A stretch of DNA of 64,000 nt from Tautonia plasticadhaerens (GTDB taxonomy: Bacteria > Planctomycetota > Planctomycetia > Isosphaerales > Isosphaeraceae), in the NCBI RefSeq assembly GCF_007752535.1, contig NZ_CP036426.1, positions 1,612,001 through 1,676,000 of the forward strand. The letters run 5' to 3'. Shown piece after piece: positions 1-64,000 of this stretch. Under the pieces are notes generated by a model. That model was not told where the DNA came from. It saw only the letters and a program-made list of their open reading frames with translations, and ran no database searches. How positions within the stretch are numbered: position 1 is the first letter of the stretch; each line of letters starts with the position of its first letter. Position numbers and translations under genes: made by a program.

Positions 1-1
1 C

Positions 2-307
2 CCCGGTCGGCACCGGGTGTTCGCCGACCTGGTCGCTCTGGATGGCACGCTGTATCTCGGCGGGGGTTTCGAGACGGGCGGATCGGCCCACTTCGAGCCG
101 GCCAGGTCGGTCGAGGCGTATGACCCCGGGGCGGGTGCCTGGAGGACGGTGATCGGGGACGTCCCGATCCGGGGGCGTGGGATCCGGATGGCGGCGATCG
201 GCGGCCGGTTGCTCCTGTTCTCGGCCGAGTCGGCCGACCCCGGGTGTGCCGAGCTGGCGATCGTCTCACCGTCCCCGTCTCCCCTCGGGGACGGCCGGGC
301 GGAATGA
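2..307 (+). CDS. C-terminal end of a Kelch-like beta-propeller protein (partial)
   Basis: The frame is open from the first bases of the window, so this is the end of a gene that starts upstream. The visible residues include LDGTLYLGGGFE, then VEAYDPGAGAWRTV, then GRLLLFSAES, which is the spacing of a Kelch repeat (double Gly, a Tyr/aromatic, then Trp about six residues later). Kelch-type proteins fold as beta-propellers and usually bind proteins or sugars. Nothing here fixes a substrate. The last codons overlap a perfect 8-bp stem, CCGTCCCC with GGGGACGG, near 271-296, which may help end transcription. Confidence 0.5.
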   Translation, partial: PGRHRVFADLVALDGTLYLGGGFETGGSAHFEPARSVEAYDPGAGAWRTVIGDVPIRGRGIRMAAIGGRLLLFSAESADPGCAELAIVSPSPSPLGDGRAE

Positions 308-377
308 CGCCCGGAGCCGGGCATCCGACGCGTCCCGGCCGGACATCGGCCGGGGCGCGGGATCTCGGTGGGGGCCC

Positions 378-1277
378 TCATTCGACCCGGTAATGGGCGA
401 CGATGACGGTCACGTTGTCCCGGCCCCCGGCCCGCAAGGCCGAGTCGATCAAGCGATCGCAGGCGGCCTGGGGGGCCGACTCCCCGGCGAGGATGGAGGA
501 GATCCGGGCGTCGTCGACCAGGTCCGTCAGGCCGTCGCTGCAGAGCAGCAATCGATCGCCATCGGCGAGGTCGAGCCGGTGCAGCTCCGCCTCGATCCCG
601 TCGCTCGGGGAGCCGATGTAGTTGGTCAGGACGTTCCGCATCCGGTGCGACTTGACCTCGGCCTGGGTGATCTTCCCGGTCGTCGCGAGATCCTGGGCGA
701 CGGTGTGATCTCGGGTCAACTGCTGGAGGTAGCCGCCGTGGGCGAGGTAGATCCGGGAGTCTCCCACGTGGATGACGAATAACCGGAGCCCGACGCTGTA
801 AGCGACCGTCAGCGTCGTGCCCATCCCCTCCATGGCGGCGTTCGTTGAGGCGTGCTCGTACACGCGGCGGTTGATCTGCCGGATATAGCGACGGCAGGTG
901 GTCATCAGGTCGTCGATCTCGGCCGGGTCGCTGAAGTCGAGGTGCCAGCGGGCGGACTCCCGGACCAATTCCAGGCCCGAGCTGATGGCCAGGCGGCTGG
1001 CCTCCTCCCCCGAGGCCATCCCCCCCATGCCGTCGGCGATCGCGAAGAGGTGGCCGACTTCCTCATGCATTGGTGGAATCAGGAACGGGTCGAGGTTCGT
1101 CGACTCGACCTCCACCACGCGCCGGAGCCGGGAGACCAGGAAGTGGTCCTCGTTGTTCTTCCGGACCCGGCCCACGTCGGTGCCCGCGGCCGAGGAGACG
1201 AGGATCCTCGGGCCCGGGACGCGCGGCACGGGGGGGAAATCCCCTGTCTCCGAGACGGCGGGATCGTGGAAGTTCAT
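378..1277 (-). CDS. PP2C-family serine/threonine protein phosphatase
   Basis: A 299-residue Mg/Mn-dependent phosphatase that would remove phosphate from Ser/Thr residues in the cytoplasm. The family motifs appear in order: GRVRKNNEDHF near residue 36, FAIADGMGGMASGEEAS near 73, VIHVGDSRIYL near 170, LLCSDGLTDLVDD near 247 and GGRDNVTVIVAHY at the C terminus. The acidic metal ligands in NNED, ADGMGG, SDG and RDN are all present. There is no membrane segment. The ATG at 1277 is preceded by a purine-rich GAGGGGAGGG ribosome site. Planctomycetes encode many Ser/Thr kinases, the expected partners, but none is adjacent. Confidence 0.93.
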   Translation of the reverse strand: MNFHDPAVSETGDFPPVPRVPGPRILVSSAAGTDVGRVRKNNEDHFLVSRLRRVVEVESTNLDPFLIPPMHEEVGHLFAIADGMGGMASGEEASRLAISSGLELVRESARWHLDFSDPAEIDDLMTTCRRYIRQINRRVYEHASTNAAMEGMGTTLTVAYSVGLRLFVIHVGDSRIYLAHGGYLQQLTRDHTVAQDLATTGKITQAEVKSHRMRNVLTNYIGSPSDGIEAELHRLDLADGDRLLLCSDGLTDLVDDARISSILAGESAPQAACDRLIDSALRAGGRDNVTVIVAHYRVE

Positions 1278-1303
1278 GGGCCAACCCTCCCCTCATCTCT
1301 CGG

Positions 1304-1325
1304 GGGCGAGCAACGTCGCTCGCCC
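1304..1325. promoter_or_regulatory. Perfect hairpin in the PP2C upstream region
   Basis: GGGCGAGC, a six-base loop and GCTCGCCC form a perfect 8-bp stem 27 bases upstream of the PP2C start codon. It would lie in the 5' leader of that mRNA if transcription starts further upstream. No U-run follows it, so it is not a classical terminator. The rest of 1278-1583 shows no gene. Confidence 0.25.
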
Positions 1326-1583
1326 GGATCCGTCTCAGGAGCTAAGGGTGGATGTAGTGGCGGGCCGGGCCAATTGCAAGGGAAATCGAGACCATGGCGG
1401 GCGCAGCCCCGAGCTTCCGGCATCGGAACATCCTCATCCCCTGGGGGCTCCCTCGCCTTCTACGTCAACTAAAAGGATAGTCCGCCCGAGGCCGTCGAGA
1501 ATGGGTCGGCGTCGAATTCTTCCCGGTTTGACGCTCCCGGATCGGATTCACACCCCCCACCATCCCCGCCGTGACGACGAGTG

Positions 1584-2333
1584 TCATCCTCCGGTCGAAG
1601 CCGGCCGTGGCTCGTTTCCAGGAGGGCCGGGTTTCCGGAGGTGCGGTGCGAGCACGTCGGCCCAGAGGTCGTACCCCTCCCCGCTGAGGTGGAGCCGGTC
1701 CTCGACGTAGAGTTCGGGCCTCATCTCGCCGTCGGGACCGAGCATCGGGGTGGCGACATCGACGTAATTGAGGCGGTCGTCGGACCGGGATGCCTGCTCG
1801 ATCAGCGCGTTCGCCCGCCTCATCTCGGGCCAGAATTCCGCCCGGGAGGGACTGGGCTTGATCGCCAGGAAGTGCACCAGGGCGTCCGGGGCCAGTTCTC
1901 GGATGCGTCGGGCCAGGCGAAGGACGTCCTCCCGGACTCGTTCCGCCGTTTTGCCGCCCTTGATGTCGTTGTCCCCGGCGTAGAGCACGATCGCCCGGGG
2001 GCGATAGGGGCCGATCACCCGGTCCGCGAAGTGGAGGACGTCGGAGAGCTGGGAACCGCCGAATCCTCGGTTGAGGGCGTCGAGCCGGGTGAATGAGCCC
2101 GAGAGGTCCCAGCGCCTGATGCTGGAACTGCCGACGAACAGGACCTGGCCGGGGGCCGGCGGTGAGGACTCGTCGGCCTCCTCGAAGGCCCGGATCTCGT
2201 CCGAGAAGCGCATCGGGTCGGGATCGCCCGGATCGGCGACCGCCAGGGCCACCGAAGCGATCCCGAGGCTGCATCCGGCGACGAGGAACGAGCGACGGGG
2301 CCTGGCGGGCTCACGGGCGGGCGGCATCGGCAT
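1584..2333 (-). CDS. SGNH/GDSL-type esterase or acetylhydrolase, exported
   Basis: A 249-residue SGNH hydrolase. An arginine-rich start (REPARPRRSFLVAGCSLG) leads into a hydrophobic signal segment. Block I is VLFVGSSSIRRW near residue 67 with the nucleophile Ser, the Gly block is NRGFGGSQL, the Asn block is YAGDNDI, and the C-terminal catalytic pair is in DRLHLSGEGY (Asp..His). The family includes platelet-activating-factor acetylhydrolase-like and carbohydrate esterases. The exported state suggests action on polysaccharide or lipid esters outside the inner membrane, but the substrate cannot be read. Confidence 0.88.
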   Translation of the reverse strand: MPMPPAREPARPRRSFLVAGCSLGIASVALAVADPGDPDPMRFSDEIRAFEEADESSPPAPGQVLFVGSSSIRRWDLSGSFTRLDALNRGFGGSQLSDVLHFADRVIGPYRPRAIVLYAGDNDIKGGKTAERVREDVLRLARRIRELAPDALVHFLAIKPSPSRAEFWPEMRRANALIEQASRSDDRLNYVDVATPMLGPDGEMRPELYVEDRLHLSGEGYDLWADVLAPHLRKPGPPGNEPRPASTGG

Positions 2334-2495
2334 CGGTCTCCTCCGATCATTCGCGCGGGTGGTCGGGATCGGGGCTATTGGACCGGGTCGGGAGCGTCGG
2401 GTCGAGGGCCCAGCGGTCCCGAGTGGGCCGGGCGCGCGAGTTGCTTGATCGACAGGGAGTCATCCGATGGTGGTCAACGCCGAGGTGAGAGCACG

Positions 2496-3083
2496 ATGCC
2501 CCGAGACCCGGACATCCCGCCCGGATGGTCCTACAACCCGGCCTCCTGGGCCCAGCGGCTGCCGATCGTCGCTGCGGCCATCTTGGGGTTCGCAATCGCG
2601 GGCTATCTTTCCGCCTTCCAGTTCGGATGGATCGGATCCGTCTGGGAGCCTTTTTTCGGGGACGGGAGTCGCGAAATCCTCGATTCGAAGATCTCGAGGC
2701 TTCTGCCCATCCCGGACGCGGCGCTCGGTGCCCTAGGGTACCTAGCCGACGCGGTGGCCGGGCTCATCGGCGGCCGGAGGCGATGGAGGACGATGCCCTG
2801 GATCGTGGTCAGCTTCGGCATCCTCGTCGGCCCGCTGGGGGCGGTCAGCGTCGCGCTGGTCATCCTCCAGCCGACGATGTTCGGCGAGTGGTGCACCTTA
2901 TGCCTGGCCACGGCCGCGATCTCGGTGGTGATGATCGGCCCGGCGATGGACGAGGTGCTCGCGAGCTGCCAATACCTCAGAAGGGTTTACGACCGGGGAG
3001 GGCCGTTCTGGGGCGCCTTCTGGGGCCTATCGGCCGGGGGGGCAATCCGGCCGGAGGTCGAGTTCCAGGGGGGCAGCCGCTGA
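2496..3083 (+). CDS. Vitamin K epoxide reductase (VKOR)-like membrane protein
   Basis: About 195 residues with four hydrophobic segments (LPIVAAAILGFAIAGYLSAF, ALGALGYLADAVAGLIG, WIVVSFGILVGPLGAVSVALVIL, LATAAISVVMIGPAMD). The motif EWCTLCLATA has the CxxC seen in the active site of bacterial VKOR homologues, which reoxidise DsbA-like thioredoxins. A start at 2496 is preferred over 2445 because GAGGTGAGA sits just before it. The N-terminal Cys pair of canonical VKORs is not seen, so function is tentative. The stop overlaps the next start (TGATG), which implies translational coupling. Confidence 0.6.
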   Translation: MPRDPDIPPGWSYNPASWAQRLPIVAAAILGFAIAGYLSAFQFGWIGSVWEPFFGDGSREILDSKISRLLPIPDAALGALGYLADAVAGLIGGRRRWRTMPWIVVSFGILVGPLGAVSVALVILQPTMFGEWCTLCLATAAISVVMIGPAMDEVLASCQYLRRVYDRGGPFWGAFWGLSAGGAIRPEVEFQGGSR

Positions 3084-3454
3084 TGTGGGCCCAAGTCATC
3101 AACACCGCGATCGGGATCTGGCTGATGGCCGCGCCCGCCGTCCTCGGCTACGGCGGGGCCGCCGCGTTGAACGACCGGATCGCCGGGCCGATCGTCGCCA
3201 CGTTCGCCGCCGTCGCCGTCACGGAGGCGACCCGAGGGGCCCGCCTGGTCAACCTGCCGATCGGCCTCTGGATGGTCGTCGCCCCCTGGGCCCTCGGCGG
3301 CCCGACGACTGCGGTCCTCAACGGCATGGTGGTCGGGGGCCTCCTGGTCGGCTTCGCCTCGATCCGGGGGCGGATCCGGGAGCGATTCGGCGGGGGCTGG
3401 GTGGCCCTTTTCAGGGCCGATACGGGGTGGGCCCGACTCCCGGAGCACGAATGA
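3083..3454 (+). CDS. SPW-repeat membrane protein
   Basis: A 123-residue protein with two copies of a hydrophobic repeat: VINTAIGIWLMAAPAVLGY and NLPIGLWMVVAPWALGG. Each is followed by another membrane segment (IVATFAAVAVTEATRG, LNGMVVGGLLVGF). This is the pattern of the SPW repeat family, whose biochemical role is unknown. Its ATG overlaps the stop of the VKOR-like gene in TGATG, so the two are probably made together. SPW and VKOR modules are known to co-occur, which fits a shared envelope role. Confidence 0.7.
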   Translation: MWAQVINTAIGIWLMAAPAVLGYGGAAALNDRIAGPIVATFAAVAVTEATRGARLVNLPIGLWMVVAPWALGGPTTAVLNGMVVGGLLVGFASIRGRIRERFGGGWVALFRADTGWARLPEHE

Positions 3455-3524
3455 CCCGCCAGGGGACGCGACGCGTGCCCACACGCGAATGAGACGCCCG
3501 AAGAGGACGCGACCGAGGAGAATC

Positions 3525-4541
3525 ATGAGCAGCAACGGGAACCGCCGACGCGTCGTCGTGATCACCGGGGCCTCGGCCGGCGTGGGCCGGGCGACGGCCC
3601 GCGCCTTCGCCGATCGGGGCGATGCCGTCGGCCTGATCGCTCGAGGGCTCGACGGCCTCCAGGCCGCCCGGGAGGACGTCGAGCGGCGGGGGGCCCAGGC
3701 TCTCGCGCTCCCCTGTGACGTGGCGGACGCCGACGCGGTCGAGGAGGCCGCCGGACGGGTCGAGCGCGAGCTGGGGCCCATCGACGTCTGGGTCAACAAC
3801 GCGATGCTCTCGGTCTTCTCGCCGATCAAGGAAATGAAGGCGGAGGAGTATCGACGGGTGACCGAGGTGACCTATCTCGGCTTCGTGCACGGCACCCTGT
3901 CGGCCCTCCGCCGGATGCTCCCGAGGGACCGGGGCAAGATCATCCAGGTCGGCTCCGCGCTCGCCTACAGGGGCATCCCGCTCCAGTCGGCGTATTGCGG
4001 CGCGAAGCACGCGATCCAGGGTTTCACCGACTCGCTCCGGGCAGAACTGATCCATGACGGGAGCAGGGTCTCGGTAACCTCCGTCCACATGCCGGCCCTG
4101 AATACGCCGCAATTCGACTGGGTCAAGAGCCGGCTCCCCCGGCAGGGCCAGCCCGTGCCTCCGATCTTCCAGCCGGAGACCGCGGCGGAGGCGATCGTCT
4201 GGGCCTCGGGGCATGATCGGCGGGAGCTGTTCGTCGGCTTGCCCACGTACAAGGCGATCCTGGGGAACAAGCTCGTCCCCGGCCTGGGAGACTGGTACCT
4301 CGGCAAGACCGGTTATGACTCGCAGATGAGGGACGAGCCCGCCGACCCCGACCGACCGCACAACCTCTGGCAGCCCCTGCCGGGAGACCGGGGCGCCCAC
4401 GGCTCATTTGACGACCGGGCGCGACCGAGGCGATGGCAGCTCCGGCTCTCGACGCATCGGAACGCGATCCTCGGCGGCCTGGCCCTCGCGGGGCTGATCG
4501 CCGCCGGGGCGGCGTTCGGCCCGAGGTCGGCGATCAGGTGA
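3525..4541 (+). CDS. Short-chain dehydrogenase/reductase with C-terminal membrane anchor
   Basis: A 338-residue SDR oxidoreductase. The nucleotide-binding motif TGASAGVG is near residue 14, the NNA motif is in WVNNAML, the catalytic Ser is in QVGSALAY and the YxxxK pair is in SAYCGAKH. After the Rossmann domain a tail of about 90 residues ends in a single hydrophobic helix (NAILGGLALAGLIAAGAAF), an unusual extension. The start at 3525 has GAGGAG just upstream. It follows the VKOR/SPW pair by 70 bases and may share their transcript. Its 3' end overlaps the convergent antiporter gene by 8 bases. Confidence 0.9.
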   Translation: MSSNGNRRRVVVITGASAGVGRATARAFADRGDAVGLIARGLDGLQAAREDVERRGAQALALPCDVADADAVEEAAGRVERELGPIDVWVNNAMLSVFSPIKEMKAEEYRRVTEVTYLGFVHGTLSALRRMLPRDRGKIIQVGSALAYRGIPLQSAYCGAKHAIQGFTDSLRAELIHDGSRVSVTSVHMPALNTPQFDWVKSRLPRQGQPVPPIFQPETAAEAIVWASGHDRRELFVGLPTYKAILGNKLVPGLGDWYLGKTGYDSQMRDEPADPDRPHNLWQPLPGDRGAHGSFDDRARPRRWQLRLSTHRNAILGGLALAGLIAAGAAFGPRSAIR

Positions 4542-6570
4542 GCGATCGGCGGCGATCCTGGGCCGCGGGCCGGTCAGTCTCGGGGGCGACCAGGGCGATC
4601 GCCCGGTCGACCTGGGACCGGTCGCCGAAGAGGACCAGGACGTCCCCGGACCCGATCTCGACGTTGGGGTCGGGGTTGATCAGGTCCCGGCCACCTCGTC
4701 GGAGGGCGAGGATCGTCGCCCCGGTATCCGTCCGGAGCCGGAGGGCTTCGATCGACCGGCCGACGGCGGGGGAGCCCTCGGGGACGAGGCAGGAATCGAC
4801 CTCGGCCCCCTCGCCGACGCTGAACGGCATGTCGAGTCGGACCGGTCGGGCCGAGCGGAGGACCTGGTACTGGTCGCTCCGGACGCGGTCGATCAGGTCG
4901 AGGATCAGGTTCCGGGGGACCTGATATTCGACCAGGACCCGGTCGAACAGCTCGATCGAGGTGACGAAGTCCTCCGGCACCACCTCGTCGGCCCCGAGGT
5001 GCCTCAGCTCGTCGATGTCCTGGGCGTAGTGCGTCCGGGCGACGAGGTAGAGCCCGGGGTTCAGGAACCTGGCCATCTTCACGGCCCGACGGGTGGCCTG
5101 GGGGTCGGAGATCACCACGACGAGCATCTTCGCCCGGTCGATCCCGGCGTGCTCCAGGACCGAGGGCCGGGCGCAATCCCCGTAGAGGACCGGCTCCCCC
5201 TGGCCCCGGAGCCTCCGGACGGAGTCCGGATTCATCTCCAGGATCACGTAGGGGATGTCGATGCCCCGGAGCACCCGGGCGAGGTTCCTCCCGGCCAAGC
5301 CGAAGCCCGCGATGATGACGTGGTCGCCGAGCGATTCCGGGGGGAGCGAGGACTCGTCCGCGAGGAGCCGGGCCCTCCGGCGTTCCGAGAGGCCCCGGAT
5401 CGGGGGGAGCCGCTCCAAATTCCCCGAGATCGACGGGCCCAGCCCAATGAAGATCGGCGTCAGGGCCATGGTGAGGACGGCTGCGGCGAGGAATGTCTGG
5501 TAGTCGCCCGGGCCGAGGATCCCCGACTCCAATCCCCGCCCGGCCAGCACGAAGGAGAACTCGCCGATCTGGCAGAGGGAGAGACCCGCCAGGGTCCCGG
5601 TCCGCATCGGGTAGCCGAACACCCAGCTCGGGCCGGCCGCGGCCAGGAACTTCAGGACGACCATCGCGAGGACCGTCGCCAGGATCAGGGCCAAATGGTC
5701 GGCCAGGTATTGCAGGTCCAGCAGCATCCCGACGGAGACGAAGAACAGGCTACTCAGGGTGTCCCGGAACGGCAGGACCTCGGCAAGCGTCTGGTGGGCG
5801 TACTCGGACTCGGAGATCGCCAGGCCCGCCAGGAAGGCCCCCAGGGCCAACGCGAGCCCGGCCCAGGCCGTCAGGGTGGCCATGCCGATGCAGAACAAGA
5901 AGATGAAGATCAGGAACAACTCTCGGTTGCGGGTCTGGACCACCCGCAGCAGGATCGGCGGGATCACGAATCGGGAGCCGACCAGGATCAGCAGCACCAC
6001 GCCCACCCCCAGGCCGAGCTGCCCCCAGGGGGAGCCCGCCCGCCCCCCCGAGTCCGGGGCCAGCAGGGGGATCGCCAGCATGAAGGCCATCACGAGCAGG
6101 TCCTGCAACAGCAGGACGGCCACGGCGATCTTGCCGTGGGGCGTGCCGATCTCGCCGCGCTCGAGCAGGAGCTTCAGGACGACGGCCGTGCTCGACATCG
6201 CCACGAGCATGCCCGCGAACAGCGCCGGCCCCCAGGAGCCGAGGTACCAACGCGTCGCCAGGGTCGGCACGATGATGCAGATCAGCACCTGCGGCAGGCC
6301 GATGCCGAGCATCTCCTTGCCCAGCGTCAGCAGCCGGGAGAGCGAGAACTCCAGGCCGATCGTGAAGAGCAGCACGACGACGCCGACCTCAGCGAGGAGC
6401 TGGACGTCCTCCTGATCGCCGACCAGGCCGAGGCCCGACGGCCCGACGGCCATCCCCGAGACCAGCAGGCCGACCACCGCAGGGATGTGCATCTTCTGGA
6501 AGGCGAAGACGACCAGTCCGGCGGCGGCGTAGACGATCAAGAGGTCGTAGAGGAACCCGTAATGCTCCAT
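4534..6570 (-). CDS. Kef-type monovalent cation:proton antiporter with TrkA-N and TrkA-C domains
   Basis: A 678-residue CPA2 antiporter. The first ~390 residues form about a dozen membrane helices, starting with DLLIVYAAAGLVVFAFQKM and including GLVGDQEDVQLLAEVGVVVLLFTIGLEFS. A TrkA-N (RCK) domain follows with GFGLAGRNLARVL, and a TrkA-C domain at the end (VGRSIEALRLRTDTGATILALRRGG, DVLVLFGDRSQVDRA). RCK domains gate such transporters in response to NAD(H) or nucleotides. The open frame continues another 465 codons upstream, but the protein clearly begins at MEHYGFLY (6570). The role is likely K+/H+ exchange in the inner membrane. Confidence 0.93.
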   Translation of the reverse strand: MEHYGFLYDLLIVYAAAGLVVFAFQKMHIPAVVGLLVSGMAVGPSGLGLVGDQEDVQLLAEVGVVVLLFTIGLEFSLSRLLTLGKEMLGIGLPQVLICIIVPTLATRWYLGSWGPALFAGMLVAMSSTAVVLKLLLERGEIGTPHGKIAVAVLLLQDLLVMAFMLAIPLLAPDSGGRAGSPWGQLGLGVGVVLLILVGSRFVIPPILLRVVQTRNRELFLIFIFLFCIGMATLTAWAGLALALGAFLAGLAISESEYAHQTLAEVLPFRDTLSSLFFVSVGMLLDLQYLADHLALILATVLAMVVLKFLAAAGPSWVFGYPMRTGTLAGLSLCQIGEFSFVLAGRGLESGILGPGDYQTFLAAAVLTMALTPIFIGLGPSISGNLERLPPIRGLSERRRARLLADESSLPPESLGDHVIIAGFGLAGRNLARVLRGIDIPYVILEMNPDSVRRLRGQGEPVLYGDCARPSVLEHAGIDRAKMLVVVISDPQATRRAVKMARFLNPGLYLVARTHYAQDIDELRHLGADEVVPEDFVTSIELFDRVLVEYQVPRNLILDLIDRVRSDQYQVLRSARPVRLDMPFSVGEGAEVDSCLVPEGSPAVGRSIEALRLRTDTGATILALRRGGRDLINPDPNVEIGSGDVLVLFGDRSQVDRAIALVAPETDRPAAQDRRRSLT

Positions 6571-6795
6571 CGAAACGCGTCCGGATGCCGTCGAGTCTCC
6601 CGGCCGATTCGCCCGGGGGGTAGGTTTCCGGCAGCAACGTACCACGGGGATCCACCTCCCGCCACGCGAGTCGGAGCGCCGGCGTCGTGACGATCTCGCT
6701 TGACCGATCGCCGGGCTTGAGCTAATGAGGGGGCGATGCGGGCGTGAGGGGCGTCCCGGCAGTTCTTCACCCAGGACGATCGGACCGATTCCGTC

Positions 6796-8052
6796 ATGGA
6801 TCAGACCCAGCGTCGGCCGGAGGCCGGGACCGGGGCCGATTTCACCCTGTTCATCGACGCCAATCCCCTGGCCGATCGGCACCTGACCGGGATCGGCCGA
6901 TACACGGCCCGGATCCTGCTCGCGCTCGCCCGTCACGTCCCATTGCGGTTCTTCTCCAACGGCAAGGAACTGGTCTTCAAGGGGTCGTTGGACACGAGCC
7001 TTGACCAGGACCTCGGGCAACTCGGCCGTCGGATCTGGGCGAGTCGAAGAGTGCCGCTGGGTCCCCCACCGGTGCGGAGCGCGGGGCTGTTCGGGTGCCT
7101 CAGGCCGGTCGAGAAGCTTTTTCCGGCGGAAATGAGTATCCTGCACGATTTCACCCCGCTGGTCGTCCCCTGGACGCATTCGGAGAAGACCCGGGGGATG
7201 TTCCGGGGGTTCTTCGCGAGGAGCCTGCTCTCCTCGGATTGCGCCCTGGCCGTCTCCCACTCGACCAAGGCCGACGCGGGCTGGCTCACCCCCTTCGACC
7301 CCGACCGGATCGTCGTCGCCCACTCGGGCCCGAGCCTCTGCGTTGAGCGCCATTGCGACGACCGGCGGGCCGATCGGAGGCCGGAGGTCGGCCTGGTGGT
7401 CTCGACCCTCGAACCGAGGAAGAACGCCTTCTTCCTGCTCGACTGGTTCCGGGAGTCCAAGGTCTTGCCGCCCGGCTCCGAGCTCTGGTGGGTCGGACCG
7501 CCGGGCTGGCTCACCTCGAGGAAGGCGTTGGAGAAGTACCGACGCCTCCCGGGTGGTAGGCGCGTCCGGTTCCTCGGGGTCGTGCCCGATCGGGAGTTGT
7601 GTCGCCTCTACCGGACGGCCGGGTGGTCGATCTATCCGTCGCTCTACGAGGGTTTCGGCTTCCCGGTGCTCGACGCGTTGCGTCACGGCACCCCCGTCCT
7701 GGCCAGCTACAACAGCGCTCTCCGCGAGTTCGAGACGCCCGGCATCGAATTCTTCGACCCGGCCGATCCGGCCACCGTCGACCTCGCATGGCAGGCGTTC
7801 CGGGCCCGGGGGCGGGTCGAGATCCCGGGGGCATCGATCGACGCGCATTATCGGTGGGATCACGTGGCCGAAACGATCCTCACGGCCCTCGGCGACGTCC
7901 TCGATGCGAGCGAAGACGGACGGTCGCCGGACGCTCGGCATCGCCGGGTCGATGGGCCGAGCCACCGGGAGCGGATCTGGAGGCCGGGGGACTTGGCGGC
8001 GGGGGCGATGCCCGGGAGCACTCTCCCGGTTCTCGGGGACCGGTCGGGATAG
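6796..8052 (+). CDS. GT4-type glycosyltransferase (GT-B fold)
   Basis: A 418-residue glycosyltransferase. The N-terminal half has LTGIGRYTARILLALA, the usual acceptor-side loop of GT4 enzymes. The C-terminal half has VGLVVSTLEPRKNAFFLLDWF and the donor-site motif YPSLYEGFGFPVLDALRHGTP, with the Glu of the E-x7-E region. A C-terminal stretch of about 50 residues after AETILTALGDV is poorly conserved in appearance. No signal peptide is seen. It stands alone, convergent with ribF, so the glycan it helps build is unknown. Confidence 0.88.
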   Translation: MDQTQRRPEAGTGADFTLFIDANPLADRHLTGIGRYTARILLALARHVPLRFFSNGKELVFKGSLDTSLDQDLGQLGRRIWASRRVPLGPPPVRSAGLFGCLRPVEKLFPAEMSILHDFTPLVVPWTHSEKTRGMFRGFFARSLLSSDCALAVSHSTKADAGWLTPFDPDRIVVAHSGPSLCVERHCDDRRADRRPEVGLVVSTLEPRKNAFFLLDWFRESKVLPPGSELWWVGPPGWLTSRKALEKYRRLPGGRRVRFLGVVPDRELCRLYRTAGWSIYPSLYEGFGFPVLDALRHGTPVLASYNSALREFETPGIEFFDPADPATVDLAWQAFRARGRVEIPGASIDAHYRWDHVAETILTALGDVLDASEDGRSPDARHRRVDGPSHRERIWRPGDLAAGAMPGSTLPVLGDRSG

Positions 8053-8062
8053 GTCGCCGCGT

Positions 8063-9052
8063 TCAAGTGGCGAGGAGATGGCGGGCGATTACCGCCCGGG
8101 CCGCTGCCACGTCGCGTTCCATCCGGGAGAGCAGGGGGGCGAGCCCGTCGAATTTCAGGGTCGGCCGGAGTCGGGCGAGCAAATCGACCTCCATCCGTCG
8201 GCCGTAGAGGTCGGCCTCGAAGTCAAGCAGGTGGACTTCCACGGTGCGAGCCTCGGCGCCGAAGGTCGCATTCGGGCCGATGTGGGTGGCCGAGGGGACC
8301 GGCCCGGGGGCGTCTTCGAGATAAGCGATCGTCGCGTACACGCCGTCGGCGGGGATGAGCGTGTCGATCCCGCCGAGGTTGGCGGTCGGGAAGCCGATGG
8401 TCCGGCCCCGGCCCTCGCCTCGCTCCACGGTCCCCCGGAGGCGATGGGGCCTGCCGAGCAGGCTCGCCGCCTCCTCGGCCGATCCGTCGAGCAGGGCGTG
8501 GCGGATCCGGGTCGAGGAGACGATCCGCCCGTCTCGTTCGGAAGGCCCGGCGATCTGGAACCGGAGCCCGGCGTCGTCGCACCAGTCGTCCAGCGTCTCG
8601 ACCGTCCCGACCCGGTCCCGGCCGAAGCCGAAGGTCGGACCCTCGACCAGGCCGATCGCATCGAACTGGCCCAGGACCACCCGGTCGAAGAACTCCCGGG
8701 CGGTGAGGCCGAGTAGCCAGGGGCCCGACCGAAAGACGCCGACCTCGTCCACGCCCAATCCCCCGAGTAGCTCCGCCTTGCGGGTCGACCAGGTGAGCGG
8801 CGCCGGGGCCTGTTCGGGGCGGAGCACCGCGATCGGGTGCGGATCGAAGGTGAGGGCAATCGCCGGTACGCCGAGCGTCCCCGCGAGGCGTCGGAGGTGC
8901 CGGATCAGCTCGGCGTGACCGAGGTGGACCCCGTCGAAGTTCCCGATCGAGAGGACGCCGCGCCGAAGGGGTTCGGGGACCTGTGCGAGGCTGTCGAGGG
9001 TGATCAACGGCCGGGGTCCTTCCTCTCGGGAGCGGCGGGCATCGGCGTGCAA
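8063..9052 (-). CDS. ribF: Bifunctional riboflavin kinase / FMN adenylyltransferase
   Basis: A 329-residue enzyme that phosphorylates riboflavin to FMN and adenylates FMN to FAD. The N-terminal nucleotidyltransferase domain has LSIGNFDGVHLGHAEL near residue 36 and ALTFDPHP. SSTRIRHALLDG marks its end. The C-terminal kinase domain has GRTIGFPTANLGG with the family PTAN motif, then VYATIAYLE and VEVHLLDFEADLYG. Length and domain order match the usual bacterial RibF. It is a single-copy housekeeping gene and marks ordinary chromosomal backbone just before the mobile region. Confidence 0.95.
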   Translation of the reverse strand: MHADARRSREEGPRPLITLDSLAQVPEPLRRGVLSIGNFDGVHLGHAELIRHLRRLAGTLGVPAIALTFDPHPIAVLRPEQAPAPLTWSTRKAELLGGLGVDEVGVFRSGPWLLGLTAREFFDRVVLGQFDAIGLVEGPTFGFGRDRVGTVETLDDWCDDAGLRFQIAGPSERDGRIVSSTRIRHALLDGSAEEAASLLGRPHRLRGTVERGEGRGRTIGFPTANLGGIDTLIPADGVYATIAYLEDAPGPVPSATHIGPNATFGAEARTVEVHLLDFEADLYGRRMEVDLLARLRPTLKFDGLAPLLSRMERDVAAARAVIARHLLAT

Positions 9053-9573
9053 AGAGTTGGGGAGGTCGAAGAACCCGTTGGCCGGGGTGGCCGGACCATG
9101 ACAGATTATCGCGGCCGATGGAGGCGGGGGTCAATCCTGGTGGGGGCGATCGTGCCGGTCCATGAGGGCCGGGCTCGGACTCGGCACTGGTCAGGGTGCC
9201 GTGCCGGGTCTCATAATAGCGGGAGTTCGAAGGCGATGGGAGAGGGTGGGACGCTCGTGATGAAGTTGCATGTCGCGTTCCCGACCATACTCCGACATCT
9301 CCAATTCCCGGATCATCTCAACAGGTCCTCGAGCCGGGATCATCTCCTCCGGAGTGCACTTGACGAGGGGAATCGGCGGATCGGTGCCTGACCGAGGCCG
9401 TCCCGCCCTCTCCCCCGGGGGAGGGCGTCCGGGCGAGGCCAAGGGGATCCGGTCGCCGCCCGGAGACGGGAATCGGCGCGATTCCTCCAGCGAAGCCGGA
9501 CAAACGCAAGCCGCCCGACCTCGGCCCGATGTTCGAGGGCCGGGCGAGATCGGGCCAATGCCCCGGGGAACTG
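9053..9573. other. Intergenic region between ribF and the P-ATPase
   Basis: No convincing gene is present in this 521-base stretch. It should carry the divergent promoters for ribF and the P-type ATPase. A small palindrome, CTCTCCCCCGGGGGAGAG, sits near 9410 and could act as a terminator-like hairpin or an operator. No confident -35/-10 pair stands out. Confidence 0.3.
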
Positions 9574-10254
9574 ATGACCGAGACCGATGGGAAGCTCGTC
9601 CGGCTGACCGTGGCCGGGATGACCTGCGACCACTGCGTCCGGGCCGTTCGCAAGGCGATCGAGTCGGTGCCGGGCGTCCGCTCGGCCAGCGTCGACCTGG
9701 CTTCCGGGCGGGCAGAGGCACGAGTGATCCCCGGGTGGGTCGACGAACAGGGGCTCCGCGCCTCGGTCGCCCAGGCCGGCTACGAGGCGTCGATCGAGCC
9801 CGCCAGCGGCGAGGTCGCCGCCGCAGACCCCACCGGGGACGGGGACTCGGCCGACCCCGAGGCCGACCCCGACGGGCCGAGTCCGCCGCCGGCCGAGTCC
9901 CGGCCGGCTGACCTCGTCACGATCGGGGCCGCACCGGGGCTCGGACGCCTACCCGAACCTCCGGCGTGCGGTTCGAGCCAGGCCGTGGAATTCTCGATCA
10001 CGGGGATGCATTGCGCCAGCTGCGTGAGCCGGGTGGAACATGCCCTCTCGGGAGTCCCGGGGGTCAACGACGCCTGGGTGAACCTGGCGACCGAGCGGGC
10101 CAGGATCGTCGTCGATCGCGATCGGTTCGACCAGGCCGCCCTCGAGCGGGTCGTCTCGGCCGCCGGATACGGCGTGAAGCCTACGAGACCAGACGACGAC
10201 CCGTCCCTCGCGGCCGAGGCGATGCGTCGTGATCGAGAGGAGCGCGTCTCTTAG

Positions 10255-11698
10255 TACTACTCCGTTAGCTTGGTCTTGGAGCGGGTGAGCCAGGGCCGGC
10301 AGTGCGCGCAGTCCGGCCGGCTGACCGGCGCCAGCAGCCGCTGCAACGCCCGGCGGATCGCCGGCACCGTGATCACCGGCGCTCGGCCTCCCCCTTTTTG
10401 CCCGGCCGGGATCGCCCCCGACGGGCTCGGCGTCGCTCCAGGGTGAGGAACCCGAAGGCCAACATCACCAGGCAGGCGTGATGGTGGAAGCCCCGCCACG
10501 AGCGGCCCTCGTGGTGGTCCAGCCCCAGTTCCTCCTTCATCTGCTGGTACCCGAGCTCCACCGGCCAGCGACTCCGCCACAGGCGCACCGCGCGGATCCG
10601 GCTGGTATCGGCCGGGAGGTTGCTGAAGGCGTACTTCAGCTTGCCGTCGGCCTGCTCCTCGATCAGCAGCCAGATCGGCTCCGCCCCGGCGCAATCGCCT
10701 GTCGCCCATCCCTGGCCCGGCCAAACGCGCAGCCAGGCGAATCGGCCCCACATCGGGCCCTTGGTCCCCTCCCGCCACGTCACCTTCCGGCGCGGCGTCC
10801 GCGCCGCCAGCTCCTTCAGGCCCACCGGCCGGGGCGAGCCCTCGGCCAGGCGACGCCGCTTCTGCGGCCGCCCGCCCGTCCCGGCCTTGGGCTCGTCCCA
10901 CCTCGGCTCCTCGGTGAAGACCAGCATCTCGTCGGTCACGCCGACGACGTAGTGCAGGCCCCGCTCGGCCAGGCCGTCGCGGAACGGGCCCGAGACGCCG
11001 TAGCCGCTGTCGGCCACGACGAGCCCGCCCGGCAGCCCTTCGGCGCGGATGCGGTCGAGCAACTCCAGGGCGATCTGACCCTTGGTCAGCGACCGCCGCT
11101 CGGCCTCGGGCACCTTGGCCTTATCCAGTCGCTTCGGGTCGGCCAGCCAGCCCTCCGGGAGGTAGAGCCGCATGTTCAGCGGGTAGTGCCCCCTCGGGGC
11201 GACGTAGTGGACGCTGACGGCGCACTGGCAGTTGGCCTTCTTGCCCAGGGCGCCGCAGTACTGCCGCTGCACGCCGACGGAGTGCGTGCCCTGCTTGGGG
11301 AAGGTGGTGTCATCGATCACGAAGATGCCGGCCGGGTCGGCGAACTTCGCCGCCATCGTGGCCCGGTAGCGGCTCAGGACCGCTTGCTCGTCCCAGGTGC
11401 TCTGGCCGAGGAACTGCTGCAGGGCCTGGTCGGGGTCGGCGACGTCGAGCCCCTCCGACAGGGGGACGCGGGCGGCCATCGGCTCGACGCTCTTGCGGTC
11501 CCCGTCCTGGACCAGGCCGCGGAGGTAGACGCCGCACCAGGCGGCCTGGCGGGGCCGGTTGAAGTCGGCGCGGAAGGAGGCGGCATACGCGGCGAGGCGG
11601 TCGAGGACGTCGGGGTTTAAGTCGGGGGTGTAGGTCCGGTTCATACCCTCGGTACGAACCGCAGCAGTCGATCGTTCGTATGATTTAACGGAGTAGCA
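10255..11698 (-). mobile_element. IS701-family insertion sequence, copy 1
   Basis: The ends are TACTACTCCGTTAG at 10255 and its imperfect complement TTAACGGAGTAGCA ending at 11698. A 4-bp target duplication TTAG lies at 10251-10254 and 11699-11702. The element is 1,444 bp with one transposase gene. It is inserted exactly at the left edge of the MITE at 11702, using the MITE's own flanking TTA plus first G as target, so it arrived after the MITE. Confidence 0.9.
10373..11644 (-). CDS. IS701-family DDE transposase (copy 1)
   Basis: 423 residues, full length. The first catalytic Asp is in FVIDDTTFPKQG, followed by the family signature QYCGALGKKANCQCAVSVHY. The second Asp is in VVADSGYGVSG, and the Glu is in the YQQMKEELGLDH region. 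The C terminus is basic (ERRRARRGRSRPGKKGEAERR). The protein is very close to the copy at 20039-21310 and to the N-terminal part of the chimeric protein at 23142-24578. The gene appears intact, so the element may be active. Confidence 0.92.
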   Translation of the reverse strand: MNRTYTPDLNPDVLDRLAAYAASFRADFNRPRQAAWCGVYLRGLVQDGDRKSVEPMAARVPLSEGLDVADPDQALQQFLGQSTWDEQAVLSRYRATMAAKFADPAGIFVIDDTTFPKQGTHSVGVQRQYCGALGKKANCQCAVSVHYVAPRGHYPLNMRLYLPEGWLADPKRLDKAKVPEAERRSLTKGQIALELLDRIRAEGLPGGLVVADSGYGVSGPFRDGLAERGLHYVVGVTDEMLVFTEEPRWDEPKAGTGGRPQKRRRLAEGSPRPVGLKELAARTPRRKVTWREGTKGPMWGRFAWLRVWPGQGWATGDCAGAEPIWLLIEEQADGKLKYAFSNLPADTSRIRAVRLWRSRWPVELGYQQMKEELGLDHHEGRSWRGFHHHACLVMLAFGFLTLERRRARRGRSRPGKKGEAERR

Positions 11699-11701
11699 TT
11701 A

Positions 11702-11769
11702 GAAGCCCTGACAAAACCCGGCAGGCCTCACAGTTTTCCCAGCTTCACCAGGGGTTTTGTCAGGGCTTC
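11702..11769. mobile_element. MITE, family A copy 1 (68 bp)
   Basis: A non-coding element with 18-bp perfect inverted ends, GAAGCCCTGACAAAACCC and its complement, around a 32-bp core. It was flanked by a 3-bp TTA duplication: the right copy is at 11770-11772 and the left copy now appears at 10251-10253 and again at 11699-11701 because of the later IS701 insertion. It sits inside the P-ATPase coding sequence and shifts its frame. The second copy is at 17317-17405. A 3-bp TNA duplication is known for the IS1031 group of the IS5 family, a possible source of the transposase. Confidence 0.85.
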
Positions 11770-13435
11770 TTACTGGAGGCGGAGATTGGCGATCGGCATG
11801 GTGCTGGTCGTCCCCCTGGTGGTGCTCGGCCTGGGGCCTATGCTCTTGAGAGGGGAGTGGGCCCATGCCGCCTGGGTCGGCTGGGGGATGCTCGTGCCGG
11901 CGGCCATCCTCCAGGTCTACCTGGGAGGGCCCTATATTCGGGGGGCAATCGATCGATTGCGACACGGCTCCACAAACATGGACACGCTCGTCGCCCTTGG
12001 GATCTCGACCGCCTTCGGGTACAGCCTGTACCACCTGCTGCTCGGCCAGCATCTGCAAGCGCATTTCTTCATGGACTCCGGGATCATCCTGACGCTGATC
12101 ACGCTCGGGTCGTTCCTTGAAGCCCGCTCGAAGGGTGCTGCGGGTGAGGCGATCGAGAGGTTGCTCGACCTGGCCCCGAAAACCGCCCGCGTCGTCCGTC
12201 CCGGGGGGTAGGAGGAAGACGTCCCGCTCTCCGGTGTCTCGCTGGGAGACGTGGTGCGCGTCCGGCCCGGGGAGTCGATCCCGATCGACGGCGAGGTGAT
12301 CGAGGGGGAGTCGGACGTCGACGAGTCGATGCTCACCGGGGAGTCGATTCCCGTGTCCAAGCGCCCGGGGGACCGAGTCGCCGGGGCGTCTCGGAACGCC
12401 GAGGGTGCGATCCTCGTCCGGGCGACCCGGCTCGGCGAGCACAGCGCCCTGGAGCAAATCATCTCGATCGTCCGGGAGGCCCAGGGCTCGAAGGCCGACG
12501 TCCAACGCCTCGCCGATCGGGTCTCCTCGGTCTTCGTGCCGGTGGTGCTGGTGATCGCCCTGGTGACGCTGCTCGGCTGGCGGCTCGCGTCCGGGGGCTG
12601 GTCCGTCGCCGTCCTGAACGCTGCGGCGGTACTGATCATCGCTTGCCCCTGCGCCCTCGGCCTGGCGACCCCGGTGGCCGTGGCCGTGGCGACCGGCCGA
12701 GGGGCGAAGGAGGGATTGCTGGTCCGGGACGCCTCGGCCTTCGAGCGGATGGACCGAATCGGCGTCGTCGTGCTCGACAAGACCGGGACGATCACCGAAG
12801 GGAGGCCAACCGTATCGGAGGTCCTCCCCAGAGAGGGCTGGGATCGCGACCACGTGCTCCGGATCGCCGGTGACGCCGAACGGGGCAGCGAGCACCCGCT
12901 CGCCCACGCCCTCGCCGCGTTCGCCGGGGGGGCGAAGGTCGAGTCGTTTCGGGCCGTCCGGGGAGGCGGCGTCGAGGCCAGGGTCGACGGGGATCGGGTG
13001 CTCGTCGGCTCCCAGGCCTTCCTGAGGCGGGAGGGGGTTGAGGTGCCCGAAGCCGATCCGGATGGAGTCGGCCGGACGGTCGTTCACGTGGCCGTGAATG
13101 GCGTGACCGCCGGCTCGATCGCCCTGTCCGATTCACCCAAACCTCACGCCCGGGAGGCGGTGGCCGAACTCCACCGGCAGGGTGCCGAGGTCTTCCTGCT
13201 AACCGGCGACTCATCCTCGACCGCAATGGCGGTCGCCCAGGCCGTCGGCATCCCAGCCGACCGGGTGTTTTCCCGGGTCCTGCCGGATGAGAAGGCCGAT
13301 CGGGTCGCGATGCTCCGTCACCCCGAGGTTGGCGTGACCGAGGCCGGTGGCGGCCGGCAACGACGGGTGGCGATGGTCGGGGACGGCATCAATGACGCCC
13401 CCGCGCTGGCCGAGGCCGATGTCGGCATCGCCCGG

Positions 13436-14154
13436 GACGATCGCCGGTGCCTCGACGCGGTCCTCTGGGTCGCCCGCACCGGCGCCGCCTGGCCCGACCT
13501 GCCCGGGCGGCTGGGCAACGGCAACAGCCAGTGGCGGCGGTTCGATCGCCGGACCGCCGAGTGCCGCTGGGACCCCATCCTGGCGACGCTGCGCGCCCCG
13601 GACCTCGACCGGCTAATCCTCGACTCGACCGCCGCCAGGGGGTCGCACCCCCGTGCCGCCGGGGCGAAGAAGAGTGGGACGACACCGGCGGCCAGGTCGA
13701 GCAGGCCCTCGGCCGCAGCCGGCGCGGCTCCGGCACGAAGGTTCACGGTAGCTTCGACGGGCTCGGACATCCCGTCGAGCTGACCCTGAGGCCCGCGTAG
13801 GAGTCGGACCTCGCGCTGGCCGAGGCGCTGCTGGCCGACTACCGGTCGGAGGCGGTCATCGCCCGGGGCTACGACGAGCGGGCGTCGGTCGATGAGGTCG
13901 AGCGGCGTGGGGCCGAGGCGGTGATCCCGACCCGGCGGGGCCGCGAGCGGCAGCGGGGGGTCGACCTGCACCCATACCGCGTGCGGAACCCGGCCGAGCG
14001 GTTCAGGTCCGAGGCCGAACGGTTTCGGCGCGCGGCGACGCGGTCCGAGAAGGAGGCGGCCAATGTCCTCGCATTTTTAAGAGCGGCAGCAATGATGGTG
14101 ATGAAGCAATAGCCCGGGCATCGCAGATCCCCTAGCTCGTGTCCATAAGACCTA
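13436..14154 (+). pseudogene. IS5-family transposase remnant fused to the P-ATPase
   Basis: From 13436 the reading changes abruptly from ATPase (EADVGIA) to an IS5 transposase lacking its first residues ([20 protein letters not shown]). The catalytic region [18 protein letters not shown] follows. A frame change near 13660-13690 moves the sequence to a frame ending at a TAG at 13798. The same frame then continues with LADYRSEAVIARGYDERASVDEVE and ERFRSEAERFRRAATRSEKEA to 14112. The right end may be CTCGTGTCCATAAGACCTA near 14136-14154. No left inverted repeat is present, so the junction is a deletion and not a clean insertion. Confidence 0.85.
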
Positions 14155-14221
14155 GATGACTGTCATGCAGGTGGAGGACACCGGGCGGGAGGTGGGACAG
14201 GGGAGAGAAAACGTCGCAGTC

Positions 14222-14249
14222 CGTCACAAATCCACCCCTCCCGTTCGTC
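14222..14249 (+). promoter_or_regulatory. Candidate ECF41-type promoter upstream of the cupin operon
   Basis: CGTCACA at 14222-14228 and CGTC at 14246-14249 are separated by 17 bases. ECF41 sigma factors are reported to recognise TGTCACA and CGTC elements. This site differs at one base of the first element and lies about 70 bases upstream of the cupin start, in front of the operon that contains the ECF41 gene itself. It suggests autoregulation. The match is short and has not been tested against background. Confidence 0.4.
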
Positions 14250-14317
14250 CTTGGTACCGAGAGCCGGGACACCGTCCGGTCCCGGCCGTCCCGATGCCTG
14301 GAACGGGAGGGAGCATC

Positions 14318-14734
14318 ATGGCCCGAGCAGCACTGGTCCTGATCGTCGGCATCCTGGGTGTGGTCGGGATCGCCGCCGCACGGCACGACGAGGACGGCGA
14401 GTCGGTCAGGCCGGTGGCGGCCTACGACATCGCCGAGATGCTGGACGGCAAGGAGACGACGGCATCGGTCGTGGAAGTGACGATCGAGCCCGGCCAGGCA
14501 GGCCTCTCCCACCGCCACCCCGGGCCGGGCCTCGGCTACGTCCTCGAGGGTGAGTACGAGTGGGCGATCGACGACCAGCCGGCGATGATCCTCGAGGCGG
14601 GCGAGACGTTCTACGAGCCGGCAGGTTGCCTGCACCGGGTGTCGAGGAACCCGGGGACGGTGAGGACCCGGCTGCTGGCGTGGGTCCTGCACCCGAGGGG
14701 CGTCAAGGACATCGCCGTACCGGTGAAGGATTGA
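14318..14734 (+). CDS. Cupin-domain protein with N-terminal signal/anchor segment
   Basis: A 138-residue protein. Residues 1-21 (ARAALVLIVGILGVVGIAAA) form a signal peptide or anchor. The cupin barrel has the two metal-binding motifs: GLSHRHPGPGLGYVLEGEYEW (His, His, Glu) and EAGETFYEPAGCLHRV (His). Such small cupins bind a metal and can be isomerases, dioxygenases or sensors. The start at 14318 is preceded by GGGAGGGAG. It is the first gene of a four-gene operon with tiny gaps (22, 7 and 24 bases) that includes an ECF41 sigma factor. Confidence 0.85.
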   Translation: MARAALVLIVGILGVVGIAAARHDEDGESVRPVAAYDIAEMLDGKETTASVVEVTIEPGQAGLSHRHPGPGLGYVLEGEYEWAIDDQPAMILEAGETFYEPAGCLHRVSRNPGTVRTRLLAWVLHPRGVKDIAVPVKD

Positions 14735-14756
14735 ACCCACCCCGGGATACGCAGCC

Positions 14757-15665
14757 ATGAACGTGTTCGTTGCCGGGGCGAGCGGGGCCATCGGCCGCCC
14801 GCTCGTCGCCGAACTCGTCCGCCGGGGGCACGCGGTCACCGGCATGACCCGGTCGGACGCGGGGGCAACGGCCCTGGCCGAGCTGGGGGCTGCGGTCGCC
14901 CGGGTGAGCGCGTTCGACGCCGAGGGGCTCGAGCGGGCCCTGCGGGCGTCGGGGGCCGAGGTCGTGATCGACGAGCTGACGGCGCTGCCGCGGAGCCCGG
15001 CCGACATGGCCGCGGCCGCGGAGGGCGACCGGCGGCTGCGGTTGGAGGGCGGCGGGAACCTGCTGGCCGCCGCCCGGCGATGCGGAGCCCGGCGGTACAT
15101 CCAGCAGGCCAGCGGCTTCTTCCTCCGGCCCGGCACCGGGCTGGGGGACGAGTCCGAATCCCTGGCGGTAGACGCCAGCCCACGCATCGCGGCGAGCGCC
15201 CGCACCTACGCCGAGCTCGAGGCCCGGCTGCTGTCGGCCGGGGACATCGAGGGCGTCGCCCTGCGCTACGGGTTCTACTACGGGCCGGGCACCTGGTACC
15301 ACCACGACGGGGCGTCGGCCGGGCTGGCGCGGCGGGGCGCGATCCCGGTCATCGGCGACGGCGAGGGCGTGTGGTCGTGGGTCCACATCGACGACGCGGC
15401 CGCCGCCACCGCCGACGCGCTCACCGCACCGACCGGGGTGTACCACGTCGTGGACGACGACCCCTCCCCGGTGTCGTCCTGGCTACCGGCGTTCGCCCGG
15501 GCGGTCATGGCGCCGGAGCCGCCCCGGGTCACGGTCGAGCAGGCCCTGGCGGCCGGGGGCGAAGACGCGGTGTACTACGGGACGAGGCTACGGGGGGCGT
15601 CCAACGCCAGGGCGAAGCGAGTCTTCGGATTCCGCCCTCGCCGGCTGGAGTGGCTGACGGCCTGA
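14757..15665 (+). CDS. NAD(P)-dependent epimerase/dehydratase (extended SDR)
   Basis: 302 residues. The dinucleotide motif is at the very start, VFVAGASGAIGRPLV. The active-site region has IQQASGFFL and a YGFYYGPG segment typical of NAD-dependent epimerase/dehydratase proteins. No sugar substrate can be inferred, and many members of this subfamily act on small non-sugar ketones. It lies 22 bases after the cupin and 7 bases before the ECF41 sigma gene. ECF41 loci are characteristically linked to carboxymuconolactone decarboxylases, oxidoreductases and epimerases, so this is the expected kind of target gene. Confidence 0.88.
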   Translation: MNVFVAGASGAIGRPLVAELVRRGHAVTGMTRSDAGATALAELGAAVARVSAFDAEGLERALRASGAEVVIDELTALPRSPADMAAAAEGDRRLRLEGGGNLLAAARRCGARRYIQQASGFFLRPGTGLGDESESLAVDASPRIAASARTYAELEARLLSAGDIEGVALRYGFYYGPGTWYHHDGASAGLARRGAIPVIGDGEGVWSWVHIDDAAAATADALTAPTGVYHVVDDDPSPVSSWLPAFARAVMAPEPPRVTVEQALAAGGEDAVYYGTRLRGASNARAKRVFGFRPRRLEWLTA

Positions 15666-15672
15666 GGGCACC

Positions 15673-16518
15673 ATGACCGACGACGTGAGCGGACTGCGGC
15701 CGCGGATGATGTCCGTCGCATACCGGATGCTCGGGAGCGTGGCCGATGCCGAGGACGCCGTGCAGGACGCTTTCCTGCGCTACCAGACGGCCGGCGGCGT
15801 CTCCTCGCCGGAGGGCTTCCTGGTCCGCACCACGACCCGCATCTGCCTCGACCGGCTGCGGGAGCGGAAGCGCCGGGGGTACATCGGCCCGTGGGTGCCC
15901 GAGCCGGTGGAGACGCGCGACACCAGGGGGGATTCCGTCCTGTCCGAGTCGCTGACCCAGGCGTTCCTGTTGCTGCTGGAGCGGCTGACGCCGGGCGAGC
16001 GGGCGGCGTTCCTGCTCCGCACCGTCTTCGACTACGAGTACGCCGAGCTCGGCGAGGTCCTGGGCAAGAGCGAGGCGGCCGTCCGGCAGCTGGTCAGCCG
16101 GGCGCGGCGGCGGCTGGGACTCCACGGCGATCGACTGTTCCCGGCGGCGCCGGACCGGGCGGACGGTCTGGCCGAGCGGTTCCTCGCCGCATGCCGGGCG
16201 GGGGACGTGAAGGCGGTCGAGGCCATGCTCGCCGAGGACGTCGAGGTGCATTCCGACGGCGGCGGCAAGGCGACGGCGGCCCGGGTGGTGATCCGCGGCC
16301 GGGCCAAGGTCGCCCGGTTCCTAGCCGGGGTGTTCCGCAAGCCGTGGCTGCAGGACGTCGGCGTGGCGACGGTCAACGGCGAGCCAGGGCTGGTCTTCCG
16401 GTCCGGCGACGCGGTCATCTCGGTGCTGTCGCTGCGGGCCGATGGGGACGTGCGGGCGGTCTATATCACGGTCAACCCGGACAAGCTCGGCCGCTGGGCG
16501 GCGGCCGAGATCGAGTGA
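15673..16518 (+). CDS. ECF41-group RNA polymerase sigma factor with SnoaL-like C-terminal domain
   Basis: 281 residues. Region 2 has VADAEDAVQDAFLRYQ and region 4 has YAELGEVLGKSEAAVRQLVSRARRRL. The C-terminal ~110 residues are an NTF2/SnoaL-like domain carrying the two signatures of ECF41 factors: DGGGK near residue 196 and NPDKL near residue 267. In studied members this domain replaces an anti-sigma factor and tunes sigma activity directly. No anti-sigma gene is adjacent here, as expected. Flanking epimerase/SDR genes and an upstream candidate promoter fit an autoregulated stress or metabolite response. Confidence 0.93.
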   Translation: MTDDVSGLRPRMMSVAYRMLGSVADAEDAVQDAFLRYQTAGGVSSPEGFLVRTTTRICLDRLRERKRRGYIGPWVPEPVETRDTRGDSVLSESLTQAFLLLLERLTPGERAAFLLRTVFDYEYAELGEVLGKSEAAVRQLVSRARRRLGLHGDRLFPAAPDRADGLAERFLAACRAGDVKAVEAMLAEDVEVHSDGGGKATAARVVIRGRAKVARFLAGVFRKPWLQDVGVATVNGEPGLVFRSGDAVISVLSLRADGDVRAVYITVNPDKLGRWAAAEIE

Positions 16519-16542
16519 AGCGGATCGCAAGCGAGGTCAGCC

Positions 16543-17298
16543 ATGAAGATCGTCGTGATCGGCGGCAGCGGGCGCATCGGGCAGAAGCTGGTCGACAACC
16601 TGAACCGGCTCGGCCACGAGGCCGTGCCGGCGTCCCCGTCGTCGGGAGTGGACTCGCTCACCGGGGCCGGCCTGGCGGAGGCGTTCGCGGGGGCGGACGT
16701 GGTGGTGGACGTGTCGAACTCGCCGTCCTTCGCGGACGCGGAGGTGATGGCGTTCTTCGACACCTCGACCCGGAACCTGCTCGCCGCCGAGGAGGCCGCC
16801 GGCGTCGGGCACCACGTCGCCCTGTCGGTGGTCGGGGCCGACAGGATGCCGGACAGCGGCTACATGCGGGCCAAGGTCCACCAAGAGGGGCTGATCGAGT
16901 CCGGCGGGGTGCCGTACACGATCGTCCGGGCCACCCAGTTCTTCGAGTTCCTCGGCTGGATCTCCCAATCGGGGGCGGACGGCGATGTGGTGCGTCTGCC
17001 CACGGCCCCGATGCAGCCGCTGGCGGCCGACGACGTGGCGGCCGCGCTGGCGGATCTCGCCGTGGCGGCCCCGAGGAACGGGATGGTCGAGCTCGCCGGG
17101 CCGGAGTCGCTGCCGATCGCGGAGTTCGTGGGGCGGTTCCTGGCAGCGAGCGGGGACACCAGGACGGTGGTGGCCGACCCGGCGGCACGGTACTCCGGCG
17201 CGCTCCTCGACGGCCGCGGCCTCAACCCCGGGGACGGCGCCCTCATCGGCCCGACCCGGTTCGAGGAGTGGTTCAGCCGGTCCGCAACTGGGGCCTGA
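16543..17298 (+). CDS. NmrA-like NAD(P)-binding SDR protein
   Basis: 251 residues. The start VVIGGSGRIGQKLVDNLNRLG is the glycine-rich dinucleotide site of atypical SDRs. VALSVVGADRMPDSGYMRAKVHQEGLIE and VPYTIVRATQFFEF match the NmrA/HSCARG-type proteins, which often sense NADP(H) or reduce quinones and lack a strict catalytic triad. It is the last gene of the cupin-epimerase-ECF41 operon, 24 bases after the sigma gene. Nineteen bases after its stop lies the second MITE of family A, so the operon's terminator region has been altered. Confidence 0.87.
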   Translation: MKIVVIGGSGRIGQKLVDNLNRLGHEAVPASPSSGVDSLTGAGLAEAFAGADVVVDVSNSPSFADAEVMAFFDTSTRNLLAAEEAAGVGHHVALSVVGADRMPDSGYMRAKVHQEGLIESGGVPYTIVRATQFFEFLGWISQSGADGDVVRLPTAPMQPLAADDVAAALADLAVAAPRNGMVELAGPESLPIAEFVGRFLAASGDTRTVVADPAARYSGALLDGRGLNPGDGALIGPTRFEEWFSRSATGA

Positions 17299-17316
17299 GG
17301 TCGGGCGGTAGCATAA

Positions 17317-17405
17317 GAAGCCCTGACAAAACCTGATCGGATCGCCGTAACAATTCTGTAATTTCGTGGTTTCCGGCTATGCGGCGGGGGTTTTGTCAGG
17401 GCTTC
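17317..17405. mobile_element. MITE, family A copy 2 (89 bp)
   Basis: The ends match copy 1: GAAGCCCTGACAAAACC at 17317 and GGTTTTGTCAGGGCTTC ending at 17405, around an unrelated 55-bp core. A 3-bp TAA duplication lies at 17314-17316 and 17406-17408. Copy 1 has TTA, so both fit TNA. It lies between the NmrA-like gene and the convergent CGNR gene. Transcribed, it folds into a 17-bp hairpin that could act as a bidirectional terminator. Confidence 0.85.
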
Positions 17406-17529
17406 TAAGGCAGCTGCAAGCCATTGCAACACCATTCCTTGATGGGACTGAGTGGCCTTTGACGACGCTTCAGGGCGAGGACCTCTCCGCGGGTACAGGG
17501 GGCGAGCAGCACGGTCTCGCTCGCCCCGA

Positions 17530-18156
17530 TCACTGACCTGACTTCCGGCGATCGCGGTGGGCCGCCTGCTTCGCGCGATTGCCGCAGATCGCCATGCTGC
17601 ACCATCGCCGCGCCCGGCCGCGGGTGCGATCCACGAACAGGAGCGTGCAGGTCGAGCCCTCGCACGCCTTCGCGGATTCGAGGTTCCCGCTGCACACGAA
17701 CTTGGCGATCTCCTCGCCGATCGGCAGCAGCAGGGACCCCGGTGTGCGCCAGCGCCGGTGCGTCTGAAGCTCCAGGCCGGACACCCCCTCCGTGCGGCCG
17801 ATCACGAGCCGGGAATACTGCTCATCCCGGCCGAGGAGGCGGGTGAGCGGCTCGAGATCGCCCAAGTCGTTCGCCGTGAGCTTCCTCCCGCTCCGCTCCC
17901 AGATGAAACCACGGAACCACTCCCGCAGGACCCGGGCCTGGGCGGCGACGGCGTCGAAATCGCCCGGGACCGCCCGGGCCTTCAACGCCTCCCGGACCTC
18001 CGCCGGCACCAGCCGGGCCTGCTCCAGCCAGGAGAGCAGCCCGTCGTTGTGGTCGATCCAGTCGACCGGCGTGTCCGCCGGGGTGGCCAGGGTGTTGAGG
18101 AAGCCGAGTCCCAGAGAGCCGGAGATGAAGAACGCCGGCGGCCTTCGATTGCTCAT
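17530..18156 (-). CDS. CGNR zinc-finger / ABATE-domain putative transcription regulator
   Basis: About 208 residues. The N-terminal stress-binding (ABATE) domain has LGLGFLNTLATPADTPVDWIDH. The C-terminal zinc finger has CEGSTCTLLFVDRTRGRARRW then CSMAICGNRAKQAAHRDRRK, which holds the Cys pairs and the CGNR name motif. Such proteins are thought to bind DNA through the finger and a ligand through the N-terminal domain. A start at 18156 fits the family N terminus better than 18180. It faces the ECF41 operon, so a regulatory link is possible but unproven. Confidence 0.88.
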   Translation of the reverse strand: MSNRRPPAFFISGSLGLGFLNTLATPADTPVDWIDHNDGLLSWLEQARLVPAEVREALKARAVPGDFDAVAAQARVLREWFRGFIWERSGRKLTANDLGDLEPLTRLLGRDEQYSRLVIGRTEGVSGLELQTHRRWRTPGSLLLPIGEEIAKFVCSGNLESAKACEGSTCTLLFVDRTRGRARRWCSMAICGNRAKQAAHRDRRKSGQ

Positions 18157-18280
18157 CCGAGACGTCCTGGATGTCCGCATCTGGTAACCGAACGAATGCC
18201 GCCTGACAGGTTACAGGGCCGTCCGTAACCTACAAGCCAGTCATGGTGTCCTCGGCCTGAGGTTTCTCCTGGACACTCTC

Positions 18281-18652
18281 ATGGGCATGATGGCCCAGGA
18301 AGGAGTGCCCGAGATGACCAAGCGCAGCACCCAGACCGACTCCCAAGATCGGGGCCGGTTCTCCGCCAGGCGGAAGGCCGAGGCCGTCGTCCGCCTGCTC
18401 CGGGGCGAGGACCTCGACTCCCTCTCCCGGGAGCTGGGCGTCACCGCCGCCACCCTCTCCTCCTGGCGGGATGGCTTCCTCGACGGCGGCACGGCGGCCC
18501 TCGAGGGCCGGCCGGCCGACGGCCGGGACGAGCTGGTCGCCCGGCTCCAGGCCGAGGTCGGCCAGCTGACGATGGATCGCCAGCCGCTCGGCATGAGGTG
18601 CCGGCACCTGGAGGGCGGCCGCCCTTTCGCGTCGGGGAGGCGGAGCACCTGA
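18281..18652 (+). CDS. IS3-family OrfA (helix-turn-helix protein)
   Basis: 123 residues. RFSARRKAEAVVRLLRGEDL and SRELGVTAATLSSWRDGFLDGG form the helix-turn-helix of IS3-type OrfA proteins, which bind the element ends. It overlaps OrfB by 55 bases in the -1 frame, the usual arrangement for making an OrfAB fusion transposase by ribosomal frameshifting. ATG 18314 is an alternative start. Confidence 0.8.
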   Translation: MGMMAQEGVPEMTKRSTQTDSQDRGRFSARRKAEAVVRLLRGEDLDSLSRELGVTAATLSSWRDGFLDGGTAALEGRPADGRDELVARLQAEVGQLTMDRQPLGMRCRHLEGGRPFASGRRST

Positions 18653-19557
18653 GCCGGTCCGCCTCCCCCTCGACCGGCAAGCGGTACGGCATGCAGCGGG
18701 CCTGCCGCATCTTCGGCCTGGCCCGCGCGACGGCCGACGACCTCAAGGCCCGGGAGGCCGTCCCGCCGGAGCAGCGGCCGGCCCCCGGGAAGCGGGGGCC
18801 GGCCGGGGCGGCCACCGACGAGGGGCTGGTGGTCCACATCCGCCGGGTGCCGGCCGAGAGCCCGTTCACCGGCGAGGGCTACCGCAAGGCCTGGGCCCGC
18901 CTGCGGCCTCAGGGCATCCGCGCGGCGTCCGGGCGGGTGCGGCGGCTGATGCGGGGGCACCACCTCCGGGCCCCCCGCCGGGGCGGCCACGCCCGCGGCC
19001 CGAAGGCCCACGACGGCACGATCACGGCCGAGGAGCCGGACGCGCTGTGGGGCACCGACAGGACCACGACCGTCACCACCGGCGAGGGCGCGGTGCACGT
19101 CTTCGTGGCGGTGGACCACCGCACGTGCGAGTGCGTCGGCCAGCACGCCGCCAAGCGGGGCGACCGGCTCGAGGCGTTGGGGCCGCTGCGGCAGGGGGTG
19201 CGGGGGCACTTCGGCGGCTTCGGGGCCGGGGTCGCCCGTGGGCTGGCCACCCGCCACGACCACGGGAGCAACTACCTCGGCGACGACCTCCGGCGGGAGC
19301 CGGCCTTGCTGGGGATGGCCAGCGCGCCGGGCTTCGTGCGGGAGCCGGGGGGGGACGGCCGCGCCGAGCGGTTCATCCGCACGCCCAAGGGGCAGCTGCT
19401 CTGGGTCCGGACGTTCGCCCCGGTGGCCGAGTTGGTCGAGGCGTTGGGCGAGTTCGAGCGGACGTACGACGAGCGATGGCAGATCGGTCGCCACGGCCAC
19501 AGGCCGCCGAGTCAGGTCCGAAGAGAGTTCAGCGGTAGCGTTCCAGCAGCGGCGTGA
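18598..19557 (+). CDS. IS3-family OrfB (rve-type DDE transposase)
   Basis: 319 residues. The integrase core has its first Asp in DALWGTDRTTT, the second in TRHDHGSNYLGDD and the Glu in GRAERFIRTPKGQLLW. An HTH_21-like region (YRKAWARLRPQGIRAASGRVRRLM) precedes it. All three catalytic residues appear present and the frame is open to the end. It is not closely related to the IS3 OrfB at 24617-25471. Confidence 0.85.
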   Translation: MPAPGGRPPFRVGEAEHLSRSASPSTGKRYGMQRACRIFGLARATADDLKAREAVPPEQRPAPGKRGPAGAATDEGLVVHIRRVPAESPFTGEGYRKAWARLRPQGIRAASGRVRRLMRGHHLRAPRRGGHARGPKAHDGTITAEEPDALWGTDRTTTVTTGEGAVHVFVAVDHRTCECVGQHAAKRGDRLEALGPLRQGVRGHFGGFGAGVARGLATRHDHGSNYLGDDLRREPALLGMASAPGFVREPGGDGRAERFIRTPKGQLLWVRTFAPVAELVEALGEFERTYDERWQIGRHGHRPPSQVRREFSGSVPAAA

Positions 19558-19982
19558 GTACGATCAGGTTCCCGTCCAGAGAACCCAGGGCGATACAGGT
19601 GCGGTTACGAGGACGGCTCGTTCGTTCGAGGGTAATCGGCTACTCTCGGAGTCCGCGAGTTTCCCAGGTCTCCATTCGAACAGTCCCGCGGCGAATGACA
19701 AGGTTACTTCCGACAGAGAGCCCGAGATTTCCGCCGTCAGGTACCGCACGATCGCCGTCGACGGGCTCGAGGTCTTCTACCGCGAGGCCGGGGATCCCGG
19801 GGCCCCCTCGTTGCTCCTGCTCCACGGCTTCCCCAGCTCGAGCCACATGTTCCGCGAGCGCATGCCGCTGCTCGTCGACCGCATCCACGTCGTCGCACCC
19901 GACCTCCCGGGGTTCGGACGCACGGCGATGCCGGCCCGGGACGTGTTCGAGTACACGTTCGACAATTTCGCCCGGGTCGTAG

Positions 19983-21428
19983 TACTACTCCGTTAGCCAC
20001 TACGAACCAGCCCCGGGGTCTTGTTCGTACCAGGTGGTATGAGCAAGACCTACACCCCCGAACTCGACCCCGAGGCCCTCTCACGCCTCGACGCCTACGC
20101 CGCCCGCTTCCGCGACGCCTTCGCCCTCGATCGGCCCGCCCGCTGGTGCCCGGTCTATCTCCGCGGCCTGATCACCGACGGCGAGCGCAAGAGCATCGAG
20201 CCGCTCTCCCGACGCGTCCCCCTGCCGCCCGAGCTGGCCGTCAAGGACCCCGAGCAGGCGCTGCAGCAGTTCGTCAGCCAGAGCCCCTGGGACGAGCAGG
20301 CGGCCTGGAAGCGCTACAGGGCCGTCATGGCCGAGTGCTTCGCCGACCCGGCCGGCATCTTCGTCATCGACGACACGACCTTCCCCAAGCAGGGCAAGCA
20401 CTCCGTCGGGGTGCAGCGTCAGCACTGCGGCGCGCTGGGCAAGAAGGCCAACTGCCAGTGCGCCGTCTCGGTGCACTACGTCAGCCCGAAGGGGCACTGC
20501 CCGCTCGACCTGCGGCTGTACCTGCCGGAGAGCTGGCTGGGGGACGAGGCGCGCCTCGACCGGGCGGGCGTGCCCGAGCCGGAGCGGCGGATGCTGACCA
20601 AGGGGCAGATCGCCTTGGAGCTGCTGGACCGGGTCCGTGGCGAGGGGCTGCCGGGGCAGCTGGTGCTGGCCGACGCCGGCTACGGCGTCTCCGGGCCGTC
20701 CCGCGCCGGCCTGGCCGAGCGTGGCCTGCACTATATCGTCGGCGTCACCGACGAGTTGGTGGTCTTCACCGAGGAGCCCCGGTGGATCGAGCCGACGGCC
20801 GCGACGGGCGGCCGCCCGCAGAAGCGGCCCCGCCTGGCCGAGGGATCCCCCCGGCCGGTCAGCCTGAGGGAGCTGGCCTCGCGGACGCCGCGGCGGAAGG
20901 TCACCTGGCGCGAAGGGACGAAGGGCCCGATGTCGGGCCGCTTCGCCTGGCTGCGGGTCTGGCCGGGGCACGGCTGGGCCACCGGCGACTGTGCCGGCGA
21001 GGAGCCGCTCTGGCTGCTGATCGAGGAGCAGGCCGACGGCAAGCTCAAGTACGCCTTCAGCGACCTGCCGGCGGGCACCAGCCGCCTGCGGGCAGTGCGG
21101 CTGTGGCGGAGCCGCTGGCCGGTGGAGCAGGGCTACCAGCAGATGAAGGAGGAACTCGGGCTGGACCACTTCGAGGGCCGCTCCTGGCGCGGGTTCCACC
21201 ACCACGCCTGCCTGGTGATGCTGGCCTACGGCTTCCTGGCACTCGAGCAGCGGCGAGCCCGCCGGGGTCGACCCCGGCCGGGCAAAAGGGGGGGCGCCGA
21301 GGTCCGGTGATCACGCTGCCGTCGATCCGCCGGGCCCTGCAACGCCTGCTGGCCCCGATCTGCCGGCACGACTGCCCCTACTGCCGGGGACTCGTCGACC
21401 CACCTCCCGAGCAACTAACGGAGTAGTA
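19983..21428 (+). mobile_element. IS701-family insertion sequence, copy 2
   Basis: 1,446 bp with ends TACTACTCCGTTAG and CTAACGGAGTAGTA, a perfect 14-bp inverted repeat. The 4-bp duplication GTAG is at 19979-19982 and 21429-21432. It is a full sister of copy 1 (10255-11698), with perfect ends where copy 1 has changes in its right end, so this copy looks the younger or better preserved of the two. Confidence 0.92.
20039..21310 (+). CDS. IS701-family DDE transposase (copy 2)
   Basis: 423 residues, the same length as copy 1. FVIDDTTFPKQGKHSVGVQ carries the first catalytic Asp, LVLADAGYGVSG the second, and QMKEELGLDHFEGRSWRGF the Glu region. GALGKKANCQCAVSVHYV is the family hallmark. ATG 20039 is chosen because it aligns with the start of copy 1. 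It appears intact. Confidence 0.92.
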   Translation: MSKTYTPELDPEALSRLDAYAARFRDAFALDRPARWCPVYLRGLITDGERKSIEPLSRRVPLPPELAVKDPEQALQQFVSQSPWDEQAAWKRYRAVMAECFADPAGIFVIDDTTFPKQGKHSVGVQRQHCGALGKKANCQCAVSVHYVSPKGHCPLDLRLYLPESWLGDEARLDRAGVPEPERRMLTKGQIALELLDRVRGEGLPGQLVLADAGYGVSGPSRAGLAERGLHYIVGVTDELVVFTEEPRWIEPTAATGGRPQKRPRLAEGSPRPVSLRELASRTPRRKVTWREGTKGPMSGRFAWLRVWPGHGWATGDCAGEEPLWLLIEEQADGKLKYAFSDLPAGTSRLRAVRLWRSRWPVEQGYQQMKEELGLDHFEGRSWRGFHHHACLVMLAYGFLALEQRRARRGRPRPGKRGGAEVR

Positions 21429-22098
21429 GTAGGTAGTTTCGCCGACGTCTTGGGCCTCGACCGATTCGCCCTCTACGTCTTCGACTACGGCGTCCCGACG
21501 GGCTTCCGCGTCGCGATGCGGCACCCGGGAAAGATCGCCGCGATCTTCTCCCAGAACGGCAACGCCTACGAGGAGGGCTTGGGCGACGGCTGGGACCCCA
21601 TCCGCGCGTACTGGCGGGAGCCTACGCCGGCCAATCGGGAGGCACTCCGGGCGTTCCTCACCCCGGAGGCGACGCACTGGCAGTATACCCACGGCGTGCC
21701 CGACGTGACCGCCGTCTCGCCGGACGGCTACTCGCTCGACGACTTCTACCGGGCGCGACCGGGGGCCGACGAGATTCAGCTCGACCTCTTCCGCGACTAC
21801 GCGAGCAACGTGGCCCTGTATCGCGCCTTCCAGGCCTACTTCCGCGAGCACCGGCCGCCGTACCTGGCGGTCTGGGGCAGGAACGCCCCGTTCTTCCTGC
21901 CGGCGGGCGCCGAGGCGTATCGGCGCGACCTCCCGGAGGCGGACGTCCGCTTCTTCGACACCGGGCACTTCGCGCTCGAGACGCACGCCGGGCCGATTGC
22001 CGAGGCGATCCGGGAGTTCCTGGGCGGCTGAGCCGGAGGTTTGGGTCGTGAGTCGCGGCCCGGCGGCGGGTCTCATCAACCGCGATCGGAGGCCCGGG

Positions 22099-23072
22099 AT
22101 GCGTGCCATCGTCCTCGAGAAGTTCGGCGAGCTCGACAGCCTCGTCTATAAGGATATCCCCGAGCCGGAGCCGATGGCCGGCCACGTGGTCATCCGGATC
22201 AAGGGGTTCGGCATCAACCACGCCGAGATGCACATGCGGCGGGGCGAGTGGGCCGAGGCCGCCCCGGTCAGCGGGATCGAGTGCGTCGGCCTGGTGGAGT
22301 CGTGCCCGGGCGGCGAGTTCCCAGTCGGTGCAGGGTGGCCGCGCTCATGGGCGGCCTCGGCCGGACGATCAACGGCAGCTATGCCGAGTTCACCCGAGCC
22401 CCCGCGTCGAACGTCGCCCTGGTCGAATCCGATCTGTCCTGGGCCGATCTCGCCGCGCTGCCCGAGACCTTCGCGACCGCGTGGACCTGCCTGTTCTGCA
22501 ACTTGGAGATCCGGCGGGGCCAGTCCCTGGTGATTCGGAGCGCGACCTCCTCCTTCGGCCAGGCGGCCGTGAAGCTGGCCGTCAACGCCGGGGCGAAGGT
22601 CATCGCCACCACCCGCGGCCGAGAGCGGTTCCCCATGCTCGAGGGGCTCGGGGTCGCTCGGGTCGACCTGGAAGGGCCGGACCTCTCCGGGCGGATCGCC
22701 GAGGCGAAGCAGCTCGACACGGTGCTGGACCTGGTCGGCAACAGCACCATCCTCGATTCACTCCGGATGCTCCGCCGCGGCGGGCGCGCCTGCCTCGCCG
22801 GCTGGCTGGGCGGACTCGCGCCGATCGCGGACTTCAACCCGCTCCTCCAGATGGCGAGCGGCGTCTACCTGACCTTCTTCGGCAGCTTCGTCTTCGGCAC
22901 GCCGGGCTTCCCGCTCTCCGACGTCCGGCTGCAGGAGATCGCTGAGGACGTGGCGGCGGGCCGGCTGGAGGCGAAGCCGTCGCGCGTCTTCCGGTTCGAG
23001 GAGATCCGTGAGTCGCATCGCGCCATGGAGGCGAACGAGGCCGGTGGCAAGATGGTGGTCGTCCTCGACTGA
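22099..23072 (+). pseudogene. Quinone oxidoreductase-like MDR-family gene with a frameshift
   Basis: The first part (22099 to about 22330) reads RAIVLEKFGELDSLVYKDIP and IRIKGFGINHAEMHMRRGEW, the N-terminal GroES-like domain of zinc-free quinone reductases. Near 22330 one base is lost, and the protein continues in another frame as VAALMGGLGRTINGSYAEFT, SFGQAAVKLAVNAGAKVIATT (nucleotide site) and DTVLDLVGNSTI to VVVLD. Joining the frames gives a full-length enzyme of about 324 residues. GGAGG precedes the ATG. It follows the hydrolase by 68 bases, so the two may have formed an operon, both now broken. Confidence 0.88.
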
Positions 23073-23141
23073 TCGGCCCCGTGGCGGTGATGTCCTCGGA
23101 TTCGCGGGGCCTCCTGGTGGCCATGTCCGGGTGGACGCTTG

Positions 23142-24578
23142 TCATTCCCCAAATCTCAGGTCCCGACCCAGACGGACCCCTTCGGCGAGCGTGCGGAGCC
23201 GCAGCATCCCGATCCAGAGCGTCTGCCAGCCCGGCATCCCATCCCGCTTGCGGTTCATGTGGCCGCCGAGCCGCCCCGCCGCCAGCACCACCTCGCGGAC
23301 CGTCCCGATCGGTCGGCCCAGCTCGCGGCGCAGGACCTCCAGCTCCAGCTGATCCAGTCCCGACCGCTCGGCCGGCGCCTCGGGGTCCGACCGCAGCCGC
23401 TCCTTCAGCGCGATCAGCCGCCATGCCACCACGCCCATGATCGCCACCGCGGCGAAGAGCCGCCCGGCCGTCTCCAGCTGGAGCCGCTCGGCCCCCAGCC
23501 CGGTCTTCAACGCCTTGTGATACTCCTCCACCGGCCAGCGGCTCCGCCAGAGGCGCACCGCCCGGATCCGGCTGGCATCGGCCGGGAGGTTGCTGAAGGC
23601 GTACTTGAGCTTGCCGTCGGCCTGCTCCTCGATCAGCAGCCGGATCGGGGCGGCCCCGGCGCACTGCCCGGTGGACCAGCCCTGGCCCGGCCAGACCCGC
23701 AGCCAGGCGAACCGGCCCCACATCGGCCCCTCGCTCCCCTCGCGCCACGTCACCTTCCGCCGCGGCGCCCGCGCCGCCAGGTCCTTGAGGCTGACCGGCC
23801 GGGGCGAATCCTCGGCCAGCCGGTGCCGCTTCCGGGGCCAGCCCCCGGTGGAGGCCATCGGGGCGACCCACCGCGGCTCCTCGGCGAAGACGACCATCTC
23901 GTCGGTGACGCCGACGACGTAGTGCAGGCCGCGCCCGGCCAGGCCGTCGCGGAACGGCCCCGAGACTCCGTAACCAACGTCGGCCACCACCACCCCGCCC
24001 GGCAGCCCCTCGCCGCGGGCCCGGTCGAGCAACTCCAGGGCGATCTGGCCCTTGGTCAGCGCCCGCCGCTGGTCCTCGGGCACATGGGCCCTGTCCAGCC
24101 GCTTCTGGTCGCCCAGCCAGCCCTCCGGCAGGTAGAGCCGCATGTCCAGCGGGTAGTGGGCCCTCGGGGCGACGTAGTGGACCGACACGGCGCACTGGCA
24201 GTTGGCTCTCTTGCCCAACGCGCCGCAGTACTGCCGCTGGACGCCGACGGAGTGCGTCCCCTGCTTGGGGAAGGTCGTATCGTCGATCACGAAGACCGCC
24301 GCCGGGTCGGCGAGCTTCGCCGCCATCGTGGCCCGGTAGCGCCTGAGGACCGCCCGCTCGTCCCAGGTGCTCTGGCCGAGGAACTGCTGCAGCGCCTGGT
24401 CGGGGTCGGCGACGTCGAGTCCCTCCGGCAGCGGGACGCGGGCGGCCATCGGCTCGACCCTCTTGCGGTCGCCGTCCTGGATCAGGCCCCGGAGATAGAC
24501 GCCGCACCAGGCGGCCTGGCGGGGGCGGTTGAAGTCGTCGCGGAAGCCGGCGGCGTAAGCGGCAAGCCGATCAAGGAC
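23142..24578 (-). CDS. Chimeric transposase: IS701 N-terminal part fused in frame to an IS4-type C-terminal part (5' truncated)
   Basis: Read from 24578 the frame begins VLDRLAAYAAGFRDDFNRP, lacking about the first 12 residues of the IS701 protein. It follows IS701 through FVIDDTTFPKQG and VVADVGYGVSG up to RAVRLWRSRWPVE. There it switches to EYHKALKTGLGAERLQLETAGR, KERLRSDPEAP and LGGHMNRKRDGMPGWQTLW, the tail of IS4/Tn5-like transposases. The switch falls right at the catalytic Glu, near 23532. No frameshift is seen across it. An internal ATG at 24449 would give 435 residues. The 5' end was cut by the IS3 element starting at 24579. Confidence 0.85.
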   Translation of the reverse strand, partial: VLDRLAAYAAGFRDDFNRPRQAAWCGVYLRGLIQDGDRKRVEPMAARVPLPEGLDVADPDQALQQFLGQSTWDERAVLRRYRATMAAKLADPAAVFVIDDTTFPKQGTHSVGVQRQYCGALGKRANCQCAVSVHYVAPRAHYPLDMRLYLPEGWLGDQKRLDRAHVPEDQRRALTKGQIALELLDRARGEGLPGGVVVADVGYGVSGPFRDGLAGRGLHYVVGVTDEMVVFAEEPRWVAPMASTGGWPRKRHRLAEDSPRPVSLKDLAARAPRRKVTWREGSEGPMWGRFAWLRVWPGQGWSTGQCAGAAPIRLLIEEQADGKLKYAFSNLPADASRIRAVRLWRSRWPVEEYHKALKTGLGAERLQLETAGRLFAAVAIMGVVAWRLIALKERLRSDPEAPAERSGLDQLELEVLRRELGRPIGTVREVVLAAGRLGGHMNRKRDGMPGWQTLWIGMLRLRTLAEGVRLGRDLRFGE

Positions 24579-24616
24579 TGGACTTCCCCACGGATGGCGG
24601 GCGCCGGGTTAGGGGT

Positions 24617-25471
24617 TTATCCGGCCCGCTCGTAGTCGACAGGTGACTTGTATCCCAGCGCCGAGTGGCGTCGGGTTCGGTTGTAGAAGACCTCGATGTA
24701 CTCGAACAGCTCGGCCCTCGCCTGGTCCCTGGTGGCGAACACCTCGCCCCGCGTCAGCTCCTTCTTCAGCGAGGCGAAGAAGCTCTCCATCGGCGCGTTG
24801 TCCCAGCAGTTGGCCCTGCGGCTCATGCTGCAGATGGCCCCTCGCTCGGCTAGGGCTCGTCGGTAGTGCTCGCTGACGTACTGGCTGCCTCGGCCCGAGT
24901 GGGCCACCAGCCCGGCCGGCGGCCGCCGGCCGGCCAGGGCCATACTCAGGGCGTCGACCGCCAGCCGGCTGTCGATCCGCTCGGACATCGACCAGCCGAC
25001 GACCCGCCGCGTGTGCAGGTCCTCCACAGCCGCCAGGTACAGCCAGCCCTCGCGGGTCGGCACGTAGGTGATGTCGGCCGCCCAGGCCCGGTCCGCCGCA
25101 CCCGGAGTGAACCGGCGGTCCGGCACGTTCTCGGCCACGGGGCGGCCGTGGTTCGAGTCGGTCGTGCACCGGAACCTCCGCCTCGTCTTGGCGGCGATCC
25201 CGTGCTGGCGCATCAGCCTCGCCACGGTGTTCACGCAGCACGGCATCCCCCGGGCGGCCAGCTCAGCATGGTTGCGGGGGCTGCCGTAGCGCGACTTGAC
25301 CTCGCCGTGGATGGCCTTGATGGAGGCGACCAAGGCCTCGCGTTGCTGCGTCCTGCCGCTCGCCGGCCTCCCCCGCCAGTCGTAATAGCCGCCGGGGGAG
25401 ACGCGTAGGACCCGGCACATGAGCCGGACCGGCCATCGCCCCCGATGGTCCTCGACGAAGCCGTATCTCAT
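24617..25471 (-). CDS. IS3-family OrfB, second catalytic Asp replaced by Gly
   Basis: 284 residues. HTH_21 region SIKAIHGEVKSRYGSPRNHAEL, then the integrase core: first Asp in WAADITYVPTREGWLYLA, and Glu in NCWDNAPMESFFASLKKEL. The motif that is normally HSDRGSQY reads HSGRGSQY, so the second Asp of the DDE triad is Gly (codon GGC). The protein is otherwise full length and should be catalytically dead. Its ATG overlaps the OrfA stop in ATGA. Confidence 0.9.
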   Translation of the reverse strand: MRYGFVEDHRGRWPVRLMCRVLRVSPGGYYDWRGRPASGRTQQREALVASIKAIHGEVKSRYGSPRNHAELAARGMPCCVNTVARLMRQHGIAAKTRRRFRCTTDSNHGRPVAENVPDRRFTPGAADRAWAADITYVPTREGWLYLAAVEDLHTRRVVGWSMSERIDSRLAVDALSMALAGRRPPAGLVAHSGRGSQYVSEHYRRALAERGAICSMSRRANCWDNAPMESFFASLKKELTRGEVFATRDQARAELFEYIEVFYNRTRRHSALGYKSPVDYERAG

Positions 25472-25764
25472 GACGACTCCCTGGCGAAGAAGGCCGTCGC
25501 TTTTTTCAGGACGTCGCGCTCCATCGTCAGCCGCTTGACCTTGGCCCGGAGTCGGCGCAACTCCTCCTCGTGAGCGGGCGGGGTCCCCTTGCCGGGGAAG
25601 GCCCCGCCGCCGCGCTTGGCCAGGGCTTGCTTCCAGCTCCGCAGCAGGCCCTCGCCCAGGTCCAACTCGCGGGCGACCTCGGCGAGGCTCTTGCTCTGCT
25701 CCGTGACGAGTCGGACCGCCTCGGCCTTGAACTCGGGTGTGAACGTCCTGCGCGTCTTCGCCAT
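25468..25764 (-). CDS. IS3-family OrfA
   Basis: 98 residues. RRTFTPEFKAEAVRLVTEQ and VARELDLGEGLLRSWKQALA form the helix-turn-helix, followed by a leucine-rich coiled coil (LRRLRAKVKRLTMERDVLKKA). Near its 3' end the run A6G (plus strand 25500-25506) is a typical slippery site for the -1 frameshift that fuses OrfA to OrfB. The ATG at 25764 is preferred to the longer frame that runs into the inverted repeat. Confidence 0.88.
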   Translation of the reverse strand: MAKTRRTFTPEFKAEAVRLVTEQSKSLAEVARELDLGEGLLRSWKQALAKRGGGAFPGKGTPPAHEEELRRLRAKVKRLTMERDVLKKATAFFARESS

Positions 25765-25829
25765 CGTGGGGACTCCTGGGTTCGAGCCAACGCTCTTACC
25801 CGGGCGCCCGCCATTCGTGGGGAAGTCCA

Positions 25830-26554
25830 TTCGAGGCCCGGCCCCGCTCGACCATCAGCTCGTAGAGGGGTGTCAGCAACTCGGCCGACCGGGCCATCCA
25901 GCCGCAGAGCGTCGCTCGAGACAGCACGACGCCGTGCCGGGCGAGGATGTCCTCCTGTCGGTACAGCGGCAGATGGTCGCCATACTTGCTGGTGATCACG
26001 TGCGCCAGCAGGCCCGGGCCGGCCAGCCCCTTGTCGATCGGCTGCGGCGGCTTGGCCGCGATCGCCACGTGCTCCTGACACGCCCGGCAGGCATAGCGGG
26101 ACCGCGCGTGCACGATCACGTGGAGCGACGACGGCACGTACTCCAGCTGCTCGCTAAGCTCCTCGCCGATCTTGACCCGCAGCCGGCCGCAGTCCGGGCA
26201 GGACAACTCCTCGGCGGACAGCTCGTACTCGATCCGATGCCGGGGTAGGTCCTCGGGCAACTTCTGGCGTCCCCGCTGTTGCCAGGCCCGGCGTCGTGCC
26301 GAGCCTTCCGCCTCCGGCTGGGGCTCCGGAATGTCTGCTTCGCCCTCCTCCGGCTTATCGTCGGCGAAGAGACGGAGCTGGTCCGGGTCGAGCCGCTCGC
26401 TCCGGGGGCCGTACTGCCGGCGCAGCAACAGCTCGACCTGGTGCTCCAACTGCTCGATCCGACGCCGGGCCTCCCGGATGGTGTCGGCCTGCTGGCGGAT
26501 CAGCTCGTGGCAGAGGGCCCGAACGTCGGGCAGATCGGTCGCGTCCATGCCCAA
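25830..26554 (-). pseudogene. IS66 TnpC transposase, C-terminal half missing
   Basis: About 240 residues remain of a protein usually near 500. Present are the N-terminal coiled coil (IREARRRIEQLEHQVELLLRRQYGPRSERLDPDQL), the zinc-finger region with LSCPDCGRLR and YACRACQEHV, and the start of the transposase domain (LAHVITSKYGDHLPLYRQEDILARHG). The reading stops at MVERGRAS, where the IS3 end begins. The catalytic domain is lost. Confidence 0.92.
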
Positions 26555-26630
26555 TTCTGTCCGGTGGCCCGGTTCGGCGCAAGGACCCAGTCTGTTCGGG
26601 CGGGGCGGTTCATCGGGTCGCGGTCCGCGA

Positions 26631-26993
26631 TCAGGCGGGGGCCTCGACAGGGAGTCGGATATAGCGGGGGCGGCGTCGGACCGACGCCAAATCGATGCCC
26701 TCCAGGATCATGGCCAGGTCGGCGGCCCTCACCTCGACCGACTCACCCTCGCAAGACGGGAAGCGGAAACTTCCCTTCTCCAATCGCTTGTACCAGATCA
26801 CCAGCCCGTCCTGGTCCCAATACAGAACCTTCAGCCGGTCCCCCCTCCGGTTCCGGAAGACGAACAGGTGCCCGGACAAGGGATCGTGGCCGAGGACCTG
26901 CTCGACCAACCCCGAGAGGCCGTCGAACCCCTTGCGGAGGTCGGCCGGTTCTCGCGCCAGGAGGATGCGAACGGTGGGCGGCAGGCTCAGCAT
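26631..26993 (-). CDS. tnpB: IS66 accessory protein TnpB
   Basis: 120 residues. VRILLAREPADLRKGFDGLSGLV, LFVFRNRRGDRLKVLYWDQDG and IWYKRLEKGSFRFP are the standard IS66 Orf2 (TnpB) motifs. The protein is needed for IS66 transposition, though its activity is not known. The start at 26993 overlaps the tnpA stop by 7 bases. Confidence 0.95.
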   Translation of the reverse strand: MLSLPPTVRILLAREPADLRKGFDGLSGLVEQVLGHDPLSGHLFVFRNRRGDRLKVLYWDQDGLVIWYKRLEKGSFRFPSCEGESVEVRAADLAMILEGIDLASVRRRPRYIRLPVEAPA

Positions 26994-27388
26994 CCGCGGC
27001 TCTCCAACACCGACAGGACGGCCCCCAGGGTACGCGGGTCGAAGCCCGCGGGGACCCGGACGGTTGGGCCGGACGGCAGGACGATCTCGATCGCCGCCGA
27101 GGCTCGGGGCGCGACGGATTCCAGATCGACCACACGGACCGGGAGGAATGCTGGTGCCGCTCCGGTCGGATTGCTTTGCGGCTGGTCTGTCGGAGCCGAT
27201 GCGGGCTGCCGATCGCGTCGGGCCAGCTCCTGCCCCCACCAGCGGAAGGTCCAGTTCTTCAGGCCCTCGCGGCGGCAGAAGTCCCGGACGCCGAGCCCGC
27301 TCTTCTGTTGCCGCCGGATGGTCCTTCGCCAAAACCGTTCCCTGGAGGGGTCCCGCCGCTTGCCACCATGGGGATGCCTCCTCGACAC
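26987..27388 (-). CDS. tnpA: IS66 accessory protein TnpA (helix-turn-helix)
   Basis: 133 residues. FWRRTIRRQQKSGLGVRDFCRREGLKNWTFRWW resembles the N-terminal helix-turn-helix of IS66 Orf1 proteins, and IEIVLPSGPTVRVPAGFDPRTL is the usual C-terminal segment. It is the first gene of the IS66 set, about 60 bases inside the right end. Confidence 0.92.
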   Translation of the reverse strand: MSRRHPHGGKRRDPSRERFWRRTIRRQQKSGLGVRDFCRREGLKNWTFRWWGQELARRDRQPASAPTDQPQSNPTGAAPAFLPVRVVDLESVAPRASAAIEIVLPSGPTVRVPAGFDPRTLGAVLSVLESRGC

Positions 27389-27450
27389 CGACGGATCGGT
27401 CCGAGGCGATCCTACTATGGCCTACAAGCTAAGGTTCGCAATGCGCTTAC

Positions 27451-27623
27451 ACCTCAGGGTCGCGGCCTCATTGAAGCTGTTCGGCGATCGCCTGCATCTG
27501 CCGGGCGACCGTGGTCTTCCGCGACCTCAGGGTCGCGGCCTCATTGAAGCGCGGGGCTCGGGCACAGGCACCGGCCGCAGACGAGCGTCTCCCGCGACCT
27601 CGGCGTCGCGGCCCCATTGAAGC
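27451..27623 (+). CRISPR. CRISPR array remnant A (trailer end): one partial and two full repeats, two spacers
   Basis: The 37-bp repeat starts GTCTTCCGCGACCTCAGGGT and ends GCGGCCTCATTGAAGC, with an 8-bp stem (CCGCGACC/GGTCGCGG) and a TCAG loop. The partial repeat is 27451-27477 (last 27 bases), cut by the IS66 end. Full repeats are 27514-27550 and 27587-27623. Spacers are 27478-27513 and 27551-27586, both 36 bp. The last repeat has four changes, the decay usual at the distal end. Orientation is inferred from the ATTGAAGC end. No cas gene is in the window. Confidence 0.88.
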
Positions 27624-27726
27624 GACTCCGACACCGGCAAGAGCATGCGCCAGATGATCCTCTTCCGAGACCATGCCGGGCCCTCGCACCGGCGGCGTAG
27701 GGCACGGGAAACGGCATCAGTCGAGC

Positions 27727-28926
27727 TCAGCCGACCCGACCCATCACGGCGAGCGCCTTCTCGTGATCCAGCTCGGCGTACACCTCGGTCACCACCGGTG
27801 AGCGGTGCCCGAGGATCACCCTGGCGGCGTCGACCCCGAACTCCTTTCTCAGCCGGGTGGCCGCCGTGTGACGAAGCTGATGGGCATGCCAGCGGTTGAT
27901 GCCCGCGTTCTTGCAGCCCTGGGCGATGGCGTGGACGTAGGACATCGTCGTGTAGTGCTCGCCAATCGGCCGGCTTCTCCGCACCTTGCGGCTACGGGCC
28001 CGCTGGGAGGGGGTCATCGGCGTAGCCCTGGCGTCTCGGCGAGTGCGCCAGTGCTCCTCGAGTGCCTCCCTCGGGCTGAAGTGGTAGGCCAAGCGATCGG
28101 CACGCAGCCAGGGACGGAGGACCTCCTGGGCCCGGGGACCGAGGTAGACGACCCGCCCATGCCCATGGTACTCGGTCTTGTGTGAATGCGGGGTGTAGGT
28201 CCAGATCGGCCCCGAGGTGTCCAAATCGTCCACCCGCATCAGGACGACCTCCCCGGGGCGCATCCCGGTGAGCCGCTGCAGCTCGATCATCGCCCAGACC
28301 TGGCGGGAGACGTTGGGACGAACGGCCTCGACGAGCCCGTCCGCGACCGGCCGGACCGGGCATCGTTCGCGGGCCTCGGAGCGTCCGGCTCGGAGCCCGG
28401 AGACGGCCTTCAGCCCGTGGTGGACCTCCGGGGGCACGAGCTCATTCTCGACCCCCCACTTGAAGACCCGGACGATGCGGCGGATCCGCTTGTTGACCTC
28501 GTTGCGACAGAGGTCGGCATCGATAATTGCCTGACGGACCACCTTCAAGGCCCTCGGGCCGAACTCCCGCATGAGGGTCATCCCGTAGAGGTCGCGAAGG
28601 GGCCGGAGCGCGAGCCGGATATTGGTCGGCTCCGAGGTGGGTCGGCCGTTCTTGACGTAGTAACCGTCGGCGAATCGGAGATACGCGACGAGGAGTTCGA
28701 CGATTGCCAGGTCGCTCGCCGGCGGCTGCGGGCCCCTCCGCCCTTCGTCGCCCCGGGGCAGGCCGGCGAGCCAGGCAGCGACGAGGCGTCGATATTTCTC
28801 GCGGCTCTCTTCAGAACAATACGGACCGAGGTAGTGATCCTTGCCCTCGATCCGGACGACGGCAAGGTTCTTCGGCTTGTAATGACGATACTTCGGGAGG
28901 CGGGGGGCGGGTGAAGGGTCAGCCAT
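27727..28926 (-). CDS. Tyrosine recombinase / integrase
   Basis: 399 residues. The catalytic set is complete: Arg in LTGMRPGEVVLM, His-x-x-Arg in HQLRHTAATRL, His in LGHRSPVVT and the nucleophile Tyr in TEVYAELDHEKAL. The N-terminal arm-binding region (RHYKPKNLAVVRIEGKDHYLG) is a type common in planctomycete integrases. It is transcribed in the same direction as tRNA-Arg, 121 bases downstream of its 3' end, the classic position for an island integrase using the tRNA 3' end as attachment site. Confidence 0.93.
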   Translation of the reverse strand: MADPSPAPRLPKYRHYKPKNLAVVRIEGKDHYLGPYCSEESREKYRRLVAAWLAGLPRGDEGRRGPQPPASDLAIVELLVAYLRFADGYYVKNGRPTSEPTNIRLALRPLRDLYGMTLMREFGPRALKVVRQAIIDADLCRNEVNKRIRRIVRVFKWGVENELVPPEVHHGLKAVSGLRAGRSEARERCPVRPVADGLVEAVRPNVSRQVWAMIELQRLTGMRPGEVVLMRVDDLDTSGPIWTYTPHSHKTEYHGHGRVVYLGPRAQEVLRPWLRADRLAYHFSPREALEEHWRTRRDARATPMTPSQRARSRKVRRSRPIGEHYTTMSYVHAIAQGCKNAGINRWHAHQLRHTAATRLRKEFGVDAARVILGHRSPVVTEVYAELDHEKALAVMGRVG

Positions 28927-29047
28927 GATACGGTTCCTTCGGGCCCTGAAAGTAGTATCGGTACTACTTCTTCAAGCCTTCCAGGCCGCATCGCCGACCG
29001 CCAGCGAGTAAGCAGAACTGCTTTCGGCAAAGAGAGTTGGGGAGAGT

Positions 29048-29120
<73 letters not shown>

Positions 29121-29130
29121 GTGGGGGGCC

Positions 29131-29622
29131 GATCTGTGCCCAAATCCACTAGGAACATCTTATCAAGCGATCACCGACGAGGGAAGATCCCGCAAGGAAA
29201 ACCGGGAGGCGTGTGGGAGACCCGAGCCGGCGGCGGATCGAGATCGGGGCTGGGATGGATCGGGACCGGGGGCGAGCCCGGACTCCGCGGCGGCGAATTA
29301 CGTACAATTCGGGCGGGTTGGCCACGGTCCAGGTCGGGGTCCTGGTCCTGGGAGGGGAGCGATCGCTACTCCATTAGGGAGAAATTTCCCCGATTGACTC
29401 CACACCATCCCGGGCGATGCGTAGCGTCATCCCGCTCCTCGCACCGTGAGGTGGGCCGATTGGCCCCGGCTTTCCCCCCCTCGGACACCCGTCGGCGTCG
29501 GGTCGCTACCCGCCGACCCCGCCGTACGTCCGCCTCGGGCCCTTCTCCCGCCCTTCTCCCAGCCACTCAAACACGGACCGCCGGATTTCCGGGCCGTGAC
29601 GCCGCAGCAGGCGTTCAACATC
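29131..29622. other. Non-coding stretch between tRNA-Arg and an IS630 element
   Basis: About 490 bases on the 5' side of the tRNA. The short frames seen here have no recognisable family or ribosome site. The stretch should hold the tRNA promoter, but no clear -35/-10 pair was found. Confidence 0.3.
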
Positions 29623-30710
29623 TAGTGTCCCGAGTCGGAAGTCCGTTTACAAACCCGCTTGATGCGGTTGAGGATCAGGTCGGCGTCTGCGGCCCACACG
29701 AACGGCTTGGGGTCCGCGTTGTGGTGCTCCAGGTACCCTCGGATCGCCGCCTCCAACGCCGCCACGCTGCGGAACACGCCGCGTCGGATCCGCGTCTCGG
29801 TGATCTCCGCGAAGAACCGCTCGACCGGGTTCAGCCACGAGCTGCTGGTCGGCGTGAAGTGCGGGTGGTACTCCGGGGGCCGCAGGAACCATCGCTCCAC
29901 CGCCGGCGTCTCGTGGGTCGCGTAGTGGTCCAGCACCAGGTGGACCTCCACGCCCGGCTCGCGCGGGACGCGGGCGTGGACCTCGTCCAGGAACCGCAGG
30001 AACCCCTTCGCGCGGTGCCTCCGGTGGCACCGACCGATCACCTCGCCGGTAGCCACGTTCGGGGCCGCGAACAGCGATGTGGTCCCGTTGCGGACGTAGT
30101 CGTGGGTAGGCCGCCCGGCCTGCCCCGGCGTCATCGGCAGCAGCGGCTGGGTCCGGCCCAGGGCCTGGACCTGGCTCTTCTCGTCGACGCACAGGGCGAT
30201 CGCCCGCTCCGGCGGGCTCATGTACAGCCCGACGACGTCGCGGACCTTCGCGACGAAGAACGGGTCGGTCGAGAGCTTGGAGGTCTCGCGGAGGTGCGGC
30301 TTCAGCCCGAACGAGCGCCAGATCCGCCCGACGGCCGTCTGGGACATGCCGGCGGCCTCGGCCATGCCGCGGGTACTCCAGTGCGTGGCCGACTCGGGCT
30401 TGGTCTCCAGCGTCCCGGTGACGACCCGCTCGACGTCGGCGTCGGCGATCGTGCGCGGCGCGCCGGGGCGGGGCTCGTCGGCCAGCCCCTCCAGGCGTCG
30501 CTCGACGAACCGCCGCCGCCGGGTGCCAACGGTGGCCGAGCAGACGCGGGGCCTGGCGGCGACCGCCTCGTTCTCCAGCCCCTCGGCGCAGGCCGGGACG
30601 ATGCGGGCGCGGGTGGCGCGCCGCAGGGTGCTCTCGGGGCGGCTCGCCCAGGTCGTCAACGTCTGCCGCTCGTCGTCGCTCAGGACCAGCTCGGCCAGCG
30701 GTCGCGCCAT
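29622..30710 (-). CDS. IS630-family transposase 1
   Basis: 362 residues. N-terminal helix-turn-helix region (TRARIVPACAEGLENEAVA), then the DDE core: Asp in ALCVDEKSQVQAL, Asp in LVLDHYATHETPAVERW and Glu in SSWLNPVERFFAEI. The frame reads through the left inverted repeat (RTSDSGH), and its stop codon CTA/TAG is supplied by the target duplication, so the very C terminus depends on the insertion site. It looks intact. Confidence 0.92.
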   Translation of the reverse strand: MARPLAELVLSDDERQTLTTWASRPESTLRRATRARIVPACAEGLENEAVAARPRVCSATVGTRRRRFVERRLEGLADEPRPGAPRTIADADVERVVTGTLETKPESATHWSTRGMAEAAGMSQTAVGRIWRSFGLKPHLRETSKLSTDPFFVAKVRDVVGLYMSPPERAIALCVDEKSQVQALGRTQPLLPMTPGQAGRPTHDYVRNGTTSLFAAPNVATGEVIGRCHRRHRAKGFLRFLDEVHARVPREPGVEVHLVLDHYATHETPAVERWFLRPPEYHPHFTPTSSSWLNPVERFFAEITETRIRRGVFRSVAALEAAIRGYLEHHNADPKPFVWAADADLILNRIKRVCKRTSDSGH

Positions 30711-30791
30711 GTTGGGGTCTCCTTTGGGGAGACTCTACCGGGCGAACGGCGAGGGCGCAAGGTTATTCAACGGATTTCCGACTCAGGACAC
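29625..30791 (-). mobile_element. IS630-family element 1
   Basis: Inverted ends GTGTCCCGAGTCGGAAGTCC at 29625 and the complement of GTGTCCTGAGTCGGAAATCC ending at 30791, about 24 bp with two differences. TA lies on both sides (29623-29624, 30792-30793), the target duplication of IS630/Tc1 elements. It cuts the 3' end of the degenerate transposase at 30794-32038. Confidence 0.88.
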
Positions 30792-30793
30792 TA

Positions 30794-32038
30794 GCATGCC
30801 CGACCGGTCCTTCTTGCGGTTCCACGGCGGTCGGAACCACCAGCCCAACTCGCCGGCGGCCTCCAGCCGAAACTGGGCCAACCGCAAGAGGCTTGTCGTC
30901 ACCCACCGGGCCTGACTCGTCCGCTCGATCGGCTTGCGGGCCCACGCCCAGCACTGCTCTCAGCCGAGCCGTCGCTTCAGGTCCCGGAAGCCGCCCTCCT
31001 GCCGGAACCGGGCGTCGGACAACCCGACGACTTGCAACCCGGTCAACCCGACGGCCGAGGTGACCAGGCTGAACCCCTTGGTGAAGCCCTCGATATGGGC
31101 GATGACCGCCCTGGCCGGGACACCCGGGCCGGCCACCTGCCAGAGGCAAACGACCTCCTTCCGGCGGACCTGCCGCTGCCGCCCTTAGACGAGGTCCTGC
31201 CGCTCGTGCCACGGCCCGGCCCACCGGCCGCCCCGCGGAGCGACCCCATCTTCTCGCCCCACTTCGGCATCGGCCCCCGGTGCCCCTCGCGGCGTTCGGT
31301 CGGCGGCGGGACATGCAGTCGGGCGTCGTGCCGCAACCGGGTCAAGAACTCGATGCGGGGCGAGCCGTCCTCGGGCTTGGCCAGCGGCCGGATCACGCTC
31401 TTCAGGGCATAGCCGCCGTCTAAGACCGTCAAGTGTCGCCCGCCCGTGATCCGGGCCTGCTTCCAAGATCAGTTCGACGGCCAGTTTGCACTTCGTGCGG
31501 AAGGCCACCCTCGGCCCGGCGGACCCCGATCGGGCCGGCGGTTGTGACTTGCGAAAGTAGAGCCGCCCGGAGATCGGCAGGGACCAGGCGGGCCGGGCGG
31601 GCTCGTCGAGAAGTGCCTTGAGCACGACCCAGTTGTGGTCCCGCGCGGTGGCGGCCCGGTTGGGGCAGCGGGCGGTGTACTCGTGGGAGTCGCAGGTGCC
31701 CCAGGCATGTTTGCATGCGCGGTGAAACTTGGTGTCATCGACGGCCGAGACGAGGTAGCCGTTCCAGGTGCGGCCGGGGCCTGCTCGACGAGCCGGATCA
31801 GGCACCGGTTGACGGGCTCGGTGTCCCAGGCCCCGAACTCGGCGAAGCGTTCCATCGTCCGCCAGTCAGCGGGCCGGTCGAGGGCGAGGACCGACTGGGT
31901 GACGGTGTGCTCCCCGACGTTGAGGGCCAACCCGGTGACCCGCTCGACGAAGCGGCGGTGTCCGGGCCGAGTGAAGGCCCAGGCGAAGGGCCTCAGCAGT
32001 GCTTGCCAGATCGACCGGGGGAGCGTAGCGTCCGTCAT
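30794..32038 (-). pseudogene. Degenerate DDE superfamily (PF13546-like) transposase
   Basis: Homologous pieces occur in order in three frames: TDATLPRSIWQALLRPFAWA to DTEPVNRCLIRLVEQAP (start 32038), then WNGYLVSAVDDTKFHRACKHAW with the first Asp, RAATARDHNWVVLKALLDEP, then LTVLDGGYALKSVIRPL, and finally AQFRLEAAGELGWWFRPPWN near 30850. At least three frame changes separate them. The last codons run into the IS630 end. It is an old inactive element. Confidence 0.8.
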
Positions 32039-32167
32039 CGGGGCATCTTCCGCTGCGGGACCGGATGAGGTGGTGATCAACCCATCAATATTCGCTCAAG
32101 AGATGCCCCGCTCAAGGGGCTACAGAAGTTCAGGAGGAGTGCAAGATTTCGGAGAAACTACTGGTTA

Positions 32168-33178
32168 CTGCGTTTCACGATTGGGTTGCGCAGAGGCCGC
32201 AGTGCTTCAACCAGCCCCGGATATCCGACGGACACACTGCCCGCGGTGCCACCCCCATGGCCTCGCAGGCCGCATCGGTCGTCCGCGCCTCCGCCGAACG
32301 AAGCTTCCCCTTGACCTTGGAGTCCATCTCCTCGATCGGCGAGTCGTCCGGGCTGTACGGCGGCAGTGGCAGTAGATGCGCCCCCACCCCCTCGGACGCC
32401 CGGCGGGCCCCGGCCGACTCGTGCGGCTTCAGGTTGCCCCAGGCCACCACATCCCCGGCACCCAACCGCGACGCCAACGCCTTCCGGACATACCCCGCGA
32501 AGGTCGTCGCGTCCATGGCCCCCTCGAAGGCCGGCGGCGCCACCACGCCCGAGCGCCGCGATCCGGCGATCAGCGTCACCGACTCCCAGTGGCCGGGCAC
32601 CGAGCCGCGGACCCGTTGACCGCGAGGTGCCCGGACATAGGTCCGGGTCATCGCCGTGTGGGCCCCCGCCCCGTCGATGAACACCAGGCGCCGGGGATCG
32701 AGGCCTGCCATTACCTTGCGGAAGGCCCGTCGCTTCCGCCGGACACGGCGCGAGTCCCGCTCGGTGGCGTGCAGCGACTTCTCCTCGCGGCTGACCTTCC
32801 GCTCGCGCAGCTTGCGGTAGATCGCCATGCGGCCGCAGGGGACGCCCACCCGCGCGGCCAGTTCCTCCAGCGTGGCGTCGGGTTGCTCCCGGACCAGTCG
32901 GCGCAGGCGTCGCCGGGCGGCCCGGTCCAGGGCCGGGGGATGGCCGCCGCCGTGGGGTGCGGAGGCGACCGGTCCGGCGCCGCCGCCGGAGCAGTCGAGT
33001 GATGGAGGAGACGCTGACGCGGTGGCGAGCGGCGATCTCGGGTTGCGCACCCTCGCCGGCGTCGAGGGCGGCGACGACCCGCTGGCGGAGGTCGATCGAA
33101 TACGGTCGCATGGGACACCTCCTCGCGATGCCCGCCCCCTCCATGACACCGGAACAGCTGCCCAAGAGTGAAACGCAG
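32168..33178 (-). mobile_element. IS630-family element 2
   Basis: 1,011 bp. Inverted ends CTGCGTTTCACGATTGGGTT at 32168 and CTGCGTTTCACTCTTGGGCA (complement) at 33178. TA flanks both sides (32166-32167, 33179-33180). It is unrelated in its ends to element 1. Confidence 0.85.
32175..33111 (-). CDS. IS630-family transposase 2, in two frames
   Basis: The start is RPYSIDLRQRVVAALDAGEG (ATG 33111), a typical helix-turn-helix of IS630 OrfA. Near SITRLLRRRRRTG the reading passes to another frame and continues with ALDRAARRRLRRLVREQPDA, VFIDGAGAHTAMTRTYVRAP, and the Glu region PPYSPDDSPIEEMDSKVKG. The Asp and Glu residues are present. IS630 elements often use programmed frameshifting here, so it may still be functional. 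Plain mutation is the alternative. Confidence 0.82.
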
Positions 33179-33343
33179 TAGTCCCTCATGCCGCGGAGCG
33201 GCACGCTGAGAGCATGAAAATGGGCTGCGATCGGCGTATCTTGGACTGAGAGTCTGTTCCAAAAGAGAGCATGAAGGCCGGAGCCGTTCGGAAGGCAGAC
33301 TTGAGCGAGTGACACGCTCGTCCCCTTCCCGGAGACCTCGGCC

Positions 33344-34564
33344 ATGACCACCACCAAGAAGAAGATCCGCTTCGTCCGCCCGAACTCCTCGACGTCCTCG
33401 ACGCCCCGCCTCGACTCCGGCGAGACGGCCCACGTCGGCGTCGACGTCCACAAGGCCAGCCACCACGTCGCCGTCGTCACCGACCTGCGGGGCCTCGTCG
33501 CCTCCCGGACCCCGCCCGCCGACCCCGAGTCGCTCAGCGAGCGGCCCAAGCCCATCGGCTCGCAAGTCGCCCGGGTCGTCTACGAGGCCGGTCCGACCGG
33601 CTTCACGCTGGCCCGACGGCTCAGGTCCTCCGGGCTGCGAGCCGGGGTGATCGCCCCGTCGAAGACCCCCACCATGCCGGGCCCCGAGGCCGAGAGCGAC
33701 CGGCTCGACCGCCGCAAGCTGGCCGTCTTCGCCCGGAAGGGGCCGCTCCAACCCGTGCGCGTCCCCGAGGAGCGGGAGGGAGCCGACCGCCGGGTCCTGC
33801 GGCTGCGTGAGCAGCTGGCCCGCAAACTCCGCGCGGCCCAGCAACAGGTCCAGGCGTTCCTCCTCCAGCATGGCATCGCCGAGCCGGCGGGGCTGACCCG
33901 CTGGACGGCCGCGTCGGTCGACGCCCCTCGCCGGCTGGAGCTGACCCCCGAGCCGCGGCTCCGCCCGGACGTGATGCTCGACGAGCGGCAGCATGATCGG
34001 GAGCGGGTGGCCCGCGCCCCCCGACGCCTGGAGGAGTCGGCCGGGGCGGGCCGCCATCGCGAGGCGGTCGCGACGCCGCGGACGGCGCCCGGGGTGGGGC
34101 CGATCACGGCGATGACCTCCCGCGTCGAGCTGCACGACCCGGCCCGGTTCCGCGACGGCGGCCAGGTGGCGCGGGTGATCGGGCTGGCGCCGCAGGTCTC
34201 GCAGGGCGGCCCGACGCGCCGCGAGGGGCGGCGGCTGAAGTCGGGCAACGCCCGGCTGCGGACGGCGCTCGTCGAGGCGGCCCGGAGGTGGGTCGCCGGC
34301 GATGAGGCGGCGAAGGCGCGATACCGCCGGCTGGTCGCCACGACCGGCAACGGCAAGAAGGCCATCGCGGGGATGGCCCGGCGTCTGGCGATCCTGCTGT
34401 GGCGGCTGAGCCTCAGCGGTGAGCCCTACCGGGCGGCCGCCTGGCGGCCCGGCCCGGCCCCGGCAACCCCGGAGCGGCCCGGTTCGCGGCCGCGACCCCT
34501 GCCCGAGCGACCGTCGAGTGGGGCAGGACGACCCCGAGCCAGTGAGGATCTGCGAGTGAGGTGA
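33344..34564 (+). CDS. IS110-family transposase (DEDD/RuvC-like, bridge-RNA guided family)
   Basis: 406 residues. The RuvC-like domain has HVGVDVHKASHHVAVVTD (Asp), VVYEAGPTGFTLARRL (Glu) and ESDRLDRRKLAVFARKG (Asp-x-x-Asp). The C-terminal Tnp_20 domain has TAPGVGPITAMTSRVEL and LKSGNARLRTALVEAARRW. IS110 enzymes recombine circular copies into targets chosen by a bridge RNA encoded in the non-coding end of the element. The 163 bases upstream (33181-33343), between this gene and the IS630 end, are the likely place for such an RNA. The extra basic tail after RAAAWRPG is not typical. Confidence 0.88.
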   Translation: MTTTKKKIRFVRPNSSTSSTPRLDSGETAHVGVDVHKASHHVAVVTDLRGLVASRTPPADPESLSERPKPIGSQVARVVYEAGPTGFTLARRLRSSGLRAGVIAPSKTPTMPGPEAESDRLDRRKLAVFARKGPLQPVRVPEEREGADRRVLRLREQLARKLRAAQQQVQAFLLQHGIAEPAGLTRWTAASVDAPRRLELTPEPRLRPDVMLDERQHDRERVARAPRRLEESAGAGRHREAVATPRTAPGVGPITAMTSRVELHDPARFRDGGQVARVIGLAPQVSQGGPTRREGRRLKSGNARLRTALVEAARRWVAGDEAAKARYRRLVATTGNGKKAIAGMARRLAILLWRLSLSGEPYRAAAWRPGPAPATPERPGSRPRPLPERPSSGAGRPRASEDLRVR

Positions 34565-34614
34565 CCGCGTCGCGCCCCCGGCGAGCTGACAGCGTGTTGG
34601 GAAAGCGTGACCTA

Positions 34615-35848
34615 GTGGGCCGTCAATCTTCATTTGACCGGTAGCGTAGGGTCCTGTCTTGATGAGGTTTGGCGAAGGCACGAACCTCATGAACCAGGAG
34701 CATCGCGATGGACAAGTACCGGGTCACCCTGACCGAGGAGGAGCGGGCTGAGTTGCAGCACCTGGTCTCCACCGGCAAGGCTGCCGCCCGCAAGCTGGCC
34801 CATGCCCGTATCCTCCTCCTGGCCGATACCAGAGCCGGCCAAGAGCACTCGGATGAGCGGATCGCCGACGCACTTGGGGTCAGCCTACGAACCATCGCCC
34901 GGGTCCGTCAGCGGTTCGTCATCGACGGCGTTCAGGCGGCCATCAGTCGGGGTCCCCAGCCGCCACGACCGGACAAGATCAAGATCAAGGGGGACATCGA
35001 GCAGCGGTTGGTCCGACTGGCGTGCAGCGATCCGCCGCAGGGCCGATGCCACTGGACGCCGCAACTGCTGGCCGACGAACTGGTCGTCCTGGGCCTGGCC
35101 GAGTCGATCAGCACCGAGACCGTCCGCCAGGCTCTCAAAAGAACGACATCAAGCCCTGGATCGTCGAGACCCGGTGCATCCCGCCCGAGGCCGACGCCGA
35201 GTACGTCTGGCGGATGGAGGACGTGATCCAGGTCCACCTGCGGCCCTACGACCCGAGGTTCCCGGTCGCCTGCTTCGACGAGGCGTGCAAGCAACTCTTC
35301 GGCGAGGTGCGGCCACCCAGGCGGTGCCGCTCGGGCCGACCGGCTCAGGTGGACTACGAGTACGAGCGGGAGGGCGTCTGCCACCAGTTGATGATGTGCG
35401 AGCCGCTGCGGGGCTGGCGTCATGTCAAGGTGACCGGACGCCGGACCCGGCGGGACTACGCCGGCTGCATCCGGGACCTGGTGGAGGTGCACTACCCCCG
35501 AGCGGAGAAGGTCCTGCTGGTGCAGGACAACTTGAATACGCACGACGGGGCGAGCCCCTACGAGGCGTTCTCGCCGGAGGTGGCACGTCGGCTCCTGGAC
35601 CGGATCGAGTTCCACTACACACCCAAGCACGGCAGTTGGCTGAACATGGCCGAGACGGAGATCAGCGTCATGAACCAGCAATGCCTGGATCGCCGGCTGG
35701 AGAGTCCGGCCAAGCTGGCGGCGGAGGTGGCGGCCTGGGAACACCGGCGGAATGTGAGGAGAGCCCGAATCCACTGGACCTTCACACTGGCCGCCGCTCG
35801 CCGGAAGCTGCGGAAGCTTTACCCGTCAATTGAAGATTGACGGCCCAC
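34615..35848 (+). mobile_element. IS630-family element 3, nested in the IS5 element
   Basis: Ends GTGGGCCGTCAATCTTCA at 34615 and its complement at 35848, with TA on both sides (34613-34614, 35849-35850) and a wider CTAG context. About 1,234 bp. It separates the left end of the IS5 element from its transposase gene. Confidence 0.88.
34708..35840 (+). CDS. IS630-family transposase 3, -1 frameshift in the middle
   Basis: The first frame (ATG 34708) has TLTEEERAELQHLVSTGKAA and the helix-turn-helix RIADALGVSLRTIARVRQRF, up to TVRQALK near 35135. There CTCAAAAG allows a -1 shift into KNDIKPWIVETRCIPPEADA. The core follows: FDEACKQLFGE, VQDNLNTHDGASPYEAF and HYTPKHGSWLNMAETEISVM, which hold the Asp, Asp and Glu. 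The frame runs to YPSIED near the right end. Either programmed slippage or a lost base explains the break. Confidence 0.85.
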
Positions 35849-35860
35849 TAGCCTTCCGGC

Positions 35861-36666
35861 ATGGACACACGAGCCGCCTACCCGAGTGACCTGACCCGCG
35901 ACGAGTGGGCCCAGGTCGAACGCGTCATCCCGGCCCCGAAGCCCGGCGGCCGCCCCGCCAAGCACGACCGCCGCGAGATCGTCGACGGCCTGCTGTACGT
36001 CGCCCGCACCGGCTGCCAGTGGCGGGCCATGCCCCACGACCTGCCCCCCTGGGCCACCGTGTACTGGTACTTCCGCATCTGGAAGCGGGACGGCACCTTC
36101 GATCGCCTGATGGACCTGCTCCGCGGCGACGTGCGCCAAGCCGAGGGCCGGCAGCGGCAGCCCTCGGCGGCGATCCTCGACAGCCAGTCGGTGAAGACGA
36201 CGGGAAGGGGGGGCCCCGCGGCTACGACGCGGGCGAGCAGGTCCACGGCCGCAAGCGGCACATCCTCGTGGATGCGCTCGGCCTGATCCTCGCGGTCGTG
36301 GTCCACGCCGCCGACATCCAGGACCGCGACGGGGCGCGGCTCGTCCTGGAGCCGCTGCGCCGCCGCTTCATGCGCCTGCGGACGATCGTCGCCGACTCGG
36401 TCTACAACGGCGGGATCGCCGAGTGGGTCGCCTCGCTGCGCCCCCGCAACAAGCGCCGCCTGGAGATCAGGGCGAAGGAGCCGGGGGCCAAGGAGTTCAA
36501 GCCCATCCCGCTCCGCTGGCGGGTGGAGCGGACGTTCGCCTGGCTGGGGCGGAGCCGCCGCCTCAGCAAGGACTATGAGGCGACGACGGCCAGCAGCGAG
36601 GCGTTCATCAAGCTGGCGATGATCCATCTGATGGCTCGGCGGCTGGCCAGGAATCTGGGGAAGTGA
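35861..36666 (+). CDS. IS5-family transposase (IS1031-like), frameshifted
   Basis: Frame 1 (ATG 35861) has YPSDLTRDEWAQVERVIPAP, GLLYVARTGCQWRAMPHDLP and AILDSQSVKTTG, the first catalytic Asp. Near 36210, in a run of seven Gs (aagggggggcc), the homologous reading moves to the frame GYDAGEQVHGRKRHILVDAL, with Asp in IVADSVYNGG and the Glu region WRVERTFAWLGRSRRLSKDY. Many IS5 elements use frameshifting at such G/A runs, so activity is not excluded. Confidence 0.85.
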
Positions 36667-36685
36667 AGGCTTTCCCAACAGGCTG

Positions 36686-36775
36686 TGAGGTCGCGGAAGA
36701 CGGCTGGACGAGAAGGCGAGGAAAGCTGAGTCCGATGCGCTTCAATGAGGCCGCGACCCTGAGGTCGCGGAAGAC
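36686..36775 (-). CRISPR. CRISPR array remnant B (leader end): one full and one partial repeat, one spacer
   Basis: The full repeat is at 36739-36775, identical to remnant A but on the opposite strand. The spacer is 36702-36738 (37 bp). The partial repeat at 36686-36701 keeps 16 bases and was cut by the IS5 element, whose TGA target duplication lies within it. By the inferred repeat direction, the first repeat next to the leader is the one at 36775. Confidence 0.82.
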
Positions 36776-36900
36776 TGGCGGTGCCCGAGAGCTTTGTTGG
36801 GCGGTGGGTTACGATCAGACTTGCGAGCGGTTCACAGAATTTGCTGATTGGCACAGCTAACTCCGATGAACGAGGTCACGAAAACAGTTGCCGCAAAACA
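36776..36900 (-). promoter_or_regulatory. Probable CRISPR leader
   Basis: This stretch lies upstream of the first repeat in the inferred transcription direction. It is clearly richer in A and T than its surroundings (for example CGCAAAACAAATTGG and CACAGAATTTGCTGATT), as leaders usually are. No gene is seen in it. The assignment depends on the repeat orientation being right. Confidence 0.4.
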
Positions 36901-36907
36901 AATTGGC

Positions 36908-37855
36908 TCATGGGGCCGAATCCATGCTCGGGGGTCTCCCCAGCAGGACTCGCAGGAATTCATCGGTGACGGACTTAATCTCGAACCCCCACTGGAAGAC
37001 CGCCTGATACCGGGCCAGGTACCACTCGCTCACGCCGTAGAACCGCCTCAGGAAGTCCCGGGCGTGTGTCCAGATCCCCTCCTGCGTGTCGCAGTGCACC
37101 TCGCGGACCCCGTCCCCGTCGTCGTCCCGCGCCCAGGTGGACTTCGGCCCCCAATGGTCCACCGTCACGCGCACCCGCCCCATCCGGGGCAAGCCGTTGT
37201 ACCCCTTCCACTCGTCGGTGTCGACCACCGTCCCCTCCAACGTCGCGCAGTCGATGACCTCCTCCAACTCCGCCGCGTTGGCGTGACCCAGGACCTCCGA
37301 GCGGAATTCACCCGACCGCCGCCCGACCACGCCGGCGATCGGCGGGCGGTCATCGGCGAAGGTGCCGTGCCCGCGGCGGCGATTGGCCCGCCGCCGCGGC
37401 GGGTCGGCCGGGTCGCGATGCGGGATGCCTTTCTTCCCCCGCGTCCTGATCCATCTCGTCGGCCTCGACCACGGCGTCATCCAGCGGGTTGCGGTCCAGC
37501 CCGAGCCGGGCGTTGTCCTGGAGCCGGCGCCGCAGCTCCAGCAGGTGCTTGCGGTCGCAGCCCGGCTCGCGCGCCATCCGGGCGGTGGGCTCGCCCGTGG
37601 CGACGCCGTGGAGGATCAGCAGCAGTTGGCCGGGGCGGGGGTGCGTCCCCTGCAGGGCGGCCCCGGTCCAGGCGTTGAAGACCCGGCCGCGATGACCGCA
37701 CTGGTACTCCAGGACCGGCTCCCGGTGGCGGCTGTGGATGCCCAGCCGCTCCCGTCGGCCGCACCTGGGGCAGGCCAACCCCCCGGGGTGCAGCAGTTCG
37801 ACCAGCTTGCGGTAGCAGGCGTCCTCGTCCAGGAAGTCGATCAGGGGAGGTCCAT
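36908..37855 (-). pseudogene. IS1595-family transposase, frameshifted
   Basis: The N-terminal part has a zinc ribbon (ACPRCGRRERLGIHSRH, QCGHRGRVFNAWTGAALQG) and the first Asp region DDAVVEADE. The second part, in another frame, has GEFRSEVLGHANAAEL, VVDTDEWKGYNGLPRMG (Asp) and HCDTQEGIWTHARDFLRRFY, the C-terminal catalytic region of ISXO2-like proteins. A further base change close to the ATG at 37855 breaks the start. At least two frame changes make it inactive. Confidence 0.82.
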
Positions 37856-38074
37856 GGCGGGGCCCTCCGCGTGATGCGACGGATCTCCCTCGATGCGAAC
37901 GCCTTCGGAAACGGTCGTCAAGATGCCGGGCACGGATTCGGCCCCATGAGCCACTTCCGGTTATAGCCCCCGCCCCATAAGCCGCACCCGTTCCCGCCCA
38001 GCCAGAGGACGGGAATCAGCAGGGATTCCGTGCGTCATCTCCTTGGAGACGGCAATCCTTAGCATGCAATTTTT

Positions 38075-39451
38075 CTGCTTATCACGGATTTCGGGGAGCC
38101 CTGCGATCCCCTCCGAGTGAGGCCGAGATCAGCAGGTTCTGGAGCCAGTCGGGGTGATACCGCTTCCCGTTGAGCCGTTCCGCCGGGCTCCTCAACTCGG
38201 GGGTCTCTCGGACCGTCCAAGGGCACATCGGGGCGAAGTTGTGGATCAACGCCCAACCTCGCAACCCCTGCTCAGCCGCTGCCGATTTGCCGTGCAGTTG
38301 CTGCGTGCAGGACAGGTGGCAGTCGAGCCGTCGCAACAGCCGGTCCACCGGGTTGCTCGTCCGAGGGCAGCCGGGATGGGCGTAGGCCAGGGCGAACGCC
38401 TCGCGCTCCTCGCACAGTGACAGCACCTTCTCCCGCACGATCGGCTTGTCGATGTGCTTCGGGGCCCCCTCCCGCAGCCGGCGAAGCCGTTGCGAGAAGG
38501 TGCGGGCATCCGGGGCGTGATACGCACCCCAGACCCGCCCCCGGAGGGCATCGAAGGTCTCCTTCAGGTGCTTGGCCCGCTCCCGGATCTCCAGGGACGC
38601 ATGGAGGAAGCAGAGGATGATCGTCGCCCCCTGGAACAACGCCCGCCAGGCCGCCTGCGTGGCGGCCCAGCCGTCGGTGTTGACCGTCCGGGGCCGGTAC
38701 TCCGGGTCCAGGTCCCGGACCCCATCCCGGGACACGCCGTAGGCCCTCGTCAACTCGTCCTGATCCGCCTTCTCGGCCAACGCCAGGCCCAGGCAGCACT
38801 CGCCGCCGGCGGTGGCCGCCAGGTAGACCTCCTCGCCGGCCAAGGTCGTGTGCTTCTCGTCGGCGACCAGATGACCGGGCAACCGCTCCGGTCCCTTGAC
38901 CGTGGCCCCCACCAGGCCGGATCGGCCAAGCGTGCGTCCCAGGCGATGCCAGTACATCGGGCCCCGCCCGAAGACCTCGGTCAGGGCCCAGTCAGGGACG
39001 GCGAACTTGCGGAGAAAAGGGGGGCCTGCACGTCCTCGGTGTGGGCGGTCAGCTACGGCATCAAGAACGACGGTCGGACCAGGGAGCTCTGGCCGTCGCG
39101 GAGGTCGATCCGCCGGAGCCTCCAGCCGGCCTTGCGGGAGGTGTAGGTGTCCTTCATGCGATAGCCCCGCCGGATCTCGGATGGGAACAGTTCCGGATGG
39201 GCTTCGATCTGCTGGCCCAGATACTCCCGGAACCGCTCGGCATCGCCTGCGATCTGCTCATACTTCTGCGGGGCGCGGGGGATACAGATGGCCTTCTGTC
39301 CCCGGAGGGGCGGGGACGTGGGGTCGGCTGCCGGCATGGCGTCGTCCCTGCTGATGGCTCACGAGGCGGAGATCCGTGACCCTCAGCATAGCCGCTGTCG
39401 GACGGGCTGACATGGACATCCGCTTCCATCCCCCAAATCCGTGATAAGCAG
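38075..39451 (-). mobile_element. Insertion sequence of unassigned DDE family with 8-bp target duplication
   Basis: Inverted ends CTGCTTATCACGGATTTCGG at 38075 and CTGCTTATCACGGATTTGGG (complement) at 39451. An 8-bp direct repeat CAATTTTT flanks it (38067-38074 and 39452-39459). The size is 1,377 bp. An 8-bp duplication is known for IS256/Mutator-like and a few other families. Confidence 0.82.
38082..39337 (-). pseudogene. Transposase of the 8-bp-TSD element, stop plus frameshift
   Basis: Part 1 (39337 to 39053) reads KAICIPRAPQKYEQIAGDAE and KDTYTSRKAGWRLRRIDLRD, then meets a TAG. Homology continues as KFAVPDWALTEVFGRGPMYW after a base change near 39015, and then runs openly with HLVADEKHTTLAGEEVYLAA, RTVNTDGWAATQAAWRAL, ATIILCFLHASLEIRERAKH and NPVDRLLRRLDCHLS. 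The two Asp motifs and FLHASLEIRERA resemble Mutator/IS256-type enzymes only loosely. I cannot name the family. Confidence 0.65.
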
Positions 39452-40484
39452 CAATTTTTTCCGTTCCGAGGGGCGTTGTTGCACGAAGGGGCTCGCCTGG
39501 CCGATGGACTCCCGTATACTTCGGCATGAGCCAGACCCGCACCCCTTGCCGAACTCGTCGTCCTCGCCAATCGTCCGCTCGCCAGGCCACCGAGAAGGCC
39601 GTCTACCGCATCCGCAACTGGCGGGAATACAACCAAGCCCTCGTCAACCGGGGCTCGCTGACCGTCTGGGTCGATCAAGAGGCCCTCGACGCCTGGCTCT
39701 ACCGGGGTCCGAATCGGTGGGGAGCCCAGTACATCTGCAGCGATGCGGCCATCCGGTGCCTGCTGACGCTCCGGGCCGTCTCCCACCTTCCCCTGCGGGC
39801 CACCCAGGGCATGGCCGCCTCGATCTTCGAGCTGATGGGCCTGGACCTGGAGGTGCCCCACTACAGTACCCTCTCCCGTCGGGCCGTCGAACTGGCGGTG
39901 GGCCTGGCCCGCAAGAGCGAGGGGCCGCTGCATCTCGTCCTCGACAGCACGGGGCTGAAGGTCTACGACGAGGGGGAGTGGAAGGTCCGCAAGCACGGCT
40001 ATTCGAAGTGGCGGACGTGGCGGAAGCTGCACCTGGCCATCGAGGCCGAGACCCATGGGATCCAGGCGGCGATGGTGACCGAGGCCGGGGTCGATGACGC
40101 CGAGATGGTCGAGCCGCTGCTCAAGCCGATCGACCGGGAGATCGCCGCTGCGGCGGGCGACGGGGCCTACGACAAGCGGAAGGTCTACCGGGTGCAGGAG
40201 CACCGCACGGGGACGATCCTGATCCCGCCGAGGAGCAATGCCAGGATCTGGAAGCACGCCGATGCGCCCGGTCCGCCATTGGCCCGTGACGAGAACCTGC
40301 GTGCGATCCGACGTTCCGGTCGCAAGGCGTGGAAGCGGGAGTCCGGTTACCACATGAGGTCGCTGGCCGAGACGGGGGTCTGTCGGATGAAGGTGATCTT
40401 CGGCGATCATCTGGCCAGCCGGAGGCCGGAGTGTCAGGTGACCGAGGGTGCGATCCGGGGCCGGGCGTTGAACGTCATGACTCA

Positions 40485-41628
40485 TACGGATTCCGGAGTT
40501 TATGTTCGTGGTGCGACGTATGGCGCCGCGCAGGTCGAGCGGATCAGTCTCGGCACCAGGCACACCGCCCGCTAGGCTGCGACCGCCGCCTCAGCCAACG
40601 CTTCGTAGTCCCGGTACACCCGCAGCGACCAGTAGTGGCTCCGAAGGTAGTGTCACAGGTCCTCTACTGGGTTCAGCTCCGGGGCGTACGGCGGCAGCTC
40701 GATGATCGTGACGTTCGGCGGCACGTCCACCGCCTCGCCGGTGTGGAAGCCGGCCCGGTCCCGGATCAGTACGGCGTGGACGCCGGGCGCCAGCCGCCCC
40801 GACAGCTCGCGCAGGAAGCGGTTGATCGTCGGCACGTCGAGCCGCGGCATCACTAGCCCGACCGCCTGGCCGCTGCCCGGGCAGGCGGCCGTCAGGACGT
40901 AGCACCACTCGTACTCGGTCTGCCGCACGCCGCGCGGCCGGCTGCCGCGGCGGGCCCAGACGCGCATCAGCGTCCCCTGCCGGCCGAAGCGGGCCTCGTC
41001 GGCGAACCAGACCTCGACCCGCTCGCCCGGGTGCCGCCGCTTGATGTGGCCGATGCGACGGCGGATCCCCTTTTGACGCGAGCCTGGGCCTCGGGGTCGG
41101 ACTTGCAGTGCGCCGGCCGCGGCACCGGCGGCTTGTAGCCGATCCGATGAAGCAGGTCGTAGGTCGCCTGGCGGCCCGGTTCGACGCCGAACTCCTCGCG
41201 GAGGATGCGGCGGACCTCCGGCCCGCGGAGGGTACAGACGCCGTCGGCCGGGGTGGGCCCGGCGTCGAGCCGGGCCCGCAGCCGCTCGGCCGTCTCCGAG
41301 CCGACCCGCGGCCTCGGGCCGCGGCCGCCGCGGTCGGCGAGGGCGTCGGGCCCCTCCTCGTTGTAGCGGCGGACCCACTTCTGCACCGCCCGCTCGGTGC
41401 AGCCCAACGCCGCGGCGATGGTCGGGGCGGTGGCGCCCTCGACGGCCAGGGTCACGGCGCGGAGGCGTCGCCAGAGCGAGGCGCGTCGCTGGCGGTCGGT
41501 CAGCTCACGCAGTTGCTCGGGAGTGTGGTGGGGCTCGACGTGCATGGTGCGTGCTCCTAAGGGTCCCTACGGTGATGGAAGGACGAGGCGCAACCGGCAT
41601 GCCACGAACGAAAACGACGGAAGGCGTA
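40485..41628 (-). mobile_element. IS630-like element 4, with 3-bp TCA duplication
   Basis: 1,144 bp. Imperfect inverted ends: TACGGATTCCGGAGTTTATG at 40485 and TACGCCTTCCGTCGTTTTCG (complement) at 41628, sharing about 20 of the first 28 positions. TCA is repeated at 40482-40484 and 41629-41631. Removing the element with one TCA restores the IS903 reading frame exactly. A TA-only duplication, the IS630 rule, would not restore it. Confidence 0.85.
40572..41545 (-). pseudogene. IS630-like transposase 4, frameshift and in-frame stop
   Basis: Part 1 (ATG 41545) has RRASLWRRLRAVTLAVEGAT and the helix-turn-helix IAAALGCTERAVQKWVRRYN. Near 41070 the reading passes to another frame with RVEVWFADEARFGRQGTLMR (Asp), AVLIRDRAGFHTGEAVDV (Asp) and YAPELNPVEDL (Glu). 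It then meets TGA where related proteins have Trp, and the true end HYLRSHYWSLRVYRDYEA follows to 40572. The stop removes about 26 residues. Confidence 0.85.
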
Positions 41629-44064
41629 TCACCTCGGGATGCCGCAGAGCGTGCGGGTGGCGTAGGCCGATCCAAGCCGGGAGACTCCCCGCAACTACAC
41701 TCTCCGTGCAACAACGCCGTTCCGAGGCGTGACCCCAACGACACCGGCGGCGGCCCGAGGACCAACACCTTCATCTCGATCGAGACGATCATCGATCCCT
41801 GAGGAGTCCTCACGGTCGCACCCGGGCTCCGGAATCGACGATCGCCGATCGCCGAGCCCTCAAGGCCCACCATCCAACTCAATTCGGGTCGCCGATCAGG
41901 ATGAATCCGGCCCAGTCGTGCGGGTGCTCGAACGGGTGTGCCGACCCCGCCACCCCGGCCACGGGTCGCTCGCCGCGGCTCGCGTCGGACTCGTCTAGCT
42001 TCAACCGCTTCAGCTCCGCCTCCGCCCGCTCAACGTCCAGCCCGCGCAGCCACTGCTTCGCCTCGTGCAGGGCCTCGGCTTTCGCCATCGGCCCGGGCAG
42101 GCCGTCGCGGCGGCCGAGCAGGTTGGTGTAGAAGCGGCTCATCAGGAGCGTTGTCGAGCGGTCGGGCACCTCCCAGAGGCTCAGGACCAGGCGCCTGGCC
42201 CCCTTACGAACAATGCCTGCGAGAACCCCAGGTATCCCTCTCCCCCGGCGTAGCGTCCCAGCCCCGTCTCGCAGGCAGACAAGACGACCAGGTCGGCGTC
42301 GAGGTCCCAGGTGTTCACGATCTGCTCGGCCGTGATCGAGCCGTCGGCCTCCATCGCCAACGGTTCGGCCGATCCGTCCGGCTCGGGGGCCAGCCGGATC
42401 GCCGAGCTCATCGCCACGTGCGGGTTCGTCTTCCCGTGCGCCGCGAAGTGGAGATACCGTAAGCCCTTCAATGCGCCCGACCGCGCCAGCCCCTGCACGG
42501 CCGGCTCGGTGGCCCGCTCGCCGAGCAGGATCGTCGCGTGGCCGTCGGGGAAGAGCCCACTGATCAGCTCGACCTCGCGCCTCGTGCCGGGTAGCCGCGC
42601 CAGGGATTCGCCTCGCGTAAGAGGCTTGAGCACTTCCCCCGCTGCCCGCTGGGCCAAGACGACCTCGGCCGCTGGGCGGCTCGGGTCGTGGTTGATGCCC
42701 AGCTCCCCGGCGGCCACCTCGATCTCGCGGACCTCGCCGTTGCGCCATAGCTTGACCGGGATCCGCGTCGCCCCTTCCTCGGCAGGGACCGTCTTCAGGT
42801 CGGCGCCCGAGTTCAGGACGACGCCGTTGTACGCCAGCAGCGCGTCGCCCACCTTGATGCCGAAGAGGTCGGCATTGGCGCTCGGATCGACGGCCAGAAT
42901 GGCGATCCCGTGGTCGGGAGGCGTGGGCGGCTCCGCGTCCGGCTCGGCCAACGGATAAGTCGGATCGCCCAGCGCCAGCAGCTTCGGCCCTCCGGACTCC
43001 TCTTGGCCCTGTGGTTCAACCAGCATGGCGAACATTGAGCCCGACGGCGCATAGCTGACCACGAACTGTTTCGCCCACTCCGGCCCGGCCGCCAGCAGTG
43101 CCTCGACGGGCACCCCGGCCATCGCCGCCGACGGCAAGACGATCAAGTGCCGCACGCCCTCCAGACGCGGCCGAAGCGGCGCGATCCGCTGTCGCGCGAG
43201 CGACCCCGCGGGCTCACGCCAATCGGGCGAGTCGCTCCGAATCGCCTCTCGCAGCGCCTCGGGACGCCCGTCATCCTCCTTGGTCTAGCTTGGGCCGGCT
43301 CCCGTGCCCGGGGTGTGTATCCAGATTGGATCGCCCTCGCGTCGGACCACGCAGGCCCAGTGATAGGCCGAGCGGTCGCGGCCCTGCGGTCCCTTCGGGT
43401 CTACGTCCACCCACCCGACCAGCGCCGTATCGGCCGGCAGGGTGGCGCGGATTTCGTCGAGGGGGGTGGGCGAGCCGGCGAACTCCCGTACTGATCGTTC
43501 AGCTCATTCTCCAGAGCCACGTATTGGCTATGAAGGATGCTGTGCCGCTCACGCAGGTCGTTGAATCGACGATCCTCGTCCTGACTACGGCTTGTTCTCG
43601 CCGATGCCCGCCCGATCTGCTCATCGAGCGCCTGGAGCTGGCCGCGCAGGTCGGCCTCGTGTCGTCGCTGGTCGACGGTCAGGGGCCGGAACTGCCGCGC
43701 GGATAGGTCATCCAGCAGGCCCCGAGCCAGGTCGGCCTCCCAGTTCCGCCAGGCGTCCAGCGGCTCACCTAGCTGGGCCAAAGCCACGGCAAGCGCGGAT
43801 CGAGCGGATGTGTCCCGCCCCAAGGCTCGCTCGAGGCCGCTCGCGCCGCCAGCGGATCGGCTCCCCTCGACGCCGGCCACGGCGGACTTCCAGTATGCGA
43901 TGTCCTCACTGGGCCGATCCTGGAGGTCCAGGTAGAGGGCGAGACGCCCGTGGCTCCGGGCCGTGACAGGATGGTCGGCGCCCAGGGCCTTGAGGTTGAT
44001 CGCGACCACCTTCCGGAGCATCAACTCGGCCTCGACGTATCTGCCCTGAGGCACCAGAAAGAAG

Positions 44065-45278
44065 CTACGTCTTCCGTGGCCTGCCTCGCTTACGAGGGAT
44101 CTTCACGAACCACTTCTCAAGCGACGGCAGGCGGATCACCTCGGCCTCCAACGCCTCCATCTCCTCGGGCTTCAGCCTGACCCCCTTGGCGTAGGTCGTC
44201 TCCACCAGGCTGACCACCGGGTGCTTCCGCTTCCAGGTCATCGATCGGGCGAATCCCAACACCGCCTCCACCGAGTCCAGCAGCGACCCGTTCCAGTGCA
44301 TCTCCAGCACGCCCCAGCACCGCTCGATCGGGTTGTACTTGCTGTGGTACGGCGGGTAGTACGCCAACTGCACCACCAGGCGATACTTGCGGGCGAAGGC
44401 CACGATCCGCTTGAGGAACTGGCTCCGCCGGCTGTGGTTCTCCGGGCCGTTGTCCAGGTTGATCACCAGCGTCTTGACCCGCAGGAACCGCAGGCGGACG
44501 CCCTCCCACCATTGCTCCAGGCGATCGGCGATGAAGTCGCTGGTGACCTTCGACCGGGCCATGTACAGCCACAGGTCGTCGTGCTCGGGCAGGAAGATGC
44601 CGAAGGGGGTCAGCGTCGCCACGGGCTTGAAGTCGTGATCCGCCGCCTTCGTGCCGGTCCGGCTCCGGCCCCGCCGTGAGAAGGGGCCGACATGCACCGT
44701 CGCCTTGGCGTCGATCGAGAGCCGCAGGGTGCCCCTGGCCCGATCCGCCTCGGGGTTGACCGCCTTCAGTTGATCGAAGATGGCATCGGTCTGCGGGACT
44801 CTTTTTGGGGGCGGCACTTGGCCACCCTGGAGAGGCGATAGCCCAGCAGGTTCAGCTTGGTGTTGATGGTCTGCTGGGTGGGCAACTCCTCGTCGGTGTA
44901 GCCCTTCGTGGCGATCAACTGGCGTCGGACCTCGGCGGCACTGATCCGGGTGAAGAGCCCCTTGGTCTGGAACTTGGGGTCGGCCTGGCTCTGCCCGTCG
45001 GCGATGCTGCGGATGTCATCGAGGAGTCGGGGCAAGTGCTCCTCGGCGGGCTTGCGACGGCGGGCCGAGAAGGCGTCCACGCAGGTCATGCCCGAGCGGA
45101 GTTCGTGCGTGCCCTTGCGGATGGTCTCCCGGCACCAGCCGAGATGCTCCTGGGCCCAGCGTTGTCCACCCCGCCCCATCGCTGCGACGGTCTTGGCCAT
45201 GAAGACTCGCTTCGGACTGCCCTTGAGGGCCTTGGCGGCATCGATGAGGACGGGGATCATCTCGGGGCTGGGCCGCAT
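44065..45278 (-). CDS. ISAzo13-family transposase in two frames
   Basis: Frame 1 (ATG 45278) has AKTVAAMGRGGQRWAQEHLG and AAEVRRQLIATKGYTDEELP. At CCCCCAAAAAGA near 44810 it passes to the frame TDAIFDQLKAVNPEADRA, TLRLSIDAKATVHVGPFSR (Asp), TLVINLDNGPENHSRRSQFL (Asp) and YHSKYNPIERCWGVLEMHW (Glu). This is the Rhodopirellula-type ISAzo13 enzyme. The A5G run is a plausible slippery site, so the break may be programmed. Confidence 0.87.
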
Positions 45279-45328
45279 CTGCGTATCTCCTTGATCTCCT
45301 GGTGCGAAGGTCTCAGGATACGGAAGAG
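44069..45328 (-). mobile_element. ISAzo13-family element inside the CHAT gene
   Basis: The ends are approximate: GTCTTCCGTGGCC near 44069 and the complement CTCTTCCGTATCC near 45328, matching at CTTCCGT and a few more bases. No target duplication can be found in the flanks, consistent with a deletion next to the insertion. Confidence 0.65.
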
Positions 45329-45645
45329 TTTTGTCCTTTCAATCCCCTAACGCGTTGAGCGTCCGCGTCGGCGAGCTGTTTCGGGGCCGGGGCTGAGGGC
45401 GGGTCCTGTGCAGGGGCCGGACCAGAGGACCAGGAACCCAGTGCCAAGATCAGTGCCGACCACCCGCGTAGGCTGTACCTGGAAGTCGGAGCGAAGTGCC
45501 ACAACATCGCGGAGGCTCCTGGTGCAAGGTTTGGGGGGACTCCCTCAAGTAGCGAACCAGACGGGCGAGAGAGTTCGTCCGTGTGTCGACCTCGTGGCAA
45601 GGATGGTGGCCCCGAAGACTCGGCCCCCCACGAAGATGGGGACGA

Positions 45646-47576
45646 TCACTCGGTCGGCAAGACCGGGAAGGCAATCGCGCGGGCCGCGTCCACGCCTGGG
45701 ACCTGCCGCAGATACTCGCAGACTGCGGCCAACGGCTCGGGCTCGGCTGAGGGCGCGCGGCGCTCCGTGCCGCGATGGGGATCGTCCGTCACGGTGAGTG
45801 CCCGGCCATCGAACCGCCACACGCCCTCGGTTGCCGCGATAGACTTCCAGGGCAAGCCGGCCTGCGCGTCCCATTCCGAGAACGTCGGCAGCGACTCGCG
45901 CGAGGCGACCAGCACGAACGCCTGGAGACCCATGCCGTCGGTCAGGCCGTATTAATCGCCGGCCCCGGCCGGATAGTCGATCTCGGTCGTTGGGCTCGGG
46001 GGGGTCCCTTCCTCCGCCTTGGGGCAGAAGGAAACCGACCCGTCCGGGTTCAGCGCAATCAGGTAGCAGTACGCCGGCTCGTTCAGCTGGGCCTTCACGC
46101 GCACGTTGTCGTTGGACCGGGTGGAGAAGGTCAGGACTCTGATCGTCCCCTGCCCCGTCCTCGTGTTGCCTTGGAATCGCTCGACGTCCAGCGACTCGAT
46201 TACCAGAGGCGTGGCCGCCAAGTCTGGAGCGGGTGCCGCATCCGGGGCGACCGGCACGGGCGGGGCCGGCCCACCCTGGCCCTCGACCTCAGGGTTCCGA
46301 GAGATGATCCCGACGACCGCTCCCAGCCCGAGGACCGCCGCCGCCCAACCGGCTCGACGCCGCCAGCGGCCCGGCGACGGGAAGGTCTCGCTGGCGATCG
46401 AGCTCGTCTCGGAAATCGGCTCGCCCTTCGGAAGCGATGCCATATCATCGTCGAAGAGCCGAGACAGGTCGTGCCCGACGGCCCAGGGAGCCAGCGCCTC
46501 GGCCACCTCGCGCGGCTCGGCGGGCCGGACGACGGGCTTCTTGGCCAGCAGGCGGTCTTGCAAGCACAGCAAGCCGGGCATCCCCGCCAGCTCGGGCCGG
46601 AACCGGGTGATCGGCGGCACCGGCTCCTGGCGATGCGCCACGATCTTGCGGGTCAGGCCTTCGTGGCGATCGTCGCCGAACGGCGGCCGGCCGGCGAGCA
46701 GACAATAGAGCGTACAGCCGAGACTATAAAGATCCGATCGGATGGTCGCCGAGCGGAGGTCGTCGGCCTGCTCGGGCGCCAGGTAGTCAGCCGTGCCCCC
46801 CATCGAACCGTTCTGCGTCAAGGAGTCGGCCACGTCCTCGACCAGGCGTGCCAGGCCGAAGTCGAGCACCTTGACCACCCCTTCGGGCGTCAGCATCAGA
46901 TTCGACGGCTTGATGTCGCGGTGGACCAGCTTTTTCTCGTGCAGGGCCTGGAGCCCCCGGGCCGCCTGCCGGGCCAGCTCGCACGCCTCGGCCACCGGCA
47001 GCGGCCCGAGTCGCCGGACCAGCCGTTCCAAGTCGTTGCCGAGCACGAGGTCCATCACCAGGTACGGCCGGCCCCGGCTTACGCCGCCGTCGGTGGCCCG
47101 GACCAGGTTCGGGTGGTCGAGCAAGCCGACCGCCTTCATCTCGCGCTCGAACCGCCGGACGGCGTGCTCGTCGTGCCGGCCGGCCCGGATGATTTTCAAG
47201 GCGACCTCGCGCCCCAGCCCCCGATGCGGGGCGCGGTAGACCTGACCCAAGCCGCCGTGCCCGAGCGGCCCGAGAACCTCGTAGCGCTCGCCGACGACCT
47301 CGCCGACGGCCAAGCCCCCGTCGGGCGACGGCACGAACGGCGAGGAGGAACCGAAGCCGCTTGGCTTCGAGGGAACCGTCGGAAGGTCCTTACTGATCGC
47401 TGCGCAGGGAAGTTTACTATCCGGTTCCGGAAAGGCCGAAAATCACTGGTTCCGGGAGGCCACAGAGTTAACTTCTCTGCGCAGCGATCAGTAGTATCGC
47501 CCGGGCCACTTCTCGGCACCCCGTCCAGCCCCGCCTGCGTCTCGGCCATGACCGCCTCCCGCCCTCGCGAGGCCAT
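45646..47576 (-). pseudogene. Membrane Ser/Thr protein kinase with DUF4384-like sensor end, disrupted
   Basis: The native start is probably ATG 47576 (ASRGREAVMAETQAGLDGVP). A 99-bp MITE then interrupts the linker. Removing it with one TA joins SGPGDT to KDLPTVPSKPSG in frame. The kinase domain is complete: LGHGGLGQVYRA, VALKII, LVHRDIKPSNLM, LDFGLARL, GTADYLAPEQ. A membrane helix (AGWAAAVLGLGAVVGII) precedes an outer domain with LNEPAYCYLIALNPDGSVSF. TAA at 45952-45954 cuts this domain before GLQAFVLVASRESLPTFSEW. An internal ATG at 47334 could still give kinase plus helix. Confidence 0.88.
47393..47491. mobile_element. MITE, family B (99 bp)
   Basis: Inverted ends CTGATCGCTGCGCAGGGAAG at 47393 and CTGATCGCTGCGCAGAGAAG (complement) at 47491, about 22 bp with one difference. 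TA flanks both sides (47391-47392, 47492-47493), as for elements moved by IS630/Tc1-type enzymes. It has no coding capacity. None of the four IS630 elements in the window shares these ends. It lies in the N-terminal coding region of the kinase gene. Confidence 0.88.
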
Positions 47577-47604
47577 CGCCGCTCGTCACATCTTCCTTAA
47601 GTAA

Positions 47605-48543
47605 CTATCTCAATAGCGTCATGCGGCCCTGATCCGGTGGAGCCTCCGGTACCAGAGCAGGCCGCAGGCCGGTTGGATCAGGCCGAGGGAGTTCTCCTCA
47701 TGCTCGTCGTAGCGGACCAGCAGCCCCCGACACTTCGACAGCCAGGCCAGCGTCCGCTCCACCACCCAGCGGCGGGCCTTCCGCCGGCCCGGCCGCCGCT
47801 CCGGGCGGGGTCCGCCACGGGCCGGACGGATGTGGGGGACATACCCATGCCCCTCGGCCACCCCACGAGCCGGTCCGTTGTCATACCCGGCGTCCAGGCA
47901 CAGGTGCTGCTCGACCTGCTCGGGGTCGGGCCGCTCGGTCACCACCGCACGGATCGTCGCCTCCAGCAGCGTGAAGTCCGGGGCGTTGGCCCCGGCGATG
48001 ACCACGCCCAGCGGCCCGCCGTCGCCCTCGACCAGCAGGCCCTGCTTGGTCCCCGGCTTGGCCCGGTCGGTCGGGTCGGGGCCCGTCTGTTTCCCCCCCG
48101 AACCGGGCCTTGCCCGGCCGCCCGTCGGCCGCCTGCCACCGCCATTGGACCTCGCCCAGCTCGTCGCACTCCTCGACCAGCAGGGCCCGGATCCGCTCGA
48201 AGACGCCGTGGCGGCACCGCCGCTGGGACCAGCGGTGCACCGGGCTGTCGTCGCCATACTCCCTGGGCAGCGTGTGCCACTGGCAGCCGCTGCGGGGGCG
48301 GGAGATGATGCCGTCGAAGGCCGCCCGCCAGTCGATCCGGCCCCGGCCGCCGTGCTCCTCGGGCGGCGGCGGGGCGTCTTCGAGCAGGATCGGCTCGATC
48401 CGCTCCCAGAGGGCGTCGGGCACCTCCCAGATGGTCTCCAGCGGCTTGACCCCTCGACTCTTCCGTCCCATGGCTGCGTCTCCTGAGGTGATCGCCCCGC
48501 CCCCTCAAGGTACGCAGCCGGTTCGGGTTAGGTTCTGAGATAG
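47605..48543 (-). mobile_element. IS5-family (IS427-like) element
   Basis: The likely ends are CTATCTCA at 47605 and its complement TGAGATAG ending at 48543. Only eight bases match strictly. No clear target duplication is seen. It lies just upstream of the kinase pseudogene and may have taken its promoter. Confidence 0.65.
47619..48471 (-). CDS. IS5-family (IS427-like) transposase in two frames
   Basis: Frame 1 (ATG 48471) has TIWEVPDALWERIEPILLED, DWRAAFDGIISRPRSGCQWH and EVQWRWQAADG. At a GGGGGGGAAAC run near 48100 the reading passes to TDRAKPGTKQGLLVEGDGGP (Asp region), LCLDAGYDNGPARG (Asp) and RRWVVERTLAWLSKCRGLLV (Glu). Such G/A runs are the programmed frameshift sites of IS427-type elements, so it may be functional. 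Confidence 0.88.
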
Positions 48544-48720
48544 ATTCCTAGGTGGGAGAGTCCGTAGTAGGAATGCCGAAACGCCCTCTGGCGAATGTCG
48601 GATAGTGCATCCTGGTTTCTGGAAATCCCCCGCCCGCCTGGGCGAGGGCTCGGCTTGAAGCGGCGGGTCACCGCCGGTCCCCCCGGAAAGTGCCGACCGA
48701 CCCCAGGGAGACCGCCGCCG

Positions 48721-49906
48721 ATGACCCACCAGGATCAACCTGCCGCCATCGACGAGGTCATGGAACTGCTGGCCGAGCATGGCTCCGACGGCCTGGCCCA
48801 GGCCATCGGCGTCCTGCGCGACGAGCTCATGGAGCGGGAGCGGACCCAGGCCCTCGGGGCCGCCCCCCACCGGCGATCCGAGGCACGCAAGGGCTCCGCC
48901 AACGGCTCCAAGCCCCAGACGCGGCACACCCCGATGGGGCCGATCGCCGTCCGGGTGCCGCAGGCCCGAGGCCTCGACTCCTATGCCTCGGCGTTGGAGA
49001 GGGGCGTCCGCAGCGAGCGGGCGTCGAAGCCGGCCGTCGCCGAGAGGGACGGGCCGGGCGTCTCGACCGGCAAGGGGGCCGCCATCGCCGAGCGGCCCCG
49101 CGGGTCGGAGGTCACCGGCAGTCAGGTCAGCCGGGCCGCCGGGGCCCTCGACGAGGGGCCGGAGGGGTGGCGGGGCCGCCCGCCGGGGGAGACGCCGTAC
49201 CCGATCCCGGATGCCCGCGACGAGGAGGTCCGCCTCGGCGGCTCGATCGTCTCGTGTGCGGTGCTGAATCGTCTCGTGTGCGGTGCTGACGGCCATCGGC
49301 ATCGATCCCGGGGGCCGGCGGTCGATCCCCGGGGTCGGCGTCTCGATGGCGGAGGCGGAGGTCCACTGGCGGGGCTTCCCGGCCTCGCTGCAGGCCCGTG
49401 GGCCGCACGGGGTCGAGATGCCCACCGGCGACGCCCACGCCGGCCGGGAGCAGGCCCTGGCCGCCCGGCTGACCGGCGTGCCGCGGCGGCGGGGCCAGTC
49501 CCCCCCGGCGGAGGACGCCCCGGCCTACGTGCCGAGGCCGTCGCTGCCGCCGGAGGTCGCCGCCGGCCCGCGGGCGGTCTTCGACGCCCCGGATCGCGGC
49601 GAGGCCGAGCGGCGACTGGGCCTGGCGGCGAAGAGGTGCCGGGCCGTGGCCCCGAAGCCGGCCGAGTGGCCGGAGCGGGACGTGCCGGAGGGGCTGACCA
49701 TCTTCACGCTGCCGCCGGGCCACCGGCGGCGGCTGCGGACGAGCGACATGCCGGAGCGGCTGAACGAGGAGGTGAGCCGGCGGACGCAGGTGGCGGGGTT
49801 GTCCCCGAACGAGGGATCAGTCCTGCGGCTGGTCAGTGCGGTGTTGATGGGGATCAGCGAGGGCTGGGAGACAGGGCGGAGACGTTTGGCGACGGGACCG
49901 GGGTGA
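48721..49906 (+). pseudogene. IS256-family transposase broken by a 22-bp tandem duplication
   Basis: The first part (ATG 48721) has AIDEVMELLAEHGSDGLAQA and GPIAVRVPQARGLDSYASAL. At 49246-49289 a 22-bp segment is repeated, shifting the frame. The second part reads TAIGIDPGGRRSIPGVGVSM, EVHWRGFPASLQARGPHGVE and, near the end, EGLTIFTLPPGHRRRLRTSD and RRTQVAGLSPNEGSVLRLVS. Removing one unit joins CAVL to TAIGID in frame. Catalytic positions are also degenerate (for example MPTGDAHAG where related enzymes have a conserved Asp pair), so it is a long-dead copy. Confidence 0.85.
49246..49289 (+). repeat. 22-bp tandem duplication
   Basis: Two perfect copies of a 22-bp unit starting ATCGTCTCGTGTGCGGTGCT lie at 49246-49267 and 49268-49289. 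Since 22 is not a multiple of three, the duplication shifts the IS256 reading frame. Perfect identity of the two copies suggests it is recent. Confidence 0.95.
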
Positions 49907-49930
49907 CCTGTCCGCCTTCAGGCCGGGAAT

Positions 49931-50224
49931 TTACAGAAAGGGGGTTGCACGATCGGCGAAGTCCTCCCGGCAGCGGAGCCCGCTCCGTTGCTCGTTGAGC
50001 CCCGTCGCGACCGTGTCGCGCCCCCAGCCGAAGCGACGCCCGGCCTGGTGGGCGTTGCCGACGCAGAGTTCGGTGGCGACCTCGGCCTGGAACAGGCGGC
50101 GTTGATACCCGGTGAGCCGCCGGGCGGCCGAGCGGATCAGGGCGTCGCGGCGAGCGATGGCGTCGTCCATGGGGGTGGCCCGGCCTGCCGACGAGACGGT
50201 GAGCGATCGCCCAGAGTCTCCCAT
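49931..50224 (-). pseudogene. N-terminal fragment of an unidentified transposase-like protein
   Basis: About 97 residues with ARRDALIRSAARRLTGYQRR, FQAEVATELCVGNAHQAGRR and FGWGRDTVATGLNEQRSGLR, a helix-turn-helix-like layout found at the start of some planctomycete transposases. No downstream domain follows, so it is probably a remnant. I do not recognise the family with certainty. ATG 50170 (MDDAIARRD) is the more likely start. Confidence 0.45.
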
Positions 50225-50489
50225 GACCGGGCCGGACAGGACAGCCCCGAGCGGGGTAGGTTTTCACTCACCGATCGCCTTAGCCCTTCACAAGGCGTCG
50301 GCATACATCTTGCATGGTGAGAAAGGTCGGATCGACGAATCGTCCCTGATTCCAAGGATCGTCCAAGATCGCGGAGCGTTGAAACGGGCCGCATGCCCCG
50401 GGTCACTTGAGGAGGGGTTCCGCCCATTCGACATCCAGGCGAACCGGATCGGGGAAGCTAAGGTTCAACCACACGACGGAGCCGTTGAG

Positions 50490-50753
50490 ATGACCGCACC
50501 CCGCGCCGAGTTCGAGATGAGCGTCCAGGCCCACCAGCACGAGGAGGGATACGTCACCAAGGTGATCGAGCATTACACCAGCATGGTCCCCTCGGGCGTT
50601 TACTTGACGTCGGCCTTCGCAGTGGTCGGACTGTCGCTCGGGCTCCGTGTTGCGGGCAAGAAGGAAATGGCCCACTTCGTCGGCCTCTGGCCGGCGACGA
50701 TCTTGCTCATGGGCGTCTACAACAAAATAGTGAAGATCCACGGATCAGACTGA
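50490..50753 (+). CDS. Small membrane protein of unknown function
   Basis: 87 residues. A polar N-terminal part (FEMSVQAHQHEEGYVTKVIE) is followed by two membrane helices, VYLTSAFAVVGLSLGLRVA and FVGLWPATILLMGVYNKIV, with a basic turn (GKKEMAH) between them. The frame stays open further upstream, but the ATG at 50490 gives a sensible topology. No family is recognised. It is the first gene after the mobile region on this side, convergent with the DUF1990 pair. Confidence 0.6.
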   Translation: MTAPRAEFEMSVQAHQHEEGYVTKVIEHYTSMVPSGVYLTSAFAVVGLSLGLRVAGKKEMAHFVGLWPATILLMGVYNKIVKIHGSD

Positions 50754-50803
50754 TCCCAACGGCGGTGCACCGGGTGGAACGCCGTCAGGTTCAGGCCCGT
50801 CGC

Positions 50804-51532
50804 TCATCGTCCCGAGGAAGGTTCGGTGCGATGGGGTTCGGGATCGCCACGGTGTGCCAGTTTCCCCGGCTCGGAGATCCGGTGGGGTGCGGGATCGCGG
50901 GCCAGACGTCGGAGACGCTCGGGGGCGCGGACGCGCCATCGATGGCGATACCGCTCGCCGATGAGCAGGAATCCGACGCGGCTCCACCAGTTGGGGAAGT
51001 CTCCGAGCAGCCAATGGGCCTCGATCTGGAAGTGGACCTCGCCGCTCAGGTGGTCCTTGGTCAGCAGGAACCACTCGAATCCTCGCTCGATGTGCCCGGC
51101 CAGGGTGTCGTAGCGGAAGCCGAAGACGGTGAATCCCTGCTGCGTCTGTTCCCGGACCTCGGTGACCCGACAGCCCCCGAGGAATCGGAATCCGAGGACC
51201 TTCAACTCCAGGAGCATGTCCCGATCCAGCGCAGGTGCATCGGGGTCGAAATGGCCCACGACGATACTCGGATCGGAGAAGTCATAGTTGATCACCCCCT
51301 GGCGGGCCCGTTGATAAATCCCGTCGGGCTCGGGGGGGCCCTCGGCCTCGACGCCGAGGCTGTCGTGGGAACCGTCGACGGTCCAGCCGTGGGCGACGGT
51401 CATCCGATCGGCGGGCTCGTCGAAATTGACGGGGCGGTCGGAGAGGGCGGCGAGCATCGCCTGCAATTCGCCCTCGGACCAACCCCTCCCGAATCTCCAG
51501 GGCCAGGGCGCGTGGGTTCGCGCCAGCTCCAT
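50804..51532 (-). CDS. DUF1990-family protein, downstream member of a pair
   Basis: About 242 residues. MELARTHAPWPWRFGRGWSE, GHFDPDAPALDRDMLLELKV, VFGFRYDTLAGHIERGFEWF and VHFQIEAHWLLGDFPNWWSR match the DUF1990 beta-rich family of unknown function. The start at 51532 is chosen because TGA of the upstream gene and this ATG are one base apart (TGAGATG), with GGGGGAGG before it. Translational coupling with the upstream gene is very likely. No signal peptide. Confidence 0.85.
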   Translation of the reverse strand: MELARTHAPWPWRFGRGWSEGELQAMLAALSDRPVNFDEPADRMTVAHGWTVDGSHDSLGVEAEGPPEPDGIYQRARQGVINYDFSDPSIVVGHFDPDAPALDRDMLLELKVLGFRFLGGCRVTEVREQTQQGFTVFGFRYDTLAGHIERGFEWFLLTKDHLSGEVHFQIEAHWLLGDFPNWWSRVGFLLIGERYRHRWRVRAPERLRRLARDPAPHRISEPGKLAHRGDPEPHRTEPSSGR

Positions 51533-51533
51533 C

Positions 51534-52274
51534 TCAACCTCCCCCATCCTGCTGATCTGTCGGCTCATCGGGCCCACCTGGGCGGTCGGCAGGCCGTTCC
51601 TCGACGACTCGGGTCCGTACCTTCACCGCGTCGAGGACACGGCCATCGCAGGCCTCGGCCACATTGCCGATGAAGTTGATCCAGCAGCGTGCCTGCATCT
51701 GCTTGCCCATCAGCAAGAAACCGGCGAAGTTCATCAGGCCGTTGGCCCGGGTCCTGCTCCGGATGCGGAAGCTCGGTCGGCCTGCCGGGTCCTTGCCGGC
51801 CGAGAAGGTGATCCGGCCGGCCTCGGGGTGCCCCTGGAGGGTTCGCATTGTCATGCTGAGGTCGTCGGCGTGGACGACCCTCACGGAGCACGTGCCGACC
51901 AGGGAGAGCTCGATGTCCAGGACGTCCCCGACCTGGAGCGATTCCCCTTCTCCCCGGCTCTGGCAGCAGAACCTGGCCGTCTCGGCCGGGGCGAAGCAGA
52001 CGAACCGGGTCCGGACCAGGTCGGCGATTTTCTCGGGGGCGAGGTCGGATGCCTCGATCACCGCGAGATATTCGCGTTCCAGCAAGGGGCCATAGCCCTG
52101 TGAGGCGAACACGATGCCCGATGGGTCGGGCCGGGCCTGGGTCAGGCGGACCACGGTCGGGGCTCCGAGAAGGCCGATCCGAGTGATTGTTGCTCGGAAT
52201 CCACGCAGTGCAAGTCCCGGGCCAATTACACTCGCCTGAACATCCACCCCGCGTTTCGGGAAGGGCGACGACAT
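51534..52274 (-). CDS. DUF1990-like protein, upstream member of a pair
   Basis: 246 residues. The C-terminal half MRTLQGHPEAGRITFSAG, SFRIRSRTRANGLMNFAGFL and KQMQARCWINFIGNVAEACD resembles the second half of DUF1990 proteins. The N-terminal part (AEYLAVIEASDL-like region, KIADLVRTRFVCFAPAETAR) matches the domain's beta core less clearly. ATG 52274 is chosen over the much longer open frame because the sequence upstream of it shows no family similarity. It is one base away from the next gene, so the pair probably forms one functional unit. Confidence 0.75.
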   Translation of the reverse strand: MSSPFPKRGVDVQASVIGPGLALRGFRATITRIGLLGAPTVVRLTQARPDPSGIVFASQGYGPLLEREYLAVIEASDLAPEKIADLVRTRFVCFAPAETARFCCQSRGEGESLQVGDVLDIELSLVGTCSVRVVHADDLSMTMRTLQGHPEAGRITFSAGKDPAGRPSFRIRSRTRANGLMNFAGFLLMGKQMQARCWINFIGNVAEACDGRVLDAVKVRTRVVEERPADRPGGPDEPTDQQDGGG

Positions 52275-52483
52275 CACGCCCGAACGCGTCCTGTTCGCAT
52301 TCGAGGCCGACCATTCTGCGTCGATCCGTGGGGAGCGGTGTGCACGCCCGCTTCCCCGCTCGAGGATGATCTGGGGTCGCCGGGCGGGACCCGATGGACC
52401 GAGGATGAATGGGCCTACGATGCCCGCGTCGATGAATTCCTCCCGAGTGGCCCGCCCCTCGACCGCCCGAGCAGGGACGCCCG

Positions 52484-53557
52484 TCAGGAGAGGCGACGGA
52501 GTTTGGTCAGTCGTCCGGGGAGGACCCACTCGGCGACGAAGATGTTGCCCTCGGCGTCGAAACAGGCGTCGTGGGGGTGGACGAAGTGGCCGGGCCGCCA
52601 GCGGTCGGGCTCGACGCGGACTTTGAAGCCGTCGAGGACTTCGGCGGTCCACTGCGGGTCGTCGCCGAGGTGGGTGATGACGTTGTTGTCGCGGTCGAAC
52701 AGGCTGACCCGGGCGTGGAGGTCGGGGACGAGGAGGACGTCATCTCGGGTGTCGAAATGGGCGGGGAAGCTGACCTCGTCGACGATCGAGCGGAACTGGC
52801 CCTCGGGGGAGAAGTACTGGAGGCGGGCGTTGGCCCGATCGGCAACGACCACGTCGGGCTCCCGGCCTGCTCGGTCGTCGAACCAGATGCCGTGCGGCGT
52901 GCGCATCAGCCCGGGTTCGGTGCCGGTGCCGCCCCAGGTGCGAGTCCATTCGCCCTTCTTGTCGTACTGATGAATGTAGTTCGAGCCGTAGCCGTCGCAG
53001 ACGTAGAAGCCGCCGTCGGGGGAGAACGCGACGTTGGTCGGGCTATAGCGGGCCTCCGGGTCGGCGTAGACGCCGGGCTCCACTGGCTTCTCCTTGACCC
53101 AGACGACCTCGCCGTTCAAATCGGCCTTGACGACGAGGTTGATGGGGAACATGAAGGCCAGGTAGAGGAATTCCCGGCCATCCTCCTCGTGGATGTCGAT
53201 ACCGTGTCCGCCCCCATGGTACTCCTTGCCGAAGGAGCGGACGAATTTGCCCTCCGGGTCGAAGACCACGACGGTGTCCTGGGCCATCGCCGGGGACGAC
53301 GGCCGGTCGGGGCCTGCCCGGTGTGTCACGTAGATCATGCCGTCCTTGTCGACGGCGACACCGTGGGTCTCGTACCACTCGATGTGGTCGGGCTTGGCTC
53401 CCCAGTCGTGGTGGCATTCATACTGATAGTCGCCTTCACCGACGACGGGAGCGCCCCGGTCCTGGGTTCCCCGAGCGTGGGGGGACGCGGCGGCCGAGAG
53501 GCCGGCGGCGCCAGCTGCCTGGAGGAAGGCGCGGCGGGAGAGGTTCGACGCGGTCAT
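52484..53557 (-). CDS. Tat-exported NHL-repeat beta-propeller protein
   Basis: 357 residues. SRRAFLQAAGAAGLSAAA is a twin-arginine signal, so the protein is exported folded. NHL-type repeats follow: ETHGVAVDKDGMIYVTHRAG, SPTNVAFSPDGGFYVCDGYG, TPHGIWFDDRAGREPDVVVA and HPHDACFDAEGNIFVAEWVL. The layout resembles peptidylamidoglycolate-lyase-like propellers of planctomycetes. No catalytic claim can be made. A 291-base gap to the DUF1501 gene shows nothing recognisable. Confidence 0.88.
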   Translation of the reverse strand: MTASNLSRRAFLQAAGAAGLSAAASPHARGTQDRGAPVVGEGDYQYECHHDWGAKPDHIEWYETHGVAVDKDGMIYVTHRAGPDRPSSPAMAQDTVVVFDPEGKFVRSFGKEYHGGGHGIDIHEEDGREFLYLAFMFPINLVVKADLNGEVVWVKEKPVEPGVYADPEARYSPTNVAFSPDGGFYVCDGYGSNYIHQYDKKGEWTRTWGGTGTEPGLMRTPHGIWFDDRAGREPDVVVADRANARLQYFSPEGQFRSIVDEVSFPAHFDTRDDVLLVPDLHARVSLFDRDNNVITHLGDDPQWTAEVLDGFKVRVEPDRWRPGHFVHPHDACFDAEGNIFVAEWVLPGRLTKLRRLS

Positions 53558-53848
53558 CGTGGCTGCCCCCTTGGGATCGTCTTGCGACGCGATGCGGCGG
53601 GATCATCGCCGATCGACGTTCGATGGTATCGGAGCGGCGAACCCGGGGGGAGTGGCGACCGTGATTGGCGAGCTCGCCGAGGTTCGTTTTGTCCTCGTCG
53701 GTCGCGGGGACCGGGCCGATGGACGGCACCGATTGCCCCATCGATCGGGCGAAGCAACTCCGATATCGAGGGCGGAGTCGGCCCTTGTCACCGGGGACGT
53801 GCTCCCGAGTGTCGTCGATGAATCCGGTGATGGGGCCGAGCGGCCCGG

Positions 53849-55213
53849 TCAGATCAGTTCGCGGATCGGTGGCATGTCCACCGGGTACTGCGGGCGGCCG
53901 GCGGGGTCGAGCACCGTGTCGCGGGACACGTCGATGCCCAGCGAGTGATAGAGCGTGGCGAGAACTTCCTTGAAGTGGACCGGCCGCTCGACCGCCTGCT
54001 CTCCCAGCCGGTTGGTGGCGCCGATGACCTGTCCGGTCTTCAACCCCCCGCCCGCGACCCAGGCCGCACCGACTTGTGGCCAATGATCCCGCCCGGCCTG
54101 GCTGTTGACCTTCGGGGTGCGGCCGAACTCTCCCCACGCGATGACGACAGTGTCGTCAAGCATGCCGCGGGCCTCCAAGTCCTCGATGAGCGCCGAGAGG
54201 CACTGGTCGAGTTTCGATCCGTGGTCCCGGACCAAGTCGAAGTTCGCGCCGTGGCTGTCCCAACGGCCATAGCTGAGGGAGACGCAGCGGACGCCGGCCT
54301 CGACCAGACGGCGGGCCATGAGGAGCTGCTCGTTGCAGGTCGGGGCACCGTCATACTGATAGTTGTAGGGCTTGCCGTCGCCGTATCTGTCCCGGAGCCG
54401 GGGGTCTTCCCGGGAGAGGTCGAGGGCGTCGACGAGCTTGCTGGAACTGAGCACGTCGAAGGCCAGGGCGGTGGCGGAATCGACCCCTTCCAGGGCCCCG
54501 CTGGCATCGACCTCGCTGCGAAGCTGGTCGAAGCTGCGGAGCAGCGAGCGGCGATCGGCCAGTCGGTCGGCGGTGATGCCGTTGAGCGTCATGTTCTGCA
54601 GGGCCGAGCCGTCGGGCTTGAACGGGCCGTAGGCGGGCCCGAGGAACCCGGCGGCCCCCGGGTCGCTCCAGGGGACGTGACTGGTCGTCTCGGCGAGGCC
54701 GACGAACGGGGGCACGGCGGGATCGACCGGCCCCTGCATCATGCTGACGAAGGATCCGAGGCTCGGCCAGCCGCCGATGGCCTGCTGGTCGTCGAACTTG
54801 TAGCCCGCGTTGCACTGGTAGAGGTCGTGTCGGCCGGTGGCCCCGACGACCGATCGAATCAACGCCGCGCGGTCCATCATGGAGGCGAGCCTGGGGAAGC
54901 TCTCTCCCACGAAGATGCCGGGGACGTTGGTCTCGATCGGCTTGAACTCGCCCCGGATCTCCTCAGGTGCCTCGGGCTTGAGATCCCACATGTCCTGGTG
55001 CGGCGGGCCGCCGGCCAGGAAGATGTTGATGACCGCCTTGTGACGCTTCGAGGGCCCACCGGTGCCGGAACCTCGACCCGCCTCCTCGGCGCGGAGGATG
55101 TCGGGGAGCGTGACCAGGCTGGACCCGAAGGCGAGGCCGCCGATCTTGAGGAAGCCTCGACGGCTGATCCCGTCGCAATATCCGCCGGTCTTCCGCCCGA
55201 AGATCGTCAGCAT
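53849..55213 (-). CDS. DUF1501-family (sulfatase-like fold) Tat-exported protein
   Basis: 454 residues. ISRRGFLKIGGLAFGSSL is a twin-arginine signal. INIFLAGGPPHQDMWDLKPE, RHDLYQCNAGYKFDDQ, ARRLVEAGVRCVSLSYGRWDSH and VVIAWGEFGRTPKVN are the defining DUF1501 motifs, and the fold is related to alkaline phosphatase/sulfatase. These genes are abundant in planctomycetes and usually pair with DUF1553/DUF1549 cytochrome-like genes, which are not adjacent here. ATG 55213 (LTIFGRKTG) places the signal correctly. Confidence 0.93.
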   Translation of the reverse strand: MLTIFGRKTGGYCDGISRRGFLKIGGLAFGSSLVTLPDILRAEEAGRGSGTGGPSKRHKAVINIFLAGGPPHQDMWDLKPEAPEEIRGEFKPIETNVPGIFVGESFPRLASMMDRAALIRSVVGATGRHDLYQCNAGYKFDDQQAIGGWPSLGSFVSMMQGPVDPAVPPFVGLAETTSHVPWSDPGAAGFLGPAYGPFKPDGSALQNMTLNGITADRLADRRSLLRSFDQLRSEVDASGALEGVDSATALAFDVLSSSKLVDALDLSREDPRLRDRYGDGKPYNYQYDGAPTCNEQLLMARRLVEAGVRCVSLSYGRWDSHGANFDLVRDHGSKLDQCLSALIEDLEARGMLDDTVVIAWGEFGRTPKVNSQAGRDHWPQVGAAWVAGGGLKTGQVIGATNRLGEQAVERPVHFKEVLATLYHSLGIDVSRDTVLDPAGRPQYPVDMPPIRELI

Positions 55214-55483
55214 GGGAGCGGTCCTTCCCGATTTCGGCCGGATGGCCGCCAATCGACCCGATCGCTTCCGCATCGTCGGGCCTATCACCTTGTTGTTTAA
55301 CCTTTATTTGCCCCTGGTGTCAACTCTTCGATCGGATTTCGGGCCGGATCGGCTTCACGTCCTCCGCCGAAAGTTCGCATCGGAGCCCGATTGCCGTGCC
55401 GTGACGTCCCTCGTAAGGTGAATCGTGGCCGGAGATTGTCGACGGGGTTCCCTCCCGGGCCTGTCCAGTTGGGGAAATAGATC

Positions 55484-56948
55484 ATGCTGGGCCCATTCGA
55501 TTTCGGCGGATTCGGCATTGCAATGGGCTTGCTCGCGACGACGGCCGCGACGCAGGACGCCTCGTCACCCGATCGGGGTCTGGACGATCGGCCGAACGTC
55601 GTGTTCATCCTGGCCGATGATTTGGGGGTGGACCGATCTGGGGTGCTTCGGCAGTCGCTACTACCAGACCACGAACATCGACCGCCTGGCCACGCAGGGG
55701 ATGACGTTCACCGACGGCTATTCTAGCGGTCCGAATTGCCAGCCGACCCGGGCGGCGCTGATGAGTGGCCAGTACGGCCCGAGGACCGGGGTCTATACCG
55801 TGGGCTCCCGAGATCGCTTCGAGTGGCGACGACGATCGCTCGAGCCGCCGGAGAACCGCACGCATCTCTCGCCGTCGGTGGTTTCCGTGGCCGAATCGCT
55901 GAAACGGTCTGGCTATGCGACCGGGATGTTCGGCAAGTGGCACCTCGGCAACCAGCCCGAGGTCCACCCGCTCGCACAGGGTTTCGACGAGGCACTCGTC
56001 AGTTAAGGCCGGCACTTCGCCTTAGAGACGAACCCGAAGGTCGACGTCCCCGACGGGACATACCTGACGGATTTCCTCACCGATCGGGCGGTCGGGTTCA
56101 TCAACCGCCACAGAGACCGCCCCTTCTTCCTGTACCTGCCACACTTCGCGGTTCATAGCCCATTCCAGGCGAAGGACGCACTGATCGAACGGTCCCGGGA
56201 GGTCCCGCCGGCCGCCGGCCACGGAGATCCGACCTACGCGGCCATGATTGCCAGCCTGGATGAGAGCGTCGGTCGAGTCCTCGACGCGATCGACTCGGCC
56301 GGGCTTGGCGATCGGACGCTCGTCATCTTCTCGTCCGACAACGGCGGCCTCGGCGGGTACCAGGCGGATGGGTTGGAGGGGATGCGATCGATCACCGATA
56401 ATGCCCCGCTTCGGAGCGGGAAGGGGAGTCTCTACGAGGGGGGGATCCGAGTACCCTTCTTGTTTCGATGGACGGACACGATCGAGCCGGGCTCGCGTTC
56501 GGGGGAGCCGATCCTCAGCGTCGACCTCTATCCGACGCTCCGTGAGCTCGCCGGCCCCTCCTCCCCGGAGGACCAGGTGCTCGACGGCGTCAGCCTCTTG
56601 CCCCTCCTGAAGGGAGAGGCTGAGACGACCGGACGAGACGCGCTCTTCTGGCACTTCCCGGGCTACCTCGGGGCCGGGAGGGGCCAGTGGCGGACCACTC
56701 CAGTCAGCGTGGTCCGATCCGGCCGCCTGAAGCTGCTTCACTTCCTCGAAGACGATCGCGTTGAACTGTACGACCTCGAGGCCGACCTCGGCGAGTCGAA
56801 TGACCGAGCGAACGATCGGCCGAATGATGTCCGCCGGTTGCGAGCCCGACTCGACGAGTGGAGGGCCGAGGTCGATGCGCCGATGCCCCGACCGATCGTC
56901 CCGCGTGGTCGGGCCACGGAGAGGTCTCAATCGCTCGGCAAGAATTAA
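55484..56948 (+). pseudogene. Type I sulfatase, frameshift plus stop
   Basis: The start (ATG 55484) encodes a hydrophobic leader (GFGIAMGLLATTAA) and NVVFILADDLG. There a run of five Gs at about 55625-55629 has one base too many; the native reading is GWTDLGCFGSRYYQTTNIDR. The active-site motif CQPTR (formylglycine Cys) is present in SGPNCQPTRAALMSGQYGPR, then GKWHLGNQ. TAA at 56004-56006 interrupts the frame again before HFALETNPKVDVPDGTYLTD. The rest (IFSSDNGGLGGYQADGLEGM) is open to 56948. Two lesions make it inactive unless they are sequencing errors. Confidence 0.88.
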
Positions 56949-57040
56949 TGAGATGGAAGTTCGTTCCCGGGATCGGGGGATGAACGCTCCCCGGCCTTCG
57001 CGGCCTCGGGGGCGGGAGATTCGAGGCATCAGGTCGGGCA

Positions 57041-57886
57041 TTACACCGTTACCGGTCGATCCTGATCCTCGAAGAGGGCGTCGAGGTCGGCGGGCACGTC
57101 GAAGACCCGGCACACCTCCGGCCGGCGGTACTCGGCCCCGCCGGTCATCGCGACGAGGTTGGGGAGGATCCGAGCGACCGCTGGATTGTGGACATGCCCG
57201 CAGAGCACGAGCAGCCGACGGTCGGGACTCCGGGTCATGACCTCCACCAGGGCGTCTCCCAGGGAACCACAGGAGAAATGGGGGGCCCATTCGTCATTGG
57301 CGACTCGGCCCTTGAACACGCAGGATTCGCGGAACGGAGGGACGTGGGTGGCGAAGATCGCCGACCGATGCCGTTGCAGGGCATGGGGCAGGGCTCGCCT
57401 CGCGAAGGACGCCGCCTCGTCCCCGAGCGATCGGAGCACTCGGGCCAGGCTCATCCGATCCAGCCCGGAGAGTTCGCCGATCAGCCGGTAATCGTTCAGT
57501 CGGATCGTCGAACCGGCGAAATCACCCAGCCTGGCGTCTCCCCAGCCGTCGTGGCCGAGCAGGGCGACCTCGGGGCAGATCGAGAGGACCCCCGATTCGG
57601 GGAGCCAGTTCAGCGGCGTGATGCGACGCGTCACCTCGGCCATCGCCGCACGGATGTCGGCGATTCGGCTGCCATAATAATCGTGGTTGCCCAGCACGAA
57701 GTCGATCGGGCATGGAAGCCGGTCGGCCAGGAACCCGAGGGTTTCTCCGAGGTCGAACGACTCGGCGATGTCCCCCGAGATGACCAGCCGATCGGCGCCG
57801 GAACCCTCGACCTCCTCGCAGAAGCGGCCCGCGGTCTCCCGGTCGACGAAATTCAGGTGGATGTCGGTCGCCCACGCCAGCCGCAT
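57041..57886 (-). CDS. Calcineurin-like metallophosphoesterase
   Basis: 281 residues. The metal motifs are in order: AWATDIHLNFVD (D-x-H), LVISGDIAES (GD), FVLGNHDYYG (GNHD), IFATHVPPFRE (H) and LVLCGHVHNPAV (GHVH). There is no signal peptide. The substrate could be a nucleotide, a phosphoprotein or a nucleic acid. It follows the DUF790 gene by 23 bases on the same strand, so they are likely co-transcribed. Confidence 0.92.
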   Translation of the reverse strand: MRLAWATDIHLNFVDRETAGRFCEEVEGSGADRLVISGDIAESFDLGETLGFLADRLPCPIDFVLGNHDYYGSRIADIRAAMAEVTRRITPLNWLPESGVLSICPEVALLGHDGWGDARLGDFAGSTIRLNDYRLIGELSGLDRMSLARVLRSLGDEAASFARRALPHALQRHRSAIFATHVPPFRESCVFKGRVANDEWAPHFSCGSLGDALVEVMTRSPDRRLLVLCGHVHNPAVARILPNLVAMTGGAEYRRPEVCRVFDVPADLDALFEDQDRPVTV

Positions 57887-57909
57887 CGATCGCTCAGTTT
57901 CAATTGGAA

Positions 57910-59172
57910 TCAGTCCGCGTCCAGCAGCGTCGGCTGCGAGGCGCCCGGCAGGAATCCCCGGAGCAGGGCGAGCATTTCCTTGGCATTCGGGATCTCCTTG
58001 AACCGGAGGACGGGCCCGGAGAGGCCCTGGATCGCCCCCTCGTCCACCTTCATGGAGTCGGAGATCGCCAGGAGGTACCGGGGAGGGCCGTGCTTCGGCA
58101 GCACTCGGAGTAGTCGGTCGAGCGCCGACCGCTTCCAGAAGCCGAGCACCTCGACGAGGACGTCCGTGCCGGTCGGAAGGTGGACGAACCTGAGGTCGGG
58201 GACCCAGACCCCCTCACGACCGAGGTCCACCAGCTCGGTCGCCTCGCTCACGTCCCATTCAGGCGCCAACTGTCGGAATCGATCGAGGAAGGCCAGGATC
58301 TCGGCGGGGACGTACTGCCCGGCGTCCTGATAGTGGGAGACCAGCCCATCGGCCGATCCCAGGTGGAAGGTTCTGGGCTGTCGCTTCGGGCCCCAGCGCA
58401 GCTCGGCATCGATCCGGAAGTCGGAGCAGAGCAGCAGGGCCGGCAGGAACAGGGCCATTTGCAGTCCGTATCGATTCGTGGCCATGAACAAACTGAGTGG
58501 GCCGTCCAGGAAGAAGGTATAGCCGGAGGCCATCGACCCCTTCACCTGGTAGAGCAGGCGGTGGAACTTCAGGTGTCGGAAGAGCTGCCGATACCGGGGA
58601 GGCCGCTCGCCACGGACTTCGGCCTCGAGCTGCACCGATCGCAGGAGTACCGCCTGGGCGAGCGCGACGTTGTAGCGGTCGATCAACCCGATCGCCGACA
58701 GCCCATCGAAGCGGAGCAGCGTGTTCTCGTCCTTCAGGTCGGCGAACATCCCCGAGACGACCTGGTCGGGGGGAAGGTCCAGCTCCTTCCCGACGGCGGC
58801 GAGTACCTCATCCCGGCGGAACGGCTCCCGGAGTCCCGGCCGGGAGGAGCCGGCCAGTGCCTTGCGTTGCTCGGCCGCCGCGGTGAAGACCTTCTCACGC
58901 AACTCCTCGGGAGGGACGTCGGCAACCACCTCGAATTCGGCCCGGTCCTCCAGGACCTTCGCCAAGCCCTGATGCACCAGGGACGACATCCCTTTGCCCA
59001 CCACCGCTTCAATCTCCGAGGCAATCTCGCCCCGGGACATGCCGACTCCCTCCCGGAAGATCAGAAGGAGACTCTCGGAGACCTCCAGCCAGTAGCCGTT
59101 GTCCCGGTCCAGGTATTGCGGGATCACCCGATTCTTCGAGTTCCGGACGCGGACGAGGTTACCAGTAAGCAT
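57910..59172 (-). CDS. DUF790 (Bax1-like) putative nuclease
   Basis: 420 residues. LTGNLVRVRNSKNRVIPQYL is the characteristic DUF790 start. FDGLSAIGLIDRYNVALAQA, FRHLKFHRLLYQV and SGYTFFLDGPLSLFMATNRY are family core motifs. The C-terminal PVPDLRF-like segment (VWVPDLRFVHLPTGTDVLVE) and VLGFWKRSALDRLLRVL belong to the nuclease domain. In archaea and some bacteria the homologue Bax1 works with the XPB helicase in DNA repair. No XPB gene is in the window, but the adjacent phosphoesterase could be a functional neighbour. Confidence 0.88.
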   Translation of the reverse strand: MLTGNLVRVRNSKNRVIPQYLDRDNGYWLEVSESLLLIFREGVGMSRGEIASEIEAVVGKGMSSLVHQGLAKVLEDRAEFEVVADVPPEELREKVFTAAAEQRKALAGSSRPGLREPFRRDEVLAAVGKELDLPPDQVVSGMFADLKDENTLLRFDGLSAIGLIDRYNVALAQAVLLRSVQLEAEVRGERPPRYRQLFRHLKFHRLLYQVKGSMASGYTFFLDGPLSLFMATNRYGLQMALFLPALLLCSDFRIDAELRWGPKRQPRTFHLGSADGLVSHYQDAGQYVPAEILAFLDRFRQLAPEWDVSEATELVDLGREGVWVPDLRFVHLPTGTDVLVEVLGFWKRSALDRLLRVLPKHGPPRYLLAISDSMKVDEGAIQGLSGPVLRFKEIPNAKEMLALLRGFLPGASQPTLLDAD

Positions 59173-59204
59173 CGAGGAACGCCTGGCGATCGATCAGGGC
59201 GAGG

Positions 59205-59645
59205 TCATAGGCAATCCGACCGAGAGACCGGCGCCCAGCCCCGTCGATGATACTCCATCCACCCGAGCCGGCGGAATGGCCGGACATCCAGGAGCCAATG
59301 CCCGATTACGCTCCGCTCCGGGGAGACGAGGTCCGGGGTCCCCGCGGCCGGCCCTGCCGAGATCAGCCGACCTCCCCGATCGTAGGCACACTGGTTCCCG
59401 GCGACAGGGTCGGTCTCCGGGTCGAAGAGGCGGTAGGTCACGAAGGCCCCGGGATGGAACCGGGAGGTCGATCGGTCTCTGTCCAGGGTGACGACGAGCC
59501 GGGTATGCTGCTCCGGGAGCCGGGCCAGGCCCTCGACCTTGCAGGGACAGGGGACTACCCGATCGGCCAATGGCAGGCCCCTGCCAGGCGAGGCACAGCC
59601 GAGGACCATCGTCAACCAGACCGTCGCGGCGGCGATCCGAGCCAT
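59205..59645 (-). CDS. Small lipoprotein of unknown function
   Basis: 146 residues. ARIAAATVWLTMVLGCASPG is a lipoprotein signal with the lipobox VLGC, so the mature protein would be anchored through Cys17. The rest, with VPCPCKVEGLARLPEQHTRL and HPGAFVTYRLFDPETDPVAG, contains no recognised domain. It lies 32 bases upstream of the DUF790 gene and may share its transcript. Confidence 0.7.
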   Translation of the reverse strand: MARIAAATVWLTMVLGCASPGRGLPLADRVVPCPCKVEGLARLPEQHTRLVVTLDRDRSTSRFHPGAFVTYRLFDPETDPVAGNQCAYDRGGRLISAGPAAGTPDLVSPERSVIGHWLLDVRPFRRLGWMEYHRRGWAPVSRSDCL

Positions 59646-59696
59646 GGTCGATCCCCTCCCTGGGAACGAGCGGTCCGGCGGGGTCGAGAACCAACT

Positions 59697-60878
59697 TCAG
59701 AGCATCTCGCTCATGACCGAGTCGGCCAGGAAGACGCCGGAGCGGGTCAAACGGACCCGCTCCCCATCGTCTTCGAGCCAGCCCCGGGACACCGAACGGG
59801 CGATCTCGGACCCGCACAGCGCATCCAGGGCGTAACCGGTCCGGTCCATGAACTCTCGCCGGCCGATACCGATCGCGGTCCGTCGGAGCATCAGCACGGA
59901 GGTCTCCCGGGCCCGGGACTCGGCATCGAGCCGTTCCACCGGCCCCGAGGGATCGAGCCCGGCCTCCAGCCGCCGCAGGTACGACGGCAAATCCCTCGTA
60001 TTCACGGCGCGGGCCCCACCGACGTACCGGGCCGCGCCCAGGCCGAATCCGTAATACGCGTCATTCGCCCAGTACACGAGGTTATGCCTCGACTCGTGCC
60101 CATCCCGCGCGAAATTCGAGATCTCGTATTGCTCGAGCCCCGCGCCGGTGAGCCGGTCGATCGTATGGGCGTACATCGCATACTCGACCTCCTCGTCGAC
60201 TGCCCGGACGAGCCCGGCGTGTCTCTGCTTCCACAGGGCCGTTCCCTTCTCGAAGATGAGCCCATAGCAGGACAGGTGCAAGGGGCCGAGCGAAATGGCC
60301 TGCTCCAAGTCATCCTGCCATTGGTCCAACGTCGAACCTGGTGCGGCGAAGATCAGGTCCAGCGACCAGCGGTCGAACCGAGGTCGGATCAGTTCGACGG
60401 CCCTCGACACGTCCTCGGGGCGGTGCTTCCGCTCAAGCGCCTCCAGGGAGCTGGGCTGGAAGGATTGGGCCCCGAGGCTGATCCGATTGACGCCGCCATC
60501 GGCCAGCACATCGAGTTTTTGCTCGTCCAGGGTGCCCGGATTTGCCTCGACGGTCCATTCCGCCCCGTCGATCGGTCGGAAGTGCCGCCGGACCAGGGCG
60601 AGGAGTCGATCGAGCTGGGTGGCGTCGAGCCGAGTCGGCGTCCCTCCCCCGATGAAGATCGAGTGGACCTCGCGGGGTCCGTCGAGCGCCAAGGACAGTT
60701 CCCGAGCCAGGGCGTCGAGGTAGCGATCGGCGAGGTGGTCGGCACCGGCCAGCGAGGCGAAATCGCAATACCCGCACTTGTGCGCGCAGAAAGGGACATG
60801 GAGATAGACTGCCCGGGGCCGAATCCAGGGCGGATCGGCCGGCGAGGTCGAGTCGATCAGGACGGAGACGGCGGGCAT
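59697..60878 (-). CDS. hemW: HemW-type radical SAM protein (heme chaperone)
   Basis: 393 residues. VYLHVPFCAHKCGYCDFASL carries CxxxCxxC, which binds the [4Fe-4S] cluster used with SAM. IFIGGGTPTRLD, VNRISLGAQSFQP and LDLIFAAPGSTLDQWQDDL are standard HemW/HemN core motifs, and YEISNFARDGHESRHNLVYW is typical of the HemW subgroup. HemW delivers heme and is not a true coproporphyrinogen oxidase; the CNFC motif of HemN is absent. ATG 60878 (PAVSVLIDS) gives the usual length. Confidence 0.93.
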   Translation of the reverse strand: MPAVSVLIDSTSPADPPWIRPRAVYLHVPFCAHKCGYCDFASLAGADHLADRYLDALARELSLALDGPREVHSIFIGGGTPTRLDATQLDRLLALVRRHFRPIDGAEWTVEANPGTLDEQKLDVLADGGVNRISLGAQSFQPSSLEALERKHRPEDVSRAVELIRPRFDRWSLDLIFAAPGSTLDQWQDDLEQAISLGPLHLSCYGLIFEKGTALWKQRHAGLVRAVDEEVEYAMYAHTIDRLTGAGLEQYEISNFARDGHESRHNLVYWANDAYYGFGLGAARYVGGARAVNTRDLPSYLRRLEAGLDPSGPVERLDAESRARETSVLMLRRTAIGIGRREFMDRTGYALDALCGSEIARSVSRGWLEDDGERVRLTRSGVFLADSVMSEML

Positions 60879-61015
60879 AAGCGGAAGGCCCTGCACCGGA
60901 ATCCGGATTCCCGGGGAGGTCAAGACCCCTGAGTCGTCATCGGTCAGGGGCCGCCCCTGGCGAGCCTGCGGGGCGGGCCGAACGTCAGAATCATACCAGG
61001 TGGTCAACCCCGGGT

Positions 61016-61303
61016 TCAGGGAACCGGCTCCAGAAAGCGCACCTCGGGGATCCGGTCCTTGACGGTGGCCTCGATCTGAAAGGTCAGGGCGATTGCCGCC
61101 GACGAACAACCCTGACACGCGCCGGAGAGGCGGATCTGGACGATGCAATCGTCGTCGATCCCGACGAGTTCGACATCCCCGCCGTCGGCCCGGAGTTCTG
61201 GGCGGACGGATTGGTCGAGCACCTCCTCGATCCGGGCTCTGAGGTCAGGACCGGGCCCGGAGGAGGTGCAGGGGTCGGGTTGGCTCATTCGGGCGATGCT
61301 CAC
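61016..61303 (-). CDS. NFU-domain iron-sulfur cluster carrier
   Basis: 95 residues. IEEVLDQSVRPELRADGGDV and LSGACQGCSSAAIALTFQIE form the NifU C-terminal domain with its CxxC, which binds and passes on a [4Fe-4S] cluster. A second ATG at 61288 may be the true start. It is upstream of hemW on the same strand (137-base gap). HemW is itself an Fe-S enzyme, a plausible client. Confidence 0.92.
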   Translation of the reverse strand: MSIARMSQPDPCTSSGPGPDLRARIEEVLDQSVRPELRADGGDVELVGIDDDCIVQIRLSGACQGCSSAAIALTFQIEATVKDRIPEVRFLEPVP

Positions 61304-61331
61304 GGGGGTTGGAGATGCTCGGGGCGATCAC

Positions 61332-61670
61332 TCAGTAGCGGTCGTATCCGCCGCCGCCGTATCCGCCGCCGCCGTATCCGCCGCCGCCCCGGCCTCCACC
61401 ACCTCCACCGTTCCCGCCGGGCGTGCGGGGACGGGCCTCGTTGACCGTCAGCCGGCGACCGGCGTTGTCCTGGCCGTCGAGGGCGGAGATGGCGTTGTCG
61501 GCCTCGTCGTCGTTATCCATCTCGACGAAACCGAAGCCCCGGCTCCGGTTCGTCTCGCGGTCCTTGAGGACTTGGGCGGATCGGACCGCACCGTACTGCT
61601 CGAACAGGGCAAGCAGATCCGCATCGTTGACCGAGTAGGCTAGGTTGCCGACGTAGAGTCGCTTCGCCAT
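61332..61670 (-). CDS. Glycine-rich RRM RNA-binding protein
   Basis: 112 residues. The RRM has RNP2 (RLYVGNLAY) and RNP1 (RGFGFVEMD) with the aromatic RNA-contact residues. The tail is Gly/Tyr rich with three tandem copies of a 15-bp unit (YGGGG), seen in the DNA around 61330-61385. Such Rbp proteins are single-RRM cold- or stress-related RNA binders in cyanobacteria and planctomycetes. ATG 61670 is chosen because MAKRLYVGN is the family start. Confidence 0.93.
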   Translation of the reverse strand: MAKRLYVGNLAYSVNDADLLALFEQYGAVRSAQVLKDRETNRSRGFGFVEMDNDDEADNAISALDGQDNAGRRLTVNEARPRTPGGNGGGGGGRGGGGYGGGGYGGGGYDRY

Positions 61671-62173
61671 GACGTTCGCCTGGATCGAGTCAGGCTCTCC
61701 ACCGAGCGCAAACGGAGAAGGGAAAACCCGAGGAGCGCCGGCCGAGAATTCGGTCCGGCGCGGGACGGAAGGGGTTGAAGTCATGTCGTCTCAATTGTGA
61801 TCAGACACACCTTCCGGCCGCCGGGGGAGGACATCCCCGCCGAGGCCTCCCCGCGTCGGAACGCTAGGGAGGCGATTGGAAGATGTAACGCCTCGGGACA
61901 TGCGTGTCAATCGCCTCCTCGCCCGATTTTCTCCGAAGTCGGTCCTCGTCGCGTCGGATACCTTGACCGCCCTCTCGGGCGGCCTCTAGAATCGATCGAG
62001 GGCCGTTGACCCCTCGACGGCCGGCGATTTTTCATGCGTTCATCCGTCGTCGATCTCGCGGCGAACTCGCCCGGCGGCGGCCCTCGAATCCCTCGGGGGT
62101 GGGTTGCGAGCCCGGGCGAAGGCCGGACCTCGCGTGCCACACGGCCGCTCTTTCCCCACGGAGTCTCCCCGCC
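61671..62173. other. Divergent intergenic region upstream of the RRM and DUF1573 genes
   Basis: About 500 bases between two divergent genes. The frame of each gene extends into it without family similarity. It should hold both promoters and a long leader for the RRM gene. No promoter motif could be assigned with confidence. Confidence 0.3.
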
Positions 62174-63397
62174 ATGGTCCGCTGGATCATCCTGGCCGTC
62201 CTGGTCGTCGCGGTCTCGGCCACGGTGCCCCTGGCCGTCAGCTACCTGCCGGCCGACGTCTCCGGCCCCGTCCCCGCCTCCCGGACCGAGGAGTCGGAAG
62301 GGCCCCCGCCGGAGGTCGTGGTCGAGGGGGAGCCGACGTTCAACTTCGGCATCATGAGCGAGCAGGACGAGGGGGTCGAGACCTGGGTCGTCCGCAACCA
62401 GGGCGAGGGGCCGCTCCGCCTCCGGTTCGTCGAGAAGCCCTGCACCTGCACCGGGGTCAAGATCGGCGAGGACCGCGCCTCGATGGTCGAGGGTGAGGAG
62501 TTCGTGGTCGATCCCGGCGACCAGGTCGAGATCGCCCTGACCTGGGAAACCCGCCAGAAGATCGGCGAATTCTCGACCTTCGCCCGCTTCGCCACCAATG
62601 ATTATGAGCGGAATCCGACCTTCACCCTGACTATCGAAGGGACCGTCACCCCCTCGGTCGTCGTCAATCCTCCCCGACTCGACTTCCCGGCGACCCCGAG
62701 CGACGAGGAGATTTCCCTCTCCACCATGGTCTTCTCCCCCACGATGCCCGAACTGGCGATCACGGGTGAGCCGAAGACCTCCCGCCCCGGTTCGCTCGTG
62801 CCCGAGATCCGACCCCTCACCGACGAGGAACTCCAGAAGTTCAACGAGGAGCGGACCTCCCAATCCTTCGGCCCCTCGCACGCCCATGTCGAGGGTGAGC
62901 CGGCTCACGACCACGAGACGATCCCTCAATTGTCCGCCGGATACCTGCTCACGGTGACGCTCAAGCCCGGGATGCCCCTCGGCCGATTCGCCGACGCCGT
63001 CGGCCTGAAGACCGACCACCCCCTCAAGCCGGCGCTCGAAATCCCCGTTTCCGGACAGATTGTCGGGCCCATCTCCGCGATGCCCGAGCGCGTCTACATG
63101 CCCGGAATCACCAGTTCCCGGGGACGATCGACGAACGTGACCCTGAACGTCCGGAACCACGATCAAACGGCCTTCACGGTCCGAATCCCCGAGTCGCTCC
63201 GCGAGGTCCTCGAGACCTCGATCGACCCGGAACCGACCGCCTCGGAGCGGGACCTCTATCGCCAGTACCGCATGGAGGTCCGGGTCCCCAAGGGGGCCAA
63301 GCCGGGACAATATCGGGGGACGATTGTCCTGCAAACCGACCACCCTCAAGCCGAAGAGATCAAGATCCCGGTCGACGTCCTCATCCGGGGCGGCTGA
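62174..63397 (+). CDS. DUF1573-repeat exported or anchored protein
   Basis: 407 residues. The N-terminal helix VRWIILAVLVVAVSATVPLA anchors or exports it. The first DUF1573 unit has FNFGIMSEQDEGVETWVVRN and KPCTCTGVKIGED with the typical CxC. A second immunoglobulin-like unit follows near residue 290 (MPERVYMPGITSSRGRSTNV) and a final strand set ends IVLQTDHPQAEEIKIPVDVL. DUF1573 proteins are common in planctomycetes and Bacteroidetes envelopes, and their role is unknown. It lies 127 bases before the lipoprotein gene on the same strand. Confidence 0.88.
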   Translation: MVRWIILAVLVVAVSATVPLAVSYLPADVSGPVPASRTEESEGPPPEVVVEGEPTFNFGIMSEQDEGVETWVVRNQGEGPLRLRFVEKPCTCTGVKIGEDRASMVEGEEFVVDPGDQVEIALTWETRQKIGEFSTFARFATNDYERNPTFTLTIEGTVTPSVVVNPPRLDFPATPSDEEISLSTMVFSPTMPELAITGEPKTSRPGSLVPEIRPLTDEELQKFNEERTSQSFGPSHAHVEGEPAHDHETIPQLSAGYLLTVTLKPGMPLGRFADAVGLKTDHPLKPALEIPVSGQIVGPISAMPERVYMPGITSSRGRSTNVTLNVRNHDQTAFTVRIPESLREVLETSIDPEPTASERDLYRQYRMEVRVPKGAKPGQYRGTIVLQTDHPQAEEIKIPVDVLIRGG

Positions 63398-63524
63398 GCC
63401 GGGCCTCGTCGTCGAACACCCGGCGCCCGGGGTTCGTATCAGTCGCCGGGGTGACCCGAGGCCGAGCCGAGGGACCCCGGCGGTGTTCGACCGGCGGCGG
63501 GACGCGGACACGGAGACCGGATCG

Positions 63525-64000
63525 ATGACGCAGCGTCGGAGCCCGTGGAAGGCCGTCCCCTGGGTGCTGATCGCCGTCGCGATCCTCTCTTATGTCGGGT
63601 GCTCGTCCGGTAGGAAGCCGGGGAACCCAGGTCGGATTGACGACTCCGCCTCGACCGCTTCGCCCCCGGTGGCTGACTCGGGGGAGGGCGAGGTCGAAGA
63701 CGGACGGCTCCCCGACGCCATCCTGGTCGTCTCGGGCCATCAACACGGCTACCTCGAACCCTGCGGCTGCACCGAGGGGCAGAGCGGCGGCCTGGGTCGC
63801 CGGGCCGACCTGATGAACGAGCTGAGGGACGAGGGCAGGACGCTCGTCCCGATCGACCTCGGCAGCATCATCGCCGACCCGGCTGGCGCCCGGGGCGGCC
63901 CGGATCAGGTCAAGATCAAGCTCGGCATCGGGCTCGAGGCCCTGGCGAGGCTCGGTTATGAGGCCCTGTCGCTCAGCGCAGACGACCTGGGGATCGGCCT
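63525..64000 (+). CDS. Start of a lipoprotein resembling exported 5'-nucleotidase/metallophosphatase proteins (partial)
   Basis: 158 codons are visible and the frame is open to the window end. VLIAVAILSYVGCSSG is a lipoprotein signal (lipobox YVGC). After a low-complexity linker, ILVVSGHQHGYLEPCGCTEG and GGLGRRADLMNELRDEGRTL match the N-terminal part of secreted metallophosphatase-like proteins in which a PCGC motif precedes GGL-RR. The catalytic part is beyond the window, so the function is provisional. Confidence 0.6.
   Translation, partial: MTQRRSPWKAVPWVLIAVAILSYVGCSSGRKPGNPGRIDDSASTASPPVADSGEGEVEDGRLPDAILVVSGHQHGYLEPCGCTEGQSGGLGRRADLMNELRDEGRTLVPIDLGSIIADPAGARGGPDQVKIKLGIGLEALARLGYEALSLSADDLGIG

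Follow-up and report, generated by a model that had tools for sequence, protein, structure and literature searches.

The interrupted kinase locus

The window, by which we mean the whole stretch of 64,000 nucleotides that was analysed, contains a kinase gene that is interrupted by a short MITE and has an IS5-family element next to it. The features at this locus are as follows, in window coordinates.

45952-47576, minus strand: host kinase gene (PF00069), interrupted by the MITE
45952-47334, minus strand: kinase-domain ORF (PF00069, 1.8e-46), with a possible restart GTG at 47334
45952-45954, minus strand: in-frame TAA, where homologues read on
47391-47493, no strand assigned: MITE with its flanking TA duplication
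47393-47491: element proper, 99 bp, between TAs at 47391-47392 and 47492-47493
47391-47418, plus strand: left terminal inverted repeat, 28 nt including the TA
47466-47493, minus strand: right terminal inverted repeat, 28 nt including the TA
47419-47465, no strand assigned: non-coding middle, forming one long hairpin together with the arms
47605-48543, minus strand: IS5-family element, whose ORF at 47619-48257 passes the NCBIfam IS5 cut-off

The first-pass annotation had described a 99-bp element between two TAs, with ends of ~22 bp carrying one mismatch, and the coordinates bear out both statements: one mismatch occurs in the first 22 nt after the TA, and 26 of 28 nt pair between the arms when the TA is included (2 mismatches). 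The element is short and non-coding and has terminal inverted repeats, as a MITE should, and its 99 bp leave no space for a transposase. Its hairpin has a folding energy of -61.9 kcal/mol, with a z-score of -10.3 on the plus strand and -8.4 on the other. Five TA-flanked inverted repeats occur in the window (at least 18 matches in 22, span up to 1.7 kb), and the MITE alone spans less than 1 kb; at spans of 60-400 bp it ranks at the top with 21 of 22 bases matching, compared to a best of 14-17 of 22 in 30 first-order Markov versions of the window. The ends of the remaining four differ from those of the MITE, and no further site in the window matches a MITE end within 5 mismatches in 21, in agreement with the earlier statement that these ends are unlike those of the IS630 elements in the window.

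An identical copy at an unrelated site

Searching the whole genome (9.4 Mb, 6 contigs), we obtained two sites at E 4.9e-48, both matching over 103/103 positions, in the same orientation and 2.3 Mb apart, whereas four further sites matched at E above 1 only. The second copy (G000:C1:3945659-3945761) has flanks unrelated to those of the first, and this second copy decided in favor of the first-pass annotation, which had read the element as a MITE with a TA duplication. Another genome of the same genus (G002) has one copy with 83% identity, TA-flanked and in a different place (C4:4854-4956), which follows a 478-aa ORF and contains the listed start of a 614-aa ORF, at whose beginning it lies; it is also spanned by a 160-aa ORF. 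The TA duplication is present at all three copies. As an identical copy occurs between unrelated flanks and the 83% copy lies elsewhere in a genome of the same genus, the element is a mobile insertion. Its target-site duplication and its copies in unrelated places are those of a MITE; the high copy number that is usual, if not defining, for MITEs is not seen, with 2 copies in its own genome. Matches to the MITE were returned from 8 of 148 genomes; in three of these (G018, G034 and G042) the match covered just 19-22 bases of the middle, and we attributed it to chance.

Ends shared with a group of IS630 elements

The element is very probably a non-autonomous, TA-flanked MITE of the IS630 (Tc1/mariner-like) group, moved by the transposase of an IS630 subgroup. 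In the G009 genome, an end of the MITE type overlaps the final codons of an IS630-type transposase frame, and a protein search with this transposase fragment found matches in 27 of 148 genomes at 1e-10, including the own genome. We compared 16 IS ends with the right end of the MITE, read inward over 29 bases, and found the best agreement of all for a genome of the same family, G019 (27/29 and 26/29, the former for the left end of the IS). The G019 ends lie on separate contig edges, two aligning to the transposase start and two to the transposase end; relative to the frame of this IS630-group transposase, the 27/29 kind is found at its start and the 26/29 kind at its end. Because the ends are shared, we infer that they belong to one element. 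Lower scores, again out of 29, were obtained for L087 (25 and 24), G009 (23 and 23, the left end being taken from L065, an inferred G009 isolate), G043 (23), G001 (23), L084 (22 and 22), G003 (22 and 22), G013 (21), and G011 (20), as well as for the IS ends of the own genome (21 and 19).

L084 and L087 are full IS630 elements of 1097 and 1103 bp with TACTGATCRCTGCGCAA ends. The transposases of the own genome and of L087 exceed the NCBIfam IS630 cut-off (NF033545; 189.8 and 185.5 bits, respectively, versus 100), and both have DDE_3 and HTH domains; these are the proteins with which the G019 edges align. The IS630 end pattern occurred in 11 of 45 genomes and its reversed control in 0 of 45, while a looser pattern (up to 2 mismatches, 45 genomes, summed columns) gave 103 matches versus 21 for the reversed control, such that single weak ends may be due to chance. 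The first-pass annotation had called for a different IS630-type parent: the kind exists, as an IS of ~1.1 kb with ends that match at up to 27/29 bases, while the exact parent, with all 29 end bases of the MITE, was not found in these searches. A transposase of the IS630 subgroup with TACTGANCGNTGCGCARAGAAG-type ends would bind the ~28-bp inverted ends of the MITE, excise the element, and insert it at a TA that is thereby duplicated. Movement would occur in trans by the transposase of this subgroup, and by cut-and-paste.

A scan of genome contigs for TACTGATCGCTGCGCAR returned 62 stretches, many of them in unrelated phyla and taken as chance matches. For 10 of the 62, a partner in facing orientation lay no more than 2.5 kb away and had up to 4 mismatches, among them L084 and L087 at IS length and, as short elements, L067 and L099. 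L086, L097, L101, L103, and L105 were discarded, their partners lacking the TA or being clearly poor, and L068 (104 bp, from an Armatimonadetes record) has a poor partner and looks like chance.

Small relatives in several genera

Related fold-back elements occur in several genera of the same bacterial family. Using a pair search in the fetched loci and a partner search from single ends (reaching 1.7 kb ahead, a distance before which many contigs end), we found short elements of 102, 103, 105, 169, 171, and 173 bp in G000, G001, G002, G007, G009, G012, G020, G041, and UBA4732 (L099), where the short element of G007 is apparently the L067 element; a weak 105-bp pair in G044 came from the partner search. 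At E 0.01, a covariance model matched at least 12 of the 45 family genomes (up to 88 candidates scored per genome), the weakest matches being doubtful, and with its 105 positions it is biased to that length, a bias that the partner search and the looser-pattern search do not have. The latter gave 20 facing end pairs closer than 2 kb in the 45 genomes, 9 of them long (998-1099) and 11 short, the short ones measuring 102 (one), 103 (two), 105 (five), 148 (one), 171 (one), and 173 bp (one). The 148-bp pair is thus an exception to two length classes of 102-105 and 169-173 bp.

Among 15 contig-edge stretches taken from G007, 6 join to a 171-bp MITE, which indicates at least three copies of it in that genome, 8 are IS ends with the same first 20 end bases as this MITE, and one (L209) was neither and was dropped. 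All five of the eight IS ends that were aligned match the start or the end of a transposase, the starts weakly. Comparing eight 105-bp elements that align without gaps, we found identities of 67-90% in the left ends and 24-69% in the middles; the right ends likewise reach 67-90%, but 33-53% in comparisons with G044 and for G019-G027. The ends of the small elements can be sorted into types by what follows the shared part, TTAAC or TCAAGTT, and these types recur among the IS ends, which fits a co-evolution of small elements and transposases.

The element represents a new family of IS630-type MITEs, of a kind that is already known. Compared by description, it appears closest in kind to the RUP and Correia elements. 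RUP, at 107 bp, has TA ends and ends like those of IS630-Spn1, its proposed mover; the ends pair when folded, and the parts of these sources that we consulted give ~110 copies in pneumococcus and list inverted ends of 9 bp (PMC2229807, PMC3049150). The likeness to RUP, by kind and length only, lies in the length, the TA, the IS630-related ends, and their pairing, whereas the copy number (~110 versus 2), the inverted ends (9 versus 28 bp), and the host differ. The Correia/NEMIS elements of Neisseria come in sizes of ~107 and ~155 bp with TA ends and 24-bp inverted ends (PMC2229807, consulted in part), and thus resemble the present family, on their description, in having two sizes, TA ends, and inverted ends; they differ in the host, and the consulted part of PMC2229807 names no parent IS for them. 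With the IS630 family itself, the MITE has in common the TA flanks and related ends of ~28-30 bp, while the transposase gene is missing. We found no description of IS630-type MITEs in planctomycetes in the open-licence PMC literature at the level of titles and abstract starts. What the present data add is a TA-MITE family in planctomycetes, with a likely parent IS group, across several genera of one family, which offers a natural series for how such elements arise and what sets their length.

Of what remains, the most interesting point is that the length recurs while the middle is not conserved. One idea, to which we give a rather low probability, is that the transposase-DNA complex, by its geometry, restricts bacterial MITEs driven by IS630 transposases to preferred lengths (~105 and ~170 bp). 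If so, the length would be kept across genera while the middle would be free to vary, and the ~107 bp of RUP and of the short Correia element would represent convergence on the same constraint.

Alternative explanations

The two copies might stem from a segmental duplication or recombination rather than from transposition, given that both MITEs lie within ~1.1 kb of copies of the same IS256-type element. The similarity of the two regions ends at the element (104 bases), however, apart from this IS256-type copy on one side of each, and the IS256 copies stand at slightly unequal distances with nothing similar in between. Since similarity stops at the MITE and G002 has a separate copy, we consider a segmental duplication extremely improbable. 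It is also unlikely, if somewhat less so, that the hairpin is more than a plain hitchhiker and has been retained for a function, either as an RNA or in regulation (an attenuator or RNase III site). Such a role would agree with the very stable fold on both strands and with Correia elements, which are said in the consulted part of PMC2649163 to bind RNase III and to create promoters. In the eight 105-bp relatives, however, the 30-nt ends keep their pairing in 82% of cells compared to 34-38% when slid, whereas pairing of the middle is hardly conserved (41% and 50%, versus 30-44% slid), and 25 of 28 comparisons between middles reach only 24-47% identity. RNAalifold placed 20 of its 23 pairs, in 7 sequences, in the ends. 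As the pairing of the middle is close to the slid controls, and a search of 47300-47600 against Rfam at E 1 returned nothing, we make no claim of a conserved RNA structure.

The own genome contains three intact IS630-group copies, which are nearly identical to each other (1098/1098 and 1096/1098):

C2:103881-104978: 1098 bp, open, 343 codons
C3:87985-89082: 1098 bp, open, 343 codons
C3:119374-120471 (L124): 1098 bp, open, 343 codons

These C2 and C3 copies may have moved the MITE in place of a lost or foreign cognate IS, a possibility that we take seriously while judging it the less probable one. The three open transposase frames speak for it, and the identity of the two MITE copies suggests recent movement. 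Against it, the IS ends of the own genome match the MITE at 19-21 of 29 bases only, compared to 27/29 for the G019 element, and the two-ended, TA-flanked copies deviate from the MITE in 3 of their 17 outermost bases. Moreover, the ends of the 105-bp relatives in G001, G009, G012, and G020 continue with TCAAGTT beyond the shared part and are closer to the type of IS end found in the own genome; this suggests that the cognate elements form separate sets.

The window ORF of the IS256-type element exceeds the Pfam Transposase_mut cut-off and falls below the NCBIfam IS256 cut-off; the two copies near the MITEs (window 48601-49954 and L012:8859-10190) are degenerate and 97% identical. A further IS630 copy in the own genome (L128, G000:C1:2884174-2885171) measures 998 bp, 100 bp shorter than the intact ones, and has a TAG within its transposase match. 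Flanks of GA...GA occur at L124 and L128, two of the four two-ended IS630-group copies in this genome, and contig-edge ends in G007 (L201-L203) have AA or TT flanks, so the choice of TA is not strict in this IS group.

Consequences for the kinase gene

Removing the MITE together with one TA joins the frame of the upstream ATG (47576) to the kinase frame. The first-pass annotation had called the element removable without trace; the joining of the frames upholds this as sequence logic, while excision itself was not observed. As the net insertion amounts to 101 bp, the kinase frame is shifted. The MITE landed in the 5′ part of the kinase gene, whose transcript would carry a long hairpin, and expression of the kinase would need an internal start.

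A search for orthologues in 45 family genomes at 1e-70 (up to 34 candidates scored per genome) yielded, among the matches listed, the gene itself and one kinase-domain match of 50% (G027), hence no close orthologue among these; a search with the N-terminal part of the gene in the same 45 genomes added at least five weak matches at 1e-9 (up to 116 candidates scored per genome). One of these weak matches, L171 in G036, is an uninterrupted frame (1243 aa open) that aligns over the MITE junction, where it has no insert and a gap of one residue, while nine other kinase loci that we tried aligned only downstream of the junction. This single distant homologue lends modest support to a junction free of the insert.

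The kinase gene has probably been damaged in more than one way. Four aligned homologues (two in G007, one each in G038 and G026) continue past the position of the TAA at 45952-45954, and of 11 homologous places in other genomes, 10 are without a stop and the remaining one (G009) has a TGA. The IS5-type element, whose ends we set by eye from an 8-bp CTATCTCA/TGAGATAG pair, begins 28 bp upstream of the kinase ATG. For annotation, this kinase counts as an interrupted gene. Just downstream of it, at window positions 44065-45278, an ISAzo13-type transposase is divided between two overlapping ORFs, the larger of which is above the Pfam PF07592 cut-off and below that of NCBIfam.
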